Shown here: positions 1 through 64,000 of the stretch, in pieces | Numbering within the stretch: position 1 is the stretch's first letter | Layout: each line of letters opens with the position of its first letter | Notes under the pieces: generated by a model | What the model was told of the DNA's origin: nothing | What the model saw: the letters and a program-made list of their open reading frames with translations, nothing else | Database searches by the model: none | Made by a program: the position numbers and the translations under genes | Assembly: GCF_030409055.1 (NCBI RefSeq) | Contig: NZ_CP116619.1 | Coordinates: 777,628-841,627, forward strand | Direction of reading: 5' to 3' | DNA: 64,000 nucleotides | From: Trichocoleus desertorum NBK24 | Lineage (GTDB): Bacteria; Cyanobacteriota; Cyanobacteriia; FACHB-46

Positions 1-13
1 GTGTTTACTGCCT

Positions 14-577
14 CTATTCCAATAGCCAACTAAACACAGTTCCCACGTTTAAATTTAGTTCGCTAGCAAAGGATGGAACTGGGAGTTTTTGCTCTGATTC
101 ATCAAAGACTTCTGGTTGCTGCTTTGGAAGATAAACAAATACAGTTTGCTCATCTGGATCGATCAGCCAACCCATTTGAATTCCATGATTGAGACAATGT
201 AGGATATTTTTAGTGACCTTGGTTTGGCTTTGGTCAGGTGACAGAATCTCGATTGTCCAGTCAGGAGCGATCGCAAAGGTATTGGCAATCTCGCCATTCT
301 CGTCACGCGGAATTCTCGTCCAAGTAAACACAGACACATCTGGAACAGTTGAGCGATCGCCAAAAGTACAGCGTAATTCTGAAAATGCTCGTGCCGTTCG
401 CCCTGGTTTCAAAACAGTATTAACACTAGCAGAAAACTCAGTCTGAATCGTGCTGTGCTTACCTTGCGGCATCGGCTTCCTAATAATTTCTCCATCAATA
501 TATTCACTAGCAGGCTCAGTTTCTGGTAGCTTCAGAAATTCCTCTAAGTTTATGGATTTAGATAGGATTTGGGCCAC
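14..577 (-). CDS. Uma2 family endonuclease-like protein (DUF820)
   Basis: A 187-residue protein of the Uma2/DUF820 family, a PD-(D/E)XK nuclease fold that is greatly expanded in cyanobacteria and has no settled cellular role. The sequence shows the family core: a strand with VPDVSVF near residue 80, then PDWTIEILSPDQS near residue 108, and a GWLIDPDEQTVFVY strand near 140. The start is GTG at 577, preceded by AAGGAG five bases upstream. It lies next to an unrelated hypothetical gene on the same strand. Length is normal for the family. Nuclease activity is inferred from the family, not shown; some members are probably remnants of mobile elements. Confidence 0.85.
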   Translation of the reverse strand: MAQILSKSINLEEFLKLPETEPASEYIDGEIIRKPMPQGKHSTIQTEFSASVNTVLKPGRTARAFSELRCTFGDRSTVPDVSVFTWTRIPRDENGEIANTFAIAPDWTIEILSPDQSQTKVTKNILHCLNHGIQMGWLIDPDEQTVFVYLPKQQPEVFDESEQKLPVPSFASELNLNVGTVFSWLLE

Positions 578-641
578 GATATCTCCTTACACAAGGGAGT
601 AGGATGAGTTTTATATACTTAGATAGGCCGCCAATGCAGCA

Positions 642-1307
642 TTATTCATTTTGCTCCATTTCCTTAGCAATATTAGGGAGCCAAGACTGTTTAAAGATCG
701 AGGTCCAGTCATACTGAGGGATCGGCAAAAGTTCAATGCTGCTAGCAGTAAGTAACAAGAAGTACTTTTGAAATATATTTCCAAGAATCGAAATAGCGTC
801 ATCTAAATCCTGGAAGGTACCGAATGAAGGAACTTCAGATACTTTTTCGTAATGTGCAACCCTTCGATCAGTAAACTCTTTATGGAGAGCTTTAATTTTT
901 TCCAGTTGTTGCAAGTCAATCTCTAAAATCTTTTCGGGAAATACATCTAGATCTTTATCCGCAAGAATGTCAAACGTATTATGGCCTAGAGCTTGCATGT
1001 CTTTTAAATAGAGAGCAAGGTGTTTTTCTCTAGTCAATAATGTATTGTTGATTTGTAAATCACGCAAAAGCTTAATAAGAGAAATACAATCTGGGTGCTC
1101 ATCTAATTGCCTTCTAATTCCCATAAGTGTTGCGTCTACATAATTCCTTGTGAGCCAATCATAAAAGAGATTAGAGTTGTTGATAGCTGAATTTTCGACA
1201 ACAATTTTTCGTGTTTCCGCATAAATATAGTTTGACCGCACAAGTCTGGTTATCTGTTCTCGAAGAACTTGTACCCACCTGTTCCACTTTTGAGTTTTCT
1301 GTTCCAT
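642..1307 (-). CDS. Hypothetical protein, helical, possibly AbiU2/HEPN-like
   Basis: A 221-residue protein that I do not recognise with certainty. It is predicted to be almost wholly helical and polar, with no signal peptide or membrane segment. The N-terminal half contains RRQLDEHPDCISLIKLLRDL (around residues 84-103), which resembles the arrangement in AbiU2-type HEPN proteins, where an arginine-rich helix is followed by an SL..LL helix. This resemblance is weak and no RX4-6H ribonuclease motif is obvious. It sits 64 bp upstream of the Uma2-like gene on the same strand and may be accessory DNA. AT content is higher than in the neighbouring glutamate synthase gene. Confidence 0.6.
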   Translation of the reverse strand: MEQKTQKWNRWVQVLREQITRLVRSNYIYAETRKIVVENSAINNSNLFYDWLTRNYVDATLMGIRRQLDEHPDCISLIKLLRDLQINNTLLTREKHLALYLKDMQALGHNTFDILADKDLDVFPEKILEIDLQQLEKIKALHKEFTDRRVAHYEKVSEVPSFGTFQDLDDAISILGNIFQKYFLLLTASSIELLPIPQYDWTSIFKQSWLPNIAKEMEQNE

Positions 1308-1414
1308 AACTCTAGTTAAAGGTAATAAAAAATAGGAGTTAGCTTGAGAGCCAACCCCTATCTATATGTTACAAAGCAATCTATTGAGCGATCGCCTAAA
1401 CAATCGCCCGCTTT

Positions 1415-4400
1415 TTACTGCACCGAACTCAGCACCTTTTCAGTTGCAGCATCAGGATTTGCTTCTGGGCTGTCTGCTTCGGAAGGTGGAACCACTTGCC
1501 AGAACTTAGACAGAGACTCTGACCAGTTCGCCAAAATCGCTTTCGCTTTCGGGCTGCCTGTCCGCTCTGCGTGAGCTTCAATCAGATCTCGTAGTTGCTG
1601 TTCACCCGCAGGAGCAATCACCCGCTGCACTTTCACAATTTCGGGGTTGACCTTGGTGGGGAAGCTGCCATCTTCATCCAAGAAGTAAGCTAAGCCACCT
1701 GTCATGCCTGCGCCTACGTTGCGACCTACACGACCGAGAACAACGATAGTGCCGCCTGTCATGTATTCGCAGCAGTGGTCACCCGCCCCTTCAATTACCG
1801 CTTGACCTTTGGAGTTGCGGACAGCAAATCGTTCTCCTACTTGACCATTGGCAAACAGAGTGCCACCCGTCGAGCCGTAGAGACAAGTGTTACCCACAAT
1901 CACGTTTAAAGCAGGATCATAGGTCGCAGCGGCGGGTGGCTTGATCACAATTTCGCCGCCATGCATACCCTTACCCACGTAGTCATTCGCTTCCCCTTCC
2001 AGGTTTAGCGTCATGCCTGGTAGGTTAAAAGCACCAAAGCTTTGACCCGCACTGCCTTTAAAGTTGAGGGTAATTTGGCCTTCAAACCCAGAGTCGCCAT
2101 ATTTCTTCGCGATCGCCCCAGATAAGCGGGTGCCAACAGTCCGGTCAGTGTTGATAACCATGACCTCTTTTGTCACGCTACCCTGATTGGCGATCGCCGC
2201 TTGAATCTCAGCATCAGCAAGCAATTGATCATCGAGCACAGGGCCGTTGCTGTGTACCGACTCGTGTTGCAACCAAGCGCGGTTTTCGCGAGTGTCCGGC
2301 AGTTGAGTTAAGCAATTGAGGTTTAGCGATTGAGTCTTGGCGAGTTTCGCACCCTCACGCACTGCTAGTAGATCCGCCCGACCAATCACTTCATTCAAAG
2401 AGCGATAGCCGAGTCTCGCCAGCAGCGATCGCACCTCTTCCGCAATAAAGTAGAAGAAGTTGACCACATGCTCCGGTGTTCCACTGAAGCGCTTGCGGAG
2501 TTCTTCGCGCTGAGTCGCGACACCTACAGGGCAGTTGTTAGTGTGGCAGATCCGCGCCATGATGCACCCTTCAGCAATCATCGCGATCGAACCAAAGCCA
2601 AACTCTTCTGCTCCCATCAACGCTGCGATTAAGACATCCCAACCCGCCTTGAGGCCACCATCCACTCGCAAAATCACGCGATCGCGTAGTTGATTTTCCA
2701 TCAGGACGCGATGCACTTCAGTTAGACCCAATTCCCAAGGCCCACCTGCATGCTTAATCGAGCTGAGGGGAGAAGCGCCCGTACCGCCGTCGTGACCAGA
2801 AATTTGGATGATGTCAGCATTAGCTTTAGCCACACCCGCTGCAACTGTCCCAATGCCAATTTCAGCCACCAGCTTCACCGAAACCTGAGCCGTAGGGCTA
2901 ATCTGATGCAGATCAAAGATTAGCTGAGCTAAGTCTTCGATGGAGTAAATGTCGTGGTGAGGTGGGGGAGAAATCAAAGTCACTCCAGGCTTGGAGCGTC
3001 GCAGCATCGCGATGTAGGGGCTGACTTTCTTCCCAGGTAGCTGACCACCTTCCCCAGGCTTGGCACCTTGGGCCATCTTGATTTCAATCTGCTTGGCGCT
3101 AGCCAGGTACTCTGGGGTGACGCCAAAGCGACCAGAGGCCACCTGTTTAATCGAGGAGCTAGCGGTGTCTCCGTTTCTCAGACCTTTTAGGTGGGGCAAA
3201 GTGGCAGAATTGCCGTTTTCATCCACATCGTTGAGGGTGTGGTAACGAACCGGATCTTCGCCGCCTTCACCAGAGTTGGATTTGCCGCCAATTCGGTTCA
3301 TCGCGATCGCCAATGTTTCATGAGCTTCCCGCGAGAGTGCGCCCAAGGACATGCCGCCCGTGCAAAAGCGTTGCATGATGTCAGCAACAGATTCCACTTC
3401 CTCTAAAGGAATGGAAGGGCGATCGCTCTTGAAGTCGAGCAGATCTCGTAGTGCCGTAATCGGACGGTTGCTCAGATGTTGCTGGTACAAGTCGTAATGG
3501 TCGTAGCTCTTGTCGGCGACCGCTTTATGCAGCGTCTTGACCATCTCCGGATTGTTCATGTGGTACTCGCCACCCGGACGGTACTGCACAAAGCCGTAGT
3601 TTTCGGGTTTCTTGGCGGTGAGTTCGGGGAAAGCACGGCAATGGAAGGAAATCACTTCATTGGCTAGCTCCGCGACGCTGAGGCCCCCCAATCGGGAGGT
3701 CGTACCGGAGAAGCCTAGATGCAGCAGATCCGAGCCAATCCCGATTGCTTCAAAGATTTGGGCACCGTGATAGCTAGACAACAGCGAGATCCCCATCTTG
3801 GAAAGAATCTTCAGCAAGCCCGCTTCGACTGCCTTACGGAAGTTATCTTGAGCGCCATTTAGGGTGGAAACTTCGATCTTGCCACGCTGCATCATGGCTT
3901 GAGTCTTGGAGTCAGACCACCAATGCCGTACGGTTTCCAGAGCTAGATAAGGGCAGACGGCACTCGCTCCATAGCCAATCAAACAAGCAAAGTGATGGGT
4001 GCTCCAGCACTGGGCAGTATCTACGACCAAGGAGGCTTTCATCCGCAAGCCTTGACGAATCAGGTGGTGGTGGACTGCACCTACTGCTAGTAAAGGTGGA
4101 ATGTAGCTGTAATCTTCAGTTAATTGAAGAGCATTTTCCTGGTTGCGATCGCTCAAAACCAGAACCTTTTTACCGGCACGAACCGCTTCTACCGCTTGCT
4201 GACAAAGAGCATTTACCGCTCGTTGCAACCCTTCTGGCCCTGCGGAAATGGCAAACAAGGTAGACAGCGACGCTGTTTCAAACCCAGACTGCTTGATTTG
4301 TTCTAGCTCCACCTCATTCAGCACTGGAGATTCTAGCTTTAGCTGGCGAGCCGATTCTGGCTTGGCTTCCAGCAAGTTACCCCGCTCACCCAGCTGCATG

Positions 4401-6109
4401 GTCAAAGACATGACCAAACTCTCGCGCAGGGGGTCAATCGGTGGGTTGGTGACTTGGGCGAAACGCTGCTTAAAGTAGTCGTAGAGCAGACGGGGCTTTT
4501 CAGACAGCACTGCCAGGGGAATATCGTCACCCATTGAGAAGGTGGGTTCTTTCCCTTGAGCCGCCATCGATTCGATGATCATTTCCACGTCTTCGGAGCT
4601 GTAGCCAAAGGCCACTTGATGCCGCAACAGCATCTGACCGTCCATTTGGGCGGTATCTGCAAAGGGTTGAGCCTGCAAATTTTGACGATTTTGCTGGAGC
4701 CACTCGCTATAAGGATGAGCTTGAGCCACCCGCTGCTTGATCTGCCAGTTCTTTAGGACTTCATGAGTGCCCAAATCCACCGAAATCATTTGTCCAGGAC
4801 CAAGACGTCCTTTTTCGACGATCTCTGCTTCTGGTAGGTCAACCACACCCGCTTCCGAAGCCACCACCACGAAACCATCTTTGGTGATGCTGTAGCGAGC
4901 GGGGCGCAAACCATTCCGGTCTAGAGTCGCACCTACTTTCTTGCCATCACTAAACACCAGCAGTGCGGGGCCATCCCAAGGTTCTTGAATGCCGCTGTAG
5001 TACTCGTAGAAGTCAACAATTTCTGGGTAGTTCGCCAAGTCGGGCTGGTTCTTGTAAGCCTCTGGCACCATGATCATCAAGGCTTCCACCGGGCTGCGTC
5101 CCGACTGCACCAGCAGTTCCATGACGTTGTCCAGCGTCGCGGAGTCACTGTTGTCTGGGTTGACCACAGGCTTTAGGTCTTGCAGGCGATCGCCCCAACT
5201 GCCATGAGCTAGATCCGCTTCCCGCGCCATCATCCAGTTGATGTTGCCGAGCAAAGTATTGATTTCGCCGTTGTGTCCCAGCAAACGCATCGGTTGCGCC
5301 AGCGGCCACTTGGGCAAAGTGTTGGTGCTAAAGCGACGGTGGTAAACCGCAAACACACTTTGGTAAGCAGGCTGCTTCAGGTCGGTGTAGAAATCTCCCA
5401 AGACCGCCGAGCGCACCATTCCTTTATAAATAAGAGTGCGGCTGGAGAAGGAGCAAACATAAAAATCTCGCAACGAGTCATACTCGCTAGGTCCAGAAGA
5501 TTCTTGGAGAGCGATCGCAACTGCCTGCTCAATCCGCTTACGAACCAGGTACAGTTTGCGCTCTAACTCATCTCCAGTCAGGCTCTCAGCCTGTACCAAC
5601 ACTTGCTCGATTTGAGGTTGGTTTTCTTTTGCCTGAACACCTAACACCTCAGGCTGAACAGGTACCAGACGCCACCCTAACAGCGTCAGAGACTCTTCTT
5701 GAGCAATTTTTTCGACAATTTGACGAGCTTTAGCGGCGGCTGAGGCATCTTGAGGCAGAAAGAGCATGCCTACCCCCGTACGCTCAGGTGTAGCGGCTGC
5801 CACTCCCATCTCCGTCAGAGACTGCTGCATCAATTCCCAAGGGATGGCAGTCATTAACCCTGCTCCATCCCCAGAATCTTGGTCGGCACTACAACCGCCA
5901 CGATGTTCTAAACACTCTAGAGCTGACAACGCCTTAGCCACTAAAGAGTGGGTAGCTCGACCTTGGAGATCCGCAATGAAACCAACGCCACAAGCATCTC
6001 GCTCCTCAACCAACCAACGTTGGCCGGAGTAGCCTACTTCTAATCCCTGATTTAATTGCTGGTTCAAATTCACACTCACGTTATCCATGGGATGGCTCGC
6101 TTCGTTCAT
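1415..6109 (-). CDS. gltB: Glutamate synthase large subunit (probably ferredoxin-dependent, GlsF type)
   Basis: Glutamate synthase makes two glutamates from glutamine and 2-oxoglutarate, the second step of ammonium assimilation. The 1564-residue protein has the full order of domains: an N-terminal class II amidotransferase whose nucleophile would be Cys40 (in DACGVGF) after removal of a propeptide, a central domain, an FMN-binding domain with [11 protein letters not shown] and a [10 protein letters not shown] loop, the 3Fe-4S cysteine cluster [12 protein letters not shown], and the C-terminal beta-helix domain. The [16 protein letters not shown] region is closer to plant and cyanobacterial ferredoxin-dependent enzymes (glsF) than to the NADPH enzyme, and no small-subunit gltD gene is adjacent. 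ATG 6109 is used; a second ATG lies seven codons further in. Confidence 0.95.
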
Positions 6110-6898
6110 TGGCTAAGGCTGTGTAAAGTCCTCTGGAGTTAAAAATTAGTTTGAGTGGGCGCAGTCGTCGCTACAGCAAGAAGCTGCACATTGATAGAAG
6201 CCACGATCAAAGGTAAAGTCCGTACCTAATTGAATTTAAGAACGTACTTAACCCTCCGGCAGTTCGTGAGCTTGAGGTCAGTCAAGACACTACTTTTAAT
6301 GGTTTGGCTCCAAACCTGCGCTTCCCATCAGCATGGCTGGCAAACTTCGAAAGCTATTTAATTCAACCCCTTGGCCCCACTGAAGTTGTGTTGGTGACAG
6401 GTAAAATTCTTCTTGCAAATCCAAGTTACTGGTGCCATGAAACAATACCTAACACCCCCGTCGCTAAGGGATTTCATAGGGAGCCGGAGTAAAAATATTA
6501 TAGAAGGTATCTGAATCTGACAATCCCTAACCTCTACCGTATCCGTTACGGCTTGTCAGACTCCATGCCTTTTCTTGCCCAGGCTGGTTCCCTATTTTTC
6601 AAGCAACTTTAAAGACTACAGCAGAGCTTGTATTAAGCACAACAATCTCATGCCGACTGATAGTCCCATCTCTTCATTATGAAACTTGATACGAAAAACG
6701 AAGTCACTATTCCCTGATAGAGGGACTCAAGTGTCTGCTGATTTGTACAAGAACTCAGTCATCCTTACGGAAAATCAAGAAGTGAAAACTTTAAGGATCA
6801 AAAAACTGTAAGCTTCGCGATCGCCCTATAAAATTCAGTCGTTAAAGTCAGAATTTATCTCGGCAGTGCTCGTTTAACTCAGGATTCCTCAAATCATC
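6110..6898. other. Intergenic region between divergent genes, no gene seen
   Basis: These 789 bases separate gltB from the divergent glycosidase-like gene and must contain the promoters of both. I see no convincing coding sequence; a 62-codon frame near 6304-6492 has no ribosome binding site or recognisable composition. A GTA-N7-TAC string near 6213 is one base short of the NtcA consensus. No tRNA-like fold or long inverted repeat was recognised. Confidence 0.5.
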
Positions 6899-8899
6899 GT
6901 GCTTAACGCTAAAACCTCCAGTCAGCGGCTGCTCGCCAAACCTGCTCCCCGCTACCTCCATCTTGCTTTCAAATTTGCACTTTCACCCCTACTAGTACTG
7001 TCCTACCTCCTAATGGGTGCTTTTGTCGGCAGAGTGGAGAGTGGGGTCGTACCCGCCGCGATCGCGCAATCGAACCAGCCCGCTCCAGCCACGCCGCGAT
7101 CGCCCAACAACTCAACAGTCTCTGCCTCTCCTCGGTTATTGCAGCAGGGAACACAGATCTCGCTGAATGGGCAAACTTGGCCTGTGGCTTGGAGCCAATG
7201 GCAATCTGCCCCTAATAACAATCAAATTCGTACAGGAATTAGTGACACAGGGCTACTTCGCACAACTGGTGTAGATTTACTAAATACAAACGATCCCCTC
7301 CAGCAACCTGTGCAGTGGTTCTCTAACCCCACCACCAACCCCCTCAACTTGGCTGTCCGCCATAGTCAGCAATATCGCCACCTAGATATTACAGAGCTAG
7401 CAGCTCAGGCTGGTTGGCAAGTGAGACCATCCGGTAGCACGCTGCTTGTTACCACTCCCCCATCCCAATTGACCTCCATTCGGCAAGGTCGTCAAACTTG
7501 GGGCAATCGCATCGTGATTGATCTAGATCGCCCTACGCCTTGGCAAGTCGATCTACAAGGTCAGACTCTGAGCGTGACGCTCAACGCAACTGCTGATCCA
7601 GCCTTACTCCAGCGTTTTAAGCCCGCTTCTGTCCGACCTATCCCTGTCCGCCCCGCATCCAACGCTCCCTCGCCTCGTCCCACTCGCCCTCAGGTAACGG
7701 CACCCCAGATAACGGCACCTCCGCCAGGTATTCCTCTAAGACTGGGAGCCGTTCAAAACAAGCTAGCGTTACGGCTTGAGATCCCGGCGGGTTTGCAACC
7801 GCAATTTTCGACTTTACCTCAGCCCAATCGGCTCATCATCGATCTTAGACCCGACGCTATGGTAGAACGAAATATCTTGTGGGCTCCGGGATTACGTTGG
7901 CAGCAGCAATTTCTCACGCTTGGCAGTTCCCGCTTCCCAGTGGTTTGGCTCTCAGTGAACTTACGCCAGCCCGGATTAAAGTTAGGGCCGATTTGGAGCG
8001 CCCCCAGTTCCCTCATGGGTATTGCTCCCCTCGTACAAACCGCTCAGCGTTGGCAAGTCGCTGCGGCTATTAATGGTGGCTTTTTTAATCGCAAAAATCA
8101 GTTGCCATTGGGTGCCATTCGACAAAACAGTAGTTGGGTATCCAGCCCCATTCTCAATCGGGGAGCGATCGCCTGGAATGAAGCAGGAGAGGTAAAAATC
8201 GATCGCCTCACACTTCAAGAAACGCTCAGTACATCAACAGGGCAACAGCTACCCGTCTTGTCGGTCAACAGTGGCTACGTGCAAGCAGGAATTGCTCGCT
8301 ACAACTCGCTTTGGGGAAACGCGTACACGCCACTGACTGACAACGAAATCATTGTCACTGTTCGCAACAACCAAGTCATAGGCCAACAGCCATCTGAAGG
8401 AGCAGGTAAAGGTGCCTTTGCGATCCCCACTGACGGCTATCTACTGACTTTCCGAGCCAATCGGAACGCTGCTAGTGCTCTACCCATTAACACTGTGGTT
8501 CGCTTAGAAAGCGAAACTCTACCCACTGATTTTGCTCGTTATTCCCAGATTATGGGTGCTGGTCCGCTACTCGTGCAGAATCGGCAAATCGTCCTAGACG
8601 CTAAAGCAGAAAAGTTTAGCGATGCCTTTATTCGGGAACGGGCGGTTCGTAGTGTAATTGGCACCAACGGAGAGGGCACCTTAGTGATAGCGACGGTTCA
8701 CAATCGAGTCGGTGGGGTTGGCCCTACCCTGAGCGAGACAGCTCAACTGATTCAACAGATGGGAGCGATCGATGCCCTAAACCTAGATGGTGGCAGCTCC
8801 ACAACTTTGTATCTAGGTGGTCAAATTCTCAATCGTCCTCCTCAAACCGCAGCACGAGTGCATAACGGCATCGGAGTCTTTATCCAACCAAACCCATAA
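6899..8899 (+). CDS. Phosphodiester glycosidase (NAGPA/DUF2233) family protein, exported
   Basis: A 666-residue protein with a hydrophobic N-terminal segment (about residues 25-43, FALSPLLVLSYLLMGAFVG) that would act as a signal peptide or anchor, a proline-rich linker region near 245-280, and a C-terminal NAGPA-type phosphodiester glycosidase domain from about residue 385. The domain hallmarks are visible: AAINGGFFNRKNQLPLG, RSVIGTNGEGTLVIATV, and NLDGGSSTTLYLGG with ARVHNGIGVFI at the end. Family members are thought to act on sugar phosphodiesters in the cell envelope; the substrate here is unknown. The start is GTG. The first half (residues 60-240) has AMIN-like character, which would suggest peptidoglycan or envelope binding, but this is uncertain. 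Confidence 0.85.
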   Translation: MLNAKTSSQRLLAKPAPRYLHLAFKFALSPLLVLSYLLMGAFVGRVESGVVPAAIAQSNQPAPATPRSPNNSTVSASPRLLQQGTQISLNGQTWPVAWSQWQSAPNNNQIRTGISDTGLLRTTGVDLLNTNDPLQQPVQWFSNPTTNPLNLAVRHSQQYRHLDITELAAQAGWQVRPSGSTLLVTTPPSQLTSIRQGRQTWGNRIVIDLDRPTPWQVDLQGQTLSVTLNATADPALLQRFKPASVRPIPVRPASNAPSPRPTRPQVTAPQITAPPPGIPLRLGAVQNKLALRLEIPAGLQPQFSTLPQPNRLIIDLRPDAMVERNILWAPGLRWQQQFLTLGSSRFPVVWLSVNLRQPGLKLGPIWSAPSSLMGIAPLVQTAQRWQVAAAINGGFFNRKNQLPLGAIRQNSSWVSSPILNRGAIAWNEAGEVKIDRLTLQETLSTSTGQQLPVLSVNSGYVQAGIARYNSLWGNAYTPLTDNEIIVTVRNNQVIGQQPSEGAGKGAFAIPTDGYLLTFRANRNAASALPINTVVRLESETLPTDFARYSQIMGAGPLLVQNRQIVLDAKAEKFSDAFIRERAVRSVIGTNGEGTLVIATVHNRVGGVGPTLSETAQLIQQMGAIDALNLDGGSSTTLYLGGQILNRPPQTAARVHNGIGVFIQPNP

Positions 8900-9131
8900 G
8901 CATTTTTAACTACCCTGTTTTCAAATAAAGTTAAAGCTGACTTGAAGCTCCTATGAGGTGAATAAAGACTTGATGTAAATTTGCTCGTTCTTCTCCCTTA
9001 CGGGTGACAGTACCCCAACCACATTTGCTATGTTTGCCTGCAGACCAAACTTGTGGCTTCGAGAAATTGGGAGACTCACCTCTCAATCTTCCTCAAACCA
9101 TCCTTTGCAGCATTTATTTAGGAGAGAAATC

Positions 9132-9566
9132 GTGGCCCAGCTCCAAGAAGCCCCCCCAGCGTCTACCTTCCCCACATCCGCCCCAAGTCCTACCAAAGGA
9201 CTCGCTGCCACAGAACTGCGCCCTTGGGGTTCTTTCACAATCCTAGAAGAGGGCCGAGGCTACAAAATTAAGCGAATTGAGGTCAAGCCAGGACATCGCC
9301 TCAGCTTGCAAATGCATCATCACCGTAGTGAGCACTGGATTGTGGTTTCTGGCACCGCTAGAGTCACTTGTGGTGGTCAAGAACTGGTTTTGTGCAGCAA
9401 TCAATCCACCTATGTACCACAATGCACTAGCCACCGCTTAGAGAACCCTGGAGTCATTCCACTCGTTCTAATTGAAGTCCAGAACGGAGAATACCTTGGG
9501 GAAGATGATATTGTGCGCTTCCAAGATGATTACGCCCGTACTGCGGCAAAAGTAAGTAATAACTAA
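9132..9566 (+). CDS. Cupin domain protein, phosphomannose isomerase type II C-terminal-like
   Basis: A 144-residue single cupin. The start is placed at GTG 9132 because it follows AGGAGAG at good spacing; a longer frame from 9030 lacks such a signal. Residues 32-140 match the C-terminal half of bifunctional mannose-1-phosphate guanylyltransferase/mannose-6-phosphate isomerase: RPWGSF, then the metal site MHHHRSEHWIVVSGTA, and the second cupin motif with TSHRLENPG. The family interconverts fructose-6-phosphate and mannose-6-phosphate; stand-alone copies are common in cyanobacteria and may have other sugar-phosphate substrates. The first 30 residues are proline and serine rich and probably disordered. 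Confidence 0.85.
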   Translation: MAQLQEAPPASTFPTSAPSPTKGLAATELRPWGSFTILEEGRGYKIKRIEVKPGHRLSLQMHHHRSEHWIVVSGTARVTCGGQELVLCSNQSTYVPQCTSHRLENPGVIPLVLIEVQNGEYLGEDDIVRFQDDYARTAAKVSNN

Positions 9567-9577
9567 AAATCTAAGTG

Positions 9578-9603
9578 GCAAGTTGAGTGGCAAACTCACT
9601 TGC
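9578..9603 (+). other. Stem-loop downstream of the cupin gene
   Basis: GCAAGT(T)GAGT pairs with ACTCACTTGC around a five-base loop, with one bulged T. It lies 12 bases after the cupin stop codon. There is no following T tract, so it could be an mRNA 3' end stabiliser or processing site and not a classic terminator. Confidence 0.35.
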
Positions 9604-9688
9604 ATGACTTGAGTAAGGTGGCAGCGCTAGTAGAATACTATTAGCGCTGTAGATTTTTTAAAGCAGTTACTGAAAAAATTGGTAAGAA

Positions 9689-10015
9689 ATGCTTCAGCTT
9701 AGCCAAGCCGCCATTAACGAAGTTTTGCGACTAAAGCAAAAATGTCACAAATCCAACGCCATATTTCGCCTCGGAGTACAGCCCAGTGGCTGTTCTGGCA
9801 TGTCCTACACACTAGAATTTGATGATGCCATTGGACCGGATGACGAGCTGTATAACTGCAATGGCATTCAAGTCGCGATCGCTCGTCCCAGCCTAACTTT
9901 CTTAAATGGCTTAAGCTTGGATTACTCAGAAGACCTCATGGGCGGAGGATTTCGCTTTCACAACCCCAATGCAACCCAAAGCTGTGGTTGTGGTAACTCC
10001 TTCTCAATTAGCTAA
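9689..10015 (+). CDS. HesB/IscA/SufA family iron-sulfur cluster carrier
   Basis: A 108-residue A-type carrier. The three invariant cysteines are present: one in SGCSGMSYTL near residue 35 and two in SCGCGNSFSI at the C terminus. Proteins of this family accept Fe-S clusters from the SUF machinery and pass them to target enzymes. No suf or nif genes are nearby, so it is a stand-alone carrier. Cyanobacteria normally carry several paralogues (SufA, IscA and Nif-associated), and the sequence alone does not settle which this is; the symbol is left open. It is followed by the str operon promoter region. Confidence 0.9.
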   Translation: MLQLSQAAINEVLRLKQKCHKSNAIFRLGVQPSGCSGMSYTLEFDDAIGPDDELYNCNGIQVAIARPSLTFLNGLSLDYSEDLMGGGFRFHNPNATQSCGCGNSFSIS

Positions 10016-10154
10016 GCTTCACAATTTGTCTTATTTCAATAAACCATTCCTTTGAAACAACGCGTAACCTTGCCTCAGAAAGCATCTCAGTAGCCTCCTG
10101 ACTCCGCTTAAACCCAGCTGGAGTCCTACAGATTTGAGGTTACTCACCAAAAAA

Positions 10155-10190
10155 TTGACATTGACTCCATGATCTCGGTAAGATTAGAAT
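10155..10190 (+). promoter_or_regulatory. Two overlapping sigma-70-type promoters of the str operon
   Basis: TTGACA at 10155-10160 is followed after 18 bases by TAAGAT at 10179-10184. Directly adjoining, TTGACT at 10161-10166 is followed after 18 bases by TAGAAT at 10185-10190. The two promoters are offset by six bases and would give a leader of about 40 nt before rpsL. Location upstream of a highly expressed ribosomal operon supports function. Confidence 0.6.
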
Positions 10191-10234
10191 TTGTTGTTTG
10201 TTGAAGTAGCGAAAGGCCGCACACGCCATTACTC

Positions 10235-10618
10235 ATGCCCACTATCCAGCAACTCATTCGTAGCGAACGTCAGAAAGTTCAGAAGAAAACCAAATCCCCG
10301 GCTCTGAAGAGTTGCCCTCAGCGTCGTGGCGTTTGCACAAGAGTTTACACGACTACTCCTAAGAAGCCAAACTCTGCCCTGCGCAAAGTCGCAAGGGTTC
10401 GCCTCACCTCTGGTTTTGAGGTGACAGCTTATATTCCAGGTATTGGTCACAACCTGCAAGAACACTCTGTGGTCATGATCCGGGGTGGTCGGGTCAAAGA
10501 CCTACCTGGTGTGAGATACCACATCATCCGGGGGACTCTTGATACCGCTGGAGTTAAAGACCGCCGCCAAGGTCGCTCCAAGTATGGTACTAAGCGCGCT
10601 ACCGCCAAAAAGAAGTAG
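10235..10618 (+). CDS. rpsL: 30S ribosomal protein S12
   Basis: S12 lies at the decoding centre of the small ribosomal subunit. The 127-residue protein begins [15 protein letters not shown] and contains the strictly conserved streptomycin-site sequence [16 protein letters not shown], including the lysine whose substitution gives streptomycin resistance, and [16 protein letters not shown]. Length is slightly above the usual 124. It is the first gene of the str operon and lies 45 bp after the second -10 box. The ribosome binding site is weak. Confidence 0.98.
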
Positions 10619-10639
10619 GTCTTAGATTTGCCACTAGTA

Positions 10640-10794
10640 TTAGGTTGACGTTTAAGAAGCAATTATTGGTTAAGTTGCCAGCCTGATAAGGGTGGGCTAT
10701 GCCATATAGCTCTCTAGAGAAGCTTAAGAAGTATCTCGGTCTTTTGGCTTGGCCAATTCTATACAATGGTCGTATTGCTTCTTGCTTAACCTAA
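10640..10794 (+). promoter_or_regulatory. Structured rpsL-rpsG intercistronic region, candidate S7 control site
   Basis: The 251-bp gap between rpsL and rpsG holds a long-range inverted repeat. TTAGGTT (10640-10646) and AAGAAGCAAT (10654-10663) can pair with AACCTAA (10788-10794) and ATTGCTTCTT (10774-10783). Inside lies a near-palindrome, AGCTCTCTAGAGAAGCT, around 10709-10725. In Escherichia coli, S7 represses its own operon by binding the rpsL-rpsG spacer. That this one does the same is inference from position and shape. Confidence 0.4.
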
Positions 10795-10869
10795 ACGTTT
10801 TTGACTGAAAATAAATTCCGCATTGCATTCAAAATAGTAGTTCCGCAATTCTTTCTCTGAAGGCTCAAT

Positions 10870-11340
10870 ATGTCTCGTCGTACTGTTATTCAAAAACGTC
10901 CTGTTCCTCCCGATTCTGTATACAACAGCCGCCTAGTCAGCATGATGATGCGGCGCATTATGCAAAGTGGTAAGAAGTCCGTTGCTGCCCATATTGTTTA
11001 TGGTGCCTTCAAGACCATTGAGGAACGGACAGGCTCAGATCCTCTAGAGCTATTTGAAAGAGCAGTGCGGAATGCAACACCTCTCGTTGAGGTCAAAGCT
11101 CGTCGGGTGGGGGGAGCAACTTACCAAGTTCCTATGGAAGTCCGCTCTGATAGAGGTACTGCCCTCGCTTTACGCTGGTTAAGCCAATTTGCTCGCCAAC
11201 GCGCTGGCCGAACCATGGCTAGCAAACTGGCGAACGAGTTGATGGATGCAGCTAACGAAACAGGCAGTGCAATTCGTAAGCGCGAAGAAACCCACCGAAT
11301 GGCTGAAGCAAATAAGGCTTTCGCCCACTATCGGTATTGA
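10870..11340 (+). CDS. rpsG: 30S ribosomal protein S7
   Basis: S7 is a primary 16S rRNA binding protein that nucleates the 30S head. The 156 residues match the family throughout: [20 protein letters not shown] at the start, the [19 protein letters not shown] beta-hairpin region and [20 protein letters not shown] at the end. Length is typical for bacteria and plastids. It is the second gene of the str operon, separated from rpsL by a long structured gap and followed 84 bp later by fusA. In other bacteria S7 also autoregulates this operon. Confidence 0.98.
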
Positions 11341-11424
11341 TCTCCGAACCCTGGTTTCCGCAACAAAAGTATAGAATTCTAGCAGAAGCGCAATTTTTTT
11401 GCGGCAAAGACAAAGGAGGTAGCC

Positions 11425-13548
11425 GTGTCACGCACCACCCCGCTTGAGCGAGTACGCAACATTGGTATTGCTGCCCACATTGATGCGGGCAAAACTACAA
11501 CAACAGAGCGAATTTTATTCTACTCCGGTGTAGTTCACAAGATTGGCGAAGTCCATGACGGAACTGCTATCACTGACTGGATGGAACAAGAGCGGGAGCG
11601 GGGCATTACCATCACTGCTGCCGCAATCAGTACTGCTTGGGCTCGTCGCGACCCTAAAAATCCGACCAAAGCTTTGGCAGGCGAACCTGAATACAAGATC
11701 AACATCATTGATACTCCGGGTCACGTAGATTTCACGATTGAAGTGGAACGCTCCATGCGGGTGTTAGACGGCGTTATTGCTGTCTTTTGCTCAGTAGGCG
11801 GCGTTCAACCTCAGTCTGAAACTGTATGGCGTCAAGCCGATCGCTACAAAGTTCCTCGAATGGTCTTTGTCAACAAAATGGATCGGACTGGAGCTAACTT
11901 CTTTAAGGTTTACGGTCAAATCCGCGATCGCTTACGCGCCAATGCGGTTCCAGTGCAAATCCCCATTGGTACTGAGGAAAACTTCAAGGGTCTTGTAGAT
12001 TTGGTGCGCATGCGTGCCCATATTTACAAAAATGACTTGGGAACTGACATTGAGGAAACTGAAATTCCTGCGGAATTTCAGGAGCAGGCTGAGGAGTTCC
12101 GCATCAAGTTAATCGAGTCTGTTGCGGAAACCGATGATACGCTCACCGAGAAGTATCTGAATGGTGAAGAGCTAACGGAAGAGGAAATTCGAGCCGCGAT
12201 CCGTAAAGGAACCATTGCTGGAATGATTGTCCCGATGCTCTGTGGCTCTGCCTTCAAAAACAAAGGTGTGCAGCAAATGCTGGACGCAGTGATTGATTAC
12301 CTGCCTGCTCCAGTTGATATTCCTCCCGTTCAAGGAACACTGCCCGATGGCTCAACAGTCGAGCGGGGTCCAAACGACAGTGAGCCGTTCTCAGCTCTAG
12401 CCTTTAAGGTGATGTCCGATAAGTTCGTCGGTCGGTTAACCTTCGTTAGAGTCTACTCAGGTGTCTTGAAGAAAGGTAGCTACATCCTTAACGCTTCCAA
12501 AAACAAGAAAGAGCGCGTCTCCCGCCTCATTATCTTGAAAGCGGATGACCGGATTGATGTAGATGAACTGCGTGCTGGTGACTTGGGGGCTATTCCTGGC
12601 TTGTCAGATACCTTGACTGGGGACACGCTTTGCGATGAAAATGCTCCTGTAATCCTGGAATCTCTTTACATCCCAGAGCCTGTAATCTCGGTGGCGGTTG
12701 AGCCAAAAACCAAGCAAGACATGGAAAAGCTTTCAAAGGCCCTAAAAGCGCTTTCGGAAGAAGATCCAACTTTCCGGGTTAGCATTGACCCTGAAACCAA
12801 CCAAACCGTGATTGCTGGCATGGGTGAACTGCACCTAGAAATTCTTGTAGATCGCATGCTACGGGAATTCAAGGTGGAAGCCAATGTAGGTGCCCCCCAA
12901 GTCGCTTACCGTGAAACTATCCGCAAGGCAGTTAAAGCTGAAGGCAAATTTATCCGCCAAAGCGGTGGTAAGGGTCAATACGGTCACGTTGTGATTGAAC
13001 TGCAACCGGGTGAAACAGGCAGTGGCTTTGAGTTTGTCTCTAAGATTGTTGGTGGTACTGTACCTAAAGAGTACATCGCCCCAGCAGAACAGGGCATGAA
13101 AGAAGCCTGTGAGTCTGGAATTCTGGCTGGCTACCCAGTGATTGATGTAAAGGTCACGATGGTAGACGGTTCTTATCACGACGTGGATTCTTCGGAAATG
13201 GCTTTTAAGATTGCTGGTTCAATGGCAATCAAAGAAGCTGTAATGAAGGCATCCCCTGTTCTACTAGAACCTGTGATGAAAGTTGAGGCTGAGGCTCCTG
13301 AGGAATTCCTTGGCTCCGTCATGGGTAACCTCATTTCCCGTCGAGGCCAGATTGAAGGCCAAACTGTTGAACAGGGAATTGCTAAGGTGACCACTAAGGT
13401 TCCCTTAGCTGAGATGTTTGGATATGCCACGGACATCCGGTCTATGACTCAGGGCCGCGGTACGTTTACGATGGAATTCAGCCAGTATGATGAGGTACCT
13501 CGCAATGTGGCTGAAACAATCATCGCGAAGAGTAAAGGGAACGCATAA
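11425..13548 (+). CDS. fusA: Elongation factor G
   Basis: EF-G is the GTPase that drives ribosomal translocation and, with RRF, ribosome recycling. The 707-residue protein has the G domain with AHIDAGKTT (P loop, near residue 18), ERERGITI in switch I, DTPGH and NKMD, followed by domains II to V. The start is GTG preceded by AAGGAGG, the strongest Shine-Dalgarno sequence in this operon. It lies between rpsG and tufA, the usual str order. Nothing is missing. The G domain contains a short [16 protein letters not shown] stretch before DTPGH, in a place where length varies among bacteria. Confidence 0.98.
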
Positions 13549-13571
13549 TCAGGAAGAGGAACACATAACTC

Positions 13572-14801
13572 ATGGCACGCGCAAAGTTTGAACGGACTAA
13601 ACCCCACGTTAACATCGGTACCATTGGTCACGTTGACCACGGTAAGACCACTCTGACTGCTGCAATCACAATGACTCTGGCTGCTCTAGGTCAGGCAGCA
13701 GCTAGAAACTATGAGCAAATTGATGCTGCACCTGAAGAAAAGGCACGGGGCATTACGATTAACACAGCTCACGTAGAGTACGAGACTGCCAATCGTCACT
13801 ACGCTCACGTAGATTGCCCTGGTCACGCTGACTATGTGAAAAACATGATCACGGGTGCCGCTCAGATGGATGGTGCCATCCTGGTGGTATCTGCGGCTGA
13901 TGGTCCTATGCCTCAAACTCGTGAGCACATCCTGCTGGCGAAGCAGGTAGGTGTTCCAGCAATGGTCGTCTTCCTGAATAAAGAAGACATGGTGGATGAT
14001 GCAGAACTGCTTGAGTTGGTGGAACTCGAAGTTCGCGAACTCCTCAGCTCTTACGACTTCCCTGGTGACGATATCCCCATCGTTTCGGGTTCGGCACTGC
14101 AAGCCGTAGAAACCATGACTGCTAATCCCAAAACGCAGCGCGGTGAAAACCAGTGGGTTGACAAGATTCACCAACTCATGGATGAAGTTGATGCTTACAT
14201 CCCAACTCCTGAGCGTGAAGTTGATAAGCCTTTCCTGATGGCGGTAGAAGACGTATTCTCCATCACAGGTCGTGGTACAGTCGCAACTGGCCGAATTGAG
14301 CGTGGCAAAATCAAGGTTGGTGACACCGTTGAATTGGTGGGTATTAAGGACACTCGCAGCACCACTGTAACTGGTATCGAGATGTTCAAGAAGAGCCTTG
14401 AAGAAGGGATGGCTGGTGACAACGCGGGTTTGCTACTGCGTGGTATCCAGAAGGCTGATATTGAGCGGGGCATGGTAATTGCTCAGCCCAAATCCATCAC
14501 TCCTCACACTCAGTTTGAGTCTGAAGTGTATGTTTTGAAGAAGGAAGAAGGCGGTCGTCATACTCCTTTCTTCCCTGGCTATCGTCCTCAGTTCTACGTT
14601 CGTACTACTGATGTAACTGGTACCATCACCACCTTTACTTCCGACGATGGTAGTGAAGCTGAAATGATTATGCCCGGCGATCGCATCAAGATGACCGTAG
14701 AACTGATCAACCCAATCGCGATTGAGCAAGGGATGCGCTTTGCGATTCGTGAGGGTGGTCGTACTATCGGTGCGGGTGTCGTTTCTAAGATCCTCAAGTA
14801 A
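13572..14801 (+). CDS. tufA: Elongation factor Tu
   Basis: EF-Tu carries aminoacyl-tRNA to the ribosome as a GTP complex. The 409-residue protein contains [10 protein letters not shown] (P loop), the [12 protein letters not shown] effector region, [21 protein letters not shown] and NKEDMVDD, and ends [14 protein letters not shown]. The cyanobacterial/plastid-type insertion ([17 protein letters not shown], around residues 181-197) is present, which makes it longer than the 394-residue Escherichia coli protein. It follows fusA by 23 bp, is co-transcribed with it, and is followed by a strong terminator-like stem-loop. Codon use is strongly biased, as expected for an abundant protein. Confidence 0.98.
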
Positions 14802-14822
14802 CTAGCTGTTACTGATGATTTA

Positions 14823-14875
14823 GGAGCAGAAAAGTAGATCACCAAGTTGGTAATCCTTTTCTGCTCCCAATTTTT
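14823..14875 (+). terminator. Rho-independent terminator after tufA
   Basis: A perfect 12-bp stem, GGAGCAGAAAAG (14823-14834) pairing with CTTTTCTGCTCC (14856-14867), is followed by CAA and five Ts. It lies between tufA and rpsJ, so rpsJ either is read through partially or has its own promoter in the remaining 70 bases. Confidence 0.75.
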
Positions 14876-14942
14876 GTCATAGCACTTTGCTAGGCAAGCT
14901 ATTTTTCAGACCCTAGAACCTCGACAATTCGAATAAATCAAA

Positions 14943-15260
14943 ATGGCAACTATTCAGCAGCAAAAAATCCGTATCCGTCTTAAAGCTTTTGACCGTCGTC
15001 TTTTAGACACTTCTTGCGAAAAAATTGTTGATACGGCAAATCGCACAAATGCAACGGCAGTAGGCCCTATCCCTTTACCCACCAAGCGAAGAATTTATTG
15101 TGTTCTGCGATCGCCTCACGTAGACAAAGATTCTCGTGAACACTTTGAAACTCGGACTCACCATCGGATCATTGATATTCATCAGCCTTCTTCTAAGACC
15201 ATTGATGCCCTGATGAAACTAGATTTACCCGCAGGTGTGGATATTGAAGTCAAGCTCTAG
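14943..15260 (+). CDS. rpsJ: 30S ribosomal protein S10
   Basis: S10 belongs to the 30S head and, in many bacteria, also to NusB-S10 antitermination. The 105-residue protein contains [55 protein letters not shown] in overlapping conserved blocks, and ends with [11 protein letters not shown]. Position directly after tufA is the cyanobacterial order (in Escherichia coli it heads the S10 operon). A terminator-like stem-loop follows 116 bp downstream. Confidence 0.98.
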
Positions 15261-15376
15261 GGGCTTTGAGTAAGTTGTAGGCAGTCTCAGAAGGGCTAGT
15301 TTCAATCTTGCAAGCTTATTAAGTTCAGAGCGTAAATTCAGATCAAATATTGAGACCAATTTAGTGTTAGTTTTGT

Positions 15377-15420
15377 CCCCTTGAAGCGTAAGGTATGAGC
15401 TTTGAGGGGCTTCTTATTTT
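15377..15420 (+). terminator. Terminator after rpsJ
   Basis: CCCCTTGAAGC (15377-15387) pairs with GCTTTGAGGGG (15399-15409), an 11-bp stem with two G-U pairs, followed by the T-rich run CTTCTTATTTTT. It would end the str operon. Confidence 0.65.
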
Positions 15421-15556
15421 TAATTTTCTTGATTTTCCCAATGGCTCAAGAAGGTGTAAATGCTGAGTTTTCCCGGAAAAATATTAGCTACACCCTGATG
15501 ACTTGCTGATATGGGCTAGAGTAGAGACAGAAGCACTGTCTCTTAATCTTTAGACA

Positions 15557-16210
15557 ATGGCATCCTCCTCATCAATTGCGGTCCGAGAACTGCCCCTATT
15601 TCCCCTCCCAGAAGTAGTCTTATTTCCCGGTCGACCTCTCCCACTGCACATTTTTGAATTCCGTTACCGGATCATGATGAATACCATCCTTGAGGGCGAT
15701 CGCCGCTTCGGGGTATTGATGTGGGACCCGGTTGAAGGAAAACCTGCTTTAGTAGGATGCTGTGCTGAAATCCTCCAATTTCAACGCTTGCCCGATGACC
15801 GCATTAAGATATGGACCTTAGGTCAACAACGGTTTCGCGTATTGGAGTATGTTCGAGAAAAGCCTTACCGTGTGGGCCTTGTAGAGTGGATAGAAGACCA
15901 GCCCACCGAACAAGAGTTACAACCTTTAGCGACCGAAGTTGAACAGTTGCTCCGTGACGTCGTTCATCTTTCAGCCAAACTAACAGGGCAGGTGATTGAG
16001 CTACCAGAGAGTATTCCTGACCTACCACTGGAGCTATCTTATTGGGTTGCTAGCAACTTGTATGGCGTTGCAACTGAGCAGCAAGCCCTTTTAGAAATGC
16101 ATGACACGGTAGCAAGACTAGAGCGAGAAGCAGAGATTCTCACGTCTACTCGCAATCATCTAGCTGCCCGGACTGCCTTAAAGGATGTTTTGAAAGACAC
16201 AACCAAGTAA
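15557..16210 (+). CDS. LON peptidase substrate-binding domain protein
   Basis: A 217-residue stand-alone copy of the N-terminal domain of Lon protease. The typical opening is present: RELPLFPLPEVVLFPGRPLPLHIFE and FRYRIMMNTILEGDRRFGVLM, as adjacent conserved blocks in residues 9-55, with a helical second half. There is no AAA+ or protease domain. In Lon this domain recognises unfolded substrates; the role of stand-alone versions, which are near universal in cyanobacteria, is not established. It is monocistronic and converges on cofG, sharing a bidirectional terminator with it. Confidence 0.9.
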   Translation: MASSSSIAVRELPLFPLPEVVLFPGRPLPLHIFEFRYRIMMNTILEGDRRFGVLMWDPVEGKPALVGCCAEILQFQRLPDDRIKIWTLGQQRFRVLEYVREKPYRVGLVEWIEDQPTEQELQPLATEVEQLLRDVVHLSAKLTGQVIELPESIPDLPLELSYWVASNLYGVATEQQALLEMHDTVARLEREAEILTSTRNHLAARTALKDVLKDTTK

Positions 16211-16268
16211 AAGTAGCGTCTGGAAGTTCAGCGATCGCGCTCACGCAGACGCTGAATTGTAGACACAT

Positions 16269-16304
16269 AAAAGGCTGTTCAGAATTTCCTCTGAGCGGCC
16301 TTTT
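16269..16304. terminator. Shared bidirectional terminator of the Lon-domain gene and cofG
   Basis: AAAAGGCTGTTCAGA (16269-16283) pairs with TCTGAGCGGCCTTTT (16290-16304), a 15-bp stem with two G-U pairs, flanked by A and T runs so that it works in both directions. Its right end overlaps the cofG stop codon. Confidence 0.75.
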
Positions 16305-17295
16305 AGTGTGAGGAGAAATTACCAATTTGGGGTTTTATAGCAGAGCGCCACTGGTGCACCACAGATTGCAATCGCGTGGGTAGCCAATCGTCATACTGGG
16401 GATAAACTGGCAAACGAGGAACTAAAGACCATCCAGCCTGGGCCAAGATTGCTGTTAAAGTTTCTATTTCGGGATGAGAGTAGTCAGGGTTTACTTCATC
16501 TCGTGGCCCAATCCCACCCAAATCTCTCGCACCTGCGGCTAAGCAAGCGAATAATAGTTCCGGTTGTTGGATGAGATTAGGGGGAATTTGTAAAGTAATA
16601 CTGTCAGGTAAAATCTGGCGAGCCGTCGCAATTACCTCGATCAGAGCTTCTGGGGCAAAGGCAGCACCCGCCCAAGTTTGGTTTTGACCTGGACTATGAG
16701 GTTGCAAAATTACTTCTTGAATATGCCCCCAACGCTCTTGTATCCGCGCGATCGCTTCTAGGGTAGCCCACCGTTCAGAAGGAGTTTCACCAATTCCTAA
16801 TAATAATCCTGTCGTAAAAGGGATTTGTAGTTCACCCGCCCAGGCCAACTGTTGCAGCCTTAGTTCAGGTACTTTACTAGGGGCATGACGATGTACGGTG
16901 GCTAATAACTTAGGGGTAACTTGCTCTAGCATCAACCCCATAGAAACATTCACACCCTTCAACCGAAGCATCTCGTCGAAACCAAGCGGCCCTACATTGG
17001 TATGAGGTAGTAGCCCTAAAGATAAAGCTAACTCGGCTAAGTCATGAATTCGCTCCAACCAGTCTGCTCGCTGGGGGCTATTTGGATGTACTTCACCACT
17101 GAGTAGCAAAACTTCAACTGCACCTTGGGACTGAACTCGTCGCAGTCGAGTTTCTGCTTCGCTTAAAGACAACCAAACGTCTTGACCTGGATCGACGCGG
17201 AAATTGCAGTAGGTGCAGCGATTAAAGCACTCATAAGTCGGTACCAGAGTGTAGGCAGGACTAAAGGTGACAACAGATGGAGTAGACAAAGACAT
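16303..17295 (-). CDS. cofG: 7,8-didemethyl-8-hydroxy-5-deazariboflavin synthase subunit CofG
   Basis: CofG and CofH are the radical SAM enzymes that make FO, the deazaflavin chromophore used by cyanobacterial DNA photolyase. The 330-residue protein has the radical SAM cysteine motif CFNRCTYC near residue 25, LLLSGEVHPNSPQR, and GIGETPSERWATLEAI in the barrel. Near the C terminus GARDLGGIGPRDEVNPDYSHPE matches the CofG-specific region in two adjoining blocks. CofH is not in this window, as is usual in cyanobacteria, where the genes are unlinked. The stop codon lies inside a convergent terminator. ATG 17295 is used. Confidence 0.92.
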   Translation of the reverse strand: MSLSTPSVVTFSPAYTLVPTYECFNRCTYCNFRVDPGQDVWLSLSEAETRLRRVQSQGAVEVLLLSGEVHPNSPQRADWLERIHDLAELALSLGLLPHTNVGPLGFDEMLRLKGVNVSMGLMLEQVTPKLLATVHRHAPSKVPELRLQQLAWAGELQIPFTTGLLLGIGETPSERWATLEAIARIQERWGHIQEVILQPHSPGQNQTWAGAAFAPEALIEVIATARQILPDSITLQIPPNLIQQPELLFACLAAGARDLGGIGPRDEVNPDYSHPEIETLTAILAQAGWSLVPRLPVYPQYDDWLPTRLQSVVHQWRSAIKPQIGNFSSH

Positions 17296-17360
17296 AGGAT
17301 CAGCCAGAGACAGGCAAGTTGAAATTTTAGCTGTCTTGGCTCAGTCTTACAGGTCATAGT

Positions 17361-18071
17361 TCAAAACACCACAACCTGTTCGCACCATTGACCACTCCGT
17401 TTTTTGGCGTAGATATTTTTAACGTGGGTTTTTACAGTATTCAAGCTGATGCGGAGAGTTCTAGCGATCTCTTGGTAGCTGCATTCTTGTCGCAGTAGCA
17501 TCCAAATTTCCGACTCACGCTCGGTCAAGTCGTATCTTTTTTGCTCGATGCGTAATTCTTCCTGCAAGGCTTCGGTGGAGTTGTCCAAAATCACTAAAAT
17601 GTACTGAGAATCGCTCGGCGAGCCAGCAGCACAGTCCTGTAGGTTCACGGGTAGCCAACTTGCTCGAATGCGGATTAACTGGTCTTGGGGAGTCTGACGT
17701 TCTACAACGAGCGGTTGTTTGCCAGAACTCATATTTTTTAGTAATCGATAGCAGATTTCTGAAACTGCCAAAGGCAGACTAGCAGATTGGCGATCGCCTG
17801 AAGCGAGCAGTTGGCACAGATGGTTAGCTTTCTCGTTCAGGTAAAGAGGCTGAAGGTTACGTGAGAAAACCATCACTCCTTGGGGCAGAGATTCTAGCAA
17901 CGCAGTCCAGATCATCTCTAAACCGGAGGTATTGGCTGGAGGCACATCATCTCTTCGAGCCATGTGCGATTTGCAGGTATGTCTGCTAGTGAGCGGGGTA
18001 TTAGAGGAAGTTCTAAAAGGGGTCTTGAGGAATTGAGTTTCTACAGGATGGGGCAGTAGACGGGCTGTCAT
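17361..18071 (-). CDS. LuxR-family transcriptional regulator with PAS-like N-terminal domain
   Basis: The C terminus (about residues 180-225) is a LuxR/NarL-type helix-turn-helix: LTERESEIWMLLRQECSYQEIA, here cut at TLRISLNTVKTHVKNIYAK, the recognition helix. The middle (about 45-165) resembles a PAS sensor fold: an LLESLPQGVMVFSRNLQPLYLN opening in two adjacent parts and a YILVILDNSTEA strand at its end. There is no receiver domain, so input is presumably a ligand or redox signal. ATG 18071 is chosen because GAGG lies nine bases upstream; a TTG five codons earlier is also possible. It is divergent from an unknown gene across a repeat array at 18155-18214. Confidence 0.8.
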   Translation of the reverse strand: MTARLLPHPVETQFLKTPFRTSSNTPLTSRHTCKSHMARRDDVPPANTSGLEMIWTALLESLPQGVMVFSRNLQPLYLNEKANHLCQLLASGDRQSASLPLAVSEICYRLLKNMSSGKQPLVVERQTPQDQLIRIRASWLPVNLQDCAAGSPSDSQYILVILDNSTEALQEELRIEQKRYDLTERESEIWMLLRQECSYQEIARTLRISLNTVKTHVKNIYAKKRSGQWCEQVVVF

Positions 18072-18531
18072 AGCGGTGATCCTCAAATCATGCAGCTATT
18101 CTGTGTGCTCTCAGAATGAACACGCAATGAGCAGCCTGTAGGCACCACCAGAATCCTGAAGTGGTACTGAGCGACCTGAAACAAGGTGAAGTGGGGTGAA
18201 ACAGGGTGAAGTTTTTTATTACAATTCCTCTTCCGATAGAGAAATTGCGGAATAATAATGTCAATTAGGCAAATCAGTCAGGCAAAGAGTATTGGAGCCG
18301 CCATAGATTTGTCAGCGGCTTGCCTAAGCTATATCAGCGCTTAGGAAGACCATAGGCTGCCTTCAACTAAGCGCAGGAAGTAATCACTAAACCTTTTTTG
18401 GCTTTCCTGTAGTTTAGATTTTCAACTGAATTGCCTTTCCAAGACTCACTCGTTAGGGTGCTCTTTGGCTTCATGCCCCTATTCTGCCCGCACCGAATTC
18501 TTTAGAACTCTGCCGACTCAGGTATTGATGC
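18072..18531. other. Divergent intergenic region with repeat array
   Basis: The 460 bases between the LuxR-type regulator and the 369-aa gene contain the decamer array listed separately. The rest (18215-18531) is AT-rich, without a convincing gene or RNA that I can recognise. Confidence 0.5.
18155..18214. repeat. Tandem decamer array in a divergent promoter region
   Basis: Six consecutive 10-bp units are seen: CCTGAAGTGG, TACTGAGCGA, CCTGAAACAA, GGTGAAGTGG, GGTGAAACAG and GGTGAAGTTT. Five share the core TGAA at the same place, and the second has CTGA. The last four units also form a 20-bp direct repeat (TGAAACARGGTGAAGT twice). The period equals about one helical turn, so bound proteins would line up on one face of the DNA. 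Confidence 0.7.
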
Positions 18532-19641
18532 ATGATTAACTCTGATCGCCGCTCTAAGCTGGTTGCTAAGGGTCAAAGGGCCATTGAAACGACTCCACTC
18601 AAACCCGAACTGCTAGACCATTGGTTTCCAGTCCAGCAACAGCAACACTATGTTTCCCTCTGGATGGGTCGGGTGGGATTAACACAACGACGAGCTGAAT
18701 GTTTGGTGCAGTTGTGGGCTTATCTGTCTTTGAAGCAGCAATCTCAGTTTGGTAAGTTGCCCAAAGCTCCCTTGACCGAGTTGGAAACCTTAGAGGGTCT
18801 AGTCTCCTGCACCCATCGAGAGGCAGCTGAACTGTTTTATAACCAAAAGGAAAGAGGGAGCGATCGCGCTGCGGGCATGATGATCGATCGCTTGGCAGCT
18901 CTAGGATTAATTGAGAAAAAGTTTGATGGAAATACCATCTGTATTGGCATTCGGCCTTTGCCGCCCGCCCCAGAGCAAGAGCTAAGCTTGCCAGAAGTTG
19001 TACCAGATGCCTTTAATCCTAGAACTGACACCATTCCCATCGCCAACTTGTTGGCTCGTAATTACTCTTGGATGGATAAAGACTCTTCCGCGATCGCTCC
19101 TCACAAAATCGCCAAGATTTTGCGGTGTTGGGCTCAACAATATCCCAAAGGAATGCGGGTGCTGCGCCGCTGCGACAACTTGAATGCAGTGGGCATTAAT
19201 ATCTTGTTTCCTGTGGCTAGTGAATCTGAAGTCAATTTTTTCCTGCCACCGACTAAAAGCCTTTACTTAACGACTAGCACTGAAGTTGACCCATTTAAGA
19301 TCGCAGCACCAGGAGACCCAGACTGTACTTCTATTTTCGTCCGTTCTTGGATGATTGATCCGCCCTACATGCAGCGGCAACAAATGTACCAATTCTTAGA
19401 GGATGGTCGGCAGACGTTGGTGGCAATGCAGGCTGATTTTCCCAACTTATGCGATATTTATGCCCTCGCGATTCATCCTATTTACGAAGAGTTACAGCCA
19501 GCAATCGGATTTCACAAGACTTGTCAAGCGGCTCAAAGCCTTCTCTACTGGACGTACCAACCCGTTGATCGTTACTTAGCTCTAGATCTCAAACAAGCAG
19601 TTGCCAATTTAAAGCTGGATCTTTTTCCGAGCGATCGCTAA
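18532..19641 (+). CDS. Conserved hypothetical protein, possible winged-helix N terminus
   Basis: A 369-residue soluble protein that I cannot assign to a named family. Residues 50-150 are helical, with the order expected of a winged helix-turn-helix (LTQRRAECLVQLWAYL, LVSCTHREAAELFYNQ, MMIDRLAALGLIEKKF), which might bind DNA. Residues 175-365 are mixed alpha/beta, including NAVGINILFPVASESEVNFF and RSWMIDPPYMQRQQMYQFLED. No enzyme motif, signal peptide or membrane segment is visible. It lies between a LuxR-type regulator and psbA on the psbA strand but 166 bp upstream of it, with a separate psbA promoter in between. Confidence 0.7.
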   Translation: MINSDRRSKLVAKGQRAIETTPLKPELLDHWFPVQQQQHYVSLWMGRVGLTQRRAECLVQLWAYLSLKQQSQFGKLPKAPLTELETLEGLVSCTHREAAELFYNQKERGSDRAAGMMIDRLAALGLIEKKFDGNTICIGIRPLPPAPEQELSLPEVVPDAFNPRTDTIPIANLLARNYSWMDKDSSAIAPHKIAKILRCWAQQYPKGMRVLRRCDNLNAVGINILFPVASESEVNFFLPPTKSLYLTTSTEVDPFKIAAPGDPDCTSIFVRSWMIDPPYMQRQQMYQFLEDGRQTLVAMQADFPNLCDIYALAIHPIYEELQPAIGFHKTCQAAQSLLYWTYQPVDRYLALDLKQAVANLKLDLFPSDR

Positions 19642-19716
19642 ACCACTAGCTGTAATCCCAAATGAGACGATTGTAAACAAAAGTTAAATTTTAAGTGGCA
19701 GATGCTCATAAACCGC

Positions 19717-19745
19717 TTTACAAAATTCAACAAATCCTTTAATGT
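19717..19745 (+). promoter_or_regulatory. psbA promoter with HLR1-like element
   Basis: A -35 box TTTACA (19717-19722), 17-base spacer and -10 box TAATGT (19740-19745) give a predicted start near 19752. TTTACAAA-AT-TCAACAAA (19717-19734) overlaps the -35 box and resembles the HLR1 element bound by RpaB, two octamers separated by two bases; the first octamer fits the consensus fully and the second at six of eight positions. Confidence 0.55.
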
Positions 19746-19753
19746 AAAAGTCA

Positions 19754-19772
19754 AGTGGAGTCAAAATCCACT
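19754..19772 (+). promoter_or_regulatory. Stem-loop at the 5' end of the psbA leader
   Basis: AGTGGA (19754-19759) pairs with TCCACT (19767-19772) around a seven-base loop. It begins two bases after the predicted transcript start and could stabilise the mRNA. cis elements in the psbA leader govern mRNA half-life in other cyanobacteria. Confidence 0.4.
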
Positions 19773-19807
19773 CATCATTTTGTAGTTCATTAAGCACTTA
19801 TCCAGAC

Positions 19808-20890
19808 ATGACTACTACTCTACAGAGACGCGAAAGCGCCAACCTGTGGGAGCAGTTCTGCAACTGGGTCACCAGCACCGACAACCGCCTCTATGTAGGC
19901 TGGTTCGGCGTCCTGATGATTCCTACCCTGCTCTCTGCCACCATCTGCTTCATCATCGCTTTCATCGCCGCTCCTCCCGTTGATATCGATGGTATCCGTG
20001 AGCCTGTCGCTGGCTCCCTCATCTACGGCAACAACATCATCTCCGGTGCCGTTGTTCCTTCCTCCAATGCGATCGGCCTCCACTTCTACCCCATCTGGGA
20101 AGCTGCTTCCCTCGATGAGTGGCTCTACAACGGTGGCCCTTACCAGTTGGTGATTTTCCACTTCCTCATTGGCGTCTTCTGCTACATGGGTCGTGAGTGG
20201 GAACTCTCCTACCGCCTCGGTATGCGTCCTTGGATCTGCGTTGCTTACTCTGCACCCGTAGCAGCAGCAACCGCAGTCTTCCTCATCTACCCTATCGGCC
20301 AAGGTTCCTTCTCCGATGGCATGCCCCTCGGTATCTCCGGTACCTTCAACTTCATGTTGGTCTTCCAAGCTGAGCACAACATCTTGATGCACCCCTTCCA
20401 CCAACTTGGTGTGGCAGGTGTGTTCGGGGGCGCTCTGTTCTCCGCGATGCACGGTTCCTTGGTGACTTCCTCCTTGGTACGTGAAACCAGCGAGAACGAG
20501 TCTCAGAACTACGGTTACAAGTTTGGTCAAGAAGAAGAGACCTACAACATCGTGGCAGCTCACGGCTACTTCGGCCGCTTGATCTTCCAATATGCGTCCT
20601 TCAACAACAGCCGGGCTCTGCACTTCTTCTTGGGTGCATGGCCTGTGATCGGCATCTGGTTCACGTCCTTGGGCATCAGCACGATGGCGTTCAACCTGAA
20701 CGGATTCAACTTCAACCAGTCCATCATCGACTCACAGGGTCAAGTGATTGGCACCTGGGCTGACGTACTGAACCGTGCGAACCTGGGGATGGAAGTGATG
20801 CACGAGCGCAACGCTCACAACTTCCCCCTCGACCTGGCTGCTGGCGAAGCTGCTCCTGTAGCGCTAACCGCTCCTGCTATCCACGGTTAA
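19808..20890 (+). CDS. psbA: Photosystem II reaction centre protein D1
   Basis: D1 binds the P680 chlorophylls, pheophytin, QB and most of the Mn4CaO5 cluster. The 360-residue protein has five membrane helices and the key residues in place: Tyr161, Asp170, Glu189, His190, His198 and, at the C terminus, the Ala344 processing site in DLAAGE with a 16-residue extension. Residue 130 is Glu, the form associated with high-light D1 variants, not the Gln130 form. Codon use is extremely biased (TTC, AAC, TAC), typical of a highly expressed gene, and no Shine-Dalgarno sequence precedes the ATG. A terminator follows. Cyanobacteria usually have several psbA copies; only this one is in the window. Confidence 0.99.
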
Positions 20891-20916
20891 TCTCTAGCTA
20901 CTACTAGCTAAATAAG

Positions 20917-20945
20917 AGCGCTCTCCTCACGGGGGGCGCTTTTTG
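20917..20945 (+). terminator. psbA terminator
   Basis: AGCGCTCTCC (20917-20926) pairs with GGGGGGCGCT region (20931-20940) through five Watson-Crick pairs plus further G-C and G-U pairs, loop TCAC, followed by a T run. It lies 27 bp after the psbA stop codon. Confidence 0.8.
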
Positions 20946-21001
20946 CATTACTTAAGACTTAACCCTGTTAAGATTAGAGTTTCTGAGTTATGTAAAGAAT
21001 T

Positions 21002-22090
21002 ATGGGCAACACGTTTGGACATCTTTTTCGGATTACTACGTTCGGAGAATCCCACGGTGGTGGGGTTGGTGTCGTAATCGATGGTTGCCCCCCAACACTA
21101 GAGCTCTCTGCTGAAGAAATTCAGTTTGAACTCGATCGCCGTCGGCCTGGACAGAGCAAAATCACCACCCCTCGCAAAGAAGCAGATACCTGTGAAATTT
21201 TATCTGGGGTGTTTGAAGGCAAGACCCTCGGCACACCGATCGCAATCTTGGTGCGTAACAAAGATACCCGTTCTCAGGACTATGACGAGATGGTTGAGAA
21301 GTATCGTCCTTCTCATGCCGATGCCACCTATGACGCTAAGTATGGCATTCGCAACTGGCAGGGGGGTGGACGATCGTCTGCTAGAGAAACCATTGGTCGA
21401 GTCGCAGCAGGGGCGATCGCCAAAAAAATCCTCAAGCAAGTCGCTGGAATCGAGGTCATCAGCTATGTCAAGCGGATTAAAGACTTAGAAGCGGTGATTA
21501 ACTCCAAAACAGTCACCCTAGAGCAAGTTGAAAGTAACATTGTGCGCTGCCCTGACCTAGAATGCGCTGAACAAATGATCGCCCTTGTGGAGTCGGCTCG
21601 CGATCAAGGTGATTCTCTAGGCGGGGTCGTTGAATGTGTAGCGCGCAGTGTCCCTAAAGGGCTGGGCTCTCCAGTCTTTGATAAGTTGGAAGCTGACTTA
21701 GCCAAAGGCGTGATGTCCTTACCTGCCACCAAAGGCTTTGAAATTGGCTCTGGCTTTGCTGGCACCTTAATGACGGGCAGCGAGCACAACGACGAATTTT
21801 ACATCGATGAAGCTGGTGAAATTCGCACAGCAACTAACCGCTCTGGCGGTGTTCAAGGTGGCATCTCCAATGGAGAAGACATCGTGATTCGAGTTGCCTT
21901 CAAACCCACCGCAACGATCCGAAAAGAGCAACGTACTGTTACCACGGAAGGTGAAGAAACCACCCTCGCTGGTAAAGGTCGTCATGACCCTTGTGTCTTA
22001 CCCAGAGCAGTGCCGATGGTAGAAGCGATGGTCGCCTTGGTGCTTTGCGATCATCTCCTGCGCCATTACGGTCAATGTAAGGTGCTGTAG
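21002..22090 (+). CDS. aroC: Chorismate synthase
   Basis: Chorismate synthase converts 5-enolpyruvylshikimate-3-phosphate to chorismate using reduced FMN, the last step of the shikimate pathway. The 362-residue protein shows the family signatures [17 protein letters not shown] near residue 17, [29 protein letters not shown] in overlapping conserved blocks near 103-130, and a C-terminal [18 protein letters not shown]. All active-site arginines and the histidine of GRHDPC appear intact. It follows psbA after a terminator and so should have its own promoter. It supplies the pheA product further along the window. Confidence 0.97.
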
Positions 22091-22147
22091 GCGCTCTCTC
22101 AAGTTGAGACAATAGAAATTTCGACTGGAGGAGCTTTAGAGTTTCTC

Positions 22148-22645
22148 CTAGTTTTCTATAGCTTGCTGGGTATCAGGTGACGGCACCCACCTTAAAAAAC
22201 ATCGATAGCCGTGTTGCTCTGTCACTTCTGCACCCAATCGGCGATAAAAACTAAGTCCACGAGTATTGCGAGCATCAGCATTCCAGGCAAGATGAGTACA
22301 ATCATTTTCCTGAGAAATCTGAGCCAGACGAGTCATTAACGCTGCACCTACACCTTGACTTCTCATTGCTTTATCTACATACAGATCATCGAGCCAAATA
22401 CTGGGTTGACCCGCGAACGATGAATATCTAAATCCATACAAGGCAAAGCCGACCTCACTTCCTGAAAACTCTGCAAACAAGACGTAAGCCAGGGGAACTG
22501 CACCAAAAAGCGTTTTGTATATTTTTTCTTCAGACGTCCGCAAGTCGCTGAGAAAGGCCCCGACCTTTCGATCAAACTCTGCTTTCTTCTTAATGAACGA
22601 GAAAATTAGCGCCACGTCATCGGAATTGGCGGATCTGATTCTCAT
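22148..22645 (-). CDS. GNAT family N-acetyltransferase
   Basis: A 165-residue GNAT-fold acetyltransferase. Motif A, the acetyl-CoA pyrophosphate loop, is RSQGVGAALM (about residues 95-104), preceded by the strand WLDDLYVDKAM; the C-terminal motif is RNTRGLSFYRRLGAEV. The substrate cannot be read from sequence; the arrangement (RIRSANSDDVALI.FI start, FALYGF, LDDLYV) resembles the diamine/spermidine or aminoacyl acetyltransferase-like group that is often called YhhY/SSAT-like. It is convergent with aroC, separated by 57 bp, and monocistronic. Confidence 0.88.
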   Translation of the reverse strand: MRIRSANSDDVALIFSFIKKKAEFDRKVGAFLSDLRTSEEKIYKTLFGAVPLAYVLFAEFSGSEVGFALYGFRYSSFAGQPSIWLDDLYVDKAMRSQGVGAALMTRLAQISQENDCTHLAWNADARNTRGLSFYRRLGAEVTEQHGYRCFLRWVPSPDTQQAIEN

Positions 22646-22734
22646 TCACTAATCCTCAACCACCTCAAAACCAGAGAAAACGGCAGGACAGTCTATCGTG
22701 CGAACGTACAGTACAACAGTACACGAGTTTAAAA

Positions 22735-22804
22735 GGCGGCACCCAGATTCGAACTGGGGGTAAAGGATTTGCAGTCCTCTGCCTTACCACTTGGCCATGC
22801 CGCC
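22735..22804 (-). tRNA. tRNA-Cys (GCA)
   Basis: On the minus strand the 70-nt cloverleaf has acceptor arms GGCGGCA/TGCCGCC, a D arm GCC..GGC, an anticodon stem GAGGA/TCCTT closed by a G-T or mismatched end pair, the anticodon loop CTGCAAA with anticodon GCA, and a T arm CCCAG-TTCGAAT-CTGGG. CCA is not encoded. Confidence 0.95.
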
Positions 22805-23130
22805 AACCTTTCAGGATTACAAGTATATCAAATCTTTTGAAAGATTTATCATCCGAATCAGATTTTATTTCAAAGAAATCATTTTCAACCAGATCGCGAT
22901 CTCTCAGCAGCGATCGCCAATCAACTGGACACACTCTCTACTTCCATCTATGTTTGAGCTTGAGGTCGCCAAATCTGCTTTGGATTGCAGCTCACCCGAT
23001 TCTCGTCAGCTCAATCTTTACCTGGATGAAGTCTAGAATATCCAAGTTGAGCGAGTCGAGTATATTAGTTCGATTTGGCAACCTCAAGCCATTGATTCAG
23101 GCGATCGATGAATAAAGCAGAGTTGATGAA
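22805..23130. other. Intergenic region, no gene recognised
   Basis: Between tRNA-Cys and the ComFB-like gene are 326 bases. Short open frames on the plus strand (for example to 23036 and 23115) have no ribosome binding site and no recognisable motif. They may be remnants of a decayed gene, but I cannot support that. Confidence 0.4.
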
Positions 23131-23481
23131 TTAGCCAAACCAGTTGGAGGGGGCACAACCTGAGTTCAGCTCTGAAGGAATATGATGACTGACCCAATCG
23201 GCATTTTCTTCCACGATGCGCTCAATTCCTTCCATGACCATCAGCCGTAAGCGATCGCGTAAGGAGCGGGGTACTAATGTTGGGTCTGCTTCTAACTCGC
23301 TGTGCTCCTCAATCATGGCGTAGCAGGCTGGCACACAATTGAGGACGTAAGCAATCAGCTGTTCGCGTAGTTCTGGTATCGCAAACGCTTGGCGGTAGGG
23401 ATGGTAGTGATAGGTATCTAAAACGTTTTCTACTTCTAAGGAAACCAATGGAAGTGTTAGATTGGCGATAGTTTTGGACAT
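23131..23481 (-). CDS. ComFB-like small protein
   Basis: A 116-residue soluble helical protein of the type annotated in cyanobacteria as late competence protein ComFB-like. It shows the usual opening LEVENVLDTYHYHPYRQAF, then LREQLIAYVLNCVPACYAMIEE in two helices, and an arginine-rich middle, SLRDRLRLMVMEGI. Cyanobacterial ComFB-domain proteins have been reported as cyclic-dinucleotide receptors; assigning that role here is inference from resemblance. The cysteines typical of Bacillus ComFB are not conserved. It is monocistronic, with a 402-bp gap on its upstream side. Confidence 0.55.
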   Translation of the reverse strand: MSKTIANLTLPLVSLEVENVLDTYHYHPYRQAFAIPELREQLIAYVLNCVPACYAMIEEHSELEADPTLVPRSLRDRLRLMVMEGIERIVEENADWVSHHIPSELNSGCAPSNWFG

Positions 23482-23883
23482 TTTCCTAACTCCAGCTTTC
23501 TACAAATGCATGGAATGATCGGTAACTACCTCACGCCATCCGAAAAAGTTTTCTAGAATACAGATCCATCCATATGCATCTAGAACTTTAATTACAGGAT
23601 AGTTTTTTCCATAGGAAGCAGAAACGACTTTAATATTTATTATTGCTCGTCTACTTTCAGGCTAATTGCTTTAGTAATCTAATCAAAGTAAAGCAGTAAC
23701 CAATCCAAGAAAAGCCTTGAGTGATTGAGTTTCAAGCTGCGCTCAGCAGTCTCACAGCCTAAAAATGAACTCTAACTAAGCTAGGTTTGCTTTCACTCAT
23801 TTTCCTACTCGTCTTCTATCAAACTAAGTATGAAACGTCACTTAGCCTAACAAAAACCAGGAGTAAGAAGCGGAATTAAAGCT
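23482..23883. other. Intergenic region, nothing recognised
   Basis: This AT-rich gap of 402 bases lies between the ComFB-like gene start and the pheA stop, both on the minus strand. It must carry the promoter of the former. No hairpin followed by a T run, tRNA or coding sequence was seen. Confidence 0.4.
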
Positions 23884-24744
23884 TTACAGGGGCAGGGTTT
23901 CTAGGGGAATATCTTGTATCGAGTAACTACCGAAAATTTTGAGAGTTTCAGTATAGTTTTTTAGCTCTATTAGAGCAGCTTGAACAGATGATTCTCGCAA
24001 GTCTGCTTCAAAATCCATAAAGAACAAATAATCACCGAGCGATCGCTTGGTAGGGCGAGATTCGATGCGACTCAGGTTAATTCCTCGTTCGGCCAAAACT
24101 TGCAGGGGTTTTACCAAAGCTCCAGGTACGTTAGCCCCCACACTAAACCCTAAGGAAGTATGAGTGCCGCCAAGGGCAGGATCTAGGCTCAAGACCCAAA
24201 ACCTTGTGCAGTTGCCAGGGTAGTCATTAATCGGATGGGCCAACATTGGCAAATTGTAGAGCTGGGCCGCCCGTGGAGACGCGATCGCGCCAATGGTGGG
24301 GTTATCATCCAAAAACTGGAGGGCTTCAGTCGTGGAATTGTTGGCAATTAACTGGGCTTGGGGCAAAAACTTTTCTAGCCACTCTTGGCACTGAGCCAGA
24401 GCTTGGGGATGAGAATAAACCGTCTTGATTGCTTCTAAACTTTTCGATTGCGACAGCAACGCATGCACAATCGGTAAAACCAAGGCTTGCTGAATCTGCA
24501 ACCGATCTAGCTGCCAAAGCGTATCTAAGGTAATAGTAACTATCCCTTCAATCGAGTTTTCTACTGGCACGACTGCCATTTGGGTATCCCCTTGGGCTAC
24601 GGCTCGCAGAGTTTGCCCAATATTGGAGTAGGGGCAAAGCTGAGTGGCTTGGCCTGTCGCTTGGGATAGATGGTGCGAAAAAGCCAATGCTGCTGTCTCT
24701 GCATTAGTGCCAGAAGGCCCCAAATGAGCAATTGATACCGCCAT
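23884..24744 (-). CDS. pheA: Prephenate dehydratase
   Basis: Prephenate dehydratase makes phenylpyruvate for phenylalanine synthesis. The 286-residue protein has the catalytic domain with AHLGPSGTNAETAAL at the start, PVENSIEGIVTITLDTLW (the substrate-binding motif) near residue 80, and then a C-terminal ACT domain (about 195-280) with LGFSVGANVPGALVKPL and the ESRPTK phenylalanine-binding motif. There is no chorismate mutase domain, as is normal for cyanobacteria. It is divergent from the DUF1997 gene. Feedback inhibition by phenylalanine through the ACT domain is expected from the family. Confidence 0.96.
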   Translation of the reverse strand: MAVSIAHLGPSGTNAETAALAFSHHLSQATGQATQLCPYSNIGQTLRAVAQGDTQMAVVPVENSIEGIVTITLDTLWQLDRLQIQQALVLPIVHALLSQSKSLEAIKTVYSHPQALAQCQEWLEKFLPQAQLIANNSTTEALQFLDDNPTIGAIASPRAAQLYNLPMLAHPINDYPGNCTRFWVLSLDPALGGTHTSLGFSVGANVPGALVKPLQVLAERGINLSRIESRPTKRSLGDYLFFMDFEADLRESSVQAALIELKNYTETLKIFGSYSIQDIPLETLPL

Positions 24745-24979
24745 AAGGTCTAACTATTACTCTATAAGTCTGTATAGGTCTATCAGAGGAGAAGCAGCTG
24801 GAGTAATTATTTTTATGAAGATTCTTAAAAGCTAAATTTAATTATTTATGATGATTCGTTGACTAAAACCCAGTCTGCACAAGGCTAAGCCCAATTGCTC
24901 TCTCAAAAGCCTGAGATTCACACTATAAAAAAACTGTAAAATTCAATGAATAGCAACAGCACCCATACTTAATCCTCGC

Positions 24980-25564
24980 ATGTACACTCGCTTCGTAGCA
25001 TCCCAAGGGGTGGAAATCGCCGTTCCAGAACAACCCATTCCCATTCAACACTATTTACGCCAACCCCAACGCCTTGTGAATGCCTTGGCTGACCCTAGCC
25101 GAGTGGAACTGCTGACAGACGAATGTTTTCGCTTAAAAATGCGTCCTCTTTCCTTCATGAGTCTCAGCATTCAACCCACTGTGGACATGAGAGTCTGGGC
25201 TGAGCGTGAGGGCACAGTGCATTTAGAGTCTGTCGGCTGTGAGATCCGAGGGGTGGAATATATCAATCAGCGCTTTAGTCTCAATTTAGTGGGTCAATTG
25301 TCTCCAGTCTTGTTGTATGGAGTGACTCACCTGAAAGGACAAGCTAACTTGGAGGTCAAGGTGGAGTTGCCACCTCCCTTTTCATTCATGCCCCGCGCTT
25401 TGCTGGAAGCGACAGGAAATGGTCTGTTAAAAAGCGTTTTGCTGACGATCAAACAACGATTAATGCATCAACTGTTGTCAGACTACTGCCGATGGGTTCA
25501 TGCCCAAGCAGAAGAAATCACTCTGCCACCCACCAACCTATCCGTCAATAGTCCTACAGCGTAG
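24980..25564 (+). CDS. DUF1997 domain-containing protein
   Basis: A 194-residue protein of the DUF1997 family, found in cyanobacteria and plant plastids. Its opening MYTRFVASQGVEIAVPEQPIP is cut here for length; the conserved middle includes RLVNALADPSRVELL, FRLKMRPLSFMSLSIQPTVDM in two adjacent blocks, and CEIRGVEYINQRFSL. The second half is beta-rich, then helical (ALLEATGNGLLKSVLLTIKQRLM). The shape suggests a lipid- or pigment-binding-like fold, but the function is unknown. It is divergent from pheA, and its last 11 bases overlap the 3' end of rnhB. Confidence 0.85.
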   Translation: MYTRFVASQGVEIAVPEQPIPIQHYLRQPQRLVNALADPSRVELLTDECFRLKMRPLSFMSLSIQPTVDMRVWAEREGTVHLESVGCEIRGVEYINQRFSLNLVGQLSPVLLYGVTHLKGQANLEVKVELPPPFSFMPRALLEATGNGLLKSVLLTIKQRLMHQLLSDYCRWVHAQAEEITLPPTNLSVNSPTA

Positions 25565-26255
25565 CTGACCCTAAATCTAATTGAGTTGAGATAGGCGAGA
25601 TGGGTGCGATCGCCTCTCTACCCACTCTAGTGCCAAGCTGGTTTACCCGACAGGGACTAAACGAACGTCGATGCAGAGGAGATGGCCCCAATCTCTGCAA
25701 AGCTTGGCGATGTCGTGTCGTACCATACCCTTTGTTCGCTAGCAAATCATAGGCTGGGTAATGCGCTGCCAAACGAGCAATGAATCTGTCTCGCCAAACC
25801 TTAGCCACAATACTAGCAGCGGCGATCGCGACCGAATGTTGATCGCCCTTCACCAAGGTTTGTTGAGGGAGCAATAGGGTTGGAATTTTTTGATTTCCGT
25901 CAATCAAACACAAGTCGGGCTGGACTTGTAGCTTCAAAATAGCCCGCTGCATCGCTAGTAGCGAAGCCTGAAGAATATTGAGTTGATCAATCTCGGCCAC
26001 AGAAGCAATGCCAATTTGACAATCCACAGCAACGGCCCGAATCTGGCCCACTAAATGCTGCCTTTGCCCACTCGACAACTGTTTGCTGTCAGTGACACCT
26101 ATATCAATCAGGGTCAAAAGCGTCTCAGGTGACAAAATGACTGCTGCGGCTACAACCGGGCCAAACAAAGCACCTCGACCTACTTCATCCACCCCAGCAA
26201 CTAGCTGCTGAGTGTAGCAAAAGTCTGGCGCTTCCAGAAGTTTTAGCTGCTTCAC
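25554..26255 (-). CDS. rnhB: Ribonuclease HII
   Basis: RNase HII cuts the RNA strand at ribonucleotides embedded in DNA and in RNA-DNA hybrids. The 233-residue protein carries the catalytic acidic residues in VAGVDEVGRGALFGPVVAAA (Asp and Glu of DEVGRG near residue 24), the SKQLS motif and LIDGN near 115, and HxxS-type KGDQHSVAIAAASIVAKVWRD. The end beyond residue 205 is an unconserved tail. It lies 41 bp downstream of rne on the same strand, a common cyanobacterial pairing of RNA-processing genes. Its 3' end overlaps the convergent DUF1997 gene by 11 bp. Confidence 0.95.
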   Translation of the reverse strand: MKQLKLLEAPDFCYTQQLVAGVDEVGRGALFGPVVAAAVILSPETLLTLIDIGVTDSKQLSSGQRQHLVGQIRAVAVDCQIGIASVAEIDQLNILQASLLAMQRAILKLQVQPDLCLIDGNQKIPTLLLPQQTLVKGDQHSVAIAAASIVAKVWRDRFIARLAAHYPAYDLLANKGYGTTRHRQALQRLGPSPLHRRSFSPCRVNQLGTRVGREAIAPISPISTQLDLGSATL

Positions 26256-26296
26256 CGCTTCACCTACATTGTCACCTGAAGGCTCCTAGCCGCTGA

Positions 26297-28537
26297 TTAA
26301 TCGTCCGTGCTGGACGCTGCATCAGTCGCAGCCGAGGAACGCCGACGCCGACGCCGAGCAGGACCCAATTTGTCTTCTGGTTCTGCCACGGTGGGAGTGA
26401 CTACATCAGCAACGGTTGTCTCAGTCTGAACTGTCTCTCTCGTATCTTGAGCTGTGGTTGGAGTTTCTAGAGGTGCCGTTTCTAAAACAGCCGTTGGGGT
26501 ATTTCTGATCGGAGGAGCTACACGAGCTGTCTCTGTAGCGCGAGGTGCCACAAAATCTGTGGACGGCGCAGCACCAGCACCATTCTCATCCGTTGGCGGT
26601 ACTGGGTTATTCGGCAGAGGTGCCTGCCCAGGTAGAGCGACTTGGATCACCGCAGATTTAGGGTCTTTAACCTCCTGGTTTAGAAGCACTAAGGGAGAAA
26701 TACCCATCAGCGCAAATACGTCCTGCTCTTCCGGCGTCATCTCAACGGTGAAAACTTCCGGCGGTTCAACCACGGGCTTGATAAATTCTCGCTTGGCGGA
26801 TTTAACGCGCTCTGGCCTTTCCGGTTCAGCTTCCTTCGGAGCAACGATGGGAAAGTCTTCTAGAGGTGCCACTGTTTCTGGTTCAGCAACAAACTCTGCT
26901 TTGACTGCGATCGCCTTCGCCGGAATCACTTCTCTAGGATTGACTGGTCCCCTAGGAGCCACTTCACCCTCACCTAAGGTAATGCGGCGACGGCGGCGGC
27001 GACGATTATTCCCAGGACCACCCCGCTCCTGATAATTAGGATGGTTCATCAAATCTGGCTCTAGCGGATCGCTGCCACCGTCAAACTCTAAGTCATCTCC
27101 CCGTCCTTCCCAAGTATTAAAGGTAGCGGGTTCAGGATTGAGGGGCTCCCTATTAATCGGTTCTCTGCTAACGGGTTCGCGACTGATCGGCTCGCGATTA
27201 ATCGGTTCTCGGACTCGCACACGCAATTCTGTACTAGGAGCACCAGATTCCCTCATGCCTGTGCCCGATCGCTCTGCGACATCAGTATCGTATTGAGGAA
27301 GTTCTCCCGGTAAGTGAACGGTATGTCCTAAACCGCCACAGGTTTGGCAAGTGCGACCAAACAGTTCATAAATATTTTGGCCCTGGCGCTTGCGGGTCAA
27401 CTCGACTAGACCCAGCTCTGACAATTGAGCAATTTGGGGTCTAGCTTTGTCTGATTTCAGGGCTTTGTTGAAGTGCTCCAAAACTTGCAACTGGTCGCGC
27501 CGAGTATCCATGTCGATGAAGTCAACAATGATGACACCCGCTAGGTTACGCAGACGGAGTTGACGCGCAATTTCCGTCGCAGCTTCACAGTTGGTCCACA
27601 GCACCGTCTCGCGGGCCGTAGCAGAGCGAGTGAAAGAGCCAGAGTTCACGTCGATGACCGTCAGAGCTTCGGTAGGCTCAATAATGATGTAGCCACCGGA
27701 AGGGAGATCCACTCTGGGTTTCAGTGCTTCCCGGATAGCAGCATTGACTCGGAAGTACTCCAGCACCGAAATGCGATCGCGATGCTGATCGATCAATACC
27801 CCTTGAGGCGATCGCCCACCGCTCCAGTTCATCAAGTGCTGCTTTACCCGCTTGAGACCCGTGTGAGAATCTACAACAATCCGATTCACCTCACCACTGT
27901 ACGTATCTCGCAACACCCGCTGAATAAAGTCATCATCGCGGTTCAACAAAGCAGGTGCTCTCGTGGAGCCAGCTTCCTGCAAAATAGACTCCCACTGCTT
28001 TTGGAGTGTTTCTAAGTCTTCCAGAATCGCTTCTTCAGCCATTCCTTCTGCTTCAGTTCTGACCAGCAACCCCATCCCAGCAGGTTTAATTAAGATGGCA
28101 AGGGCTCTCAAACGGTTGCGCTCGTTTTCATTACGAATTCGCCGCGAGAGGTTGACCCCTTTACCGTAGGGCATTAACACCAAGTAGCGTCCTGGCAGTG
28201 TGATATTCCCTGTGAGTCGAGGCCCTTTGTTGCCTGTCGGCTCTTTCATCACCTGGACTAAGACTTTCTGCTGGGGAGCCAGTAGTTCCGTAATGGAAGC
28301 GGCAGATCGTCTTAAACGCAGTGGACCGAGGTCTGTCACATGGATGAAGCCATTCCGCTCAGAGTCGCCGATGTTTACAAAGGCAGCGTCAATGCCAGGT
28401 AAAACATTCTCAACGACACCCAGGTACACATCACTAATCTGGTGGCTGCCTGTGGCAACAATCAACTCTTGGATTTGATCTTCAGAAAAGACAGCAGCGA
28501 TGCGATGCTGCTCAGCGATAATAATTTGTTTTGGCAT
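26297..28537 (-). CDS. rne: Ribonuclease E/G
   Basis: RNase E is the main endoribonuclease of mRNA decay and RNA processing. In the 746-residue protein, residues 1-410 are the catalytic half: an S1 domain (about 36-120), the RNase E/G nuclease core with IDVNSGSFTRSA and VIIVDFIDMD holding metal-binding aspartates, and the zinc-link CQTCGGLGH. The C-terminal half is proline, glutamate and arginine rich and disordered. The near-terminal RRRRRRSSA is the nonapeptide that recruits polynucleotide phosphorylase in cyanobacteria. An inner RRRRRR tract near residue 515 may be an RNA-binding patch. rnhB follows in the same direction. Confidence 0.96.
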   Translation of the reverse strand: MPKQIIIAEQHRIAAVFSEDQIQELIVATGSHQISDVYLGVVENVLPGIDAAFVNIGDSERNGFIHVTDLGPLRLRRSAASITELLAPQQKVLVQVMKEPTGNKGPRLTGNITLPGRYLVLMPYGKGVNLSRRIRNENERNRLRALAILIKPAGMGLLVRTEAEGMAEEAILEDLETLQKQWESILQEAGSTRAPALLNRDDDFIQRVLRDTYSGEVNRIVVDSHTGLKRVKQHLMNWSGGRSPQGVLIDQHRDRISVLEYFRVNAAIREALKPRVDLPSGGYIIIEPTEALTVIDVNSGSFTRSATARETVLWTNCEAATEIARQLRLRNLAGVIIVDFIDMDTRRDQLQVLEHFNKALKSDKARPQIAQLSELGLVELTRKRQGQNIYELFGRTCQTCGGLGHTVHLPGELPQYDTDVAERSGTGMRESGAPSTELRVRVREPINREPISREPVSREPINREPLNPEPATFNTWEGRGDDLEFDGGSDPLEPDLMNHPNYQERGGPGNNRRRRRRRITLGEGEVAPRGPVNPREVIPAKAIAVKAEFVAEPETVAPLEDFPIVAPKEAEPERPERVKSAKREFIKPVVEPPEVFTVEMTPEEQDVFALMGISPLVLLNQEVKDPKSAVIQVALPGQAPLPNNPVPPTDENGAGAAPSTDFVAPRATETARVAPPIRNTPTAVLETAPLETPTTAQDTRETVQTETTVADVVTPTVAEPEDKLGPARRRRRRSSAATDAASSTDD

Positions 28538-28905
28538 TCAATTTCCTCAAAAATTGGCAGCAGTAAAGGCACCACAACACTTACGCCTCTAACACTTTGC
28601 TGGCTTTAAGCTGACGTCGAAGAAAAGCAGACTGAGTGCATCTCAGCCGGGTGAGGTGCAGACCGCCTACAGAACAATCGAATGAAAGAATCGATGATTG
28701 AATGAACAATCAGCAATCAGGCGCTAACGAGTGCAGTAATCTAAGACAGAACCTTCCTGTAAAGGGTTAGGTACTGGAAGCGGCGGAATCGCAGGCGGCA
28801 GAAAGTCTTTCAGAAGCAGGCTAGAACATCCTTTCTTAGGCCACCACTCAGCGGCAACTCTAAAGGCTTTTGTTCTTCAACTACTTCTATCTGAGAAGCA
28901 TTATA
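28538..28905 (-). promoter_or_regulatory. Long leader and candidate promoter of rne
   Basis: On the minus strand a perfect TATAAT lies at 28905-28900, which would give an rne leader of about 355 nt. No good -35 box is seen at 17 bases, so the assignment is tentative. Escherichia coli rne has a leader of similar length through which RNase E controls its own mRNA. A 50-codon open frame without a usable start lies within the leader (28724-28876). Confidence 0.35.
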
Positions 28906-29094
28906 GCGTGCAGATACTTCGATGCTACCCTGTTAGGTTGGCAGCGATTAGAAATAAGCATACCGCTTAATTCAGGAAAAGGTTTCAATCTTCAGAACTT
29001 CCTGAGTTGCGGTTTATATTAATTCAGAAAAAATTGAATCCCAAAGTCTTCAACGGTTGAGCGGGCAGGCACAAGACCTGCCCCTGCTGAGACA
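28906..29094. other. Remainder of the rne/radical SAM intergenic region
   Basis: Together with the rne leader this completes a 557-bp gap after the radical SAM gene. No terminator-like hairpin or gene is apparent in this part. Confidence 0.35.
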
Positions 29095-31812
29095 TCATAA
29101 CTGAGCTGGTGCGGCTAAAAAGAGTTGGTTCCGATGGGTATGCAAGAGCCGCAGTTCTCTTTGAGATACGTGTTCCAACATATAAAGCACTTGCTCTGGC
29201 TTGAGTAAGGTCCCGTCATTACGGCAACTGCCAACGAAGCGCAAAACCGTAGTCGCCGGATCTAACTCTGGGTGAGCAGGCAGCAATGCTAGCTCGAACA
29301 AGCGATCGCGCAGATTGATGATTTGCACTCTGCCCGATTTGGTGGTCTGCTCCCAAACGATCATATCCTGGGCCTTCACGGCATCAATCCAAGCCTGCCA
29401 TTGTTCAAGAGTGGGATAGCTAAGACTGGCTGATTCTTCACTAGCGGCAACGGTGACTGTAATCCAGTATTCAGCTTGCTCTAACAACTGTGTGGCTGAG
29501 GGTGTTTTAAGGTCCACGACTTCCGCGCGGTAGATTGGAATATCGCTGGGTAAGCAAGCGGCCAACTTCTGTTGAAACTCCTCAACATCAACAGGTTTCG
29601 TGAGTTCAAAGTCAACAATTTCACCCGCACTGGTAGCACCTAAAGGCAAGGCATTGGCGATAGAAATGCGGGGCATGGGGTGAAAGCCACCCGTAAAGGC
29701 AATGGGTAGTGCAGCTCGGCGGATGATCCGATCCCAGAGCCGCACCAAGTCTAGGTGACTGACCAAAGCCATGTCGCCTTGTTTGCCAAACCAAACCCGA
29801 ATTCGTTGCGATCGCTCTTGATTCGGCGTGAAGTGACCTTGGAACTCAGGGATAGGTAGCGGCGCAATCACGACGTTATGACCAAAGTCTGGGCCACAAA
29901 CACCGCAATGGGAGCAGCCTTCAAAGGAGCAATCTGGCACGATCGCAGTGGCTAAAGCCCGTAACAAATCTTCTTTCAGCCACTTTTTGTCAATACCCGT
30001 ATCCAGATGGTCCCAAGGTAGGGGGGCATCTAATCGCGCATCTAAGTCGTTCTCACTGGTCGTTTGGTCAGCAGCAATGGAGTCAGTAGAAATGGGTTGA
30101 TGAACCACCGAGTCATCTGTTGCCATGAGGCTCCATTCGCCCTGCTCCACTTGGCGGTACTTCCAAGTCAAGCCTGCTTCAGCGATCGCCTGAGTCCAAG
30201 CCCCAAAGGCACGCTCTAGGCTTTCCCACCAGGAGTCCATGCCTGCGCCCAGTTCCCAAGCTCGCCGCACCACAGCCCCTAGACGGCGATCGCCACGACC
30301 GACAAAATCTTCCATTGCCGAGATTCGCACATCGGTAAAGTTAACCTTTAGCCCTCGGATGCGCCGGAATTCCTCTCGCAGTAAAGCTTGTTTGCGCTGA
30401 AATTCGGTGGTTGAAACCGAGTGCCATTGAAAAGGCGTGTGCGGCTTGGGGGTGAAATTGGAAATGGTCAGATTAAAGCTGAAAGATTTGCGGCCTTTGC
30501 TGCGGCATTCTTGCTGCAACCAACGCACGGTTTCGGCAATGCCAATCACGTCTGCATCGGTTTCACCGGGCAAGCCAATCATGAAGTAAAGCTTGACCTT
30601 GTCCCAACCCTGCTCATAAGCGGTTTTCACGCCTCGGAGCAATTCTTCGTTGGTTAACCCCTTGTTAATAATGTCGCGAAGACGTTGCGTTCCCGCTTCT
30701 GGGGCAAAAGTCAGCCCCATTTGGCGCGTACCACCAAGCATGTTGGCAATATTTTCGTCAAAGCGATCGACACGCTGACTCGGCAAAGAAAGAGAAATAT
30801 TCTCATCTTTGAGCCGATTTTTAATCTCCACGCCCACCGCAGGCAGCGCCAAATAATCGGAGCAACTCAAAGACAACAAAGAAAACTCGTTATAGCCTGT
30901 CGCTCGCATCCCTTGCTCGATCGCGTCTACCACCTGTTCGGGTTCTACATCTCTGGCGGGACGAGTTAGCATTCCGGGCTGACAAAAGCGGCAACCACGG
31001 GTGCAACCCCGACGCACCTCAATAGTTAGGCGATCGTGAACGGTTTGGACGTAGGGCACTAAGCCAATCGAATAAGCAGGCAGAGGCACAGCTACCCGCC
31101 GTAAAACGCGATCGGGTACATCTGGGCGATTGGGATGCACCGAACCATCCGCCGCCATATCGTAGAACTGGGGCACGTAGACCCCCGGAACCTGGGCCAG
31201 ATCTAAAAGTAGTTGTTCTCGGTTTAGCCCTGCCGCTTTGCCTTCCTCTAGAACTAGACCAATCTCAGGCAGCAGTTCCTCACCATCGCCCAAAGCAATA
31301 AAATCGAAAAATTCTGCGTAAGGTTCTGGGTTAGAAGTGGCCGTTTGTCCACCTGCAAAAATCAGCGGGTAGCTACCTTGCTGAACGTTCCAAGGTTCTG
31401 TGGTGGCTCGTTCTCGCCAGGTAAGGGGCATACCAGCCAGATCGAGCATCTCCAGAATGTTAGTAGCCCCTAGTTCGTAGCTGAGGCTAAAGCCAAAAAT
31501 ATCGAAATCAGTCAGCGATCGCCGAGATTCCACGGCAAACAGCGGCGTTTGAGTGCTGCGTAGCTTACCTGCCAAATCTGGCGCAGGCAAATAAGCGCGG
31601 TCGCACAACTGCCGAGGCTGAGCGTTGAGAATGTTGTAGAGGATGATGTGTCCTAGATTCGACGCACCTACCTCATAGATTTCTGGGTAAGTCAGGACCC
31701 AACGCACTGAGGCACTATCCCAAGCCTTATGAACGGCTCCCAGTTCGTTGCCCAAATAGCGGGCGGGTCGCAAGATTTCAGGGGTCAGTAATTCTTCGAT
31801 TGCAACTGCCAC
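29095..31812 (-). CDS. TIGR03960 family B12-binding radical SAM protein fused to DUF2344
   Basis: A 905-residue protein. The N-terminal part has B12-binding-like character (LGHIILYNILNAQP, FALSLSYELGATNILEML-like blocks); the radical SAM domain carries CTRGCRFCQPGML near residue 270 and the following GLPGETDADV. A cysteine cluster CSFEGCSHCGVCG comes near residue 630, and the C-terminal region (about 675-900, starting RIRVWFGKQGDMALVSHLDL) is a DUF2344 domain. In other bacteria DUF2344 is encoded separately next to rne/rng; the fusion and the nearby rne gene fit that association. A role in RNA or ribosome modification is inferred only. Confidence 0.9.
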   Translation of the reverse strand: MAVAIEELLTPEILRPARYLGNELGAVHKAWDSASVRWVLTYPEIYEVGASNLGHIILYNILNAQPRQLCDRAYLPAPDLAGKLRSTQTPLFAVESRRSLTDFDIFGFSLSYELGATNILEMLDLAGMPLTWRERATTEPWNVQQGSYPLIFAGGQTATSNPEPYAEFFDFIALGDGEELLPEIGLVLEEGKAAGLNREQLLLDLAQVPGVYVPQFYDMAADGSVHPNRPDVPDRVLRRVAVPLPAYSIGLVPYVQTVHDRLTIEVRRGCTRGCRFCQPGMLTRPARDVEPEQVVDAIEQGMRATGYNEFSLLSLSCSDYLALPAVGVEIKNRLKDENISLSLPSQRVDRFDENIANMLGGTRQMGLTFAPEAGTQRLRDIINKGLTNEELLRGVKTAYEQGWDKVKLYFMIGLPGETDADVIGIAETVRWLQQECRSKGRKSFSFNLTISNFTPKPHTPFQWHSVSTTEFQRKQALLREEFRRIRGLKVNFTDVRISAMEDFVGRGDRRLGAVVRRAWELGAGMDSWWESLERAFGAWTQAIAEAGLTWKYRQVEQGEWSLMATDDSVVHQPISTDSIAADQTTSENDLDARLDAPLPWDHLDTGIDKKWLKEDLLRALATAIVPDCSFEGCSHCGVCGPDFGHNVVIAPLPIPEFQGHFTPNQERSQRIRVWFGKQGDMALVSHLDLVRLWDRIIRRAALPIAFTGGFHPMPRISIANALPLGATSAGEIVDFELTKPVDVEEFQQKLAACLPSDIPIYRAEVVDLKTPSATQLLEQAEYWITVTVAASEESASLSYPTLEQWQAWIDAVKAQDMIVWEQTTKSGRVQIINLRDRLFELALLPAHPELDPATTVLRFVGSCRNDGTLLKPEQVLYMLEHVSQRELRLLHTHRNQLFLAAPAQL

Positions 31813-31976
31813 GGCAAAAAGCTCTCTTCTGGTTCCAGCAACTGCGACTGTCTTTCAGTTAGTAGTTCGCCCTACTACTATACTGAAATGTCCTGAGCAA
31901 CCGTTCAAGCAGTTGTGGAACCAGAGACTGGGGCGGCAAAACGAGGCACTTTTGAGAGGGCTTTTAGCTGTGAGAT

Positions 31977-32321
31977 TTAAGCAGCAAGTGCGATCGCCGC
32001 TTCAAAAGCAGCTCGGTTATCAAAGATTTCGAAGATGCGATCGAGCTGGGTCAACTCGAAAATAATCCGGATGGGAGCTGAGATGCAGCAGAGGCTAAAG
32101 CGACAATTGAGGCGCTGAGCCAAGCTGAGCGCAGACACCAAACCCATTAGACCAGCGCTGTCTAGGGACTCTACTTGACTCATGTCGATCAGCAGCACTT
32201 GAGGTTGTCTTGAAGAGATAGCGGTCGTTAGTTGCTGCTGAAACTCAACGGCATTCGAAGCATTGATATGACCGTGAGGTTGAACCACGGCAACTTGAGG
32301 CTGAAGCAGAACACTTTTCAT
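31977..32321 (-). CDS. STAS domain anti-sigma factor antagonist-like protein
   Basis: A 114-residue single STAS domain, the fold of SpoIIAA/RsbV-type antagonists that bind anti-sigma kinases. The core is visible: VVQPHGHINASNAVEFQQQL, PQVLLIDMSQVESLDSAGLMGLVSA in adjacent blocks, with Ser retained after the conserved Asp in LDSAG where such proteins are phosphorylated. The C-terminal FELTQLDRIFEIFDN is typical. ATG 32321 is chosen because AGGA lies eight bases upstream; GTG 32342 is an alternative. No anti-sigma kinase or sigma factor is adjacent, so the partner must be elsewhere. Confidence 0.88.
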   Translation of the reverse strand: MKSVLLQPQVAVVQPHGHINASNAVEFQQQLTTAISSRQPQVLLIDMSQVESLDSAGLMGLVSALSLAQRLNCRFSLCCISAPIRIIFELTQLDRIFEIFDNRAAFEAAIALAA

Positions 32322-33223
32322 AACCGCAATCCTGTTAAGCACTAAAAATCAAAGAACTTTGAATACGATGTTTTGACCATAATCGGTCTCCTTCGTATTT
32401 GCCTACTGCCCTAGGGTTATTTCGCGGAATCTTCATAAGACAACCCCGTATGTTTAAAGTTTTAGGTAAGTGTTATTACGGAATGGTATGCCAGACTACT
32501 AACTTCTACTTTTCAGGTCGAGCTGAGGCCAATATTAAAATATTGCTCCTTTACCTAGCCCTTTCCAGAAGTAGAGTTCTATAAAAAACTTCTAAAAATT
32601 TATTCAATTAGACATATAAGCAATATTTCCATCCTACATAAGGCGGAAAACCTGAACCACAAAAAATTGACTAGGGCAGGCCCGAAAGTGAATTGTCCCT
32701 AAAGAGATCTAGCATCAGTTCAGAAGGTTAGGCTAAGAGCAAGCTCTTTGAATGGTAAACTTTTCAGCCGTTACAGCCCAACTCAATTGCTGGCTATCAG
32801 GTAGACTTGACTAATTCCAAGCAAAGTTTAAACCCACAAAAGAATTTCACTAATTCTTGAGAATTACTTTGGGTTTCTCTAAAATTGTCAATCATCCAAC
32901 AGAAAGGTTTACTACTTCTTAAGTTCGACCTTCTTCTTTACCGAAGTTGTTGTGTAGAGTACAGCCGTAGATTCAGAAGTATAGTAGTGCTGCCAAGGCA
33001 CTTAAACCTGAAGCTACTAGTTTTAATCTTTTGTTAACCTTATTGCAAAGTATTTAAAGACGTTGTGTTTTAATCAAATTCATACTGGATAAGGCTTCCC
33101 TCATAACACGGAAATTTCTGCGTTAAATCGTGACGAGGATCACCCAAAAAGGCAGTTTTTGATCACCTTTTTACTTATAAGCTCGGTGGAGAATTCTAAG
33201 TATGAAGTTCTAGTAATCCTGCC
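32322..33223. other. Large AT-rich intergenic region
   Basis: Some 900 bases separate the divergent STAS gene and the 64-aa gene. I see no gene. Two hairpins stand out: AAGAGC-AA-GCTCTT near 32735-32748, and a larger one at 32830-32876 in which AAACCCA and TGGGTTT enclose an inner AGAATT/AATTCT stem. An unannotated small RNA is possible. No terminator with a clear T run was found. Confidence 0.4.
32830..32876. other. Nested inverted repeat, possible small structured RNA
   Basis: Outer arms AAACCCA (32830-32836) and TGGGTTT (32870-32876) enclose AGAATT-TCACT-AATTCT. It lies in a 900-bp gene-free stretch. Function unknown; it may be a regulatory element or part of a small RNA. Confidence 0.3.
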
Positions 33224-33418
33224 ATGCAAGCGACCGCTGTCATTCGACGCTTAGTAGAAAAAGCTCTATATTTCAAGCAGTTGACTCCTGATATTGAAAA
33301 TGAAATCAACTATGAACTAACTCGCCGGGGTTATATTTCTGATGTTGATTACGAAGCTCTAGAACTATTAATGGCTGAAATGGATGCAGGTCGAATTCGA
33401 CTAGTTCCTAGTCCTTAG
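33224..33418 (+). CDS. Small conserved cyanobacterial hypothetical protein
   Basis: A 64-residue acidic, helical protein with no signal peptide or membrane helix. The phrase NYELTRRGYISDVDYEALELL is split here into NYELTRRGYIS and DVDYEALELLM and gives the look of a compact two-helix domain. I recognise the type from cyanobacterial genomes but not a named function. The codon use and length are consistent with a real gene. It is convergent with the 135-aa gene and preceded by a very long upstream region, which suggests that it is regulated. Confidence 0.65.
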   Translation: MQATAVIRRLVEKALYFKQLTPDIENEINYELTRRGYISDVDYEALELLMAEMDAGRIRLVPSP

Positions 33419-33662
33419 CCTGCCGCGATCAGAGCCTTTCTCAATTCAAAGCTAGTGCTCAACTCAAGTAGATTTTTCAGCCGCCCATTTGGCGATCGCG
33501 GCCTCACTGCGTTGGTAAAGCAATCTGTTAATCAAGCAAAGTAATAACAGCAATAACTCTGAACTTAGAATTGCTGTCGATATCAGGGTGCATCTGAATC
33601 GCGCTGGAACACCAGATCAACAATTGCGAACTACGCTCTGGTGAACCCAAAATAAATCTTTT

Positions 33663-34070
33663 TTAGGCCCGAAAGGCATCTGGAGCCGCTGCCCAAATTT
33701 GGTGCATAAAGTGCTTAAGCTGTTGATGAGCTATTTGTGCAGTTTCCGGGTGAGCCTCAGCCTCTGAAGCGTAAAGGGTACTCAGTAGAGGAATGACCTC
33801 AGTATCTAAAGCAGGCTGGAACAATAATGCAGGCCAAAGCAAGTCGGGCGCTTGACGTAAATCATAAATGGCTGATGCCGCTTCCTCAACAGGTTGGTAG
33901 TAACCAGCGGCAGGGTCACAAGCAACACCTGTCACAAGCGCTAAGGGCCGAGACCAATACATTTGGCGCGAGACCACTTGCTGAATTAGCTCAACATAAA
34001 CGCGATCGCGATCGTGCTCTAGATAAAGAATCTGATGTGGCTGAAAATCGTTAGGGCGGTCCATCAACAC
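33663..34070 (-). CDS. Conserved hypothetical cyanobacterial protein
   Basis: A 135-residue soluble protein that I do not recognise by name. It opens with PNDFQPHQILYLEHDRDRVY, continues with ELIQQVVSRQMYWSRPLALV and a DLRQAPDLLWPALLFQPALD block, and ends in an amphipathic helix. The high content of aromatic and conserved-looking residues (W, Y, P) suggests a genuine domain, not a shadow frame. No signal peptide, membrane helix or catalytic motif is visible. It is convergent with the 64-aa gene and divergent from clpS. Confidence 0.65.
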   Translation of the reverse strand: MLMDRPNDFQPHQILYLEHDRDRVYVELIQQVVSRQMYWSRPLALVTGVACDPAAGYYQPVEEAASAIYDLRQAPDLLWPALLFQPALDTEVIPLLSTLYASEAEAHPETAQIAHQQLKHFMHQIWAAAPDAFRA

Positions 34071-34359
34071 AGACGACAGAAGAACTACAAGTTCCGCGTC
34101 CTCCTATTCTAGAAGTTAGCAGTGCATCTCGCGGAAGAGTAATTTCGCTGACAACAGTCACCAGATTAAGGAATTTAGTATTATTAGGTAGAACTAGCCA
34201 TGAGCTACCTGATTGGTCTCAACTAAAAATACCCACACAACCCTAAGCAGCAAAGTTAATGTGGTGGAATAGTAGTACCAAGCCTTTACCTGGCAAACAG
34301 GACAGCTACAACTAATGAGTCTTTTAGCAATAGTAAGTTAATTAGAAGAGAGGAGAGCA

Positions 34360-34641
34360 ATGTCTGTCGAGACCATTGAACAGCGTTCAACGGCCCGTAA
34401 ACTTGCGCCACGCTACCGGGTTTTACTGCATAACGATGACTACAACTCTATGGAGTATGTGGTACAGACTTTGATGCATACAGTGCCTAGTCTGACTCAG
34501 CCACAAGCCGTCAGCATCATGATGGAGGCCCATAGCAATGGCATGGCTTTAGTCATTACCTGTGCCCAAGAGCATGCTGAGTTTTACAGCGAAACCTTAA
34601 AAACTCATGGCCTTAGTAGCACCATTGAGCCAGACGAGTAA
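34360..34641 (+). CDS. clpS: ATP-dependent Clp protease adaptor ClpS
   Basis: ClpS binds proteins with N-degron residues and delivers them to ClpA/ClpC. The 93-residue protein has the fold signature YRVLLHNDDYNSMEYVVQTL with the Asp-Asp pair that contacts the N-terminal amine, and the histidine-containing EAHSNGMALVITCAQEHAEFY. A purine-rich AGAGAGGAGAGC precedes the ATG. It is followed 23 bp later by a CPBP protease gene, probably in the same transcript. Cyanobacteria have two ClpS paralogues; this short conserved form looks like ClpS1, but I cannot be certain. Confidence 0.95.
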   Translation: MSVETIEQRSTARKLAPRYRVLLHNDDYNSMEYVVQTLMHTVPSLTQPQAVSIMMEAHSNGMALVITCAQEHAEFYSETLKTHGLSSTIEPDE

Positions 34642-34664
34642 AAGCCACAAAAGATATTCCTAAC

Positions 34665-35555
34665 TTGAAGCTCCATCTGACTCGCCTAGCTCATTACCCT
34701 GCCCTAATTCGCTTAGCGGTTTTCGTAGTCTCCCTGCTGCTGGTCTGGCTACCCGTAGCAGGGCCGATTTATTGGCTGCTGGATGATCAGAATCTGATTA
34801 GCATTCTGACTCTGACCTTGCTATACATCGAGTTTATTTTGCTAGCGCGGTTTTGGGGGCGACGGGTTTACCAAGACACAGCCATTCTGCAAAGCTATGG
34901 CCTCGAGTTTTCGCGCCGGAATGGGCTGGAGCTGCTGAGTGGTTTGGGGATAGGTTTAGGTAGCTTGTTAGGTATGTTTTGGCTGGAAGGAGCACTGGGG
35001 TGGCTCAATTGGCAAGTGCCCTCTGTGTTTCTGCCTCAGATTATTCTGGAAGGGCTGCTGGTTTCTCTAGGAATTGGGTTTGCGGAAGAGTTATTTTTTC
35101 GCGGTTGGTTGTTGCATGAGTTGGAGCGGGACTATCGGCCCAATACAGCGCTTGGGGTTGCTAGTACTGTGTTTGCTCTGGCCCACTTCATCAAACCGAT
35201 CGCTGAAATTCGTCGCACTTGGATCAATTTTCCCGCTTTAGTGTTGCTCGGTTTAGCTTTGGGTTGGGCTAAGCGAGCAACTCAAGCCAAGAGAAGTTTA
35301 GATGCACTATCTGATCGAGTCCGACCCCGTTTTCAAGGTCAGCTGGGGCTACCTATTGGCTTACATGCAGGACTAGTCTGGGGTTACTACATCATCAATG
35401 TTGGGCAACTGATGCGTTATTCCGGTCGTGTACCAGAGTGGGTGACAGGAATTGATGGCAACCCCTTGGCTGGAACGGTGGGATTTTTATGCTTGAGCTT
35501 GATTGCTCTAGGCATGAATCTGGTAGCTAGAAAACGGCAAGCGATCGCCAAATAA
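34665..35555 (+). CDS. CPBP family intramembrane glutamic endopeptidase
   Basis: A 296-residue membrane protein of the CPBP (CAAX protease and bacteriocin-processing, Abi/Rce1) family. About seven membrane segments are predicted. The catalytic motifs are present: EELFFRGWLLHEL with the Glu-Glu and Arg (near residue 142), FALAHF (near 170) and LHAGLVWGYY (near 245). The start is TTG at 34665; an ATG first appears well inside the protein. It lies 23 bp downstream of clpS and is probably co-transcribed. Substrates are unknown. Confidence 0.9.
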   Translation: MKLHLTRLAHYPALIRLAVFVVSLLLVWLPVAGPIYWLLDDQNLISILTLTLLYIEFILLARFWGRRVYQDTAILQSYGLEFSRRNGLELLSGLGIGLGSLLGMFWLEGALGWLNWQVPSVFLPQIILEGLLVSLGIGFAEELFFRGWLLHELERDYRPNTALGVASTVFALAHFIKPIAEIRRTWINFPALVLLGLALGWAKRATQAKRSLDALSDRVRPRFQGQLGLPIGLHAGLVWGYYIINVGQLMRYSGRVPEWVTGIDGNPLAGTVGFLCLSLIALGMNLVARKRQAIAK

Positions 35556-35590
35556 TACCCAGCAACTCCAGCCTCAATTTCTATCAGATT

Positions 35591-36247
35591 TTATCGGCTC
35601 TGAGCAGCAGGTGAAAGGGCATCCAAAGCCGTTCCCAATAAGCAAGTGCTTGCCAAATTCACGCCATTCAAGTTGGCATCTTTGAGTTCAGCACAGAGCA
35701 AATTAGCCCCACTTAAGTTAGCTCCTGCCAAATTTGCGCCTTGTAAGTCGGCTTCTTCTAAGTTCGCTTCACTCAGTAAAGCTCCTTGTAAATCGGCTTG
35801 ACTCAGGTTAGCGCCTTGCAGGTTCGCTCCACTCAGGTTAGCGCCTCTCAAATCGGCACTCCGCAGATCCACTCCTTGCAAATTCACACCAACTAAGTTG
35901 GCTCCGCTGAGAAAAGCGCCCGTAAAAATGGTTTGGGTGAGCTTAGCCCGCATTAGGTTAGCGCCTCGCAGATTGCTGCCTCGCAAGTCCGCGCCTGTGA
36001 GATCCGCCTGCATGAGATTGGCCCCTAGCAGATTAGTCCGCAAATCTGCCCCTACCAATTGCGCCCCAATTAAGTTGGCACCGTCTAAACGCGCTCTTGC
36101 TAGCTTAGTACGGTTGAAGTTAACCCCCACTAGGGAGGCACCTGCTAAATTGATACCGCTTAGATCCAGGTTAGAGAGGTCTTCATCTTCGAGATTGACT
36201 CCCGCCAACTGCTTCAACTGCCCAGAGCGAATTGCCTCAATGTCCAT
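35591..36247 (-). CDS. Pentapeptide repeat protein
   Basis: A 218-residue protein made almost entirely of A(D/N)LXX pentapeptide repeats from about residue 25 to 205, which fold into a right-handed quadrilateral beta-helix. Roughly 35 repeat units can be counted. Such proteins are numerous in cyanobacteria, mostly of unknown role. There is no signal peptide, so it should be cytosolic. The first 24 residues are non-repeat (MDIEAIRSGQLKQL). Its start overlaps the last 11 bases of the upstream DICT/HD gene, so the two are very likely translated together and may work together. Confidence 0.93.
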   Translation of the reverse strand: MDIEAIRSGQLKQLAGVNLEDEDLSNLDLSGINLAGASLVGVNFNRTKLARARLDGANLIGAQLVGADLRTNLLGANLMQADLTGADLRGSNLRGANLMRAKLTQTIFTGAFLSGANLVGVNLQGVDLRSADLRGANLSGANLQGANLSQADLQGALLSEANLEEADLQGANLAGANLSGANLLCAELKDANLNGVNLASTCLLGTALDALSPAAQSR

Positions 36248-37730
36248 GAGTGCCTCCTACAGCTGCCGTCTTTTCAGAATTTTCAGTGCCACTGGAAAGA
36301 GGATAAGCTACTTCTTCTAATCGAGCATCCAGTAACCACATCCCAGAGGTGACCCGATGAGGGGTGAGGGGTAAGCTGAGACCCTGCTGTAACCCACACA
36401 CCATCAAAGCGAGAACATCTACCAGCTTAGGGTCCCAACGAGTACCTTGATCAGTTTGGCATTCAGCTAAAACTTGGGATAGGGCTGCTTCTAAATTGAA
36501 CTCGCGATCGCTCTGAGCATTACCCTGGGCCTCACCCTGAGCATTCGCTAGCCGCAACTCAGCGACTCGCCGTTGAAAATCTTCTACCAAGCCTAAAATC
36601 CGTGATTCTAGAGGAATTTCATCACCCGCTAAGCCAGCAGGATGACCAGAGCCATTCCACCACTCGGTTTGGTGATTAATAATCGTGGCGATCGCACTAA
36701 GACGAGGCAAAGTTCTGAGAACCTGGGCACCCGGCACTAAGGGACAACTCAGCGGACAACTCGGCGCTTCCTCTTGAGCTTGGAGGGCATGTCCCCCAGA
36801 TAAGTTTTCCACTTCCTGCATGGGAGCAACGCGGTGCAGCATACCAGCTAAACGCAGACGGTGCAGTTGCCACGCGGGTAGATCGAGCAGTTGGCCCATC
36901 ATTTCGGCTAAGGCCGCAACCTCAGCCGCCGCCATCGGATTTTTAATATCAGTTAGGTCACTGAGTTGAGCAATTCGTAGGAATGCTTGTAGCTCATTCG
37001 AGATTAAATTGTGATCTAAAACATCGGGGTGAAGCTCTTCGGTAAAGGGAAGCTGACCTAAATCTTGCTGACTGGCTTTGAGGTAATCAACCACCCGTGA
37101 GACAACCCCACAAAGATCGTCTGATTCAGCCTGGGTCGCTTCGTTGGCGATCGCGGCCATTTGAGCTTGGAGAGTTTTTTGCAGCTCTGGATCGTAAGGA
37201 CCGAGATGAGCGATCGCTAACTCCACAGTTTCTTGCACCAAGTTCGGTTCGAAAGTCCAGAAGCCATAGAACTTACGTTCGCGGTCTTCTGTAGGTACAC
37301 CCCCAGGGCCGTAGTCAGCGGCAGATAACTCTTGGCACAACACCATCGCCGTGTAGGTGGGTGAGAGAATAATCAGGTGCCACTCTTGCGCCACTGGGTC
37401 TGCTGGCTCTAGACCGACTGTCGCTACATTCTCACGTTGGCTGGTGGGATGTTCCCTAAAGCCTGAGTCAGGCGCAGCCATAATTACCACTTGCCGCGAT
37501 CGCGCCGCTAGATCGCCGTAACGATCCGCTTCCTGCAAATACCATTTACCCCGCTGAAAAGCGGCAATCACCAAAGGAGGGCTGCTACAGCTAAGAATGC
37601 AGTCCTCCAAGGCATGACACAAAGCAACTAAAGTGTTTTTGTAATAAACCCCAAAGCTTAGGGGGCGCTTACCTGTCTCACCTGTTTGATGAGCCGCCTC
37701 TAGCTTTTGCAGAATAGAACCTTCTAACAT
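36237..37730 (-). CDS. DICT sensory domain protein with degenerate HD-GYP-like domain
   Basis: A 497-residue protein. Residues about 20-180 form a DICT domain (LSFGVYYKNTLVALCHALED, then VVIMAAPDSGFREHP), found in cyanobacterial signalling proteins. The remainder resembles an HD-GYP phosphodiesterase, but its metal site is eroded: the HD pair is LHR at 298-300, the HHE motif reads NHQ at 352-354, and the GYP region reads NGSGHPAGL at 359-367. It therefore probably binds or senses and no longer hydrolyses cyclic di-GMP. The gene overlaps the pentapeptide-repeat gene by 11 bp. Confidence 0.8.
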   Translation of the reverse strand: MLEGSILQKLEAAHQTGETGKRPLSFGVYYKNTLVALCHALEDCILSCSSPPLVIAAFQRGKWYLQEADRYGDLAARSRQVVIMAAPDSGFREHPTSQRENVATVGLEPADPVAQEWHLIILSPTYTAMVLCQELSAADYGPGGVPTEDRERKFYGFWTFEPNLVQETVELAIAHLGPYDPELQKTLQAQMAAIANEATQAESDDLCGVVSRVVDYLKASQQDLGQLPFTEELHPDVLDHNLISNELQAFLRIAQLSDLTDIKNPMAAAEVAALAEMMGQLLDLPAWQLHRLRLAGMLHRVAPMQEVENLSGGHALQAQEEAPSCPLSCPLVPGAQVLRTLPRLSAIATIINHQTEWWNGSGHPAGLAGDEIPLESRILGLVEDFQRRVAELRLANAQGEAQGNAQSDREFNLEAALSQVLAECQTDQGTRWDPKLVDVLALMVCGLQQGLSLPLTPHRVTSGMWLLDARLEEVAYPLSSGTENSEKTAAVGGTHGH

Positions 37731-37830
37731 GATTGAAATATCACTAGGAATGCGTAGTTCAAGCGTACGGTGCTAAACGCGCCTCAGTCATAAGTAAAAC
37801 TACTTCTTTAGCGCTCAATTGTTATAGATG

Positions 37831-39408
37831 TTATGAGGCAGAAGTCGCCAGTTGTTTCTCCGTCGGGGCGATCGGAGCTATCAAAGCTTCCTCTAAGTCA
37901 GCTCGGCCTAGCTTACTTTCGAGAATGCGCATTACCTCTCGACCAAAATCATTGGGATTTTGCTTCCAGGCTTGCAGACAAACCTCACCAAAGAACGAGC
38001 CCATAGGTTCTGGATTCCACAGCAGTTTCTTGGCGGTCCAAGGCATCAAGCTCATGGGGTCGTAACCAGCCTGCAAAATTCCTTTATCTAGAGCGTATTC
38101 TTCCAAATGAGTATGCGGTTGCAGGCCAATAAAGAAGATGGCAGGCTCTACCTTATCTGCGCCGAAGATACTCTCCAATTCCCGGTGATAGGCGATCGTT
38201 TGTCGAATCGTTTCAGGTCGTTCGTCAATTACATTAAACGAATAGTTCACAGAAACGACATCGTTAAAGCCCGCCGCCTTGAGGTCACGGCAGTTTTGCA
38301 GTACTGTTCGCAAGTTGTAGCCCATGCGCATTTTGCGAACTAGCTCCTGAGAACCGCTGGTAATGCCGATCTCAAAGTAATTCATGCCCGTTTTGACCAT
38401 CAGATCGCACAACTGCGGGTTCAGGTTGTCAGCTCGAATGTAAGCAGCCCAATGAACGTCCTGCATGCCCGAATCGACAATCTTTTGTAGCAGCTCGATC
38501 GCGTCATCAATGTATTTGCGGGCAGGAATAAACTGAGCGTCAGTAAACCAAAAGTTGCGAATGCCGCGATCGTAGAGTTGGCGCATTTCAGCCACCACCT
38601 CGTCGGCTGGATTCACCCGGACTTGCTTTCCTTCGACCACGGTATAGACGCAGTAGCAGCAGTTATGAGGGCATCCTCGCTTGGTTTGCACCCCTACATA
38701 AAAGTCACTCTCCTGGAAGTAGTACTCAAATTCGGGCCAGATGCTGTTGATGTAGTCGTAGTTGCAGGCCGTTTTCTGGATTGGTGTGGGCCACTCATGA
38801 ATCAAGCGATCGCGCGGTTTGGCTTCTCCCACGACATAACAGCGCTCATCTCGAAAGTCTTGGCCTCGAAGCAGCTTCTCCAGCAGCGTTTCACCTTCCC
38901 CCACAGACACAATCGTACCTGCGGGCAACTTCTTGCCTAACTGCTCATAAAAGACACTAACTGCTCCCCCACCCACCACGAGGCGAGCTTCAGGATGATA
39001 TTTTTGCGATCGCTTCAAACCACGCTTAATCAAGCCCAAATTACGCCAAAGTTCTGCATAGTAGGCACTGGTAACTCGGAAACCTCCCAAAGCCCCCCGC
39101 AGCTTCACAAAAGGGTTGCGAGCGTAGAAAAACTCAAAGGCATATTGCAGCGGATTGCCACCCCGACCGCCAACAGGCGCGTAAATCTGAATGTCTCGCC
39201 ACGAAAAAACTAGCAACGTCGGTCGAAACTGATCTACACAAGCATCCAATGCGGAAGCAAAATCTAGCGGCGGCACCGTTCCCAAATCAAAAACCCGTTG
39301 TTCTAAGTTGGGAAACAGCTTGTGCAGATGATCGGCTAGATAGACAACTCCTAGAGGAAAAATCGGATTGCAAGGAAGGCGAACGTAGAGAACTCGATGG
39401 TGCATCAC
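37831..39408 (-). CDS. B12-binding-type radical SAM protein, cyanobacterial high-light acclimation type
   Basis: A 525-residue protein. The N-terminal domain (about 1-190) has cobalamin-binding-like features such as NPIFPLGVVYLADHLHKLFP and VVGGGAVSVFYEQLG. The radical SAM domain has RGCPHNCCYC near residue 245 and FWFTDAQFIPARKY in the barrel. I recall a family annotated as photosystem II high light acclimation radical SAM protein with this opening; I have not verified that. The substrate is unknown. It is monocistronic with a 550-bp upstream gap shared with the divergent DUF1830 gene. Confidence 0.82.
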   Translation of the reverse strand: MMHHRVLYVRLPCNPIFPLGVVYLADHLHKLFPNLEQRVFDLGTVPPLDFASALDACVDQFRPTLLVFSWRDIQIYAPVGGRGGNPLQYAFEFFYARNPFVKLRGALGGFRVTSAYYAELWRNLGLIKRGLKRSQKYHPEARLVVGGGAVSVFYEQLGKKLPAGTIVSVGEGETLLEKLLRGQDFRDERCYVVGEAKPRDRLIHEWPTPIQKTACNYDYINSIWPEFEYYFQESDFYVGVQTKRGCPHNCCYCVYTVVEGKQVRVNPADEVVAEMRQLYDRGIRNFWFTDAQFIPARKYIDDAIELLQKIVDSGMQDVHWAAYIRADNLNPQLCDLMVKTGMNYFEIGITSGSQELVRKMRMGYNLRTVLQNCRDLKAAGFNDVVSVNYSFNVIDERPETIRQTIAYHRELESIFGADKVEPAIFFIGLQPHTHLEEYALDKGILQAGYDPMSLMPWTAKKLLWNPEPMGSFFGEVCLQAWKQNPNDFGREVMRILESKLGRADLEEALIAPIAPTEKQLATSAS

Positions 39409-39819
39409 AGTGTGGTGTTAAGAATTTTTGAGTCTCACAATCAAGCTTGGAGAAGAATTTTCAGGGTGGAATGAGCGGTTAAACCACCTGAAACCCAGTC
39501 AAGGCAAAGGAGGTTGCCTACATGGCACTGGCAGTTCTGGGTTCAAATCTTTGAAGACAAGCTCAACCACATCGGCATGTTTACATGAATTCTGAAAATT
39601 GTTTTATATAACTTTACGATACCATTGGCATTCCTAATTGGCATGGTGATTTTTCGCTCCCACTTAAAAAAGCTGAGCACTTGGTTCTGAAATAGAGCCT
39701 CCTAAATGCATTTGTAATTTTGTATCTTTAGCTTTGTAAAAGGTCTGTGAATTCTTTGTGAATTCTGGTCAGTTCAATAATTCAGCAAACACCCCAATCA
39801 GCAGCTTTCAACGCGATAT

Positions 39820-39843
39820 ATATCTCTCTCTCGATAGAGATAT
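39820..39843. promoter_or_regulatory. Inverted repeat, candidate operator
   Basis: ATATCTCT (39820-39827) and AGAGATAT (39836-39843) form a dyad with an eight-base centre, and the last base begins a TTGACA hexamer (39843-39848). It could be a repressor site upstream of the DUF1830 gene; the regulator is unknown. Confidence 0.35.
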
Positions 39844-39874
39844 TGACATAGGCATGGGATAGAGAAACTAGATG

Positions 39875-39916
39875 GTAGTCATGTTTACAGCTACCGGGGA
39901 TCGAGAGTGTTAGTGT
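39875..39916 (+). promoter_or_regulatory. NtcA-activated-type promoter of the DUF1830 gene
   Basis: GTA-N8-TAC is at 39875-39888 and is followed, after exactly 22 bases, by TAGTGT (39911-39916), which fits TAN3T. This is the canonical arrangement of class II NtcA-activated promoters. The transcript would begin about 35 nt before the ATG. Confidence 0.6.
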
Positions 39917-39958
39917 TCCGAATATAAGTCTACCTAAAGCGTTAAGCTCCTCAAAGTT

Positions 39959-40309
39959 ATGGCTCAACTCCTTGATCCAGTCCCATCTGACCAGCCCGAT
40001 CGGATTTTTTGCTGCTACGTTAATGCCACTAGCCAAATTCAGATTGCTCGGATTACGAACATAGCGAATTGGTATTTTGAGCGGGTCGTGTTTCCAGGCC
40101 AACGGCTACTGTTTGAAGCACTTCCAGAGGCTCACTTAGAGATTCATACAGGCATGATGGCCAGTGCTATCTTATCGGACACGATCCCCTGCGTTCAACT
40201 TTGGATTGAAGCTGAGGTATATCCAAGCATTGACGCAGTGGGTGAGCAGCTTAAAGAAGAGAAAAATGAAGGACTTAGCGTCACAGAATCTTTGGCGGCC
40301 ACAGCTTAA
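39959..40309 (+). CDS. DUF1830 domain-containing protein
   Basis: A 116-residue protein with a near-ideal DUF1830 core: CCYVNATSQIQIARITNI, then WYFERVVFPGQRLLFEA and LEIHTGMMASAILSDTIPC. The family is limited to cyanobacteria and its function is unknown; the domain is small, beta-rich and cytosolic. An NtcA-type promoter lies directly upstream, which suggests control by nitrogen status (inference). The last 25 residues are a charged tail outside the domain. A complete IS66-type element is inserted 67 bp after the stop codon and does not interrupt the gene. Confidence 0.88.
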   Translation: MAQLLDPVPSDQPDRIFCCYVNATSQIQIARITNIANWYFERVVFPGQRLLFEALPEAHLEIHTGMMASAILSDTIPCVQLWIEAEVYPSIDAVGEQLKEEKNEGLSVTESLAATA

Positions 40310-40368
40310 GGTAAATTCAGCCTGAGGAGTGATTGCAGATAAAGCAAGCTGAATTAAACAACCTGAAT

Positions 40369-40376
40369 GAGAAACT
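40369..40376. repeat. Left target site duplication of the IS element
   Basis: GAGAAACT directly precedes the left terminal repeat and is repeated exactly after the right end (41813-41820). Eight bases is the usual duplication length for the IS66 family. Confidence 0.9.
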
Positions 40377-41812
40377 GTAATTGCTCAACTAGGTTGACCT
40401 AAGCACGCCTTTGGTAGAAGATGATAAACTTTTGCCATGAAGGAACTGCCCCCTCTCGCTGGACTGAGTCACGCAGAAAAGGATGCCCTGATTCAAGGGC
40501 TGTGGCAGGAGTTGCAAACGTTGCGCTCAGAGGTCGAAAAGCTGAAGCAAAAACGGGTCAAGAAAACCTCCCGTAATTCAAGTTTGCCTCCTTCTCAGGG
40601 CTTCAAGCCAAATCAGAGGAGGGCTCAGTCCCCTGCCCTCAATGGTGAGGAAACGGGAAGTCACCGTAACGGTGGGCGAGAATTGAGCCAACAACCGGAT
40701 CAAGTCGTCGTTGCCCAAGCCAAGAGTTGTCCCCACTGTGGGGTCGAAGTGGAGCTATCAACACAACGCTTGAGCGGGACTTACGAACGCATTGAATTGC
40801 CGCCGATGACTCCTCACATCACCCGGGTTGAACGTTACGGCGGGACTTGCCAGTGTTGTCAGCAGGCGTATGAAGCGCCTGTTCCAGTCGGTTTGGAGCC
40901 AGGGTCTCCCTTTGGCACCAGTGTCGTGAGTTTAGTGACCTATCTCCGTTACAGCCATGCCATCAGCTATCAACGGCTGAGCCAGCTGATGAGTGAGCTT
41001 TACGGTCTCAGCCTGTCCGAAGGAGCGATTGCCAATCTCCTGCAACGGGTGCGCTCTCAGCTAGAAAACCCGGTGGCCAAGATTGTCGAACGTTTACGCA
41101 GTGCTCGTCTCGTCGGCAGTGATGAGACGGGGGCACGAGTGAAGGGGACCAACCAGTGGGAATGGGTGTTTCAGAACGACCAGGTGTGTTTGCACGTGAT
41201 TCGTCCCAGTCGTGGCAAAACGGTCATTGATACCGTGATGGCGGGGCATCAACCACAGGTTTGGGTGTCTGATTTATTCAGTGCCCAGACCGCCCATCCG
41301 GCGCACGACTGGCAAGTGTGTCTAGCCCATCAACTGCGCGATTGTCAGTATGCCATGGATGCGGGTGATGAGTTGTTTGCGCCCCGGATGAAATGGCTGC
41401 TCCTCAAAGCCATTGCCCTGCAACGGCGACGACACACCCTGGCTGCCTCAACCGTTCAGCAGTATTGCTCTCGATTTCGCGGCTTACTGCGGGAGATCTT
41501 GAATCTGCAACCCAAATCGCTCGAGGGACAGCGGTTGCTCAAACGCTATCAGAAGATTCGGGCTCATCTGTTGCTGTTTTTGACGGATGAGACAATTCCG
41601 TCAACCAATAATGCCAGTGAGCAGGCGTTGCGCTGGAGCGTCGTCTTTCGCAAGGTGACGAACGGATTCCGCTCGGACTGGGGAGCGGAGCTATTCGCTC
41701 AGGTGCGATCGCTTGTCAACACTGCGAAGCGTCAGGGCATTGCTGCCTTTGATGCCATTTCCCGTGCCCTTACCTCACAGCAGACAGATTGGCTACTGGG
41801 TTGAGCAATTAC
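40377..41812 (+). mobile_element. Complete IS66-family insertion sequence (1436 bp)
   Basis: The element begins GTAATTGCTCAAC (40377-40389) and ends with its exact reverse complement (41800-41812). The GTAA end is typical for IS66. It carries a single transposase gene and no accessory tnpA/tnpB (orf1/orf2) genes, as in the ISBst12 subgroup. Perfect inverted repeats and an identical 8-bp target duplication show that it is intact and inserted recently, between the DUF1830 and DUF4079 genes. Confidence 0.93.
40437..41804 (+). CDS. IS66 family transposase
   Basis: The 455-residue transposase has an N-terminal leucine-zipper-like helix (residues 15-45) with the lysine-rich KKTSRNSSLPPSQG segment, a zinc-finger region with CPHCGVEVEL and CQCCQQ cysteine pairs, and the DDE domain: VGSDETGARVKG (first Asp), WVSDLFSAQ (second Asp), and NNASEQALRW (Glu) near residue 395. 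All three catalytic residues are present, so the enzyme is probably active. The stop codon TGA lies within the right terminal inverted repeat, a compact arrangement common in insertion sequences. No frameshift is seen. Confidence 0.95.
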   Translation: MKELPPLAGLSHAEKDALIQGLWQELQTLRSEVEKLKQKRVKKTSRNSSLPPSQGFKPNQRRAQSPALNGEETGSHRNGGRELSQQPDQVVVAQAKSCPHCGVEVELSTQRLSGTYERIELPPMTPHITRVERYGGTCQCCQQAYEAPVPVGLEPGSPFGTSVVSLVTYLRYSHAISYQRLSQLMSELYGLSLSEGAIANLLQRVRSQLENPVAKIVERLRSARLVGSDETGARVKGTNQWEWVFQNDQVCLHVIRPSRGKTVIDTVMAGHQPQVWVSDLFSAQTAHPAHDWQVCLAHQLRDCQYAMDAGDELFAPRMKWLLLKAIALQRRRHTLAASTVQQYCSRFRGLLREILNLQPKSLEGQRLLKRYQKIRAHLLLFLTDETIPSTNNASEQALRWSVVFRKVTNGFRSDWGAELFAQVRSLVNTAKRQGIAAFDAISRALTSQQTDWLLG

Positions 41813-41820
41813 GAGAAACT
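41813..41820. repeat. Right target site duplication of the IS element
   Basis: GAGAAACT is identical to 40369-40376 and follows the right terminal inverted repeat. Removing the element and one copy restores a continuous intergenic region. Confidence 0.9.
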
Positions 41821-41919
41821 TTAGGAATTCCAATCTGTGGAAGTCCCACTTAATACATAGGTTAATTTCGCTGAAATGATGATAATAGGAAGACGAAAGT
41901 CATCAGCCTGTAAATAGTT

Positions 41920-42357
41920 TTGAATCTACCTTCGTTTCTCTGGCTTTGGAGAATTGCTGCCTGGTCAATGGGCTTCTCGCTTTTGGCCTACGTGCTTTTA
42001 GCCATGACTGGCGTCTGGATGTCCCAAGTTCGATCTACGGGCCAACCTCATCCAAACTGGTTGCGATCGCTGCACTACACCATTGGTAGAATTCTTGGTT
42101 TGCTAGTGCTGCTGTTGCTAGCGGTTGGCTTAGTCGGAACTGTAGGACACTACGGCTCTTTGGGCCATTCCAGCCATTTGCCCGCTGGCTTAATCGTGGT
42201 GGCTTTAGTTGCAATTTCTTTCTGGAGCGCCACCCAGATAAACCCTGAACGTAGTTGGGCGCGATCGCTGCACATCAGCACCAACCTAATTCTGTTCTTA
42301 GGGTTTATTTGGGTTTCGGTTACAGGCTGGAACGTAGTACAAAAATATTTACCTTAG
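41920..42357 (+). CDS. DUF4079-like integral membrane protein
   Basis: A 145-residue membrane protein with four predicted helices: about residues 8-30 (IAAWSMGFSLLAYVLLAMTG), 52-72 (IGRILGLLVLLLLAVGLVGTVG), 85-102 and 118-138. Histidines near the helix ends (SLHYTIGRILG, YGSLGHSSHLPAG, SLHISTNL) recall haem-binding cytochrome b561-like four-helix proteins, which is how DUF4079 is usually seen. Haem binding is inferred only. The start is TTG at 41920, with a possible internal ATG at codon 17. The IS element ends 107 bp upstream and may have separated the gene from earlier control sequences. Confidence 0.75.
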   Translation: MNLPSFLWLWRIAAWSMGFSLLAYVLLAMTGVWMSQVRSTGQPHPNWLRSLHYTIGRILGLLVLLLLAVGLVGTVGHYGSLGHSSHLPAGLIVVALVAISFWSATQINPERSWARSLHISTNLILFLGFIWVSVTGWNVVQKYLP

Positions 42358-42414
42358 ATAGAACTCAGGAAAAAACACCAGCCTTAAGTAGTAGGACGTT
42401 AAAGCCGTAACCTT

Positions 42415-42450
42415 CGTAAAAATCCCCCGCTTGGGGGAATGCCATTTACG
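42415..42450. other. Compound stem-loop after the DUF4079 gene
   Basis: An inner stem TCCCCC-GCTT-GGGGGA (42423-42438) is enclosed by CGTAAA (42415-42420) and TTTACG (42445-42450). No T tract follows. It could be a transcript end or a copy of a dispersed GC-rich hairpin. Confidence 0.4.
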
Positions 42451-42506
42451 GAATCTTCAGTAAATATGCTGAATATCTACTGATACGCTGCTCTAAATTT
42501 TCAGCT

Positions 42507-42776
42507 ATGTCTTACCGTCCTGTCTCCCGTGGGTTCGTGGTAATCGATCCAAATGGAATGCCTCTGCTAGAAGCATCTCAGCAAGGACGTTACGCTTTAG
42601 TGTTTTTAAGCCAAGCAGATGTAATTCGCTATCGCGAGCGAGTGACAGAAGTACGCAAGGCCGCTAAGCAGGATTATGCGATCGCTGCTATGCCCATGCA
42701 TCGAATTCAGCGCTTGCTCAATCAAGAAGAAGTAGGCTTCTGCGTCATCCAAAATTGGGATGCAGTTGCCGCTTAA
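42507..42776 (+). CDS. Small conserved hypothetical protein
   Basis: An 89-residue soluble protein with a mixed alpha/beta pattern: a first hairpin RGFVVIDPNGMPLLEASQQG, then ALVFLSQADVIRYRERVTEV, and a final strand VGFCVIQNWDAVAA. It has no signal peptide, membrane segment or known catalytic motif. I do not recognise a named family. The domain-like pattern and good codon use support a real gene. The 3' end faces the small STAS gene convergently, with 42 bp between them. Confidence 0.65.
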   Translation: MSYRPVSRGFVVIDPNGMPLLEASQQGRYALVFLSQADVIRYRERVTEVRKAAKQDYAIAAMPMHRIQRLLNQEEVGFCVIQNWDAVAA

Positions 42777-42818
42777 TGGGTTAGAGTTGCTTGCTCGGAA
42801 TTACTTGCCCAGAAGCCC

Positions 42819-43109
42819 TTACTTCTGTTTGAAGTGTTGTAAAACTCCTGAAATCTCTAAAATTACTTTGACCTGTGACTTCACGCCTTGCAGAGCGAAC
42901 TTAGCCCCTCTTTGGCGAGACTTCATGAGACCCTCTAGAATCACCCTGGTTCCGTCTGGATCAACAAACTGGGTTGCACTCAAATCAAGCACAACGCCTC
43001 CACCTGCTTGAATCTTTGCTTCCAGATCTTGGGCTAAAAACGTAGCGGTGCAGCAGTCAATCCGCTTCGGAGCACGAACAATTACAGGAACGGTTGCAGA
43101 GTTGGACAT
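42819..43109 (-). CDS. STAS domain protein lacking the phosphorylatable serine
   Basis: A 96-residue STAS-like domain (VIVRAPKRIDCCTATFLAQDL, cut for length; then GGVVLDLSATQFVDPDGTRVIL). Where antagonist proteins of the SpoIIAA/RsbV group have an Asp-Ser-x-Gly turn, this one has Asp-Pro-Asp-Gly, so it has no serine to phosphorylate and may act as a constitutive form or in another role. The ATG is preceded by GAGGTG seven bases upstream. It is the second STAS protein of the window (the other is at 31977-32321) and shares the same overall length; no kinase partner is adjacent. Confidence 0.8.
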   Translation of the reverse strand: MSNSATVPVIVRAPKRIDCCTATFLAQDLEAKIQAGGGVVLDLSATQFVDPDGTRVILEGLMKSRQRGAKFALQGVKSQVKVILEISGVLQHFKQK

Positions 43110-43372
43110 AGGACATCACCTCGTAGTCCTATCTAACCGCTATGGGCAGTTAACGCACATCCGTAAGAATCGGTTTGTATTCTAGGATACTCTTGGCCTC
43201 CTCCGTGTGATTGCGGCTGTTCTGTAACAGCTCAAGTTACATTTGAGGATGAGATAGCCTTCGAACTTTGCGTTTGAGCTTCACAAAATTGGCATATTCT
43301 GCACAGCGCAACAGCAAGAGTTAGCCTACAGTTGAGAAAGAGTATTCTTAAGAGCGATCGCGAGATTAAACT

Positions 43373-44017
43373 GTGTCTTCAGAATCCCCTACGCCTCTTG
43401 ATTTAGCCTCACCTTCTGTAGCATCACCTACCACATCATCGTCTGCAACCCCAAGCCAGTCTCCAGAACTAGCTAGCTTTGGCATCTCACCCTTGATCCG
43501 TCTGACCCTCCTAGGACTCTACGCAGCTTTAACGGTACCGTTGCCTTTTTTGACTCAAGTGACCAGTGCTCCTGTGCCCCCTGGGTGGCTTTGGATTGGC
43601 ATCACCCTTGGCGCGATCGCCCTTTACGCCGCCTTGAGTGAGCGGGTGGTATTAGACCAAGAGGGAATTCAAGTAACCTACCCCCGTTGGGTGCCTGGAT
43701 GGTTGCGGCGAGGTTGGGTACTACCGTGGAAAGAAGTTCAAGCTCTGAAGCCACGCTCTACTGGACAAGGAGGCTTGGTTTACTACTTCTTAAGTAAATC
43801 TGGCAAAGCTTACTTACTGCCCATGCGCGTCTCTAGATTTGCCAAGTTAGTGCAACAGGTGCAACAACAAACAGGCATTGATACAACCGATGTGCGGCCT
43901 CTGGCTCAACCCTGGATGTACTTGATCTTGCTAGGGTTGACGCTCATGTTATTAGCAGTAGACAGTTGGACGATTTGGACAGTTTGGACACAGGGATACC
44001 CCGCTCCCTTAAACTAA
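43373..44017 (+). CDS. Membrane protein with cytosolic PH-like middle domain
   Basis: A 214-residue protein from a GTG start. A serine/proline-rich N terminus (about 35 residues) is followed by two membrane helices (41-60 and 71-88), a soluble stretch (90-165; VVLDQEGIQVTYPRWVPGWL, WVLPWKEVQALKPRSTGQGG, YLLPMRVSRFAKLVQQVQQQ) resembling bacterial PH-like domains, and a last membrane helix (180-204). I do not know a name for it. It ends 11 bp before an ABC transporter ATPase gene on the same strand, so the two are probably co-transcribed; it does not look like an ABC permease. Confidence 0.7.
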   Translation: MSSESPTPLDLASPSVASPTTSSSATPSQSPELASFGISPLIRLTLLGLYAALTVPLPFLTQVTSAPVPPGWLWIGITLGAIALYAALSERVVLDQEGIQVTYPRWVPGWLRRGWVLPWKEVQALKPRSTGQGGLVYYFLSKSGKAYLLPMRVSRFAKLVQQVQQQTGIDTTDVRPLAQPWMYLILLGLTLMLLAVDSWTIWTVWTQGYPAPLN

Positions 44018-44028
44018 GTTGACGGTCT

Positions 44029-44805
44029 GTGGACGCCAAGATAGTACCCCTGCCAATGGAACAAACTGCCCAAATGCATTTGCAGCAGGTTAATTTAGCC
44101 GCTTCAGTGGGAACCCACTATCTCCTGCAAAACATCTCTTTTGAAGTGTTTCAGGGCGATCGCATTGTCCTTGTAGGGCCATCTGGGGCAGGCAAAACCT
44201 CCCTGCTGCGATTACTCAATCGCCTGATCGAACCCACTCAGGGAGCCATCTATCTAGACAACCAAGAAATTCGTCAAATTCCAGTCATTCAGTTGCGGCG
44301 GCAAATTGTTTTAGTGCCTCAAGAATCCAAACTTTTGGGAATGACCGTGGAAGCAGCGCTGACCTATCCCTTGACTCTGCAAGACCTGCCTCGCACCACC
44401 ATTACCCAACGTTTGCAGTACTGGCTAGAACAACTCAACATTCCCTCGGATTGGCTAGACCGCACCGAGTTGCAACTTTCGGTTGGTCAACGGCAAGTAG
44501 TCGCGATCGCACGAGCCTTGATGCTGCAACCCAAGATTCTGCTCCTTGATGAACCCACATCAGCGTTAGATGCAGGGCGAGCCGCGCATGTGCTCAAAGT
44601 GTTAACCGAGGTGGCAGAAAGTGGTCAAATCACACTCTTAATGGTTAATCACCAACTCGATTTGGCTCAACAGTTTTGTACCCGCCTCTTGTATTTACAG
44701 CAAGGCCGACTCCTCAAAAACATGCCAAGCCAAGCCGTAGATTGGGCCGACCTACGCCACACCTTAATTCAAGTAGAAACCGCAGCCGCCCAAGAGTGGA
44801 TGTGA
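44029..44805 (+). CDS. ABC transporter ATP-binding protein (FetA/YbbL-like)
   Basis: A 258-residue ABC ATPase. Walker A GPSGAGKT is at residues 50-57, the Q loop PQES near 97-100, the signature LSVGQ at 150-154, and Walker B ILLLDE at 170-175 followed by PTSALD and the switch histidine in VNHQLD. The short domain and LIEPTQGAIYLDNQEI style resemble the FetA/YbbL and PstB-like group. No FetB-type permease gene is adjacent; upstream is a three-helix membrane protein of unknown type, downstream a convergent regulator only seven bases away. The start may be GTG 44029 or ATG 44056. Confidence 0.88.
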   Translation: MDAKIVPLPMEQTAQMHLQQVNLAASVGTHYLLQNISFEVFQGDRIVLVGPSGAGKTSLLRLLNRLIEPTQGAIYLDNQEIRQIPVIQLRRQIVLVPQESKLLGMTVEAALTYPLTLQDLPRTTITQRLQYWLEQLNIPSDWLDRTELQLSVGQRQVVAIARALMLQPKILLLDEPTSALDAGRAAHVLKVLTEVAESGQITLLMVNHQLDLAQQFCTRLLYLQQGRLLKNMPSQAVDWADLRHTLIQVETAAAQEWM

Positions 44806-44812
44806 GCAAGCG

Positions 44813-45601
44813 TTAAAAATGGCGACCATCACTAGTAGCCATGCGGGAAGCAGCAGGTGCAGGCGGAACCCCTGGCCTCACAGATGAACGCTCCGACCCT
44901 AGCGGAGAGACAGGCGTTAAAACCTCTAAATTAAATCGATAACCAACGTTGCGAACTGTTTGGATTAAGCTGGGTTGGCGAGGATCTAGCTCAATTTTCT
45001 TGCGCAGGGACAGAACATGAGTATCGACGGTTCTAGGGTTATCGATTTCGTCGGGCCAAGCTCGACGTAACAACTCCGAGCGGCTTAAGGGAGAACCGCC
45101 CGCCTGAGCCAGAATGTAGAGCAAACTAAACTCTTGCGGGGTCAGATCAATAAACTCACCTTGGAAACGGGCTCGGCGTTGGACTAAGTCAATCGTGAGG
45201 TCTCCATACTCCAACTGTAGCGGGGCAATCACTGAGCGAGTGCGTCGAGTGAGGGCTTCGACTCTCGCTTGGAACTCCTGCATCCCAAAAGGCTTAGTGA
45301 GATAATCATCAGCCCCCGCTTTTAGGCCTTCTACAATATCTGCTTCTGTATTGCGAGCCGATAGCATCAAAATCATTGACTGCTGCTGTTGCTGCAACCA
45401 GCGACAAAACTCTAATCCATCTCCACCGGACAGGTCAGAGTCAAGAATAACTAAGGTGGGTTGGCGACTTTGGAACACCTCTCTAGCTTGGTGGATATCG
45501 GCTGATTGATGAACCCAGTAACCTGCCTGCTGCAGATGCCAACCGAGCAGCGATCGCAGGTGAGGGTTTCCTTCCACTATTTGAACACAGACAGCTCCCA
45601 C
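44813..45601 (-). CDS. OmpR-family response regulator with altered acidic pocket
   Basis: A 262-residue two-domain regulator. The receiver domain has the phospho-acceptor Asp54 (VILDSD), Ser81 and Lys103 (LTKPFG), but the usual Asp-Asp/Glu pair of the first loop reads VEGN (Glu10-Gly11), so the Mg2+ site is weakened. Residues 132-230 are an OmpR-type winged helix (FIDLTPQEFSLLYILAQAGG, RTVDTHVLSLRKKIE, IQTVRNVGYRF). A disordered tail of about 30 residues follows. No histidine kinase gene is adjacent. The identical-looking IVEGNPHLRSLLGWHLQQ start is familiar from cyanobacterial regulators, but I cannot assign a symbol. Confidence 0.92.
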   Translation of the reverse strand: MGAVCVQIVEGNPHLRSLLGWHLQQAGYWVHQSADIHQAREVFQSRQPTLVILDSDLSGGDGLEFCRWLQQQQQSMILMLSARNTEADIVEGLKAGADDYLTKPFGMQEFQARVEALTRRTRSVIAPLQLEYGDLTIDLVQRRARFQGEFIDLTPQEFSLLYILAQAGGSPLSRSELLRRAWPDEIDNPRTVDTHVLSLRKKIELDPRQPSLIQTVRNVGYRFNLEVLTPVSPLGSERSSVRPGVPPAPAASRMATSDGRHF

Positions 45602-45992
45602 GGAGGCGTACTTTCCTTTGAGTGATTGTCCTCCAACTTAACAGAGCACTTGTCATGGGTTTGTAACCCCTGCTACTCCCCTCATGGCTGCTGAACGAAG
45701 AAATTATAGTATCTGTCCCTGAGGCTATGACTTCTGGCCCATAGGACAGCTACAGGTTAAGGGTAGAATATGAATATCAATATCCCTCGATTCTCAGCTC
45801 ACCCGTAGTAACGGAATTCTTAACACTAACCGGGGTTTACTCGTTGAAGGTGGTGAAGTATTACCAACAGCGCTTGTAGTAGTGAGTCAATTAGGCCCAA
45901 CCTGAGAGCGACATTGCGATCGCCTCAACCCAATCGGCCTAATCTACCTGTCCATACTATTTCCGCAAATTAACGACCTAACCTTAAAAACT
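45602..45992. other. Divergent intergenic region, no gene seen
   Basis: These 391 bases lie between the response regulator start and the 80-aa gene. A short hairpin GGGTT-TGT-AACCC lies near 45657-45669. No coding sequence, RNA gene or clear promoter motif was recognised. Confidence 0.4.
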
Positions 45993-46235
45993 ATGCTTCA
46001 AGATACTCAGACCATCCGCTACTATCAAAAACTCTCCGATGCCCTTGGCGAACTTTGGAACCGGGGCTATCGCTTCGATGATTTGCGTCTCTACGTCGAT
46101 GGCTATTTAGCCGCGCTTCGACACGCTAATACAATCGAACCCTACCAAATCCACCGTTTAGAAGAAGAAATCACTCGTTACCTGTACGACACCTCCAACT
46201 TCGAGAGCCTACAATCACAGACAGACTATTACTAA
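45993..46235 (+). CDS. Small conserved cyanobacterial protein (DUF6761-like)
   Basis: An 80-residue acidic, wholly helical soluble protein. The conserved-looking core is RYYQKLSDALGELWNRGYRF, then DDLRLYVDGYLAALRHANTI and YQIHRLEEEITRYLYD. I believe this corresponds to the cyanobacterial family DUF6761, from memory only. It has no membrane segment or catalytic motif, and its function is unknown. It is convergent with grxD, whose terminator hairpin lies just beyond the stop codon and would also limit transcription on that side. Confidence 0.7.
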   Translation: MLQDTQTIRYYQKLSDALGELWNRGYRFDDLRLYVDGYLAALRHANTIEPYQIHRLEEEITRYLYDTSNFESLQSQTDYY

Positions 46236-46243
46236 ACAAAGAT

Positions 46244-46274
46244 AAAAAAAAATGGGCAGCCTTTCAACTGCCCC
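46244..46274 (-). terminator. Terminator on the grxD strand
   Basis: Read on the minus strand, GGGGCAG-loop-CTGCCC (stem 46254-46259 with 46268-46273) is followed by a run of nine Ts (46244-46252). It lies about 90 bp after the grxD stop codon and 9 bp after the convergent 80-aa gene. Confidence 0.75.
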
Positions 46275-46361
46275 TACGCAACTTGTGCTTCTTGTCAGGT
46301 CAACTGTTAGATTGCTGAAACAAGCTAACTTGACTGCTCAACGTTCTAAAAAGCCAATGTT

Positions 46362-46685
46362 TCAAGAAGCCAAAGCAACTTCCACCATTTGTTGAAGTTC
46401 GCCCTTCTGGTAAAGCTCAATCAGAATGTCAGAGCCACCCACAAATTCACCATTGATATAAACCTGGGGAATGGTAGGCCAGTTGGAGTACTCCTTAATG
46501 CCTTGCCGAATTTCGGAGTTTTCTAGAATATCAACGGTTTCGTAAGGTACACCCATCGAGTTCAAAATCTGAACTACGTTGTTGGAAAAACCACACTGGG
46601 GCATAAGCTTTGAACCCTTCATAAACACCACAATCTTGTGCTGTTTGAGCAAAGCGTTAATTTGTTCTTGCAATTCTGGAGTCAT
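46362..46685 (-). CDS. grxD: Monothiol glutaredoxin Grx4 family (CGFS type)
   Basis: A 107-residue monothiol glutaredoxin with the CGFS active site ([14 protein letters not shown] near residue 31), the [20 protein letters not shown] region, and the [19 protein letters not shown] glutathione-binding part. CGFS glutaredoxins bind a bridging [2Fe-2S] cluster with glutathione and act as Fe-S carriers and iron sensors. The gene lies 148 bp downstream of a bolA-family gene on the same strand. BolA proteins form mixed Fe-S complexes with Grx4, so the pair is very probably functional together. A strong terminator follows. Confidence 0.96.
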
Positions 46686-46833
46686 AGCGGTTCCTAAAAA
46701 TCTTGGCGATGTCCTCTATAAGGTCTAGTGTACTGGCTGGTTTTCCAGGACGACTGCCCCTTGGATCAGAGTTCTGAGAGATTGGTTGGACACTCGGTGC
46801 TAACGAGATTACTTAAGCGTTTGCAACGACTCG

Positions 46834-47091
46834 TCAAACTTGACCTGAAACAGACCAAGTTTGGGGAGTGAATGTTTTCAGAGACAGCGCATGAATCGCT
46901 TCTGTAGACATTGCTTCTCTCAGAGCGCCATACACCAATTGATGCTGCTGAACCAAGCTCTTTCCTTCAAACTGAGATGAAATGATCGTGGCTTGGTAAT
47001 GGTCACCACCGCCCGTCAAGTCTTGAATTTCGACCTGCGCATCGGGCAAGGCTGCTTTGATCATCGTTTCGACTTGATCTCGGCTAATCAT
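46834..47091 (-). CDS. BolA family protein
   Basis: An 85-residue BolA-like protein. The family elements are visible: [40 protein letters not shown], then [12 protein letters not shown] and the terminal [11 protein letters not shown]. The histidine in HQLVY and the Cys/His at the other site (here His in GDHYQ) are the residues that can ligate the shared [2Fe-2S] cluster with Grx4. It lies just upstream of the CGFS glutaredoxin gene on the same strand. The start overlaps an AGCCGAGATC region without a strong ribosome binding site; a GAGGAG lies seven bases before the ATG. Confidence 0.93.
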
Positions 47092-47214
47092 TCATACTCC
47101 TCTGCATGTTCTCCAATCTTGATCTAGTCTAGCTTTAGCTGGAACCTAGCAGTCAGGGTAGCCCAAGCTGATCTAGCTCTTTAAGCGCCAGTGATGGTAG
47201 ATGCTGGCCTAAAC

Positions 47215-47934
47215 TTAACGAGGAGTTGTAGGCGCAGAAGTGGCAGGCGTAGAAGTGGCAGGTGTAGAAGATTGCTGCTCACCACCAGAGCGGGGGAACT
47301 GAGCATCCACAAAGCCTAGTTCAAATAGTTGCTGATAAGATTTTTTACCTAAATCGCGCGTTGGCTGTTGACTACGAATAATTTGCACCAATAAAGGCAC
47401 AGCTAGTTCTGGCTGATTTTGCGCCCGGTGCACCAAGGCCAACTGATAAGTCGCTTGATCTCTCATCTGAGCGGCTTCTAGAGCTTTGCGGCGTTGACTA
47501 TCCGCTACTCGGTTGTCAATCCCAGAGAAACTGGAAGCGAGGTCTTGATAAAAATTGGACAATTGATTGAAAACTTGACGCGCCTCTTGCAGCTTCTGAG
47601 TCGCCAGAGTGTAGTTTTGCGCCGAGACAGCGTTACTTGCGTCCTCCATTAAACGCTGACCACCCTGCATGCTCAGCAAACCCGCAGCTTGGCTTAGGGG
47701 GCGGATATTGTTGGGGTCGTTGGGGTCAAGGGGTTGAGCTTGGCCACCAGATGGAGGTAGAGAAGGAACCTGAGCCTGAGCAGCTAGCGGGCGGAGCAGG
47801 GTTAAAGCTACGGCAAGTTGCAGAGAAACTAAGCCTGTCAAGCGAAGGAAGCGAACAGAGCCAGAGGAGATCATGGAGTAACTTTGCGAATTTGCAACAA
47901 ACAGGACAGATTCAAACTTCGGGTATCTTACCAT
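47215..47934 (-). CDS. Hypothetical exported protein with helical repeat-like domain
   Basis: A 239-residue protein with an N-terminal hydrophobic stretch (about residues 31-50) ending in AAQAQ, which looks like a signal peptide cleavage region, so it should be periplasmic or thylakoid-lumenal. Residues 95-210 are helical with TPR-like spacing (NYTLATQKLQEARQVFNQLS, ATYQLALVHRAQNQPELAVP). The last 20 residues repeat a serine-threonine-proline unit (STPATS twice). The ATG has GAGGA seven bases upstream, which supports the long start. Function is unknown. Confidence 0.72.
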   Translation of the reverse strand: MVRYPKFESVLFVANSQSYSMISSGSVRFLRLTGLVSLQLAVALTLLRPLAAQAQVPSLPPSGGQAQPLDPNDPNNIRPLSQAAGLLSMQGGQRLMEDASNAVSAQNYTLATQKLQEARQVFNQLSNFYQDLASSFSGIDNRVADSQRRKALEAAQMRDQATYQLALVHRAQNQPELAVPLLVQIIRSQQPTRDLGKKSYQQLFELGFVDAQFPRSGGEQQSSTPATSTPATSAPTTPR

Positions 47935-48198
47935 TGGCAGTCCTCGGTAGGTTTAAGTAGCTACCAAAGCCCCTGCACCGCTGAATAGCACCTGTAAAGG
48001 CCATATACAGCTCAACAGGAATTGTTGAAGTACTCCTAAGTTTGAATAAGGGAGACTAGGATTTTTGAGCTTGAGTTCCCTAGCGAAGGCGGAGTGGGGT
48101 GCTAGACAAAAGATGAAATCACCCCTTTGAAGTTGGGAGGTGAGGCTAGATCTATGCCCTAATGCTTGTTAGCAAGTGCAGCTCAAGGAGCCAGTTTC

Positions 48199-50313
48199 AT
48201 GACCCATGATGCAAACCTACCCAGTGCTTCCAGCTCAACTCCAAGTTCGGGAGTGCCAGAAAGCAGTACAGGGATTATTTTGCAACGCGGGGGCGAAGAG
48301 TTACTGCTAGAAAAGGTCAGCGATCGCTTCACGGTTCATCCCGCTTCTCAAGCCGCGATGGAGAACTTAGCGGAGCAGATCCCAGCCGAGCTACATCGAA
48401 GCGTGCCCCCCGCTCAGTCAGCCGAATTTATTGTCGATCCAGCCCAGCGAGACCAAGTGATGCAAGCGGCGCGATCGAGCAGCGGGGTAGACTTTGCCAG
48501 CCATGTTTACCGAGTCAAAGATAACCCTGGCACGCTCATTTATCTGACTGACAAAGTTACGATTCAGTTTGCACCTCAGGTAGACCAGGCCACGAAAGCC
48601 GCGATCGCGACTGAGCTAGGTTTGCAAGAAGTGAAACCTGTAGCAGGGGTGCCTAATACCTTCGTGTTTCAAGTCACTGCTCAAGCGACAGCCAATCCGG
48701 TCAAAATCGCCAATCAACTGACTCGGCGCTCGGAGGTATTAATGGCTGAACCCAATATCGTGGTCAGAACCCAGCCTTTGTATCGCCCTAATGACCCGCT
48801 TTATGCCAAACAGTGGTATCTCAACCACAATGGTGGACAAGATCTAGCCGCAAGTTCCCATATTTCCGCCGAAAAAGCTTGGGACATTACCAGAGGTAGC
48901 CGCTCAATCGTGGTGGCAGTTGTTGATGATTCTTTTGATCTCAACCACCCTGACTTCCAGGGCCAGGGCAAGATTGTTGCCCCCAGAGACTTGAGAGACC
49001 AAGATCTCTTGCCCCTGCCTGACGATACCGAAGCCAGTCACGGTACTGCTTGTGCTGGCGTAGCCGTAGCGGAGGAAAACGGAGTCGGTATTGTCGGCGT
49101 GGCTCCTGGATGCGCCTTAATGCCCATCCGGACGACAGGTTTTTTGGATGATGACACCATCGAACAAATCTTCGATTGGGCAGTAGCCAACGGAGCAGCC
49201 GTTATCTCTTGTAGTTGGGGACCGAGCGCCGTTTACTTTCCCTTATCACTCCGGCAAAGCGCTGCCCTAACCCGCGCCGCTAAAGATGGACGCAATGGAA
49301 AAGGCTGTGTGATTGCCTTTGCCGCTGGGAATGCCAACCGTCCCGTCAATGGTGCCATCAACGAACAAGGCTGGCCCAACAATGTGCTACGCGGCCCCAC
49401 GACTTGGCTAACTGGGTTTGCGATTCATCCTGACGTGATCGCAGTCTCTGCCTGTACCAGCCTGAACAAAAAAGCTGCCTATAGTAACTGGGGCACAACC
49501 ATCTCAGTGTGTGCGCCTAGCAACAACGCCCCACCGGGAATGTGGTTGCAAGAAACTGGATTCGTTAGCACACCCCCAGAAGTTAGGGTCTTTCTTCCAG
49601 GAAAAAGCGTGTTCACAGCCGATCAGCTAGGGGCAGCAGGCTATGACCCCGGAGACTTTACTGGAGATTTTGGCGGCACTTCTAGCGCCTGCCCCACGGT
49701 GGCAGGAGTCGCGGCCTTGGTTCTCTCAGTCAATCCTGATCTAACAGCTCAAGAAGTGCGCCAAATTTTGCAACAAACCGCAGACAAAATTGTTGACCCC
49801 GATCCCGATCCACAATTTGGGTTCCGCAAAGGCACTTATGAAGCGAATGGCCGCTCTGATTGGTTCGGCTTTGGCAAAGTCAATGCGTTTAGAGCAGTTC
49901 AGGCGGCTCAGCGGCAAATGGCAGCACCTTTAAGCAGTTCTCAAAAAATCCAGGGACGCAATGATAGCGCTGTGGCGATTCCTGACTACGAAGTCAACGG
50001 CGTTAAGAGCGCCATCCAAATCAACGACTCCAATCTTGTGCGAGATATTCAAGTGACGGTGAATCTAGAGCACAGTTTCTTGGGGGACTTGGAAATTAGC
50101 TTGATTGCCCCTAGAGGCCAAACGGTGTTGCTCCAGGGTCGCACTCTCGGTCGTCGCACCCAATTGCAAGCGAGTTATTCGTTGCAAAATACCCCACTGC
50201 TCCGCAAACTACTCAATCAGTCTGTCGCCGGACGCTGGCAACTCTGGATCATCGATCGCGCTCTGATGGATACAGGCACCCTCAGAAATTGGCAACTAAC
50301 ACTTGGAGTCTAA
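48199..50313 (+). CDS. S8 family serine peptidase with P/Homo B domain
   Basis: A 704-residue subtilisin-like protease. The start at ATG 48199 is chosen for AAGGAG eight bases upstream; a TTG frame 11 codons longer exists. Residues about 80-195 look like a propeptide domain, then the catalytic triad Asp243 (AVVDDS), His281 (SHGTACAG) and Ser495 (GGTSSACP). The last 100 residues are a P (Homo B) domain with SFLGDLEISLIAPRGQ and GRWQLWIIDRALMDTGTL, as in kexin-like and cyanobacterial calcium-dependent proteases. No obvious signal peptide is present, which suggests an intracellular enzyme. Its 3' end overlaps the plsC 3' end by 18 bp. Confidence 0.93.
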   Translation: MTHDANLPSASSSTPSSGVPESSTGIILQRGGEELLLEKVSDRFTVHPASQAAMENLAEQIPAELHRSVPPAQSAEFIVDPAQRDQVMQAARSSSGVDFASHVYRVKDNPGTLIYLTDKVTIQFAPQVDQATKAAIATELGLQEVKPVAGVPNTFVFQVTAQATANPVKIANQLTRRSEVLMAEPNIVVRTQPLYRPNDPLYAKQWYLNHNGGQDLAASSHISAEKAWDITRGSRSIVVAVVDDSFDLNHPDFQGQGKIVAPRDLRDQDLLPLPDDTEASHGTACAGVAVAEENGVGIVGVAPGCALMPIRTTGFLDDDTIEQIFDWAVANGAAVISCSWGPSAVYFPLSLRQSAALTRAAKDGRNGKGCVIAFAAGNANRPVNGAINEQGWPNNVLRGPTTWLTGFAIHPDVIAVSACTSLNKKAAYSNWGTTISVCAPSNNAPPGMWLQETGFVSTPPEVRVFLPGKSVFTADQLGAAGYDPGDFTGDFGGTSSACPTVAGVAALVLSVNPDLTAQEVRQILQQTADKIVDPDPDPQFGFRKGTYEANGRSDWFGFGKVNAFRAVQAAQRQMAAPLSSSQKIQGRNDSAVAIPDYEVNGVKSAIQINDSNLVRDIQVTVNLEHSFLGDLEISLIAPRGQTVLLQGRTLGRRTQLQASYSLQNTPLLRKLLNQSVAGRWQLWIIDRALMDTGTLRNWQLTLGV

Positions 50314-51237
50314 TTTCGAATCAGGGCTAGCCGCTGTGAGTTGGTTAGTCAACTCTTGTAGTGAGGCTTCCAGGTCAGCAGTCAAGCTTTTAGCGCTGGC
50401 CTTGGGTTGTTCTAGATTATAGGTTGAAGCCTTCAGCGGCTCCCCAATGCGGATCTTAACCTCAGATCTCCATCCGGGCACAGCTTGGCTGTAATGCAAA
50501 CTAATCGGCACAATTTTGACATCCAAACCGGGCTGGTTAGCTTCTGCTTGTAACGCTAAACGAGCCAATCCAGGCTTCAAAGAATGGACTTGGCGATCGC
50601 GAAAAATTCCTCCTTCCGGGAAGATTACCAGAGATTCGCGGTTTTCTAGCAACTCCACCCCATGTCGTAAACTCGCGATCGCCGGACGCTTCGGGTCAAT
50701 CGGAAACCCTCCTAGGCGACGGATAAACCAGCCTTGCAGCCCCTTCACCTCATCCGCCGAAACCATAAACCTTAAGTCGTGCCCCGTAATGTCTCGGCCT
50801 GCTGCATAAGGCACCAGCAACGCATCCCAACGAGAACGATGGGTCGGCGCTAAAACCACTGGTCCCTCTGTGGGCAAATTTTCCCGACCACTGACCTCAA
50901 TCCGCCTAAAGTAAGTAGGCAAAACCACATGGCGGCCTAGCGGATAAACCCAAGGCATGAGCCACGGGGAAAAGCGAGAAATACTTGTTGCAGGTTTACT
51001 GGGCGGCGTGGAGGAACTTGCGTGAGTGGTTATCCCCATGTCCTGATTCGGTGCTGGAGGAGTATCGCTAGAGTCACGGCGAAAGGAGTTGAGCGAAATC
51101 ATGGAGTCAAACGAGATCATAGTGACAGCGGGAGACAATAAGCGCAAGAACCAAGCTTTTCTATGCCTGCTTGAACTTAAGCTAAAGGCTTTTATTTCAC
51201 TTGTCTTCTGCCACAAGGACACTTCTGCCGCTGTCAT
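50296..51237 (-). CDS. 1-acyl-sn-glycerol-3-phosphate acyltransferase-like protein (PlsC family)
   Basis: A 313-residue acyltransferase of phospholipid synthesis. The catalytic HX4D motif is THRSRWD (about residue 135), followed by a conserved GGFPIDP and the FPEGGIFRD block that binds the glycerol-phosphate. The first 85 residues before the domain are poorly conserved and may be partly untranslated; internal ATGs exist at codons 40 and 46. The ATG at 51237 overlaps the tadA stop in the form ATGA, which supports coupled translation. Which lysophosphatidic acid or other acceptor is used cannot be told from sequence. Confidence 0.88.
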   Translation of the reverse strand: MTAAEVSLWQKTSEIKAFSLSSSRHRKAWFLRLLSPAVTMISFDSMISLNSFRRDSSDTPPAPNQDMGITTHASSSTPPSKPATSISRFSPWLMPWVYPLGRHVVLPTYFRRIEVSGRENLPTEGPVVLAPTHRSRWDALLVPYAAGRDITGHDLRFMVSADEVKGLQGWFIRRLGGFPIDPKRPAIASLRHGVELLENRESLVIFPEGGIFRDRQVHSLKPGLARLALQAEANQPGLDVKIVPISLHYSQAVPGWRSEVKIRIGEPLKASTYNLEQPKASAKSLTADLEASLQELTNQLTAASPDSKLDSKC

Positions 51238-51794
51238 GAGGTAGAAGCTGAACCAGGGGTGGGCCGCGATCGCCGCCGCTCAGCAAACCAATCCTGCAAC
51301 TGCTGTCTACAAGGCGTTTCCAGAATGCCACCCAAAACCTTGAGCTGGTGGAAAGAACAAGAACTATCCGGTAGATTCATCACCGTCCGAACCGCACCAG
51401 TTTTTGGATCGTCCGCTCCATAAACCAACAACCCCAACCGCGCCTGTACAATTGCCCCCGCACACATCGGACAAGGCTCCAGCGTCACATACAAAGTGCA
51501 TTCATTCAAATGCCAATTTTGCAGCACCTGCCCCGCCGCCCGCAAAGCCAATACCTCCGCATGAGCCGTAGGGTCGCGATCGCGCTCCCGCCGATTTTCT
51601 CCTTCAGCGATCAACTCTCCATCTGGCCCCACAATCACCGCTCCCACAGGCACCTCCCCCGCCGCACCAGCCGCTTCAGCCAGCTCCAGCGATCGAGCCA
51701 TCCAGCGGTGATGAGTCAGGTATGTGGGGTGGGTGAGGAGAGGAGAGTGTGGCAAGGAGGAAGGATGAGGGATGAAAGAAGAGGGAGGAGCCAA
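51234..51794 (-). CDS. tadA: tRNA(adenine34) deaminase TadA, 5' end in a repeat
   Basis: TadA makes inosine at position 34 of tRNA-Arg. The zinc and catalytic motifs are present: TAHAEVLALR (His and Glu) and LEPCPMCAGAIV (two Cys). Conserved sequence begins before the first ATG: THHRWMARSLELA aligns with the N terminus of known TadA proteins (HEYWMRHALTLA in Escherichia coli), so translation must start upstream of ATG 51701. The only candidates are TTG codons at 51755 or 51794, and this stretch (SSFIPHPSSLPHS) is encoded by a purine-rich repeat. It overlaps plsC by four bases. Confidence 0.85.
   Translation of the reverse strand: MAPPSSFIPHPSSLPHSPLLTHPTYLTHHRWMARSLELAEAAGAAGEVPVGAVIVGPDGELIAEGENRRERDRDPTAHAEVLALRAAGQVLQNWHLNECTLYVTLEPCPMCAGAIVQARLGLLVYGADDPKTGAVRTVMNLPDSSCSFHQLKVLGGILETPCRQQLQDWFAERRRSRPTPGSASTS
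51728..51790. repeat. Purine-rich short repeat at the tadA 5' end
   Basis: The plus strand is almost pure purine and contains GGATGAGGGATGAAAGAAG followed by AGGGAGGAG. The same words (GATGAGGGA, GAGGGAGGA) occur within the UPF0182 gene at 57256-57303. It resembles the heptamer-type short tandem repeats dispersed in cyanobacterial genomes. Confidence 0.65.
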
Positions 51795-51847
51795 CTACCA
51801 ACACAAACCAAGACTCGAAGCACGCACACTTAGTTTCGTTTGGAGGG

Positions 51848-51910
51848 GGTCTGGGGGACGCAACCGTCCCTCAGCGGGGGTTTGGGGGCACTCGCCCCCA
51901 AGGTTCGGAT
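51848..51910. repeat. Double GC-rich hairpin between tadA and grxC
   Basis: Two hairpins follow each other: GGGACG-CAAC-CGTCCC (51855-51870) and TTGGGGGC-ACTC-GCCCCCAA (51882-51901). They fill the 138-bp grxC-tadA gap. The layout is typical of dispersed intergenic repeats of filamentous cyanobacteria; it may also stop or stabilise the grxC transcript. Confidence 0.6.
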
Positions 51911-51932
51911 TTCAACCAACAAACTTCATCTA

Positions 51933-52253
51933 TCAAACTTCAACCGCAGACTGCATCAAAAGCGGATCTAACTGTCCCTGACGATCCAAGGCATATAGAT
52001 CGTCACAGCCACCCACATGCTCATTATTGACAAAAATTTGGGGTACCGTCCGGCGACCATTCGCCCGCTCCCCCATTTTGACTCTAGCCGCACCATCGCC
52101 ATCGATTTTGTACTCAGTAAACTTCACCCCTTTCCACTGCAACAGCACCTTAGCCCGAATGCAGTAAGGACAGGTTTGCCAAGTATAAATCTCCACATGA
52201 GCCTTAACTTGCTCAGGGCGACGACCAAAAAACCGATTGAGAAATTCGAGCAT
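51933..52253 (-). CDS. grxC: Glutaredoxin 3 (dithiol, CPYC)
   Basis: A 106-residue dithiol glutaredoxin with the CPYC active site (TWQTCPYCIRAKVLL, about residue 28), the RRTVPQIFVNNEHVGGCDDL glutathione-binding segment cut here at 20 residues, and normal length. It reduces disulfides and glutathione mixed disulfides with GSH. The preceding 13 residues, with FFGRRPEQVKAHVEIYTW, form a short extension. The gene is upstream of tadA on the same strand but separated by a GC-rich hairpin repeat. It is distinct from the monothiol grxD at 46362-46685. Confidence 0.94.
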   Translation of the reverse strand: MLEFLNRFFGRRPEQVKAHVEIYTWQTCPYCIRAKVLLQWKGVKFTEYKIDGDGAARVKMGERANGRRTVPQIFVNNEHVGGCDDLYALDRQGQLDPLLMQSAVEV

Positions 52254-52368
52254 GTTTTCTCAGACTAATAAATTCGCTAGCTGAAATGAGCCGTTAACTT
52301 TAAGCATACTATTCCGCACCCAGAGCCGCACAGCCATGCATTACTCCGCATCTAACTCCCCTAAAGTT

Positions 52369-52620
52369 TTAGTGGCATGGCAACGGAAAAATTACCAAAA
52401 GAGTAAAACCTGCGATCGCCAACCCCACCGAAACCGCCATCAACTTCACACGGTTTTGCCAGTCTAAACCCCCTCGCGATCGCTCCTCAGCAGTCTTGGA
52501 AGCTCTACTACCTGGGCGAGGCACTAACCACAACAACAGGCTACCCAGCGTCATCAAGCTGCCCAGAATCACCAAACTGCCACCGACCCAAGCTACCAGG
52601 AACCAAGCCACTTGATTCAT
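52369..52620 (-). CDS. Small two-helix membrane protein
   Basis: An 83-residue membrane protein. The start is set at ATG 52620 because GGAG precedes it by seven bases; a longer frame to 52722 has no such signal. Two membrane helices are evident: about residues 4-33 (WFLVAWVGGSLVILGSLMTL, GSLLLWLV) and 60-80 (MAVSVGLAIAGFTLLVIFPL). The loop between them is basic (RASKTAEERSRGG), so it should face the cytosol. No family is recognised. It is divergent from glpX and has no co-transcribed neighbour. Confidence 0.65.
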   Translation of the reverse strand: MNQVAWFLVAWVGGSLVILGSLMTLGSLLLWLVPRPGSRASKTAEERSRGGLDWQNRVKLMAVSVGLAIAGFTLLVIFPLPCH

Positions 52621-52929
52621 CGTGATGCTCCAAAATAAAAAAACTTTCCGGCGATCGCCAGAGAGAGATAACGCCCACTCTAGCCCATCCCCCAAAAATG
52701 GCTGCATCACGCTTGGAGCCAAGCGTCCATCTCCACTGTAGCCTTATTTAATCCGGGTTAGCAAAGGCAATTTATGGGGACTTTTTTCAATTCTGACGTA
52801 CCGAAATTGCCATTCTTCGAGATCAACTCAGAATCTTTCTGTCAAGGGTATACCCGCACTTTGGTAGGATTGAGAACTGAAATTGCTAGTTAAAACGACG
52901 CAAAATCAGCAGTTTGGAGGAAACACCTC

Positions 52930-53973
52930 GTGGAAAACACGCTCGGTCTTGAGATTATTGAAGTGGTGGAGCAGGCCGCGATCGCCTCTGCTCGCTGGAT
53001 GGGCAAGGGCGAAAAGAACATCGCTGACCAAGTTGCTGTAGAAGCAATGCGGGAGCGAATGAATAAAATTTACATGCGAGGCCGTATCGTGATCGGAGAA
53101 GGGGAGCGCGATGACGCCCCCATGCTCTACATCGGGGAAGAAGTGGGAATTTGCACCCGCGAGGATGCTAAAGAATACTGCAACCCAGACGAGCTGATCG
53201 AAATTGACATTGCGGTTGACCCCTGCGAAGGCACCAACCTCGTTGCTTATGGTCAAAACGGCTCCATGGCCGTCTTGGCTATTTCTGAAAAAGGCGGTCT
53301 GTTCGCAGCTCCCGACTTCTACATGAAGAAATTGGCAGCTCCAGCGGCAGCCAAAGGCAAAGTAGACATTCGCAAGTCTGCGACCGAAAACCTCAAGATT
53401 CTATCCGAGTGCTTAAACCGCTCTGTTGAAGAATTGGTAGTTGTCGTCATGGATCGTCCTCGTCATAAGGACTTGATCCAGGAAATTCGCCAAGCTGGAG
53501 CCAGAGTGCGTCTCATTAGCGATGGTGACGTGTCTGCTGCCATTTGTTGTGCTTTTACAGGCACCAACATCCACGCCCTCATGGGTATTGGCGCAGCTCC
53601 TGAAGGTGTGATCTCTGCTGCTGCGATGCGTTGCTTGGGTGGTCACTTCCAAGGCCAACTAATCTATGACCCCGCAGATGTAAACACTCCCGAAAGCAGC
53701 AATTGGAATCGGGAAGCCAACATCGCTCGTTTGAAAGAAATGGGCGTTGATGACCCCGATCGCGTCTACAACGACAATGAGCTAGCGTCCGGTGAAACCG
53801 TCCTGTTCGCAGCTTGCGGTATCACACCTGGCACCTTGATGGAAGGAGTACGCTTCTTCGGTGGTGGTGCTCGAACTCAGTCCCTGGTTATCTCCAACCA
53901 GTCAAAAACTGCTCGTTTTGTAGATACCATTCACTTGCTCGATGGACAAAGCAAAACCCTGCAATTGCGTTAA
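52930..53973 (+). CDS. glpX: Class II fructose-1,6-bisphosphatase/sedoheptulose-1,7-bisphosphatase
   Basis: The 347-residue GlpX-type enzyme dephosphorylates fructose-1,6-bisphosphate and sedoheptulose-1,7-bisphosphate and is the main bisphosphatase of the cyanobacterial Calvin cycle. Family hallmarks are [21 protein letters not shown] split as [11 protein letters not shown] and LYIGEEVG, the metal-binding [20 protein letters not shown] (residues about 94-113), and [20 protein letters not shown]. Start is GTG with GGAGG nine bases upstream. It is monocistronic and followed by a hairpin. In Synechocystis-type enzymes it is regulated by AMP and redox state; the sequence alone does not confirm this here. 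Confidence 0.96.
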
Positions 53974-54324
53974 CTTGTCCTACGTTAACTTGTTCTAATT
54001 GCTAGGGGCGAGATTTGAAGTAGGGGTATGGCATTGCTATGCCCCTGCCGAACTTTAAGCCTGAAACAGCATTAACAACGTAGAAGTGCCACACTAAAGT
54101 TAGAGGCGATCGCTAAGTTAGCTCGCTTTTTCATGCTTATAACTTTAGGTCTTCAGCCAGATGAACTTTTCCTAACTTGTCTGCTCTGGATACTCCTTTA
54201 GTTTTAATTTAGATTTCTAAAGATCCATTGATTGAGACTGCTAGACGCCTGCTGGTTATTAAAAACGTTTTTTACATCAATCGCTCCGTCTGGCTTGGAA
54301 GACGACAACTCTTAGGGAGGGAAG
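53974..54324. other. glpX-hemA intergenic region
   Basis: The gap of 351 bases contains a hairpin after glpX at 54022-54046 and, further on, an AT-rich stretch that should carry the hemA promoter. GGGAGGG directly precedes the hemA ATG. No gene is seen. Confidence 0.5.
54022..54046 (+). terminator. Hairpin after glpX, possible terminator
   Basis: AGGGGTATGGC (54022-54032) pairs along its length with GCTATGCCCCT (54036-54046), with two G-U pairs and an ATT loop. It is 48 bases after the glpX stop codon. A T tract is missing, so termination by it is uncertain. Confidence 0.4.
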
Positions 54325-55620
54325 ATGAATATTGCCGTTGTGGGCCTCAGCCACAAGACAGCCCCCGTTGAAGTGCGCGAAAAGCTTAGTATTCCAGAAC
54401 ATCAACACGAAGCGGCGATCGCTCATTTGCAGAGCTACAGCCACATTGAGGAAGCTGCCATCCTCAGTACCTGTAACCGCCTAGAAATTTACATTGTCAC
54501 CACCGAGTCCGAGCACGGGGTGCGGGAAGTGACACAATTTTTATCGGAGCATAGCAAGCTACCTGTTCCGGCGCTGCGACCCCACTTGTTCGTGCTATTA
54601 CACCAAGACGCAGTGATGCACTTGATGCGCGTGGCGGCGGGGCTAGATAGCTTGGTGTTGGGTGAAGGACAAATTCTGGCTCAGGTGAAGCACACTCACA
54701 AACTGGGTCAGCAATACAAAGGCGTGGGCCGCATTCTCAATCAACTGTTTAAGCAAGCGATCTCTGCGGGTAAGCGCGTTCGCACAGAGACTAGCATTGG
54801 TACTGGAGCGGTTTCAATTAGTTCGGCTGCGGTGGAGCTAGCTCAAATTAAAGTACCAAATTTAGCCGCTTGTCGAGTTGCCATTATTGGCGCAGGCAAG
54901 ATGGCGCGACTGCTGGTGCAGCACTTGATTTCCAAAGGGGCGGTGCAAATTTGTATTCTCAACCGTTCTTTGGAGCGGGCGGAGGAACTAGCCAGCCAGT
55001 TTACGGAAGCGCAACTCAAGCTTTGCTCGCTGTCTGAGATGTCGGAAGTGCTGACCTGTTCGGATTTGGTGTTTACCAGTACCGCTTCGACGCAGCCAAT
55101 TTTGGATCGCGCCAAGCTAGAAAACTGTTTGGAACCTGCTCAACCACTGATGCTGATTGACATTTCGGTGCCCCGGAACGTCGATGCCGATGTTAACGAC
55201 TTGGAATCTGTCCAAGTGTTTAATGTCGATGACCTGAAAGCAGTAGTGGCGCAAAACCAGGAAAGCCGTCGGCAGATGGCAATGGAAGCGGAAGCGTTGC
55301 TCGAAGATGAGTTAGATGCGTTTGATGTTTGGTGGCGATCGCTGGAAACTGTCACCACGATTAGCTGCCTACGGGAGAAAATTGAAACCATTCGTGAACA
55401 AGAGCTGGAAAAAGCGTTATCTCGTTTAGGCAGCGAGTTTGCGGAGAAGCATCAGGAAATCATTGAGGCGCTGACTAGAGGGATTGTGAATAAGATCCTG
55501 CATGACCCGATGGTGCAACTGCGGGCGCAGCAGGATATCGAAGCGCGGCGTCGAGCCATGCAGTCGCTGGAGATGTTGTTTAACCTCAATCCAGAAGCGC
55601 GATCGGGTGAAGTGATGTAG
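54325..55620 (+). CDS. hemA: Glutamyl-tRNA reductase
   Basis: Glutamyl-tRNA reductase makes glutamate-1-semialdehyde, the first committed step of tetrapyrrole (chlorophyll, haem, bilin) synthesis. The 431-residue protein has the catalytic Cys50 (STCNRLEIY), [17 protein letters not shown] at the start, [16 protein letters not shown], the NADPH-binding Rossmann motif [13 protein letters not shown] near residue 190, and a C-terminal dimerisation helix. GGGAGGG precedes the ATG. The next gene on the same strand is a UPF0182 membrane protein 184 bp away; they are probably not coupled. It supplies the pigment pathway that serves photosystem genes such as psbA. Confidence 0.97.
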
Positions 55621-55804
55621 TGAGTGTGATGGTTGGTTAAACGTAGCTAGGATAGTGGCTAGGATGCCAACGAGAGGATGAGCCTCGCTAGGACAGATCA
55701 CTCATAATCTGGCATGTTGTAGGGGTGGGTTTGTGGTTGTCGGCGCTGAGATAGGAGCGGTCAACTACGAATCTGCCCCTATATGGTTAATGGGGTAAGG
55801 GCTG

Positions 55805-58800
55805 ATGAGTAAGCGTTGGTCTCAAATTATTTTTCGGGTTGTGGCCCTCCTGATTGGGTTGTGGTTGGCATTCGATTTGCTGGCTCGTTTGGGAGGAGAA
55901 ATTCTTTGGTTTCAGGAACTAGGATATTTGCCTACGTTTCTACTGCGAGCTTTTACCAAGGGGGGGCTTTGGGCGATCGCCTGTTTAGTGACGATCACGT
56001 TTTGGTTTGGCAATTTTGCGATCGCCCAGCGCTTACAACATCAGAAGCCCCAAGAACAAGATCTCAGTCCTAAGGATATTTTGTGGGGAAATTGGGCCGC
56101 TCGTCCACGCGGTTTAGGGTTGACGCGGCTGTTGCCATTGGCAGTGGGGTTAAATTTCCTAGTAGGAGTGATGCTGCTCTATTACGTTCAAGCGGCGTCG
56201 CGCTACTGGCACTCTCCGAGTTGGCAAGACATCTTAAACTTTTCGGCATCATCACTGTCACCGCCTCAGCAACTACGGCTGCAAGCAGTCTGGCCCCTGC
56301 TAGTCCAGTTGCCGAGCAATCTCTCCCAAGGAGTTGTTCTGCTCGGACTAGTCTTGGCACTGACGATCGCACCTCGGTTCTGGTTGCGGGCGATCGCAGT
56401 ACTTTTGACCGTGGCTTTTAGCCTCACGATCAGTGGGCATTGGGCAGAAGTGTTGCAATATTTTCAGCCCACTCCGTTTAACAGCGCTGACCCTCTGTTT
56501 GACCGAGACATCAGCTTCTATATCTTTGCCCTACCCGTACAACAACTGCTGGCTTTTTGGCTAACAGGCTTGACCCTGTATGCCTTGGTGTCAGTGGCAT
56601 TGATATATCTACTCTCGGGAGAAAGCTTGAGTGAGGGAAATTTCTCAGGCTTTTCGGCTCTGCAAGTACGGCACCTGCAAGGTCTGAGTAGCGCCTTGAT
56701 GCTGGCGATCGCGTTTAATTATTGGTTGAGCCGTTACGAACTGCTGTACTTCGAGCGGGGTGTGGTGCATGGCGCTAGCTACACAGATGTCGTGGTGCAA
56801 TTGCCCATCAACACAGGCTTGAGCGTTTTGGCAGTGGCGATCGCTATTTTTTTTCTATGGCGCACTCTCTCAGGATCGAAACGAGCCAGTCAAGCGGCCC
56901 CTTGGCTCTATAGCTTGGGTTTTTACATCGGGGTAGCGGCGATCGCTGGCCTCGTCTTACCTGCCGCAGTGCAACGCTTTGGAGTGCAACCCAACGAGCT
57001 AGCACGAGAACGTCCCTATATTCAGCGCAGCATTGCCCTAACCCGCCAAGCCTTTGACCTGGAAGCCATCAATGCAGAAACGTTCGCACCGACGGGCGAG
57101 CTAACCCGTGCTGACCTGCTAGCCAACGACCTGACCATTCGTAATATTCGATTGTGGGATACCAGACCCCTACTTCAAACCAATCGGCAGCTCCAACAAA
57201 TTCGGTTGTATTACAGGTTTCCGGATGCTGATGTCGATCGCTACACGCTTTTGAGCGATGAGGGAGGAAGGAGAGATGAGGGAGAAAGGAGGAGGGAGGA
57301 AGGTGCCACGGTTCCTGCTGCCCCCGCTACAGAGAAGCAGCAAGTTCTAATTGCGGCGAGGGAATTGGACTATAGTGCGGTGCCCCAGCAAGCAAAGACT
57401 TGGGTCAACGAACATTTGGTTTACACGCATGGTTATGGGTTTACGCTCAGTCCTGTGAACCGAGTAGGCCCAGGAGGACTGCCCGACTATTTTGTCAAAG
57501 ATATTGGGGTTGATCCTACGGATAATGATGCCAGTTCGCTGACTACCTCTAGTGCTGGAATTCGGGACAGTATCCCCATTGGACAGCCTCGCATCTACTA
57601 CGGGGAGATTGCCAATACCTATGTCATGACGAGCACGAAGGTCAGAGAGCTAGACTATCCCAGTGGTAATGAGAACGTTTACAACACCTATGATGGGCGC
57701 GGCGGCGTCCAGATTGGTACGATTTGGCGGCGGTGGTTGTTTGCCAAATACCTAAACGATTGGCAGATGGTGTTGACCCGCAATTTTACGCCCCAAACCA
57801 AGTTGCTATTCCGTCGCAACATCAATCAGCGAATTCGCGCGATCGCTCCGTTTCTGCGCTATGACAGTGAGCCTTATTTAGTCACGGCAGATGTCACGGC
57901 AGATGTCACGGCAGATGTCACGGCAGATGTCACGGCAGCCACACCCGTTTCCGAAACCTCTAACGACCAAAATTATTTGTACTGGGTGGTAGATGCCTAT
58001 ACGGCCAGCGATCGCTACCCCTACTCAGATCCTGGCGACCATCCCTTCAATTACATCCGCAACTCGGTCAAGGTGGTGGTTGATGCCTACAATGGCTCTG
58101 TAGATTTTTACATTGCCAACCCCAACGATCCCATTATCAAAACTTGGGCCGCTATTTTTCCGGGCCTATTTAAGCCGCTTAGCGCTATGCCAACTGCACT
58201 CCGCAGTCATATTCGCTATCCGGTAGACTTTTTTAGCATTCAGTCGGAACGGTTACTTACCTACCACATGACCGATCCGCAGGTGTTTTACAACCGGGAA
58301 GACCAATGGCAAGTGCCCACTGAAATTTACGGCAGTGAGCCGCAGTTAGTTGAGCCGTATTATTTGATCACAAGCTTGCCAGATAACGAGGCAGAAGAAT
58401 TTATTTTATTGCTGCCCTTTACACCTCGACAACGCAATAATTTGATTGCTTGGTTGGCAGCGCGATCAGATGGTGAAAACTACGGCAAGCTGTTGCTCTA
58501 CGAGTTCCCCAAACAACAATTGGTCTATGGGCCAGAACAAATCGAAGCGCGAATTAACCAAGACCCGATTATTTCTCAGCAAATTTCCTTATGGAATCGG
58601 CAAGGTTCGCGGGTGATCCAGGGCAATCTTTTAGTGATTCCAGTCGAGCAATCATTACTGTATGTGGAGCCTCTGTATTTAGAAGCAGAGCAAAATAGTC
58701 TCCCTACTTTAGTGCGAGTGATTGTCGCTTACGAAAACCGAATTGTAATGGCAGAAACCCTAGATCAGGCTTTGCAAGCAGTCTTTCAGGCAGAAGCACC

Positions 58801-58873
58801 CGCTGCCCCGGTCGTGCGTCCGTTTGAAGATCCAGCCGCCCCCACCGAACCTTCCCTTGCCCCAACGTCCTGA
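55805..58873 (+). CDS. UPF0182 family membrane protein with two repeat insertions
   Basis: A 1022-residue UPF0182 (COG1615) protein of unknown function. The N-terminal third carries about seven membrane helices (for example [20 protein letters not shown], then [18 protein letters not shown]-like blocks); the remainder is a large, probably extracytosolic domain with [18 protein letters not shown] and [20 protein letters not shown]. Two insertions disturb the otherwise conserved domain: [17 protein letters not shown] (residues about 484-500), from a purine-rich repeat, and a fourfold TADV repeat (about residue 695). The frame stays open through both, so the gene is presumably functional. The stop codon is 34 bp before the next gene. 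Confidence 0.93.
57256..57303. repeat. Purine-rich repeat inserted in the UPF0182 gene
   Basis: GATGAGGGAGGAAGGAGA is followed by GATGAGGGAGAAAGGAGG and AGGGAGGAAGG, all purines plus T. It is in frame and encodes a charged [15 protein letters not shown] string. The same words occur at the 5' end of tadA (51728-51790). Confidence 0.7.
57886..57939. repeat. 12-bp tandem repeat in the UPF0182 gene
   Basis: The unit GCAGATGTCACG occurs four times in a row, with partial units at both ends. Being a multiple of three, it stays in frame and encodes repeated Thr-Ala-Asp-Val. Perfect identity of the units points to recent slippage. Confidence 0.85.
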
Positions 58874-58907
58874 ACCGTATTCCTGAACCGTATTAGGATT
58901 TAGCCGC

Positions 58908-61900
58908 ATGGCAACTATCCGCGAAGCGCTTGTAAGTGCCGTTCAGCATCATGAAGCTGGACAGTTACAACAAGCCGAGCAGCTTTACCGTTTAATTTTG
59001 CGACAGCAGGCTGATTATTTTCCCGCCTTGCATGGTCTGGGGTTAATTGCCTACCAGTCTGGTCACATTGCAGAATCGATCGCCCATTACCGCCAAGCGA
59101 TCGCCCTCAAGCCTAACGTTGCTGACATCTATAACAATTTAGGACTAGCTCTAGTAGCAAATGGAGAATACGCCGCCGCTGTCGCCACGTACCAAAAAGC
59201 GATCGCCCTCAGGTCTGTTTATCCAGAGGCATACAACAACTTAGGCCATGCCCTACGGCACCAAGGCAAAGTGACTGAAGCGATCGCAGCTTATGACCGA
59301 GCGATCGCGCTGAAGCCAGAATTTGTCTCGCCGCACTGGAATCGGTCGCTAGCTTTGCTGTTGGGTGGAGAGTTGGGCCAAGGCTTTGCGGAATATGAGT
59401 GGCGTTGGCGACGCGAAGGCAAACAATTACGTCCCTTTCCGCAACCCCTCTGGAATGGCTCGGACTTAGCGGGACAGAGGATTCTGCTGTATGCCGAGCA
59501 AGGGTTTGGCGACACGATACAGTTCATTCGCTATGCGACCTGGGTGGCAGAGAGAAGGGGCGAAGTTGTGGTGGAGTGTCAAGCGCCTCTGGTTCGCTTA
59601 GTTCAAACTGTAACAGGGGTGCAAGCAGTGGTCGCTCAAGGAGCCGCATTGCCTGCATTCGATGTGCAGATACCGCTGATGAGCCTCCCTCACCTCCACG
59701 GCACTACTCTAGAAACGGTGCCCACCCAAGTGCCTTACCTCCAGGTACCTCCCTCCCCGGCTGTGATCACAGCTCCTCCAGGGACAAAGTTAAAAGTGGG
59801 ATTTGTCTGGTCAGGCAATCCAGAAAATCGCAACAACCACAATCGCTCTTGTACCGCAGGTGACTTCCGGTTTTTGCTAGATATTCCCGGCGTGACACTC
59901 TACAGCTTGCAAAAAGCCGCCCAACCCGAAGAACTAGCTCAAGTAGGTGAAGTGGGCGATCGCCTTCAGGATTTAAACCCACAGTTACAAGATTTTGGCG
60001 ATACGGCAGCGGCGATCGCACAACTCGATTTAGTCATCACAGTAGACACGGCAGTTGCCCATCTAGCTGGGGCTTTAGGCAAACCTGTATGGGTGTTGCT
60101 TTCATTTGCTCCCGATTGGCGCTGGATGCTAGAGCGAGAAGACACTCCTTGGTACCCCACCATGAGGTTGTTTCGGCAATCTCAGGTTGGCAACTGGGCA
60201 GAAGTATTTGCACGAGTAGGGGCAGAACTACGGGAGTCATTTAATGAGGAAAAAGTTGGAAAGCAGCTTAACACCTTGCACTGCCCCCTCAATCCCCCAA
60301 CACTGGGGGAAGCGAAGAATTTAGTCCCCCCCAGTATTGGGGGGTTAGGGGGGGCAAGGGAGACAGATTGGGCAGCACTCCTAAAAACGGCCATCCAACA
60401 TCATCAGGCGGGTCGTTTGGCCGAAGCAGAGGCACTGTATCAGCAAATCCTAGAAGAACAACCCGATCAAGCTGAAGTTTGGCAGTTGCGAGGGGCACTC
60501 GCTGCCTCGGCAAAACGCAACACTGATGCGATCGCCTACTATCAACAGGCATTGGCGCTCAACCCCAATTTTCCAGAAGCTCATAGCAACTTGGGCGTGG
60601 CCCTCAGCCAAGTCGGGCAGATTGAAGCGGCGATCGCCCACTATCAACAAGCGATCGCGCTCAACCCTGGCGCTGCTGAGTTGCACCACAACTTGGGGGT
60701 CGCATTGAACCAGCAAGGTCAGGTGGAGGAAGCGATCGCACATTATCAACAGGCGATCGCGCTGAATCCCCATTTCGCCATGACTCACAACAACCTAGGG
60801 AGCATTTGGGAAGAACAAGGTCGCTATGCCGAAGCGCTAGATTGCTACAAACAAGCGCTAACCGTTAATCCTGAGCATGTGGATGCCCACTTCAGCAAAG
60901 CAATCACCCTGCTACGCATTGGAGATTTGAAGCGAGGCTTTGAGGAATATGAGTGGCGCTGGCAACGGTCAGACATGAAGCCGCAAGCCTTCAAACCCCC
61001 GATTTGGGAGGGTTCCGACTTACAGGGAAAAACCATTCTGATTCATACAGAACAGGGTTTTGGGGATACTATTCAGTTCATTCGCTATGTGGCTTTAGTC
61101 GCTCAAAAAGGCGGTCGCATCATTGTGGCTTGCCAGCCAGAGTTGGCAGGGTTGCTTCGGCCCATGCCTCAGATTGAGCAGCTAATCGTCGAGGGTCAGG
61201 CTATCCCTGCGTTTCAAGTTCATGCGCCGCTGTTAAGCTTGCCAAGAATTTTAGGCACAAGACTAGAAAACATTCCTGCCCAGGTGCCTTACTTACAGCC
61301 TCCAGCCTCCAGCCTAACTTTAGTGGCTCCCCCGGACACTCAGTTAAAAGTTGGCCTCGTTTGGTCGGGCAATCCCAGCCATCTCCACAATCACCTACGC
61401 TCTTGTCCTCTTCAGCACTTTTTGCCGCTGCTAGAACTGCCCGGATTGGCATTTTACAGTTTGCAAAAAGGCCCGCAAATTGCTGACTTAACCCAACTAC
61501 CCAACTCAACTTCGATTCAAGATTTGAGTTCGCAGCTACAAGATTTTGGGGATACCGCCACCGCGATCGCCCAACTTGACCTGGTAATTGCGATCGATAC
61601 TTCTGTCGCCCACTTAGCGGGAGCCTTAGGGAAGCCAGTCTGGTTACTACTCGACACTAACCCCGATTGGCGCTGGCTCACCGATCGCGAAGATAGCCTC
61701 TGGTATCCGACAATGCGCTTGTTTCGGCAAACTACCGCAGGAAATTGGACGGAGGTAATCGAGCGGGTCGGGCAAGCACTGCAAAAATTATCAGCCAGTC
61801 GCCTACCGACTCCCCTCAACGACCTAGAAGCGGCGATCGCCACCGCCATGCAACGGCACCAGTCTAACCAGTTAGAGGCAGCCACCGCTATTTACTTTCA

Positions 61901-64000
61901 GGTGTTGCAGCAAGACCCCAACCAACTTGATGCCTTGCATTTACTAGGAGTCCTCGCTCACCAGAAACGCCAATTTGACCAAGCGATCGCCTATTACGAG
62001 CGAGTCTTGGCGATCGCACCCAACTTTGCCGAAGCCCATGCCAATTTCAGCGCCACCCTCCGAGAACAAGGTAAGTTCACTGAGGCGATCGCCCACTGTC
62101 AACAAGCTTTAGCACTTAACCCCAACTTTAGTAACGCCCATATCAGTTTGGGTTTAATTTACCGTCAGCAAGGTCAGGTAGAGCAGGCGATCGCTGCTTA
62201 CAACCGCGCCTTAGAAGTCAATCCTGACGATATTGAAACTCACTGGAATCGCGCTTTGGCTTGGCTCCTGGCAGGCGATTTCCAGCAAGGCTTTGCCGAG
62301 TACGAATGGCGCTGGCGACGACCCCACCGACAGCCTCGTCCTTTTGCCCAACCGCTGTGGGATGGCTCCGACTTACAAGGGCAAACCATTTTGCTGCACG
62401 CCGAACAAGGCTTTGGTGACACAATTCAATTCATCCGGTATGCCGCTTTGGTCGCGGAGCGAGGTGGACGGGTGATTCTAGAATGCCAAGCCCCCCTGGT
62501 ACGGCTTTTGTCTACGGTAGCTGGCATCGATCAACTGGTGGCGCAAGAAACCCCACTTCCCGCCTTTGATGTGCATACACCTTTGCTGAGCTTGCCCCGC
62601 TTGTTCGGCACCACGGTAGACACTGTACCCGATTCAGTCCCCTATCTTTTCCCGCCAGCTCAGTCCACCGTAAAACTCACCGCTCCGGCGGGTCATCTGA
62701 AAGTCGGCTTAGTTTGGTCAGGTAGCCGCACCAATCAAAACAACCATCACCGTTCTTGTGCGCCTCACTATTTTCAGCCGTTGCTGGAACTTCCAAGCAT
62801 CAGCTTCTATAGTTTGCAGAAAGATGCCCCAGCCGCAGAACTCGCCCAGCTCAGCAGTGACGGTGCAACCGTAGAAGATTTGAGTGTGCAGTTTCAGGAT
62901 TTTGCTGATACGGCAGCGGCGATCGCTCAGCTCGACTTAGTGATTACAGTAGATACTTCGGTTGCTCATTTAGCAGGCGCGATGGGCAAACCTGTGTGGG
63001 TGCTGCTCACCTACGCTCCCGATTGGCGCTGGATGCTAGCACGATCAGATAGCCCTTGGTATCCTACGATGCGGCTATTTCGTCAGCAACAATCGGGTGA
63101 CTGGGCCAACGTGATTGCCCGTGTCCACCAAACCTTACAAACATTAGTAGACACCTCATCATTCCAGTTCATTCCTTCTACTCCTGACATGCCGCCCTCA
63201 GATTCATCTTTCATGACTCCATCTATCCCTGCCGCCTCTACCTCTCCGCCAGTTGCAAGTATGAATACGATTAAACCGATTGGGATTGGCTGGCAACTGA
63301 GCTTAATGACTGGCTGGGGCGTTTACGGCATCAACTTCACTCTCCAGTTACAGCAGCATCCCAACTTCACACCCATGTTGCTGACTCCCGCCTCCGTCAC
63401 CTCAGAACTGCTCAATCCACTGCACCAAGTTCTGTTGCGTCCTGCGATCGCCCAACAGCAAAATTTGCAGAATCTACTGGCTAATTACCCAGACAAACAG
63501 GTTTCCTTAGATATCCCGATCTTTCACGCCCTAGGGAAAGATTTTGACTCCAAGCTGTTGTCGCGAGTTTCAGGCCAACGCAATTTTGGGGTGGTGTTTT
63601 TTGAAGATACAGCCTTAAAACCAGCAGCCATTGCGAAAGCTAAAACCTATGACGCGATCGTGGCAGGCTCAACCTGGAACGCCCAAGTCTTGCAGAGCTA
63701 CGGCCTGGAGAACGTCTACACCGCCCCTCAAGGCATTGACCCCACGATTTTTCATCCCGCGCCCAAAGCCAACTTGTTTCGCGATCGCTTTGTAATTTTT
63801 TCCGGCGGCAAACTAGAGTACCGCAAAGGTCAAGATATTGTAATTGCAGCTTTTAGGGCGTTTCGCGATCGCCACCCAGAGGCGTTGCTACTTACCGCTT
63901 GGCACAACTTTTGGCCTCAGTTCATGCTGGGTCTGGATCAAGCAAACCATGTGCAGGGCTTGCCCTCCATTTATACAGATGGCCGCTTGCGAGTGGTGGA
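58908..64000 (+). CDS. Giant TPR-glycosyltransferase protein, three tandem modules plus GT4-like domain (partial)
   Basis: An open frame of 1697 codons from ATG 58908 runs off the right edge. Three modules repeat in order (about residues 1-450, 490-965 and 975-1410). Each has TPR units (AIAxYxxAIALxPxxxxAxxN), the phrase FAEYEWRWRR, an EQGFGDTIQFIRYA helix, a strand VGFVWSGNP followed by an N-H-x-RSC stretch, and finally VDTAVAHLAGALGKPVWVLL with PDWRWML and WYPTMRLFRQ, which is the TPR-containing GT9/GT41-like glycosyltransferase family. After a serine/proline linker a GT4-like domain begins near residue 1455 (GVYGINFTLQLQQ; APQGIDPTIFHP; GGKLEYRKGQDIVIAAF). Glycosylation of protein or a cell-surface polymer is inferred. 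It starts 34 bp after UPF0182. Confidence 0.88.
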   Translation, partial: MATIREALVSAVQHHEAGQLQQAEQLYRLILRQQADYFPALHGLGLIAYQSGHIAESIAHYRQAIALKPNVADIYNNLGLALVANGEYAAAVATYQKAIALRSVYPEAYNNLGHALRHQGKVTEAIAAYDRAIALKPEFVSPHWNRSLALLLGGELGQGFAEYEWRWRREGKQLRPFPQPLWNGSDLAGQRILLYAEQGFGDTIQFIRYATWVAERRGEVVVECQAPLVRLVQTVTGVQAVVAQGAALPAFDVQIPLMSLPHLHGTTLETVPTQVPYLQVPPSPAVITAPPGTKLKVGFVWSGNPENRNNHNRSCTAGDFRFLLDIPGVTLYSLQKAAQPEELAQVGEVGDRLQDLNPQLQDFGDTAAAIAQLDLVITVDTAVAHLAGALGKPVWVLLSFAPDWRWMLEREDTPWYPTMRLFRQSQVGNWAEVFARVGAELRESFNEEKVGKQLNTLHCPLNPPTLGEAKNLVPPSIGGLGGARETDWAALLKTAIQHHQAGRLAEAEALYQQILEEQPDQAEVWQLRGALAASAKRNTDAIAYYQQALALNPNFPEAHSNLGVALSQVGQIEAAIAHYQQAIALNPGAAELHHNLGVALNQQGQVEEAIAHYQQAIALNPHFAMTHNNLGSIWEEQGRYAEALDCYKQALTVNPEHVDAHFSKAITLLRIGDLKRGFEEYEWRWQRSDMKPQAFKPPIWEGSDLQGKTILIHTEQGFGDTIQFIRYVALVAQKGGRIIVACQPELAGLLRPMPQIEQLIVEGQAIPAFQVHAPLLSLPRILGTRLENIPAQVPYLQPPASSLTLVAPPDTQLKVGLVWSGNPSHLHNHLRSCPLQHFLPLLELPGLAFYSLQKGPQIADLTQLPNSTSIQDLSSQLQDFGDTATAIAQLDLVIAIDTSVAHLAGALGKPVWLLLDTNPDWRWLTDREDSLWYPTMRLFRQTTAGNWTEVIERVGQALQKLSASRLPTPLNDLEAAIATAMQRHQSNQLEAATAIYFQVLQQDPNQLDALHLLGVLAHQKRQFDQAIAYYERVLAIAPNFAEAHANFSATLREQGKFTEAIAHCQQALALNPNFSNAHISLGLIYRQQGQVEQAIAAYNRALEVNPDDIETHWNRALAWLLAGDFQQGFAEYEWRWRRPHRQPRPFAQPLWDGSDLQGQTILLHAEQGFGDTIQFIRYAALVAERGGRVILECQAPLVRLLSTVAGIDQLVAQETPLPAFDVHTPLLSLPRLFGTTVDTVPDSVPYLFPPAQSTVKLTAPAGHLKVGLVWSGSRTNQNNHHRSCAPHYFQPLLELPSISFYSLQKDAPAAELAQLSSDGATVEDLSVQFQDFADTAAAIAQLDLVITVDTSVAHLAGAMGKPVWVLLTYAPDWRWMLARSDSPWYPTMRLFRQQQSGDWANVIARVHQTLQTLVDTSSFQFIPSTPDMPPSDSSFMTPSIPAASTSPPVASMNTIKPIGIGWQLSLMTGWGVYGINFTLQLQQHPNFTPMLLTPASVTSELLNPLHQVLLRPAIAQQQNLQNLLANYPDKQVSLDIPIFHALGKDFDSKLLSRVSGQRNFGVVFFEDTALKPAAIAKAKTYDAIVAGSTWNAQVLQSYGLENVYTAPQGIDPTIFHPAPKANLFRDRFVIFSGGKLEYRKGQDIVIAAFRAFRDRHPEALLLTAWHNFWPQFMLGLDQANHVQGLPSIYTDGRLRVV
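60283..60355. repeat. GC-rich hairpin repeat inserted in the glycosyltransferase gene
   Basis: The left arm contains TCCCCCAACACTGGGGG (60293-60309) and the right arm CCCCCCAGTATTGGGGGG (60326-60343); together with flanking C and G runs they make a long imperfect hairpin around AAGCGAAGAATTTAGT. It is in frame, forming a Pro/Gly-rich linker (NPPTLGEAKNLVPPSIGGL) between modules 1 and 2. Confidence 0.75.

Follow-up and report, generated by a model that had tools for sequence, protein, structure and literature searches.

Class II NtcA-activated promoters, of which glnA, nirA, urtA and ntcB provide canonical examples, are the regulatory type closest to the element described here. The excerpted text of PMC3898017 defines NtcA-activated promoters by a GTA-N8-TAC site near -41.5 together with a TAN3T -10 box. 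The closest described gene is sll0944 of Synechocystis, whose product (PirC/CfrA) is a PII-binding DUF1830 protein that, in passages of PMC6603209, is under NtcA control and strongly upregulated in nitrogen limitation; excerpts of PMC11142378 report the same control and the same strong rise. When freed from PII at high 2-oxoglutarate, PirC/CfrA inhibits phosphoglycerate mutase, according to passages of PMC7760959, PMC11142378, PMC12853614 and PMC13192157, the first of which gives a length of 112 aa for PirC of strain PCC 6803. A second DUF1830 protein, PirN, is described in parts of PMC13205821 as lying in the NtcA-regulated nitrate assimilation operon of Synechocystis.

We propose that positions 39875–39916 of the 64,000-nucleotide stretch analysed here (the window) constitute an NtcA-activated class II promoter of a pirC/cfrA orthologue, whose product would brake the phosphoglycerate mutase iPGAM under nitrogen shortage. 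Sequence comparison leads us to assign this reading a probability of about 0.92. The gene downstream (39959–40309, plus strand) encodes a protein of 116 aa that matches DUF1830 (PF08865) at E 3.2e-36, and a genome search found it to be the only DUF1830 copy. A first-pass annotation had read GTA-N8-TAC, 22 bases and TAN3T at these positions in front of a DUF1830 gene of unknown function, and had suggested a link to nitrogen status. Both the sequence and the domain match bear out the reading of the site, and only the phrase "unknown function" must be given up. The gene type is PirC/CfrA (Sll0944), and because its role and NtcA-dependent induction are already in print in the passages cited above, the nitrogen link is right but not new.

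The window protein is the likely orthologue of Sll0944. By published descriptions it resembles PirC of PCC 6803 in its DUF1830 domain and its small size, at 116 aa here versus 112 aa there. The Synechocystis salina protein (114 aa) is 61% identical to it over residues 1–114, and the two genes share their promoter type and their divergent neighbour. A poorly resolved tree places both proteins among the site-bearing rows. No NCBIfam profile matched the window protein, and a sequence search of the PDB gave no convincing relative (best E 0.17).

Promoter architecture and conservation

The predicted NtcA site, GTAGTCATGTTTAC (39875–39888, plus strand), is separated by 22 nt from the -10 box TAGTGT (39911–39916), and the ATG at 39959 lies 42 nt further on. 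The site is called from sequence match and conservation, and the -10 box from reading the sequence, a pattern scan and conservation. Within the spacer, GGGATC occupies 39897–39902, 8 nt 3' of the TAC and 8 nt 5' of the -10 box, and a TGT at 39908–39910 forms an extended -10 (TGN). Thus GTA-N8-TAC and TAN3T are both present at class II distance, as in canonical class II NtcA promoters, with the site near a predicted -41.5. Unlike the class II definition, the pirC promoter adds a conserved spacer GGGATC and an invariant TGN, a comparison that glnA, nirA, urtA and ntcB enter by description only. If the site is centred at about -41.5, as the rule in passages of PMC3898017 has it, transcription would start near 39923 (39922–39924, plus strand). 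The place agrees approximately with the start predicted in the first-pass annotation, but its distance of 35 nt from the ATG becomes about 36 nt on recalculation.

Of the 291 genomes of the class, 283 contain DUF1830, and the scored loci were drawn from these. A set of 30 loci was followed by 80 named loci (L031–L110), the best 80 of 530 confirmed and nearest to the window protein, a choice that tilts the sample toward relatives of the window organism. A third set of 49 (L154–L202) came from two groups of 12 and 21 genomes picked for extra or divergent copies; three of these were left out, L176 for lack of a start and L178 and L194 for lack of a profile hit. Removing nine of 156 loci as duplicate upstreams left 147 unique loci. 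The element was searched at -130 to -60 with spacers of 20–24 nt, and identity to the window protein was computed over 85 residues.

Conservation of the element follows similarity of the protein. GTA-N8-TAC occurs within 400 nt upstream in 108 of 110 loci of the first two sets, a count that includes the window locus and inter-set duplicates. The full element precedes 104 of the 112 unique DUF1830 loci with at least 60% identity to the window protein: 10/12 at 80% or more, 90/93 at 70–80% and 4/7 at 60–70%. It precedes 3/10 loci at 50–60% and none of the 25 below 50% (0/7 at 40–50%, 0/18 below 40%). Comparison of orthologous upstream regions had been named beforehand as a test that could refute the nitrogen link; with the site conserved in 104 of 112 close loci and in 0 of 25 distant ones, it supports that link at the level of sequence.

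Throughout the 107 unique site-bearing promoters, the element lies 77–111 nt before the start codon and the spacer to the -10 box is 22 or 23 nt. A coding reading of the conserved stretch was ruled out because coexisting spacers of 22 and 23 nt would break the frame. Eight loci with at least 60% identity lack the exact element (L041, L043, L045, L101, L159, L162, L163 and L173), and all except L173 are a single substitution away from it. Such near misses also arise in shuffled sequence (2.8 per 112) and in 2 of 25 distant loci, so not every one of them is meaningful. L162 (71% identity) and L159 (67%) are two copies in one genome, neither with an exact element. On the tree of 80 chosen rows, which is poorly resolved with many long branches, site presence is clustered (9 changes versus a shuffled mean of 27) without forming a single clade.

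The GGGATC spacer box

The spacer of these promoters is itself conserved. TGN stands directly 5' of TAN3T in all 107 site-bearing promoters, and GGGATC occurs in the spacer of 88 of them, 7–9 nt after the TAC; four control stretches of equal length close by contain it in 1, 4, 3 and 1 of the 107. The box is retained across lineages ranging from Synechocystis and Crocosphaera to cyanobacteria that are Leptolyngbya-like or heterocystous; in one family (f17), three promoters possess the NtcA site together with TGN and lack GGGATC. We tentatively suggest, at somewhat less than even odds, that GGGATC (about -27 to -22), lying between the NtcA site and the extended -10, is an additional control element specific to pirC. 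If so, it would be read by a further factor or by the polymerase itself, setting PirC dosage apart from the remainder of the NtcA regulon. The excerpts of the NtcA and pirC literature that we consulted make no mention of such a box, and we make no claim that it is new to the literature.

Cyanobacterial genomes also carry the HIP1 repeat, GCGATCGC, and the box might be a degenerate, functionless copy of it. The window sequence GGGATCGC differs from HIP1 by a single base, and L041 has an exact GCGATCGC at the box position. We consider this origin unlikely, given that GGGATC is concentrated in the spacer far above the nearby control stretches, at a nearly fixed distance from the site and with information content reaching 1.8 bits in a column.

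In the window genome the composite GTA-N8-TAC-N7-9-GGGATC has a single match, the one at pirC. A scan of 59 genomes gives 64 matches, found in 36 genomes, versus 91 for a back-to-front control; not being in excess, the composite is not a regulon mark and was rejected as a regulon signature. By eye, 17 of the 64 lie just upstream of DUF1830 coordinates, and one further match (G016) has the same sequence as L072, a pirC locus; the remaining 46 enter as a count. A match with a GGGGATC spacer in the window organism's own genome (C1:4461482-4461522, minus strand) was discarded, as no ORF of at least 60 aa starts at promoter distance from it.

Neighbouring genes, DUF1830 paralogues and chance matches

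Across the promoter from pirC lies a divergent radical SAM gene (37831–39408, minus strand; PF04055), and 67 of the 80 named loci likewise have one upstream in this orientation. This recurrent arrangement could mean that the site serves the radical SAM gene, or both genes, and not pirC. We regard this as highly unlikely, because the -10 box is on the pirC side at fixed spacing and, in the window, 467 nt separate the site from the start annotated for the radical SAM gene (39408). Moreover, the 13 loci with no radical SAM match in the flanking DNA examined (L035, L050, L051, L058, L064, L066, L072, L073, L076, L080, L087, L088 and L100) all keep the exact element, which argues that the element travels with pirC.

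Directly 3' of pirC the window has an IS66-type transposase gene (40437–41804, plus strand; PF03050), whereas Synechocystis salina has a starch/glycogen synthase gene (L056, 3426–4913; PF08323). Beyond it, a response regulator gene ends about 4.5 kb downstream of pirC. The IS66-type gene has no match in the examined flanks of the 80 named pirC loci, and the gap between DUF1830 and response regulator coordinates is about 4.6 kb in the window versus 3.2 kb in both congeners. It therefore looks like an insertion in this species. Starch/glycogen synthase matches among the 80 named loci are confined to L056 itself and L062; the position of this gene next to the L056 pirC is fitting for a role in glycogen storage.

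The response regulator gene (44813–45601, minus strand; PF00072, PF00486) is of OmpR type, and 33 nt 5' of its start is the window's second full class II NtcA match (45635–45676, minus strand). A full site lies upstream of this gene in 29 of the 30 best loci from 59 genomes (that of L230 at -175). From its promoter and its domains, the regulator resembles NrrA/Rre37, a name that we apply provisionally. NrrA/Rre37 is reported as an NtcA target in the literature excerpts consulted. In 18 of the 29 promoters TGACA stands exactly 7 nt after the TAC, nearly in the place that GGGATC takes in pirC promoters. In contrast to the pirC promoter, GGGATC is absent from all 26 distinct sequences and TGN is found in 23 of them. 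That this second promoter type has its own spacer motif suggests that NtcA promoters in general may have a further layer of spacer elements particular to each gene.

pirC and the response regulator gene converge in the window (39959–45601), placing two nitrogen-linked carbon regulators side by side. Within flanks of up to 3 kb, the same convergence is seen in 7 of the 80 named loci (L053, L059, L060, L067, L068, L087 and L106). Inspection of coordinates by eye also places a DUF1830 gene within about 6 kb of the response regulator in six genomes; in G000, G001 and G002 this copy is pirC, and in G033, G046 and G051 it is placed by DUF1830 coordinates alone.

PirN offers a different identity for the window gene. 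It shares the DUF1830 domain and the nitrogen setting with PirC, and its operon is itself NtcA-regulated in the account excerpted from PMC13205821. There is nevertheless only a very slight chance that the window gene is PirN, a nitrate/PsbO regulator, or another paralogue, given that it is the single DUF1830 gene of its genome. PirN is marked by a place in the nitrate assimilation cluster and a PirN-like sequence, unlike the window gene, whose neighbours are the radical SAM and IS66-type genes. A likely counterpart of PirN is L172, which is flanked by genes for an ABC transporter ATPase and a molybdopterin oxidoreductase, presumably nrtD and narB. L172 is remote from the window protein: it scores 36 bits with the PirC profile and branches far off. 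Its gene lacks a full NtcA element immediately upstream. We therefore keep the assignment to pirC.

Other DUF1830 copies lack the element as well. It precedes none of the 16 extra copies scored (L162–L175, L177 and L179), so that the site goes with PirC-type DUF1830 genes and not with these. The full site is also absent from the scored loci of families f2 (12 loci from 11 genomes, 11 of them scored), f10, f11, f14, f30 and f33, and from L191 (f26). The absence from these six families implies that this form of NtcA control is not universal. Five genomes (G134, G161, G167, G206 and G221) carry five to nine DUF1830 copies each.

Pattern counts within a single genome say little about function. Two copies of the full pattern fall in the window versus 0.11 expected, a number reached in 0 of 100 shuffles. 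Yet a looser version with spacers of 21–23 nt gives 45 matches in the 5.46-Mb genome versus 100 for a back-to-front control. The GTA-N8-TAC...TAN3T string by itself is thus weak evidence, and we dropped the genome-wide count. Comparison across loci is more telling: exact elements are found in 97 of 101 unique upstreams versus a mean of 0.29 per set of letter shuffles. Mean information content per column is 1.2–1.3 bits for the NtcA site and -10 box, 0.7–1.0 in the spacer and 0.07–0.10 in the flanks, which confines conservation to about 45 bases. Although many of the 45 genome matches may be accidental, a functionless chance match in front of this gene is rejected as next to impossible, since the position of the element is the same in 104 of the 112 close loci, conservation of its flanks is near zero and shuffles yield so few copies.

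Proposed nitrogen control of a brake on carbon breakdown

NtcA-dependent induction is reported for PirC in Synechocystis, and the partners searched for in the window genome (NtcA, PII and iPGAM) are all present. That genome has one NtcA protein above cut-off (TIGR03697, 389.5 bits against a cut-off of 244.95) and one iPGAM that likewise exceeds its cut-off, along with three PII-type proteins that pass theirs, of which one scores strongly. Passages of PMC12077085 link two parts of iPGAM, a loop and a C-terminal tail, to PirC regulation. Judged against that description, the genome's iPGAM has both the cyanobacterial loop and the tail: it carries EGEGLKIPGHGTDVSLR (the EGE....K loop), an insertion relative to structure 1ejj, and its C-terminal tail contains R-x-P.

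These parts suggest a circuit in which NtcA binding, pirC induction and iPGAM inhibition in the window organism are extrapolated from work on Synechocystis. When nitrogen runs short, 2-oxoglutarate would rise, and NtcA, helped by PipX, would bind GTA-N8-TAC and recruit RNA polymerase to the extended -10, with synthesis of PirC as the result. Higher 2-oxoglutarate would also cause PII to release PirC, and free PirC would inhibit iPGAM, keeping fixed carbon in glycogen and away from lower glycolysis. Both the amount and the activity of PirC would thereby increase under nitrogen shortage, and iPGAM would be braked.

What began as a guess about an unnamed gene becomes a firm pirC assignment, with extra and distant DUF1830 copies lacking the element. 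The spacer box offers a precise and inexpensive mutation target in front of a gene that, according to PMC12853614 and PMC13192157, is used in metabolic engineering. pirC is a small brake on carbon breakdown already known to respond to nitrogen, and in the close relatives sampled PirC-type genes are almost always accompanied by the predicted NtcA element, an association of long standing.
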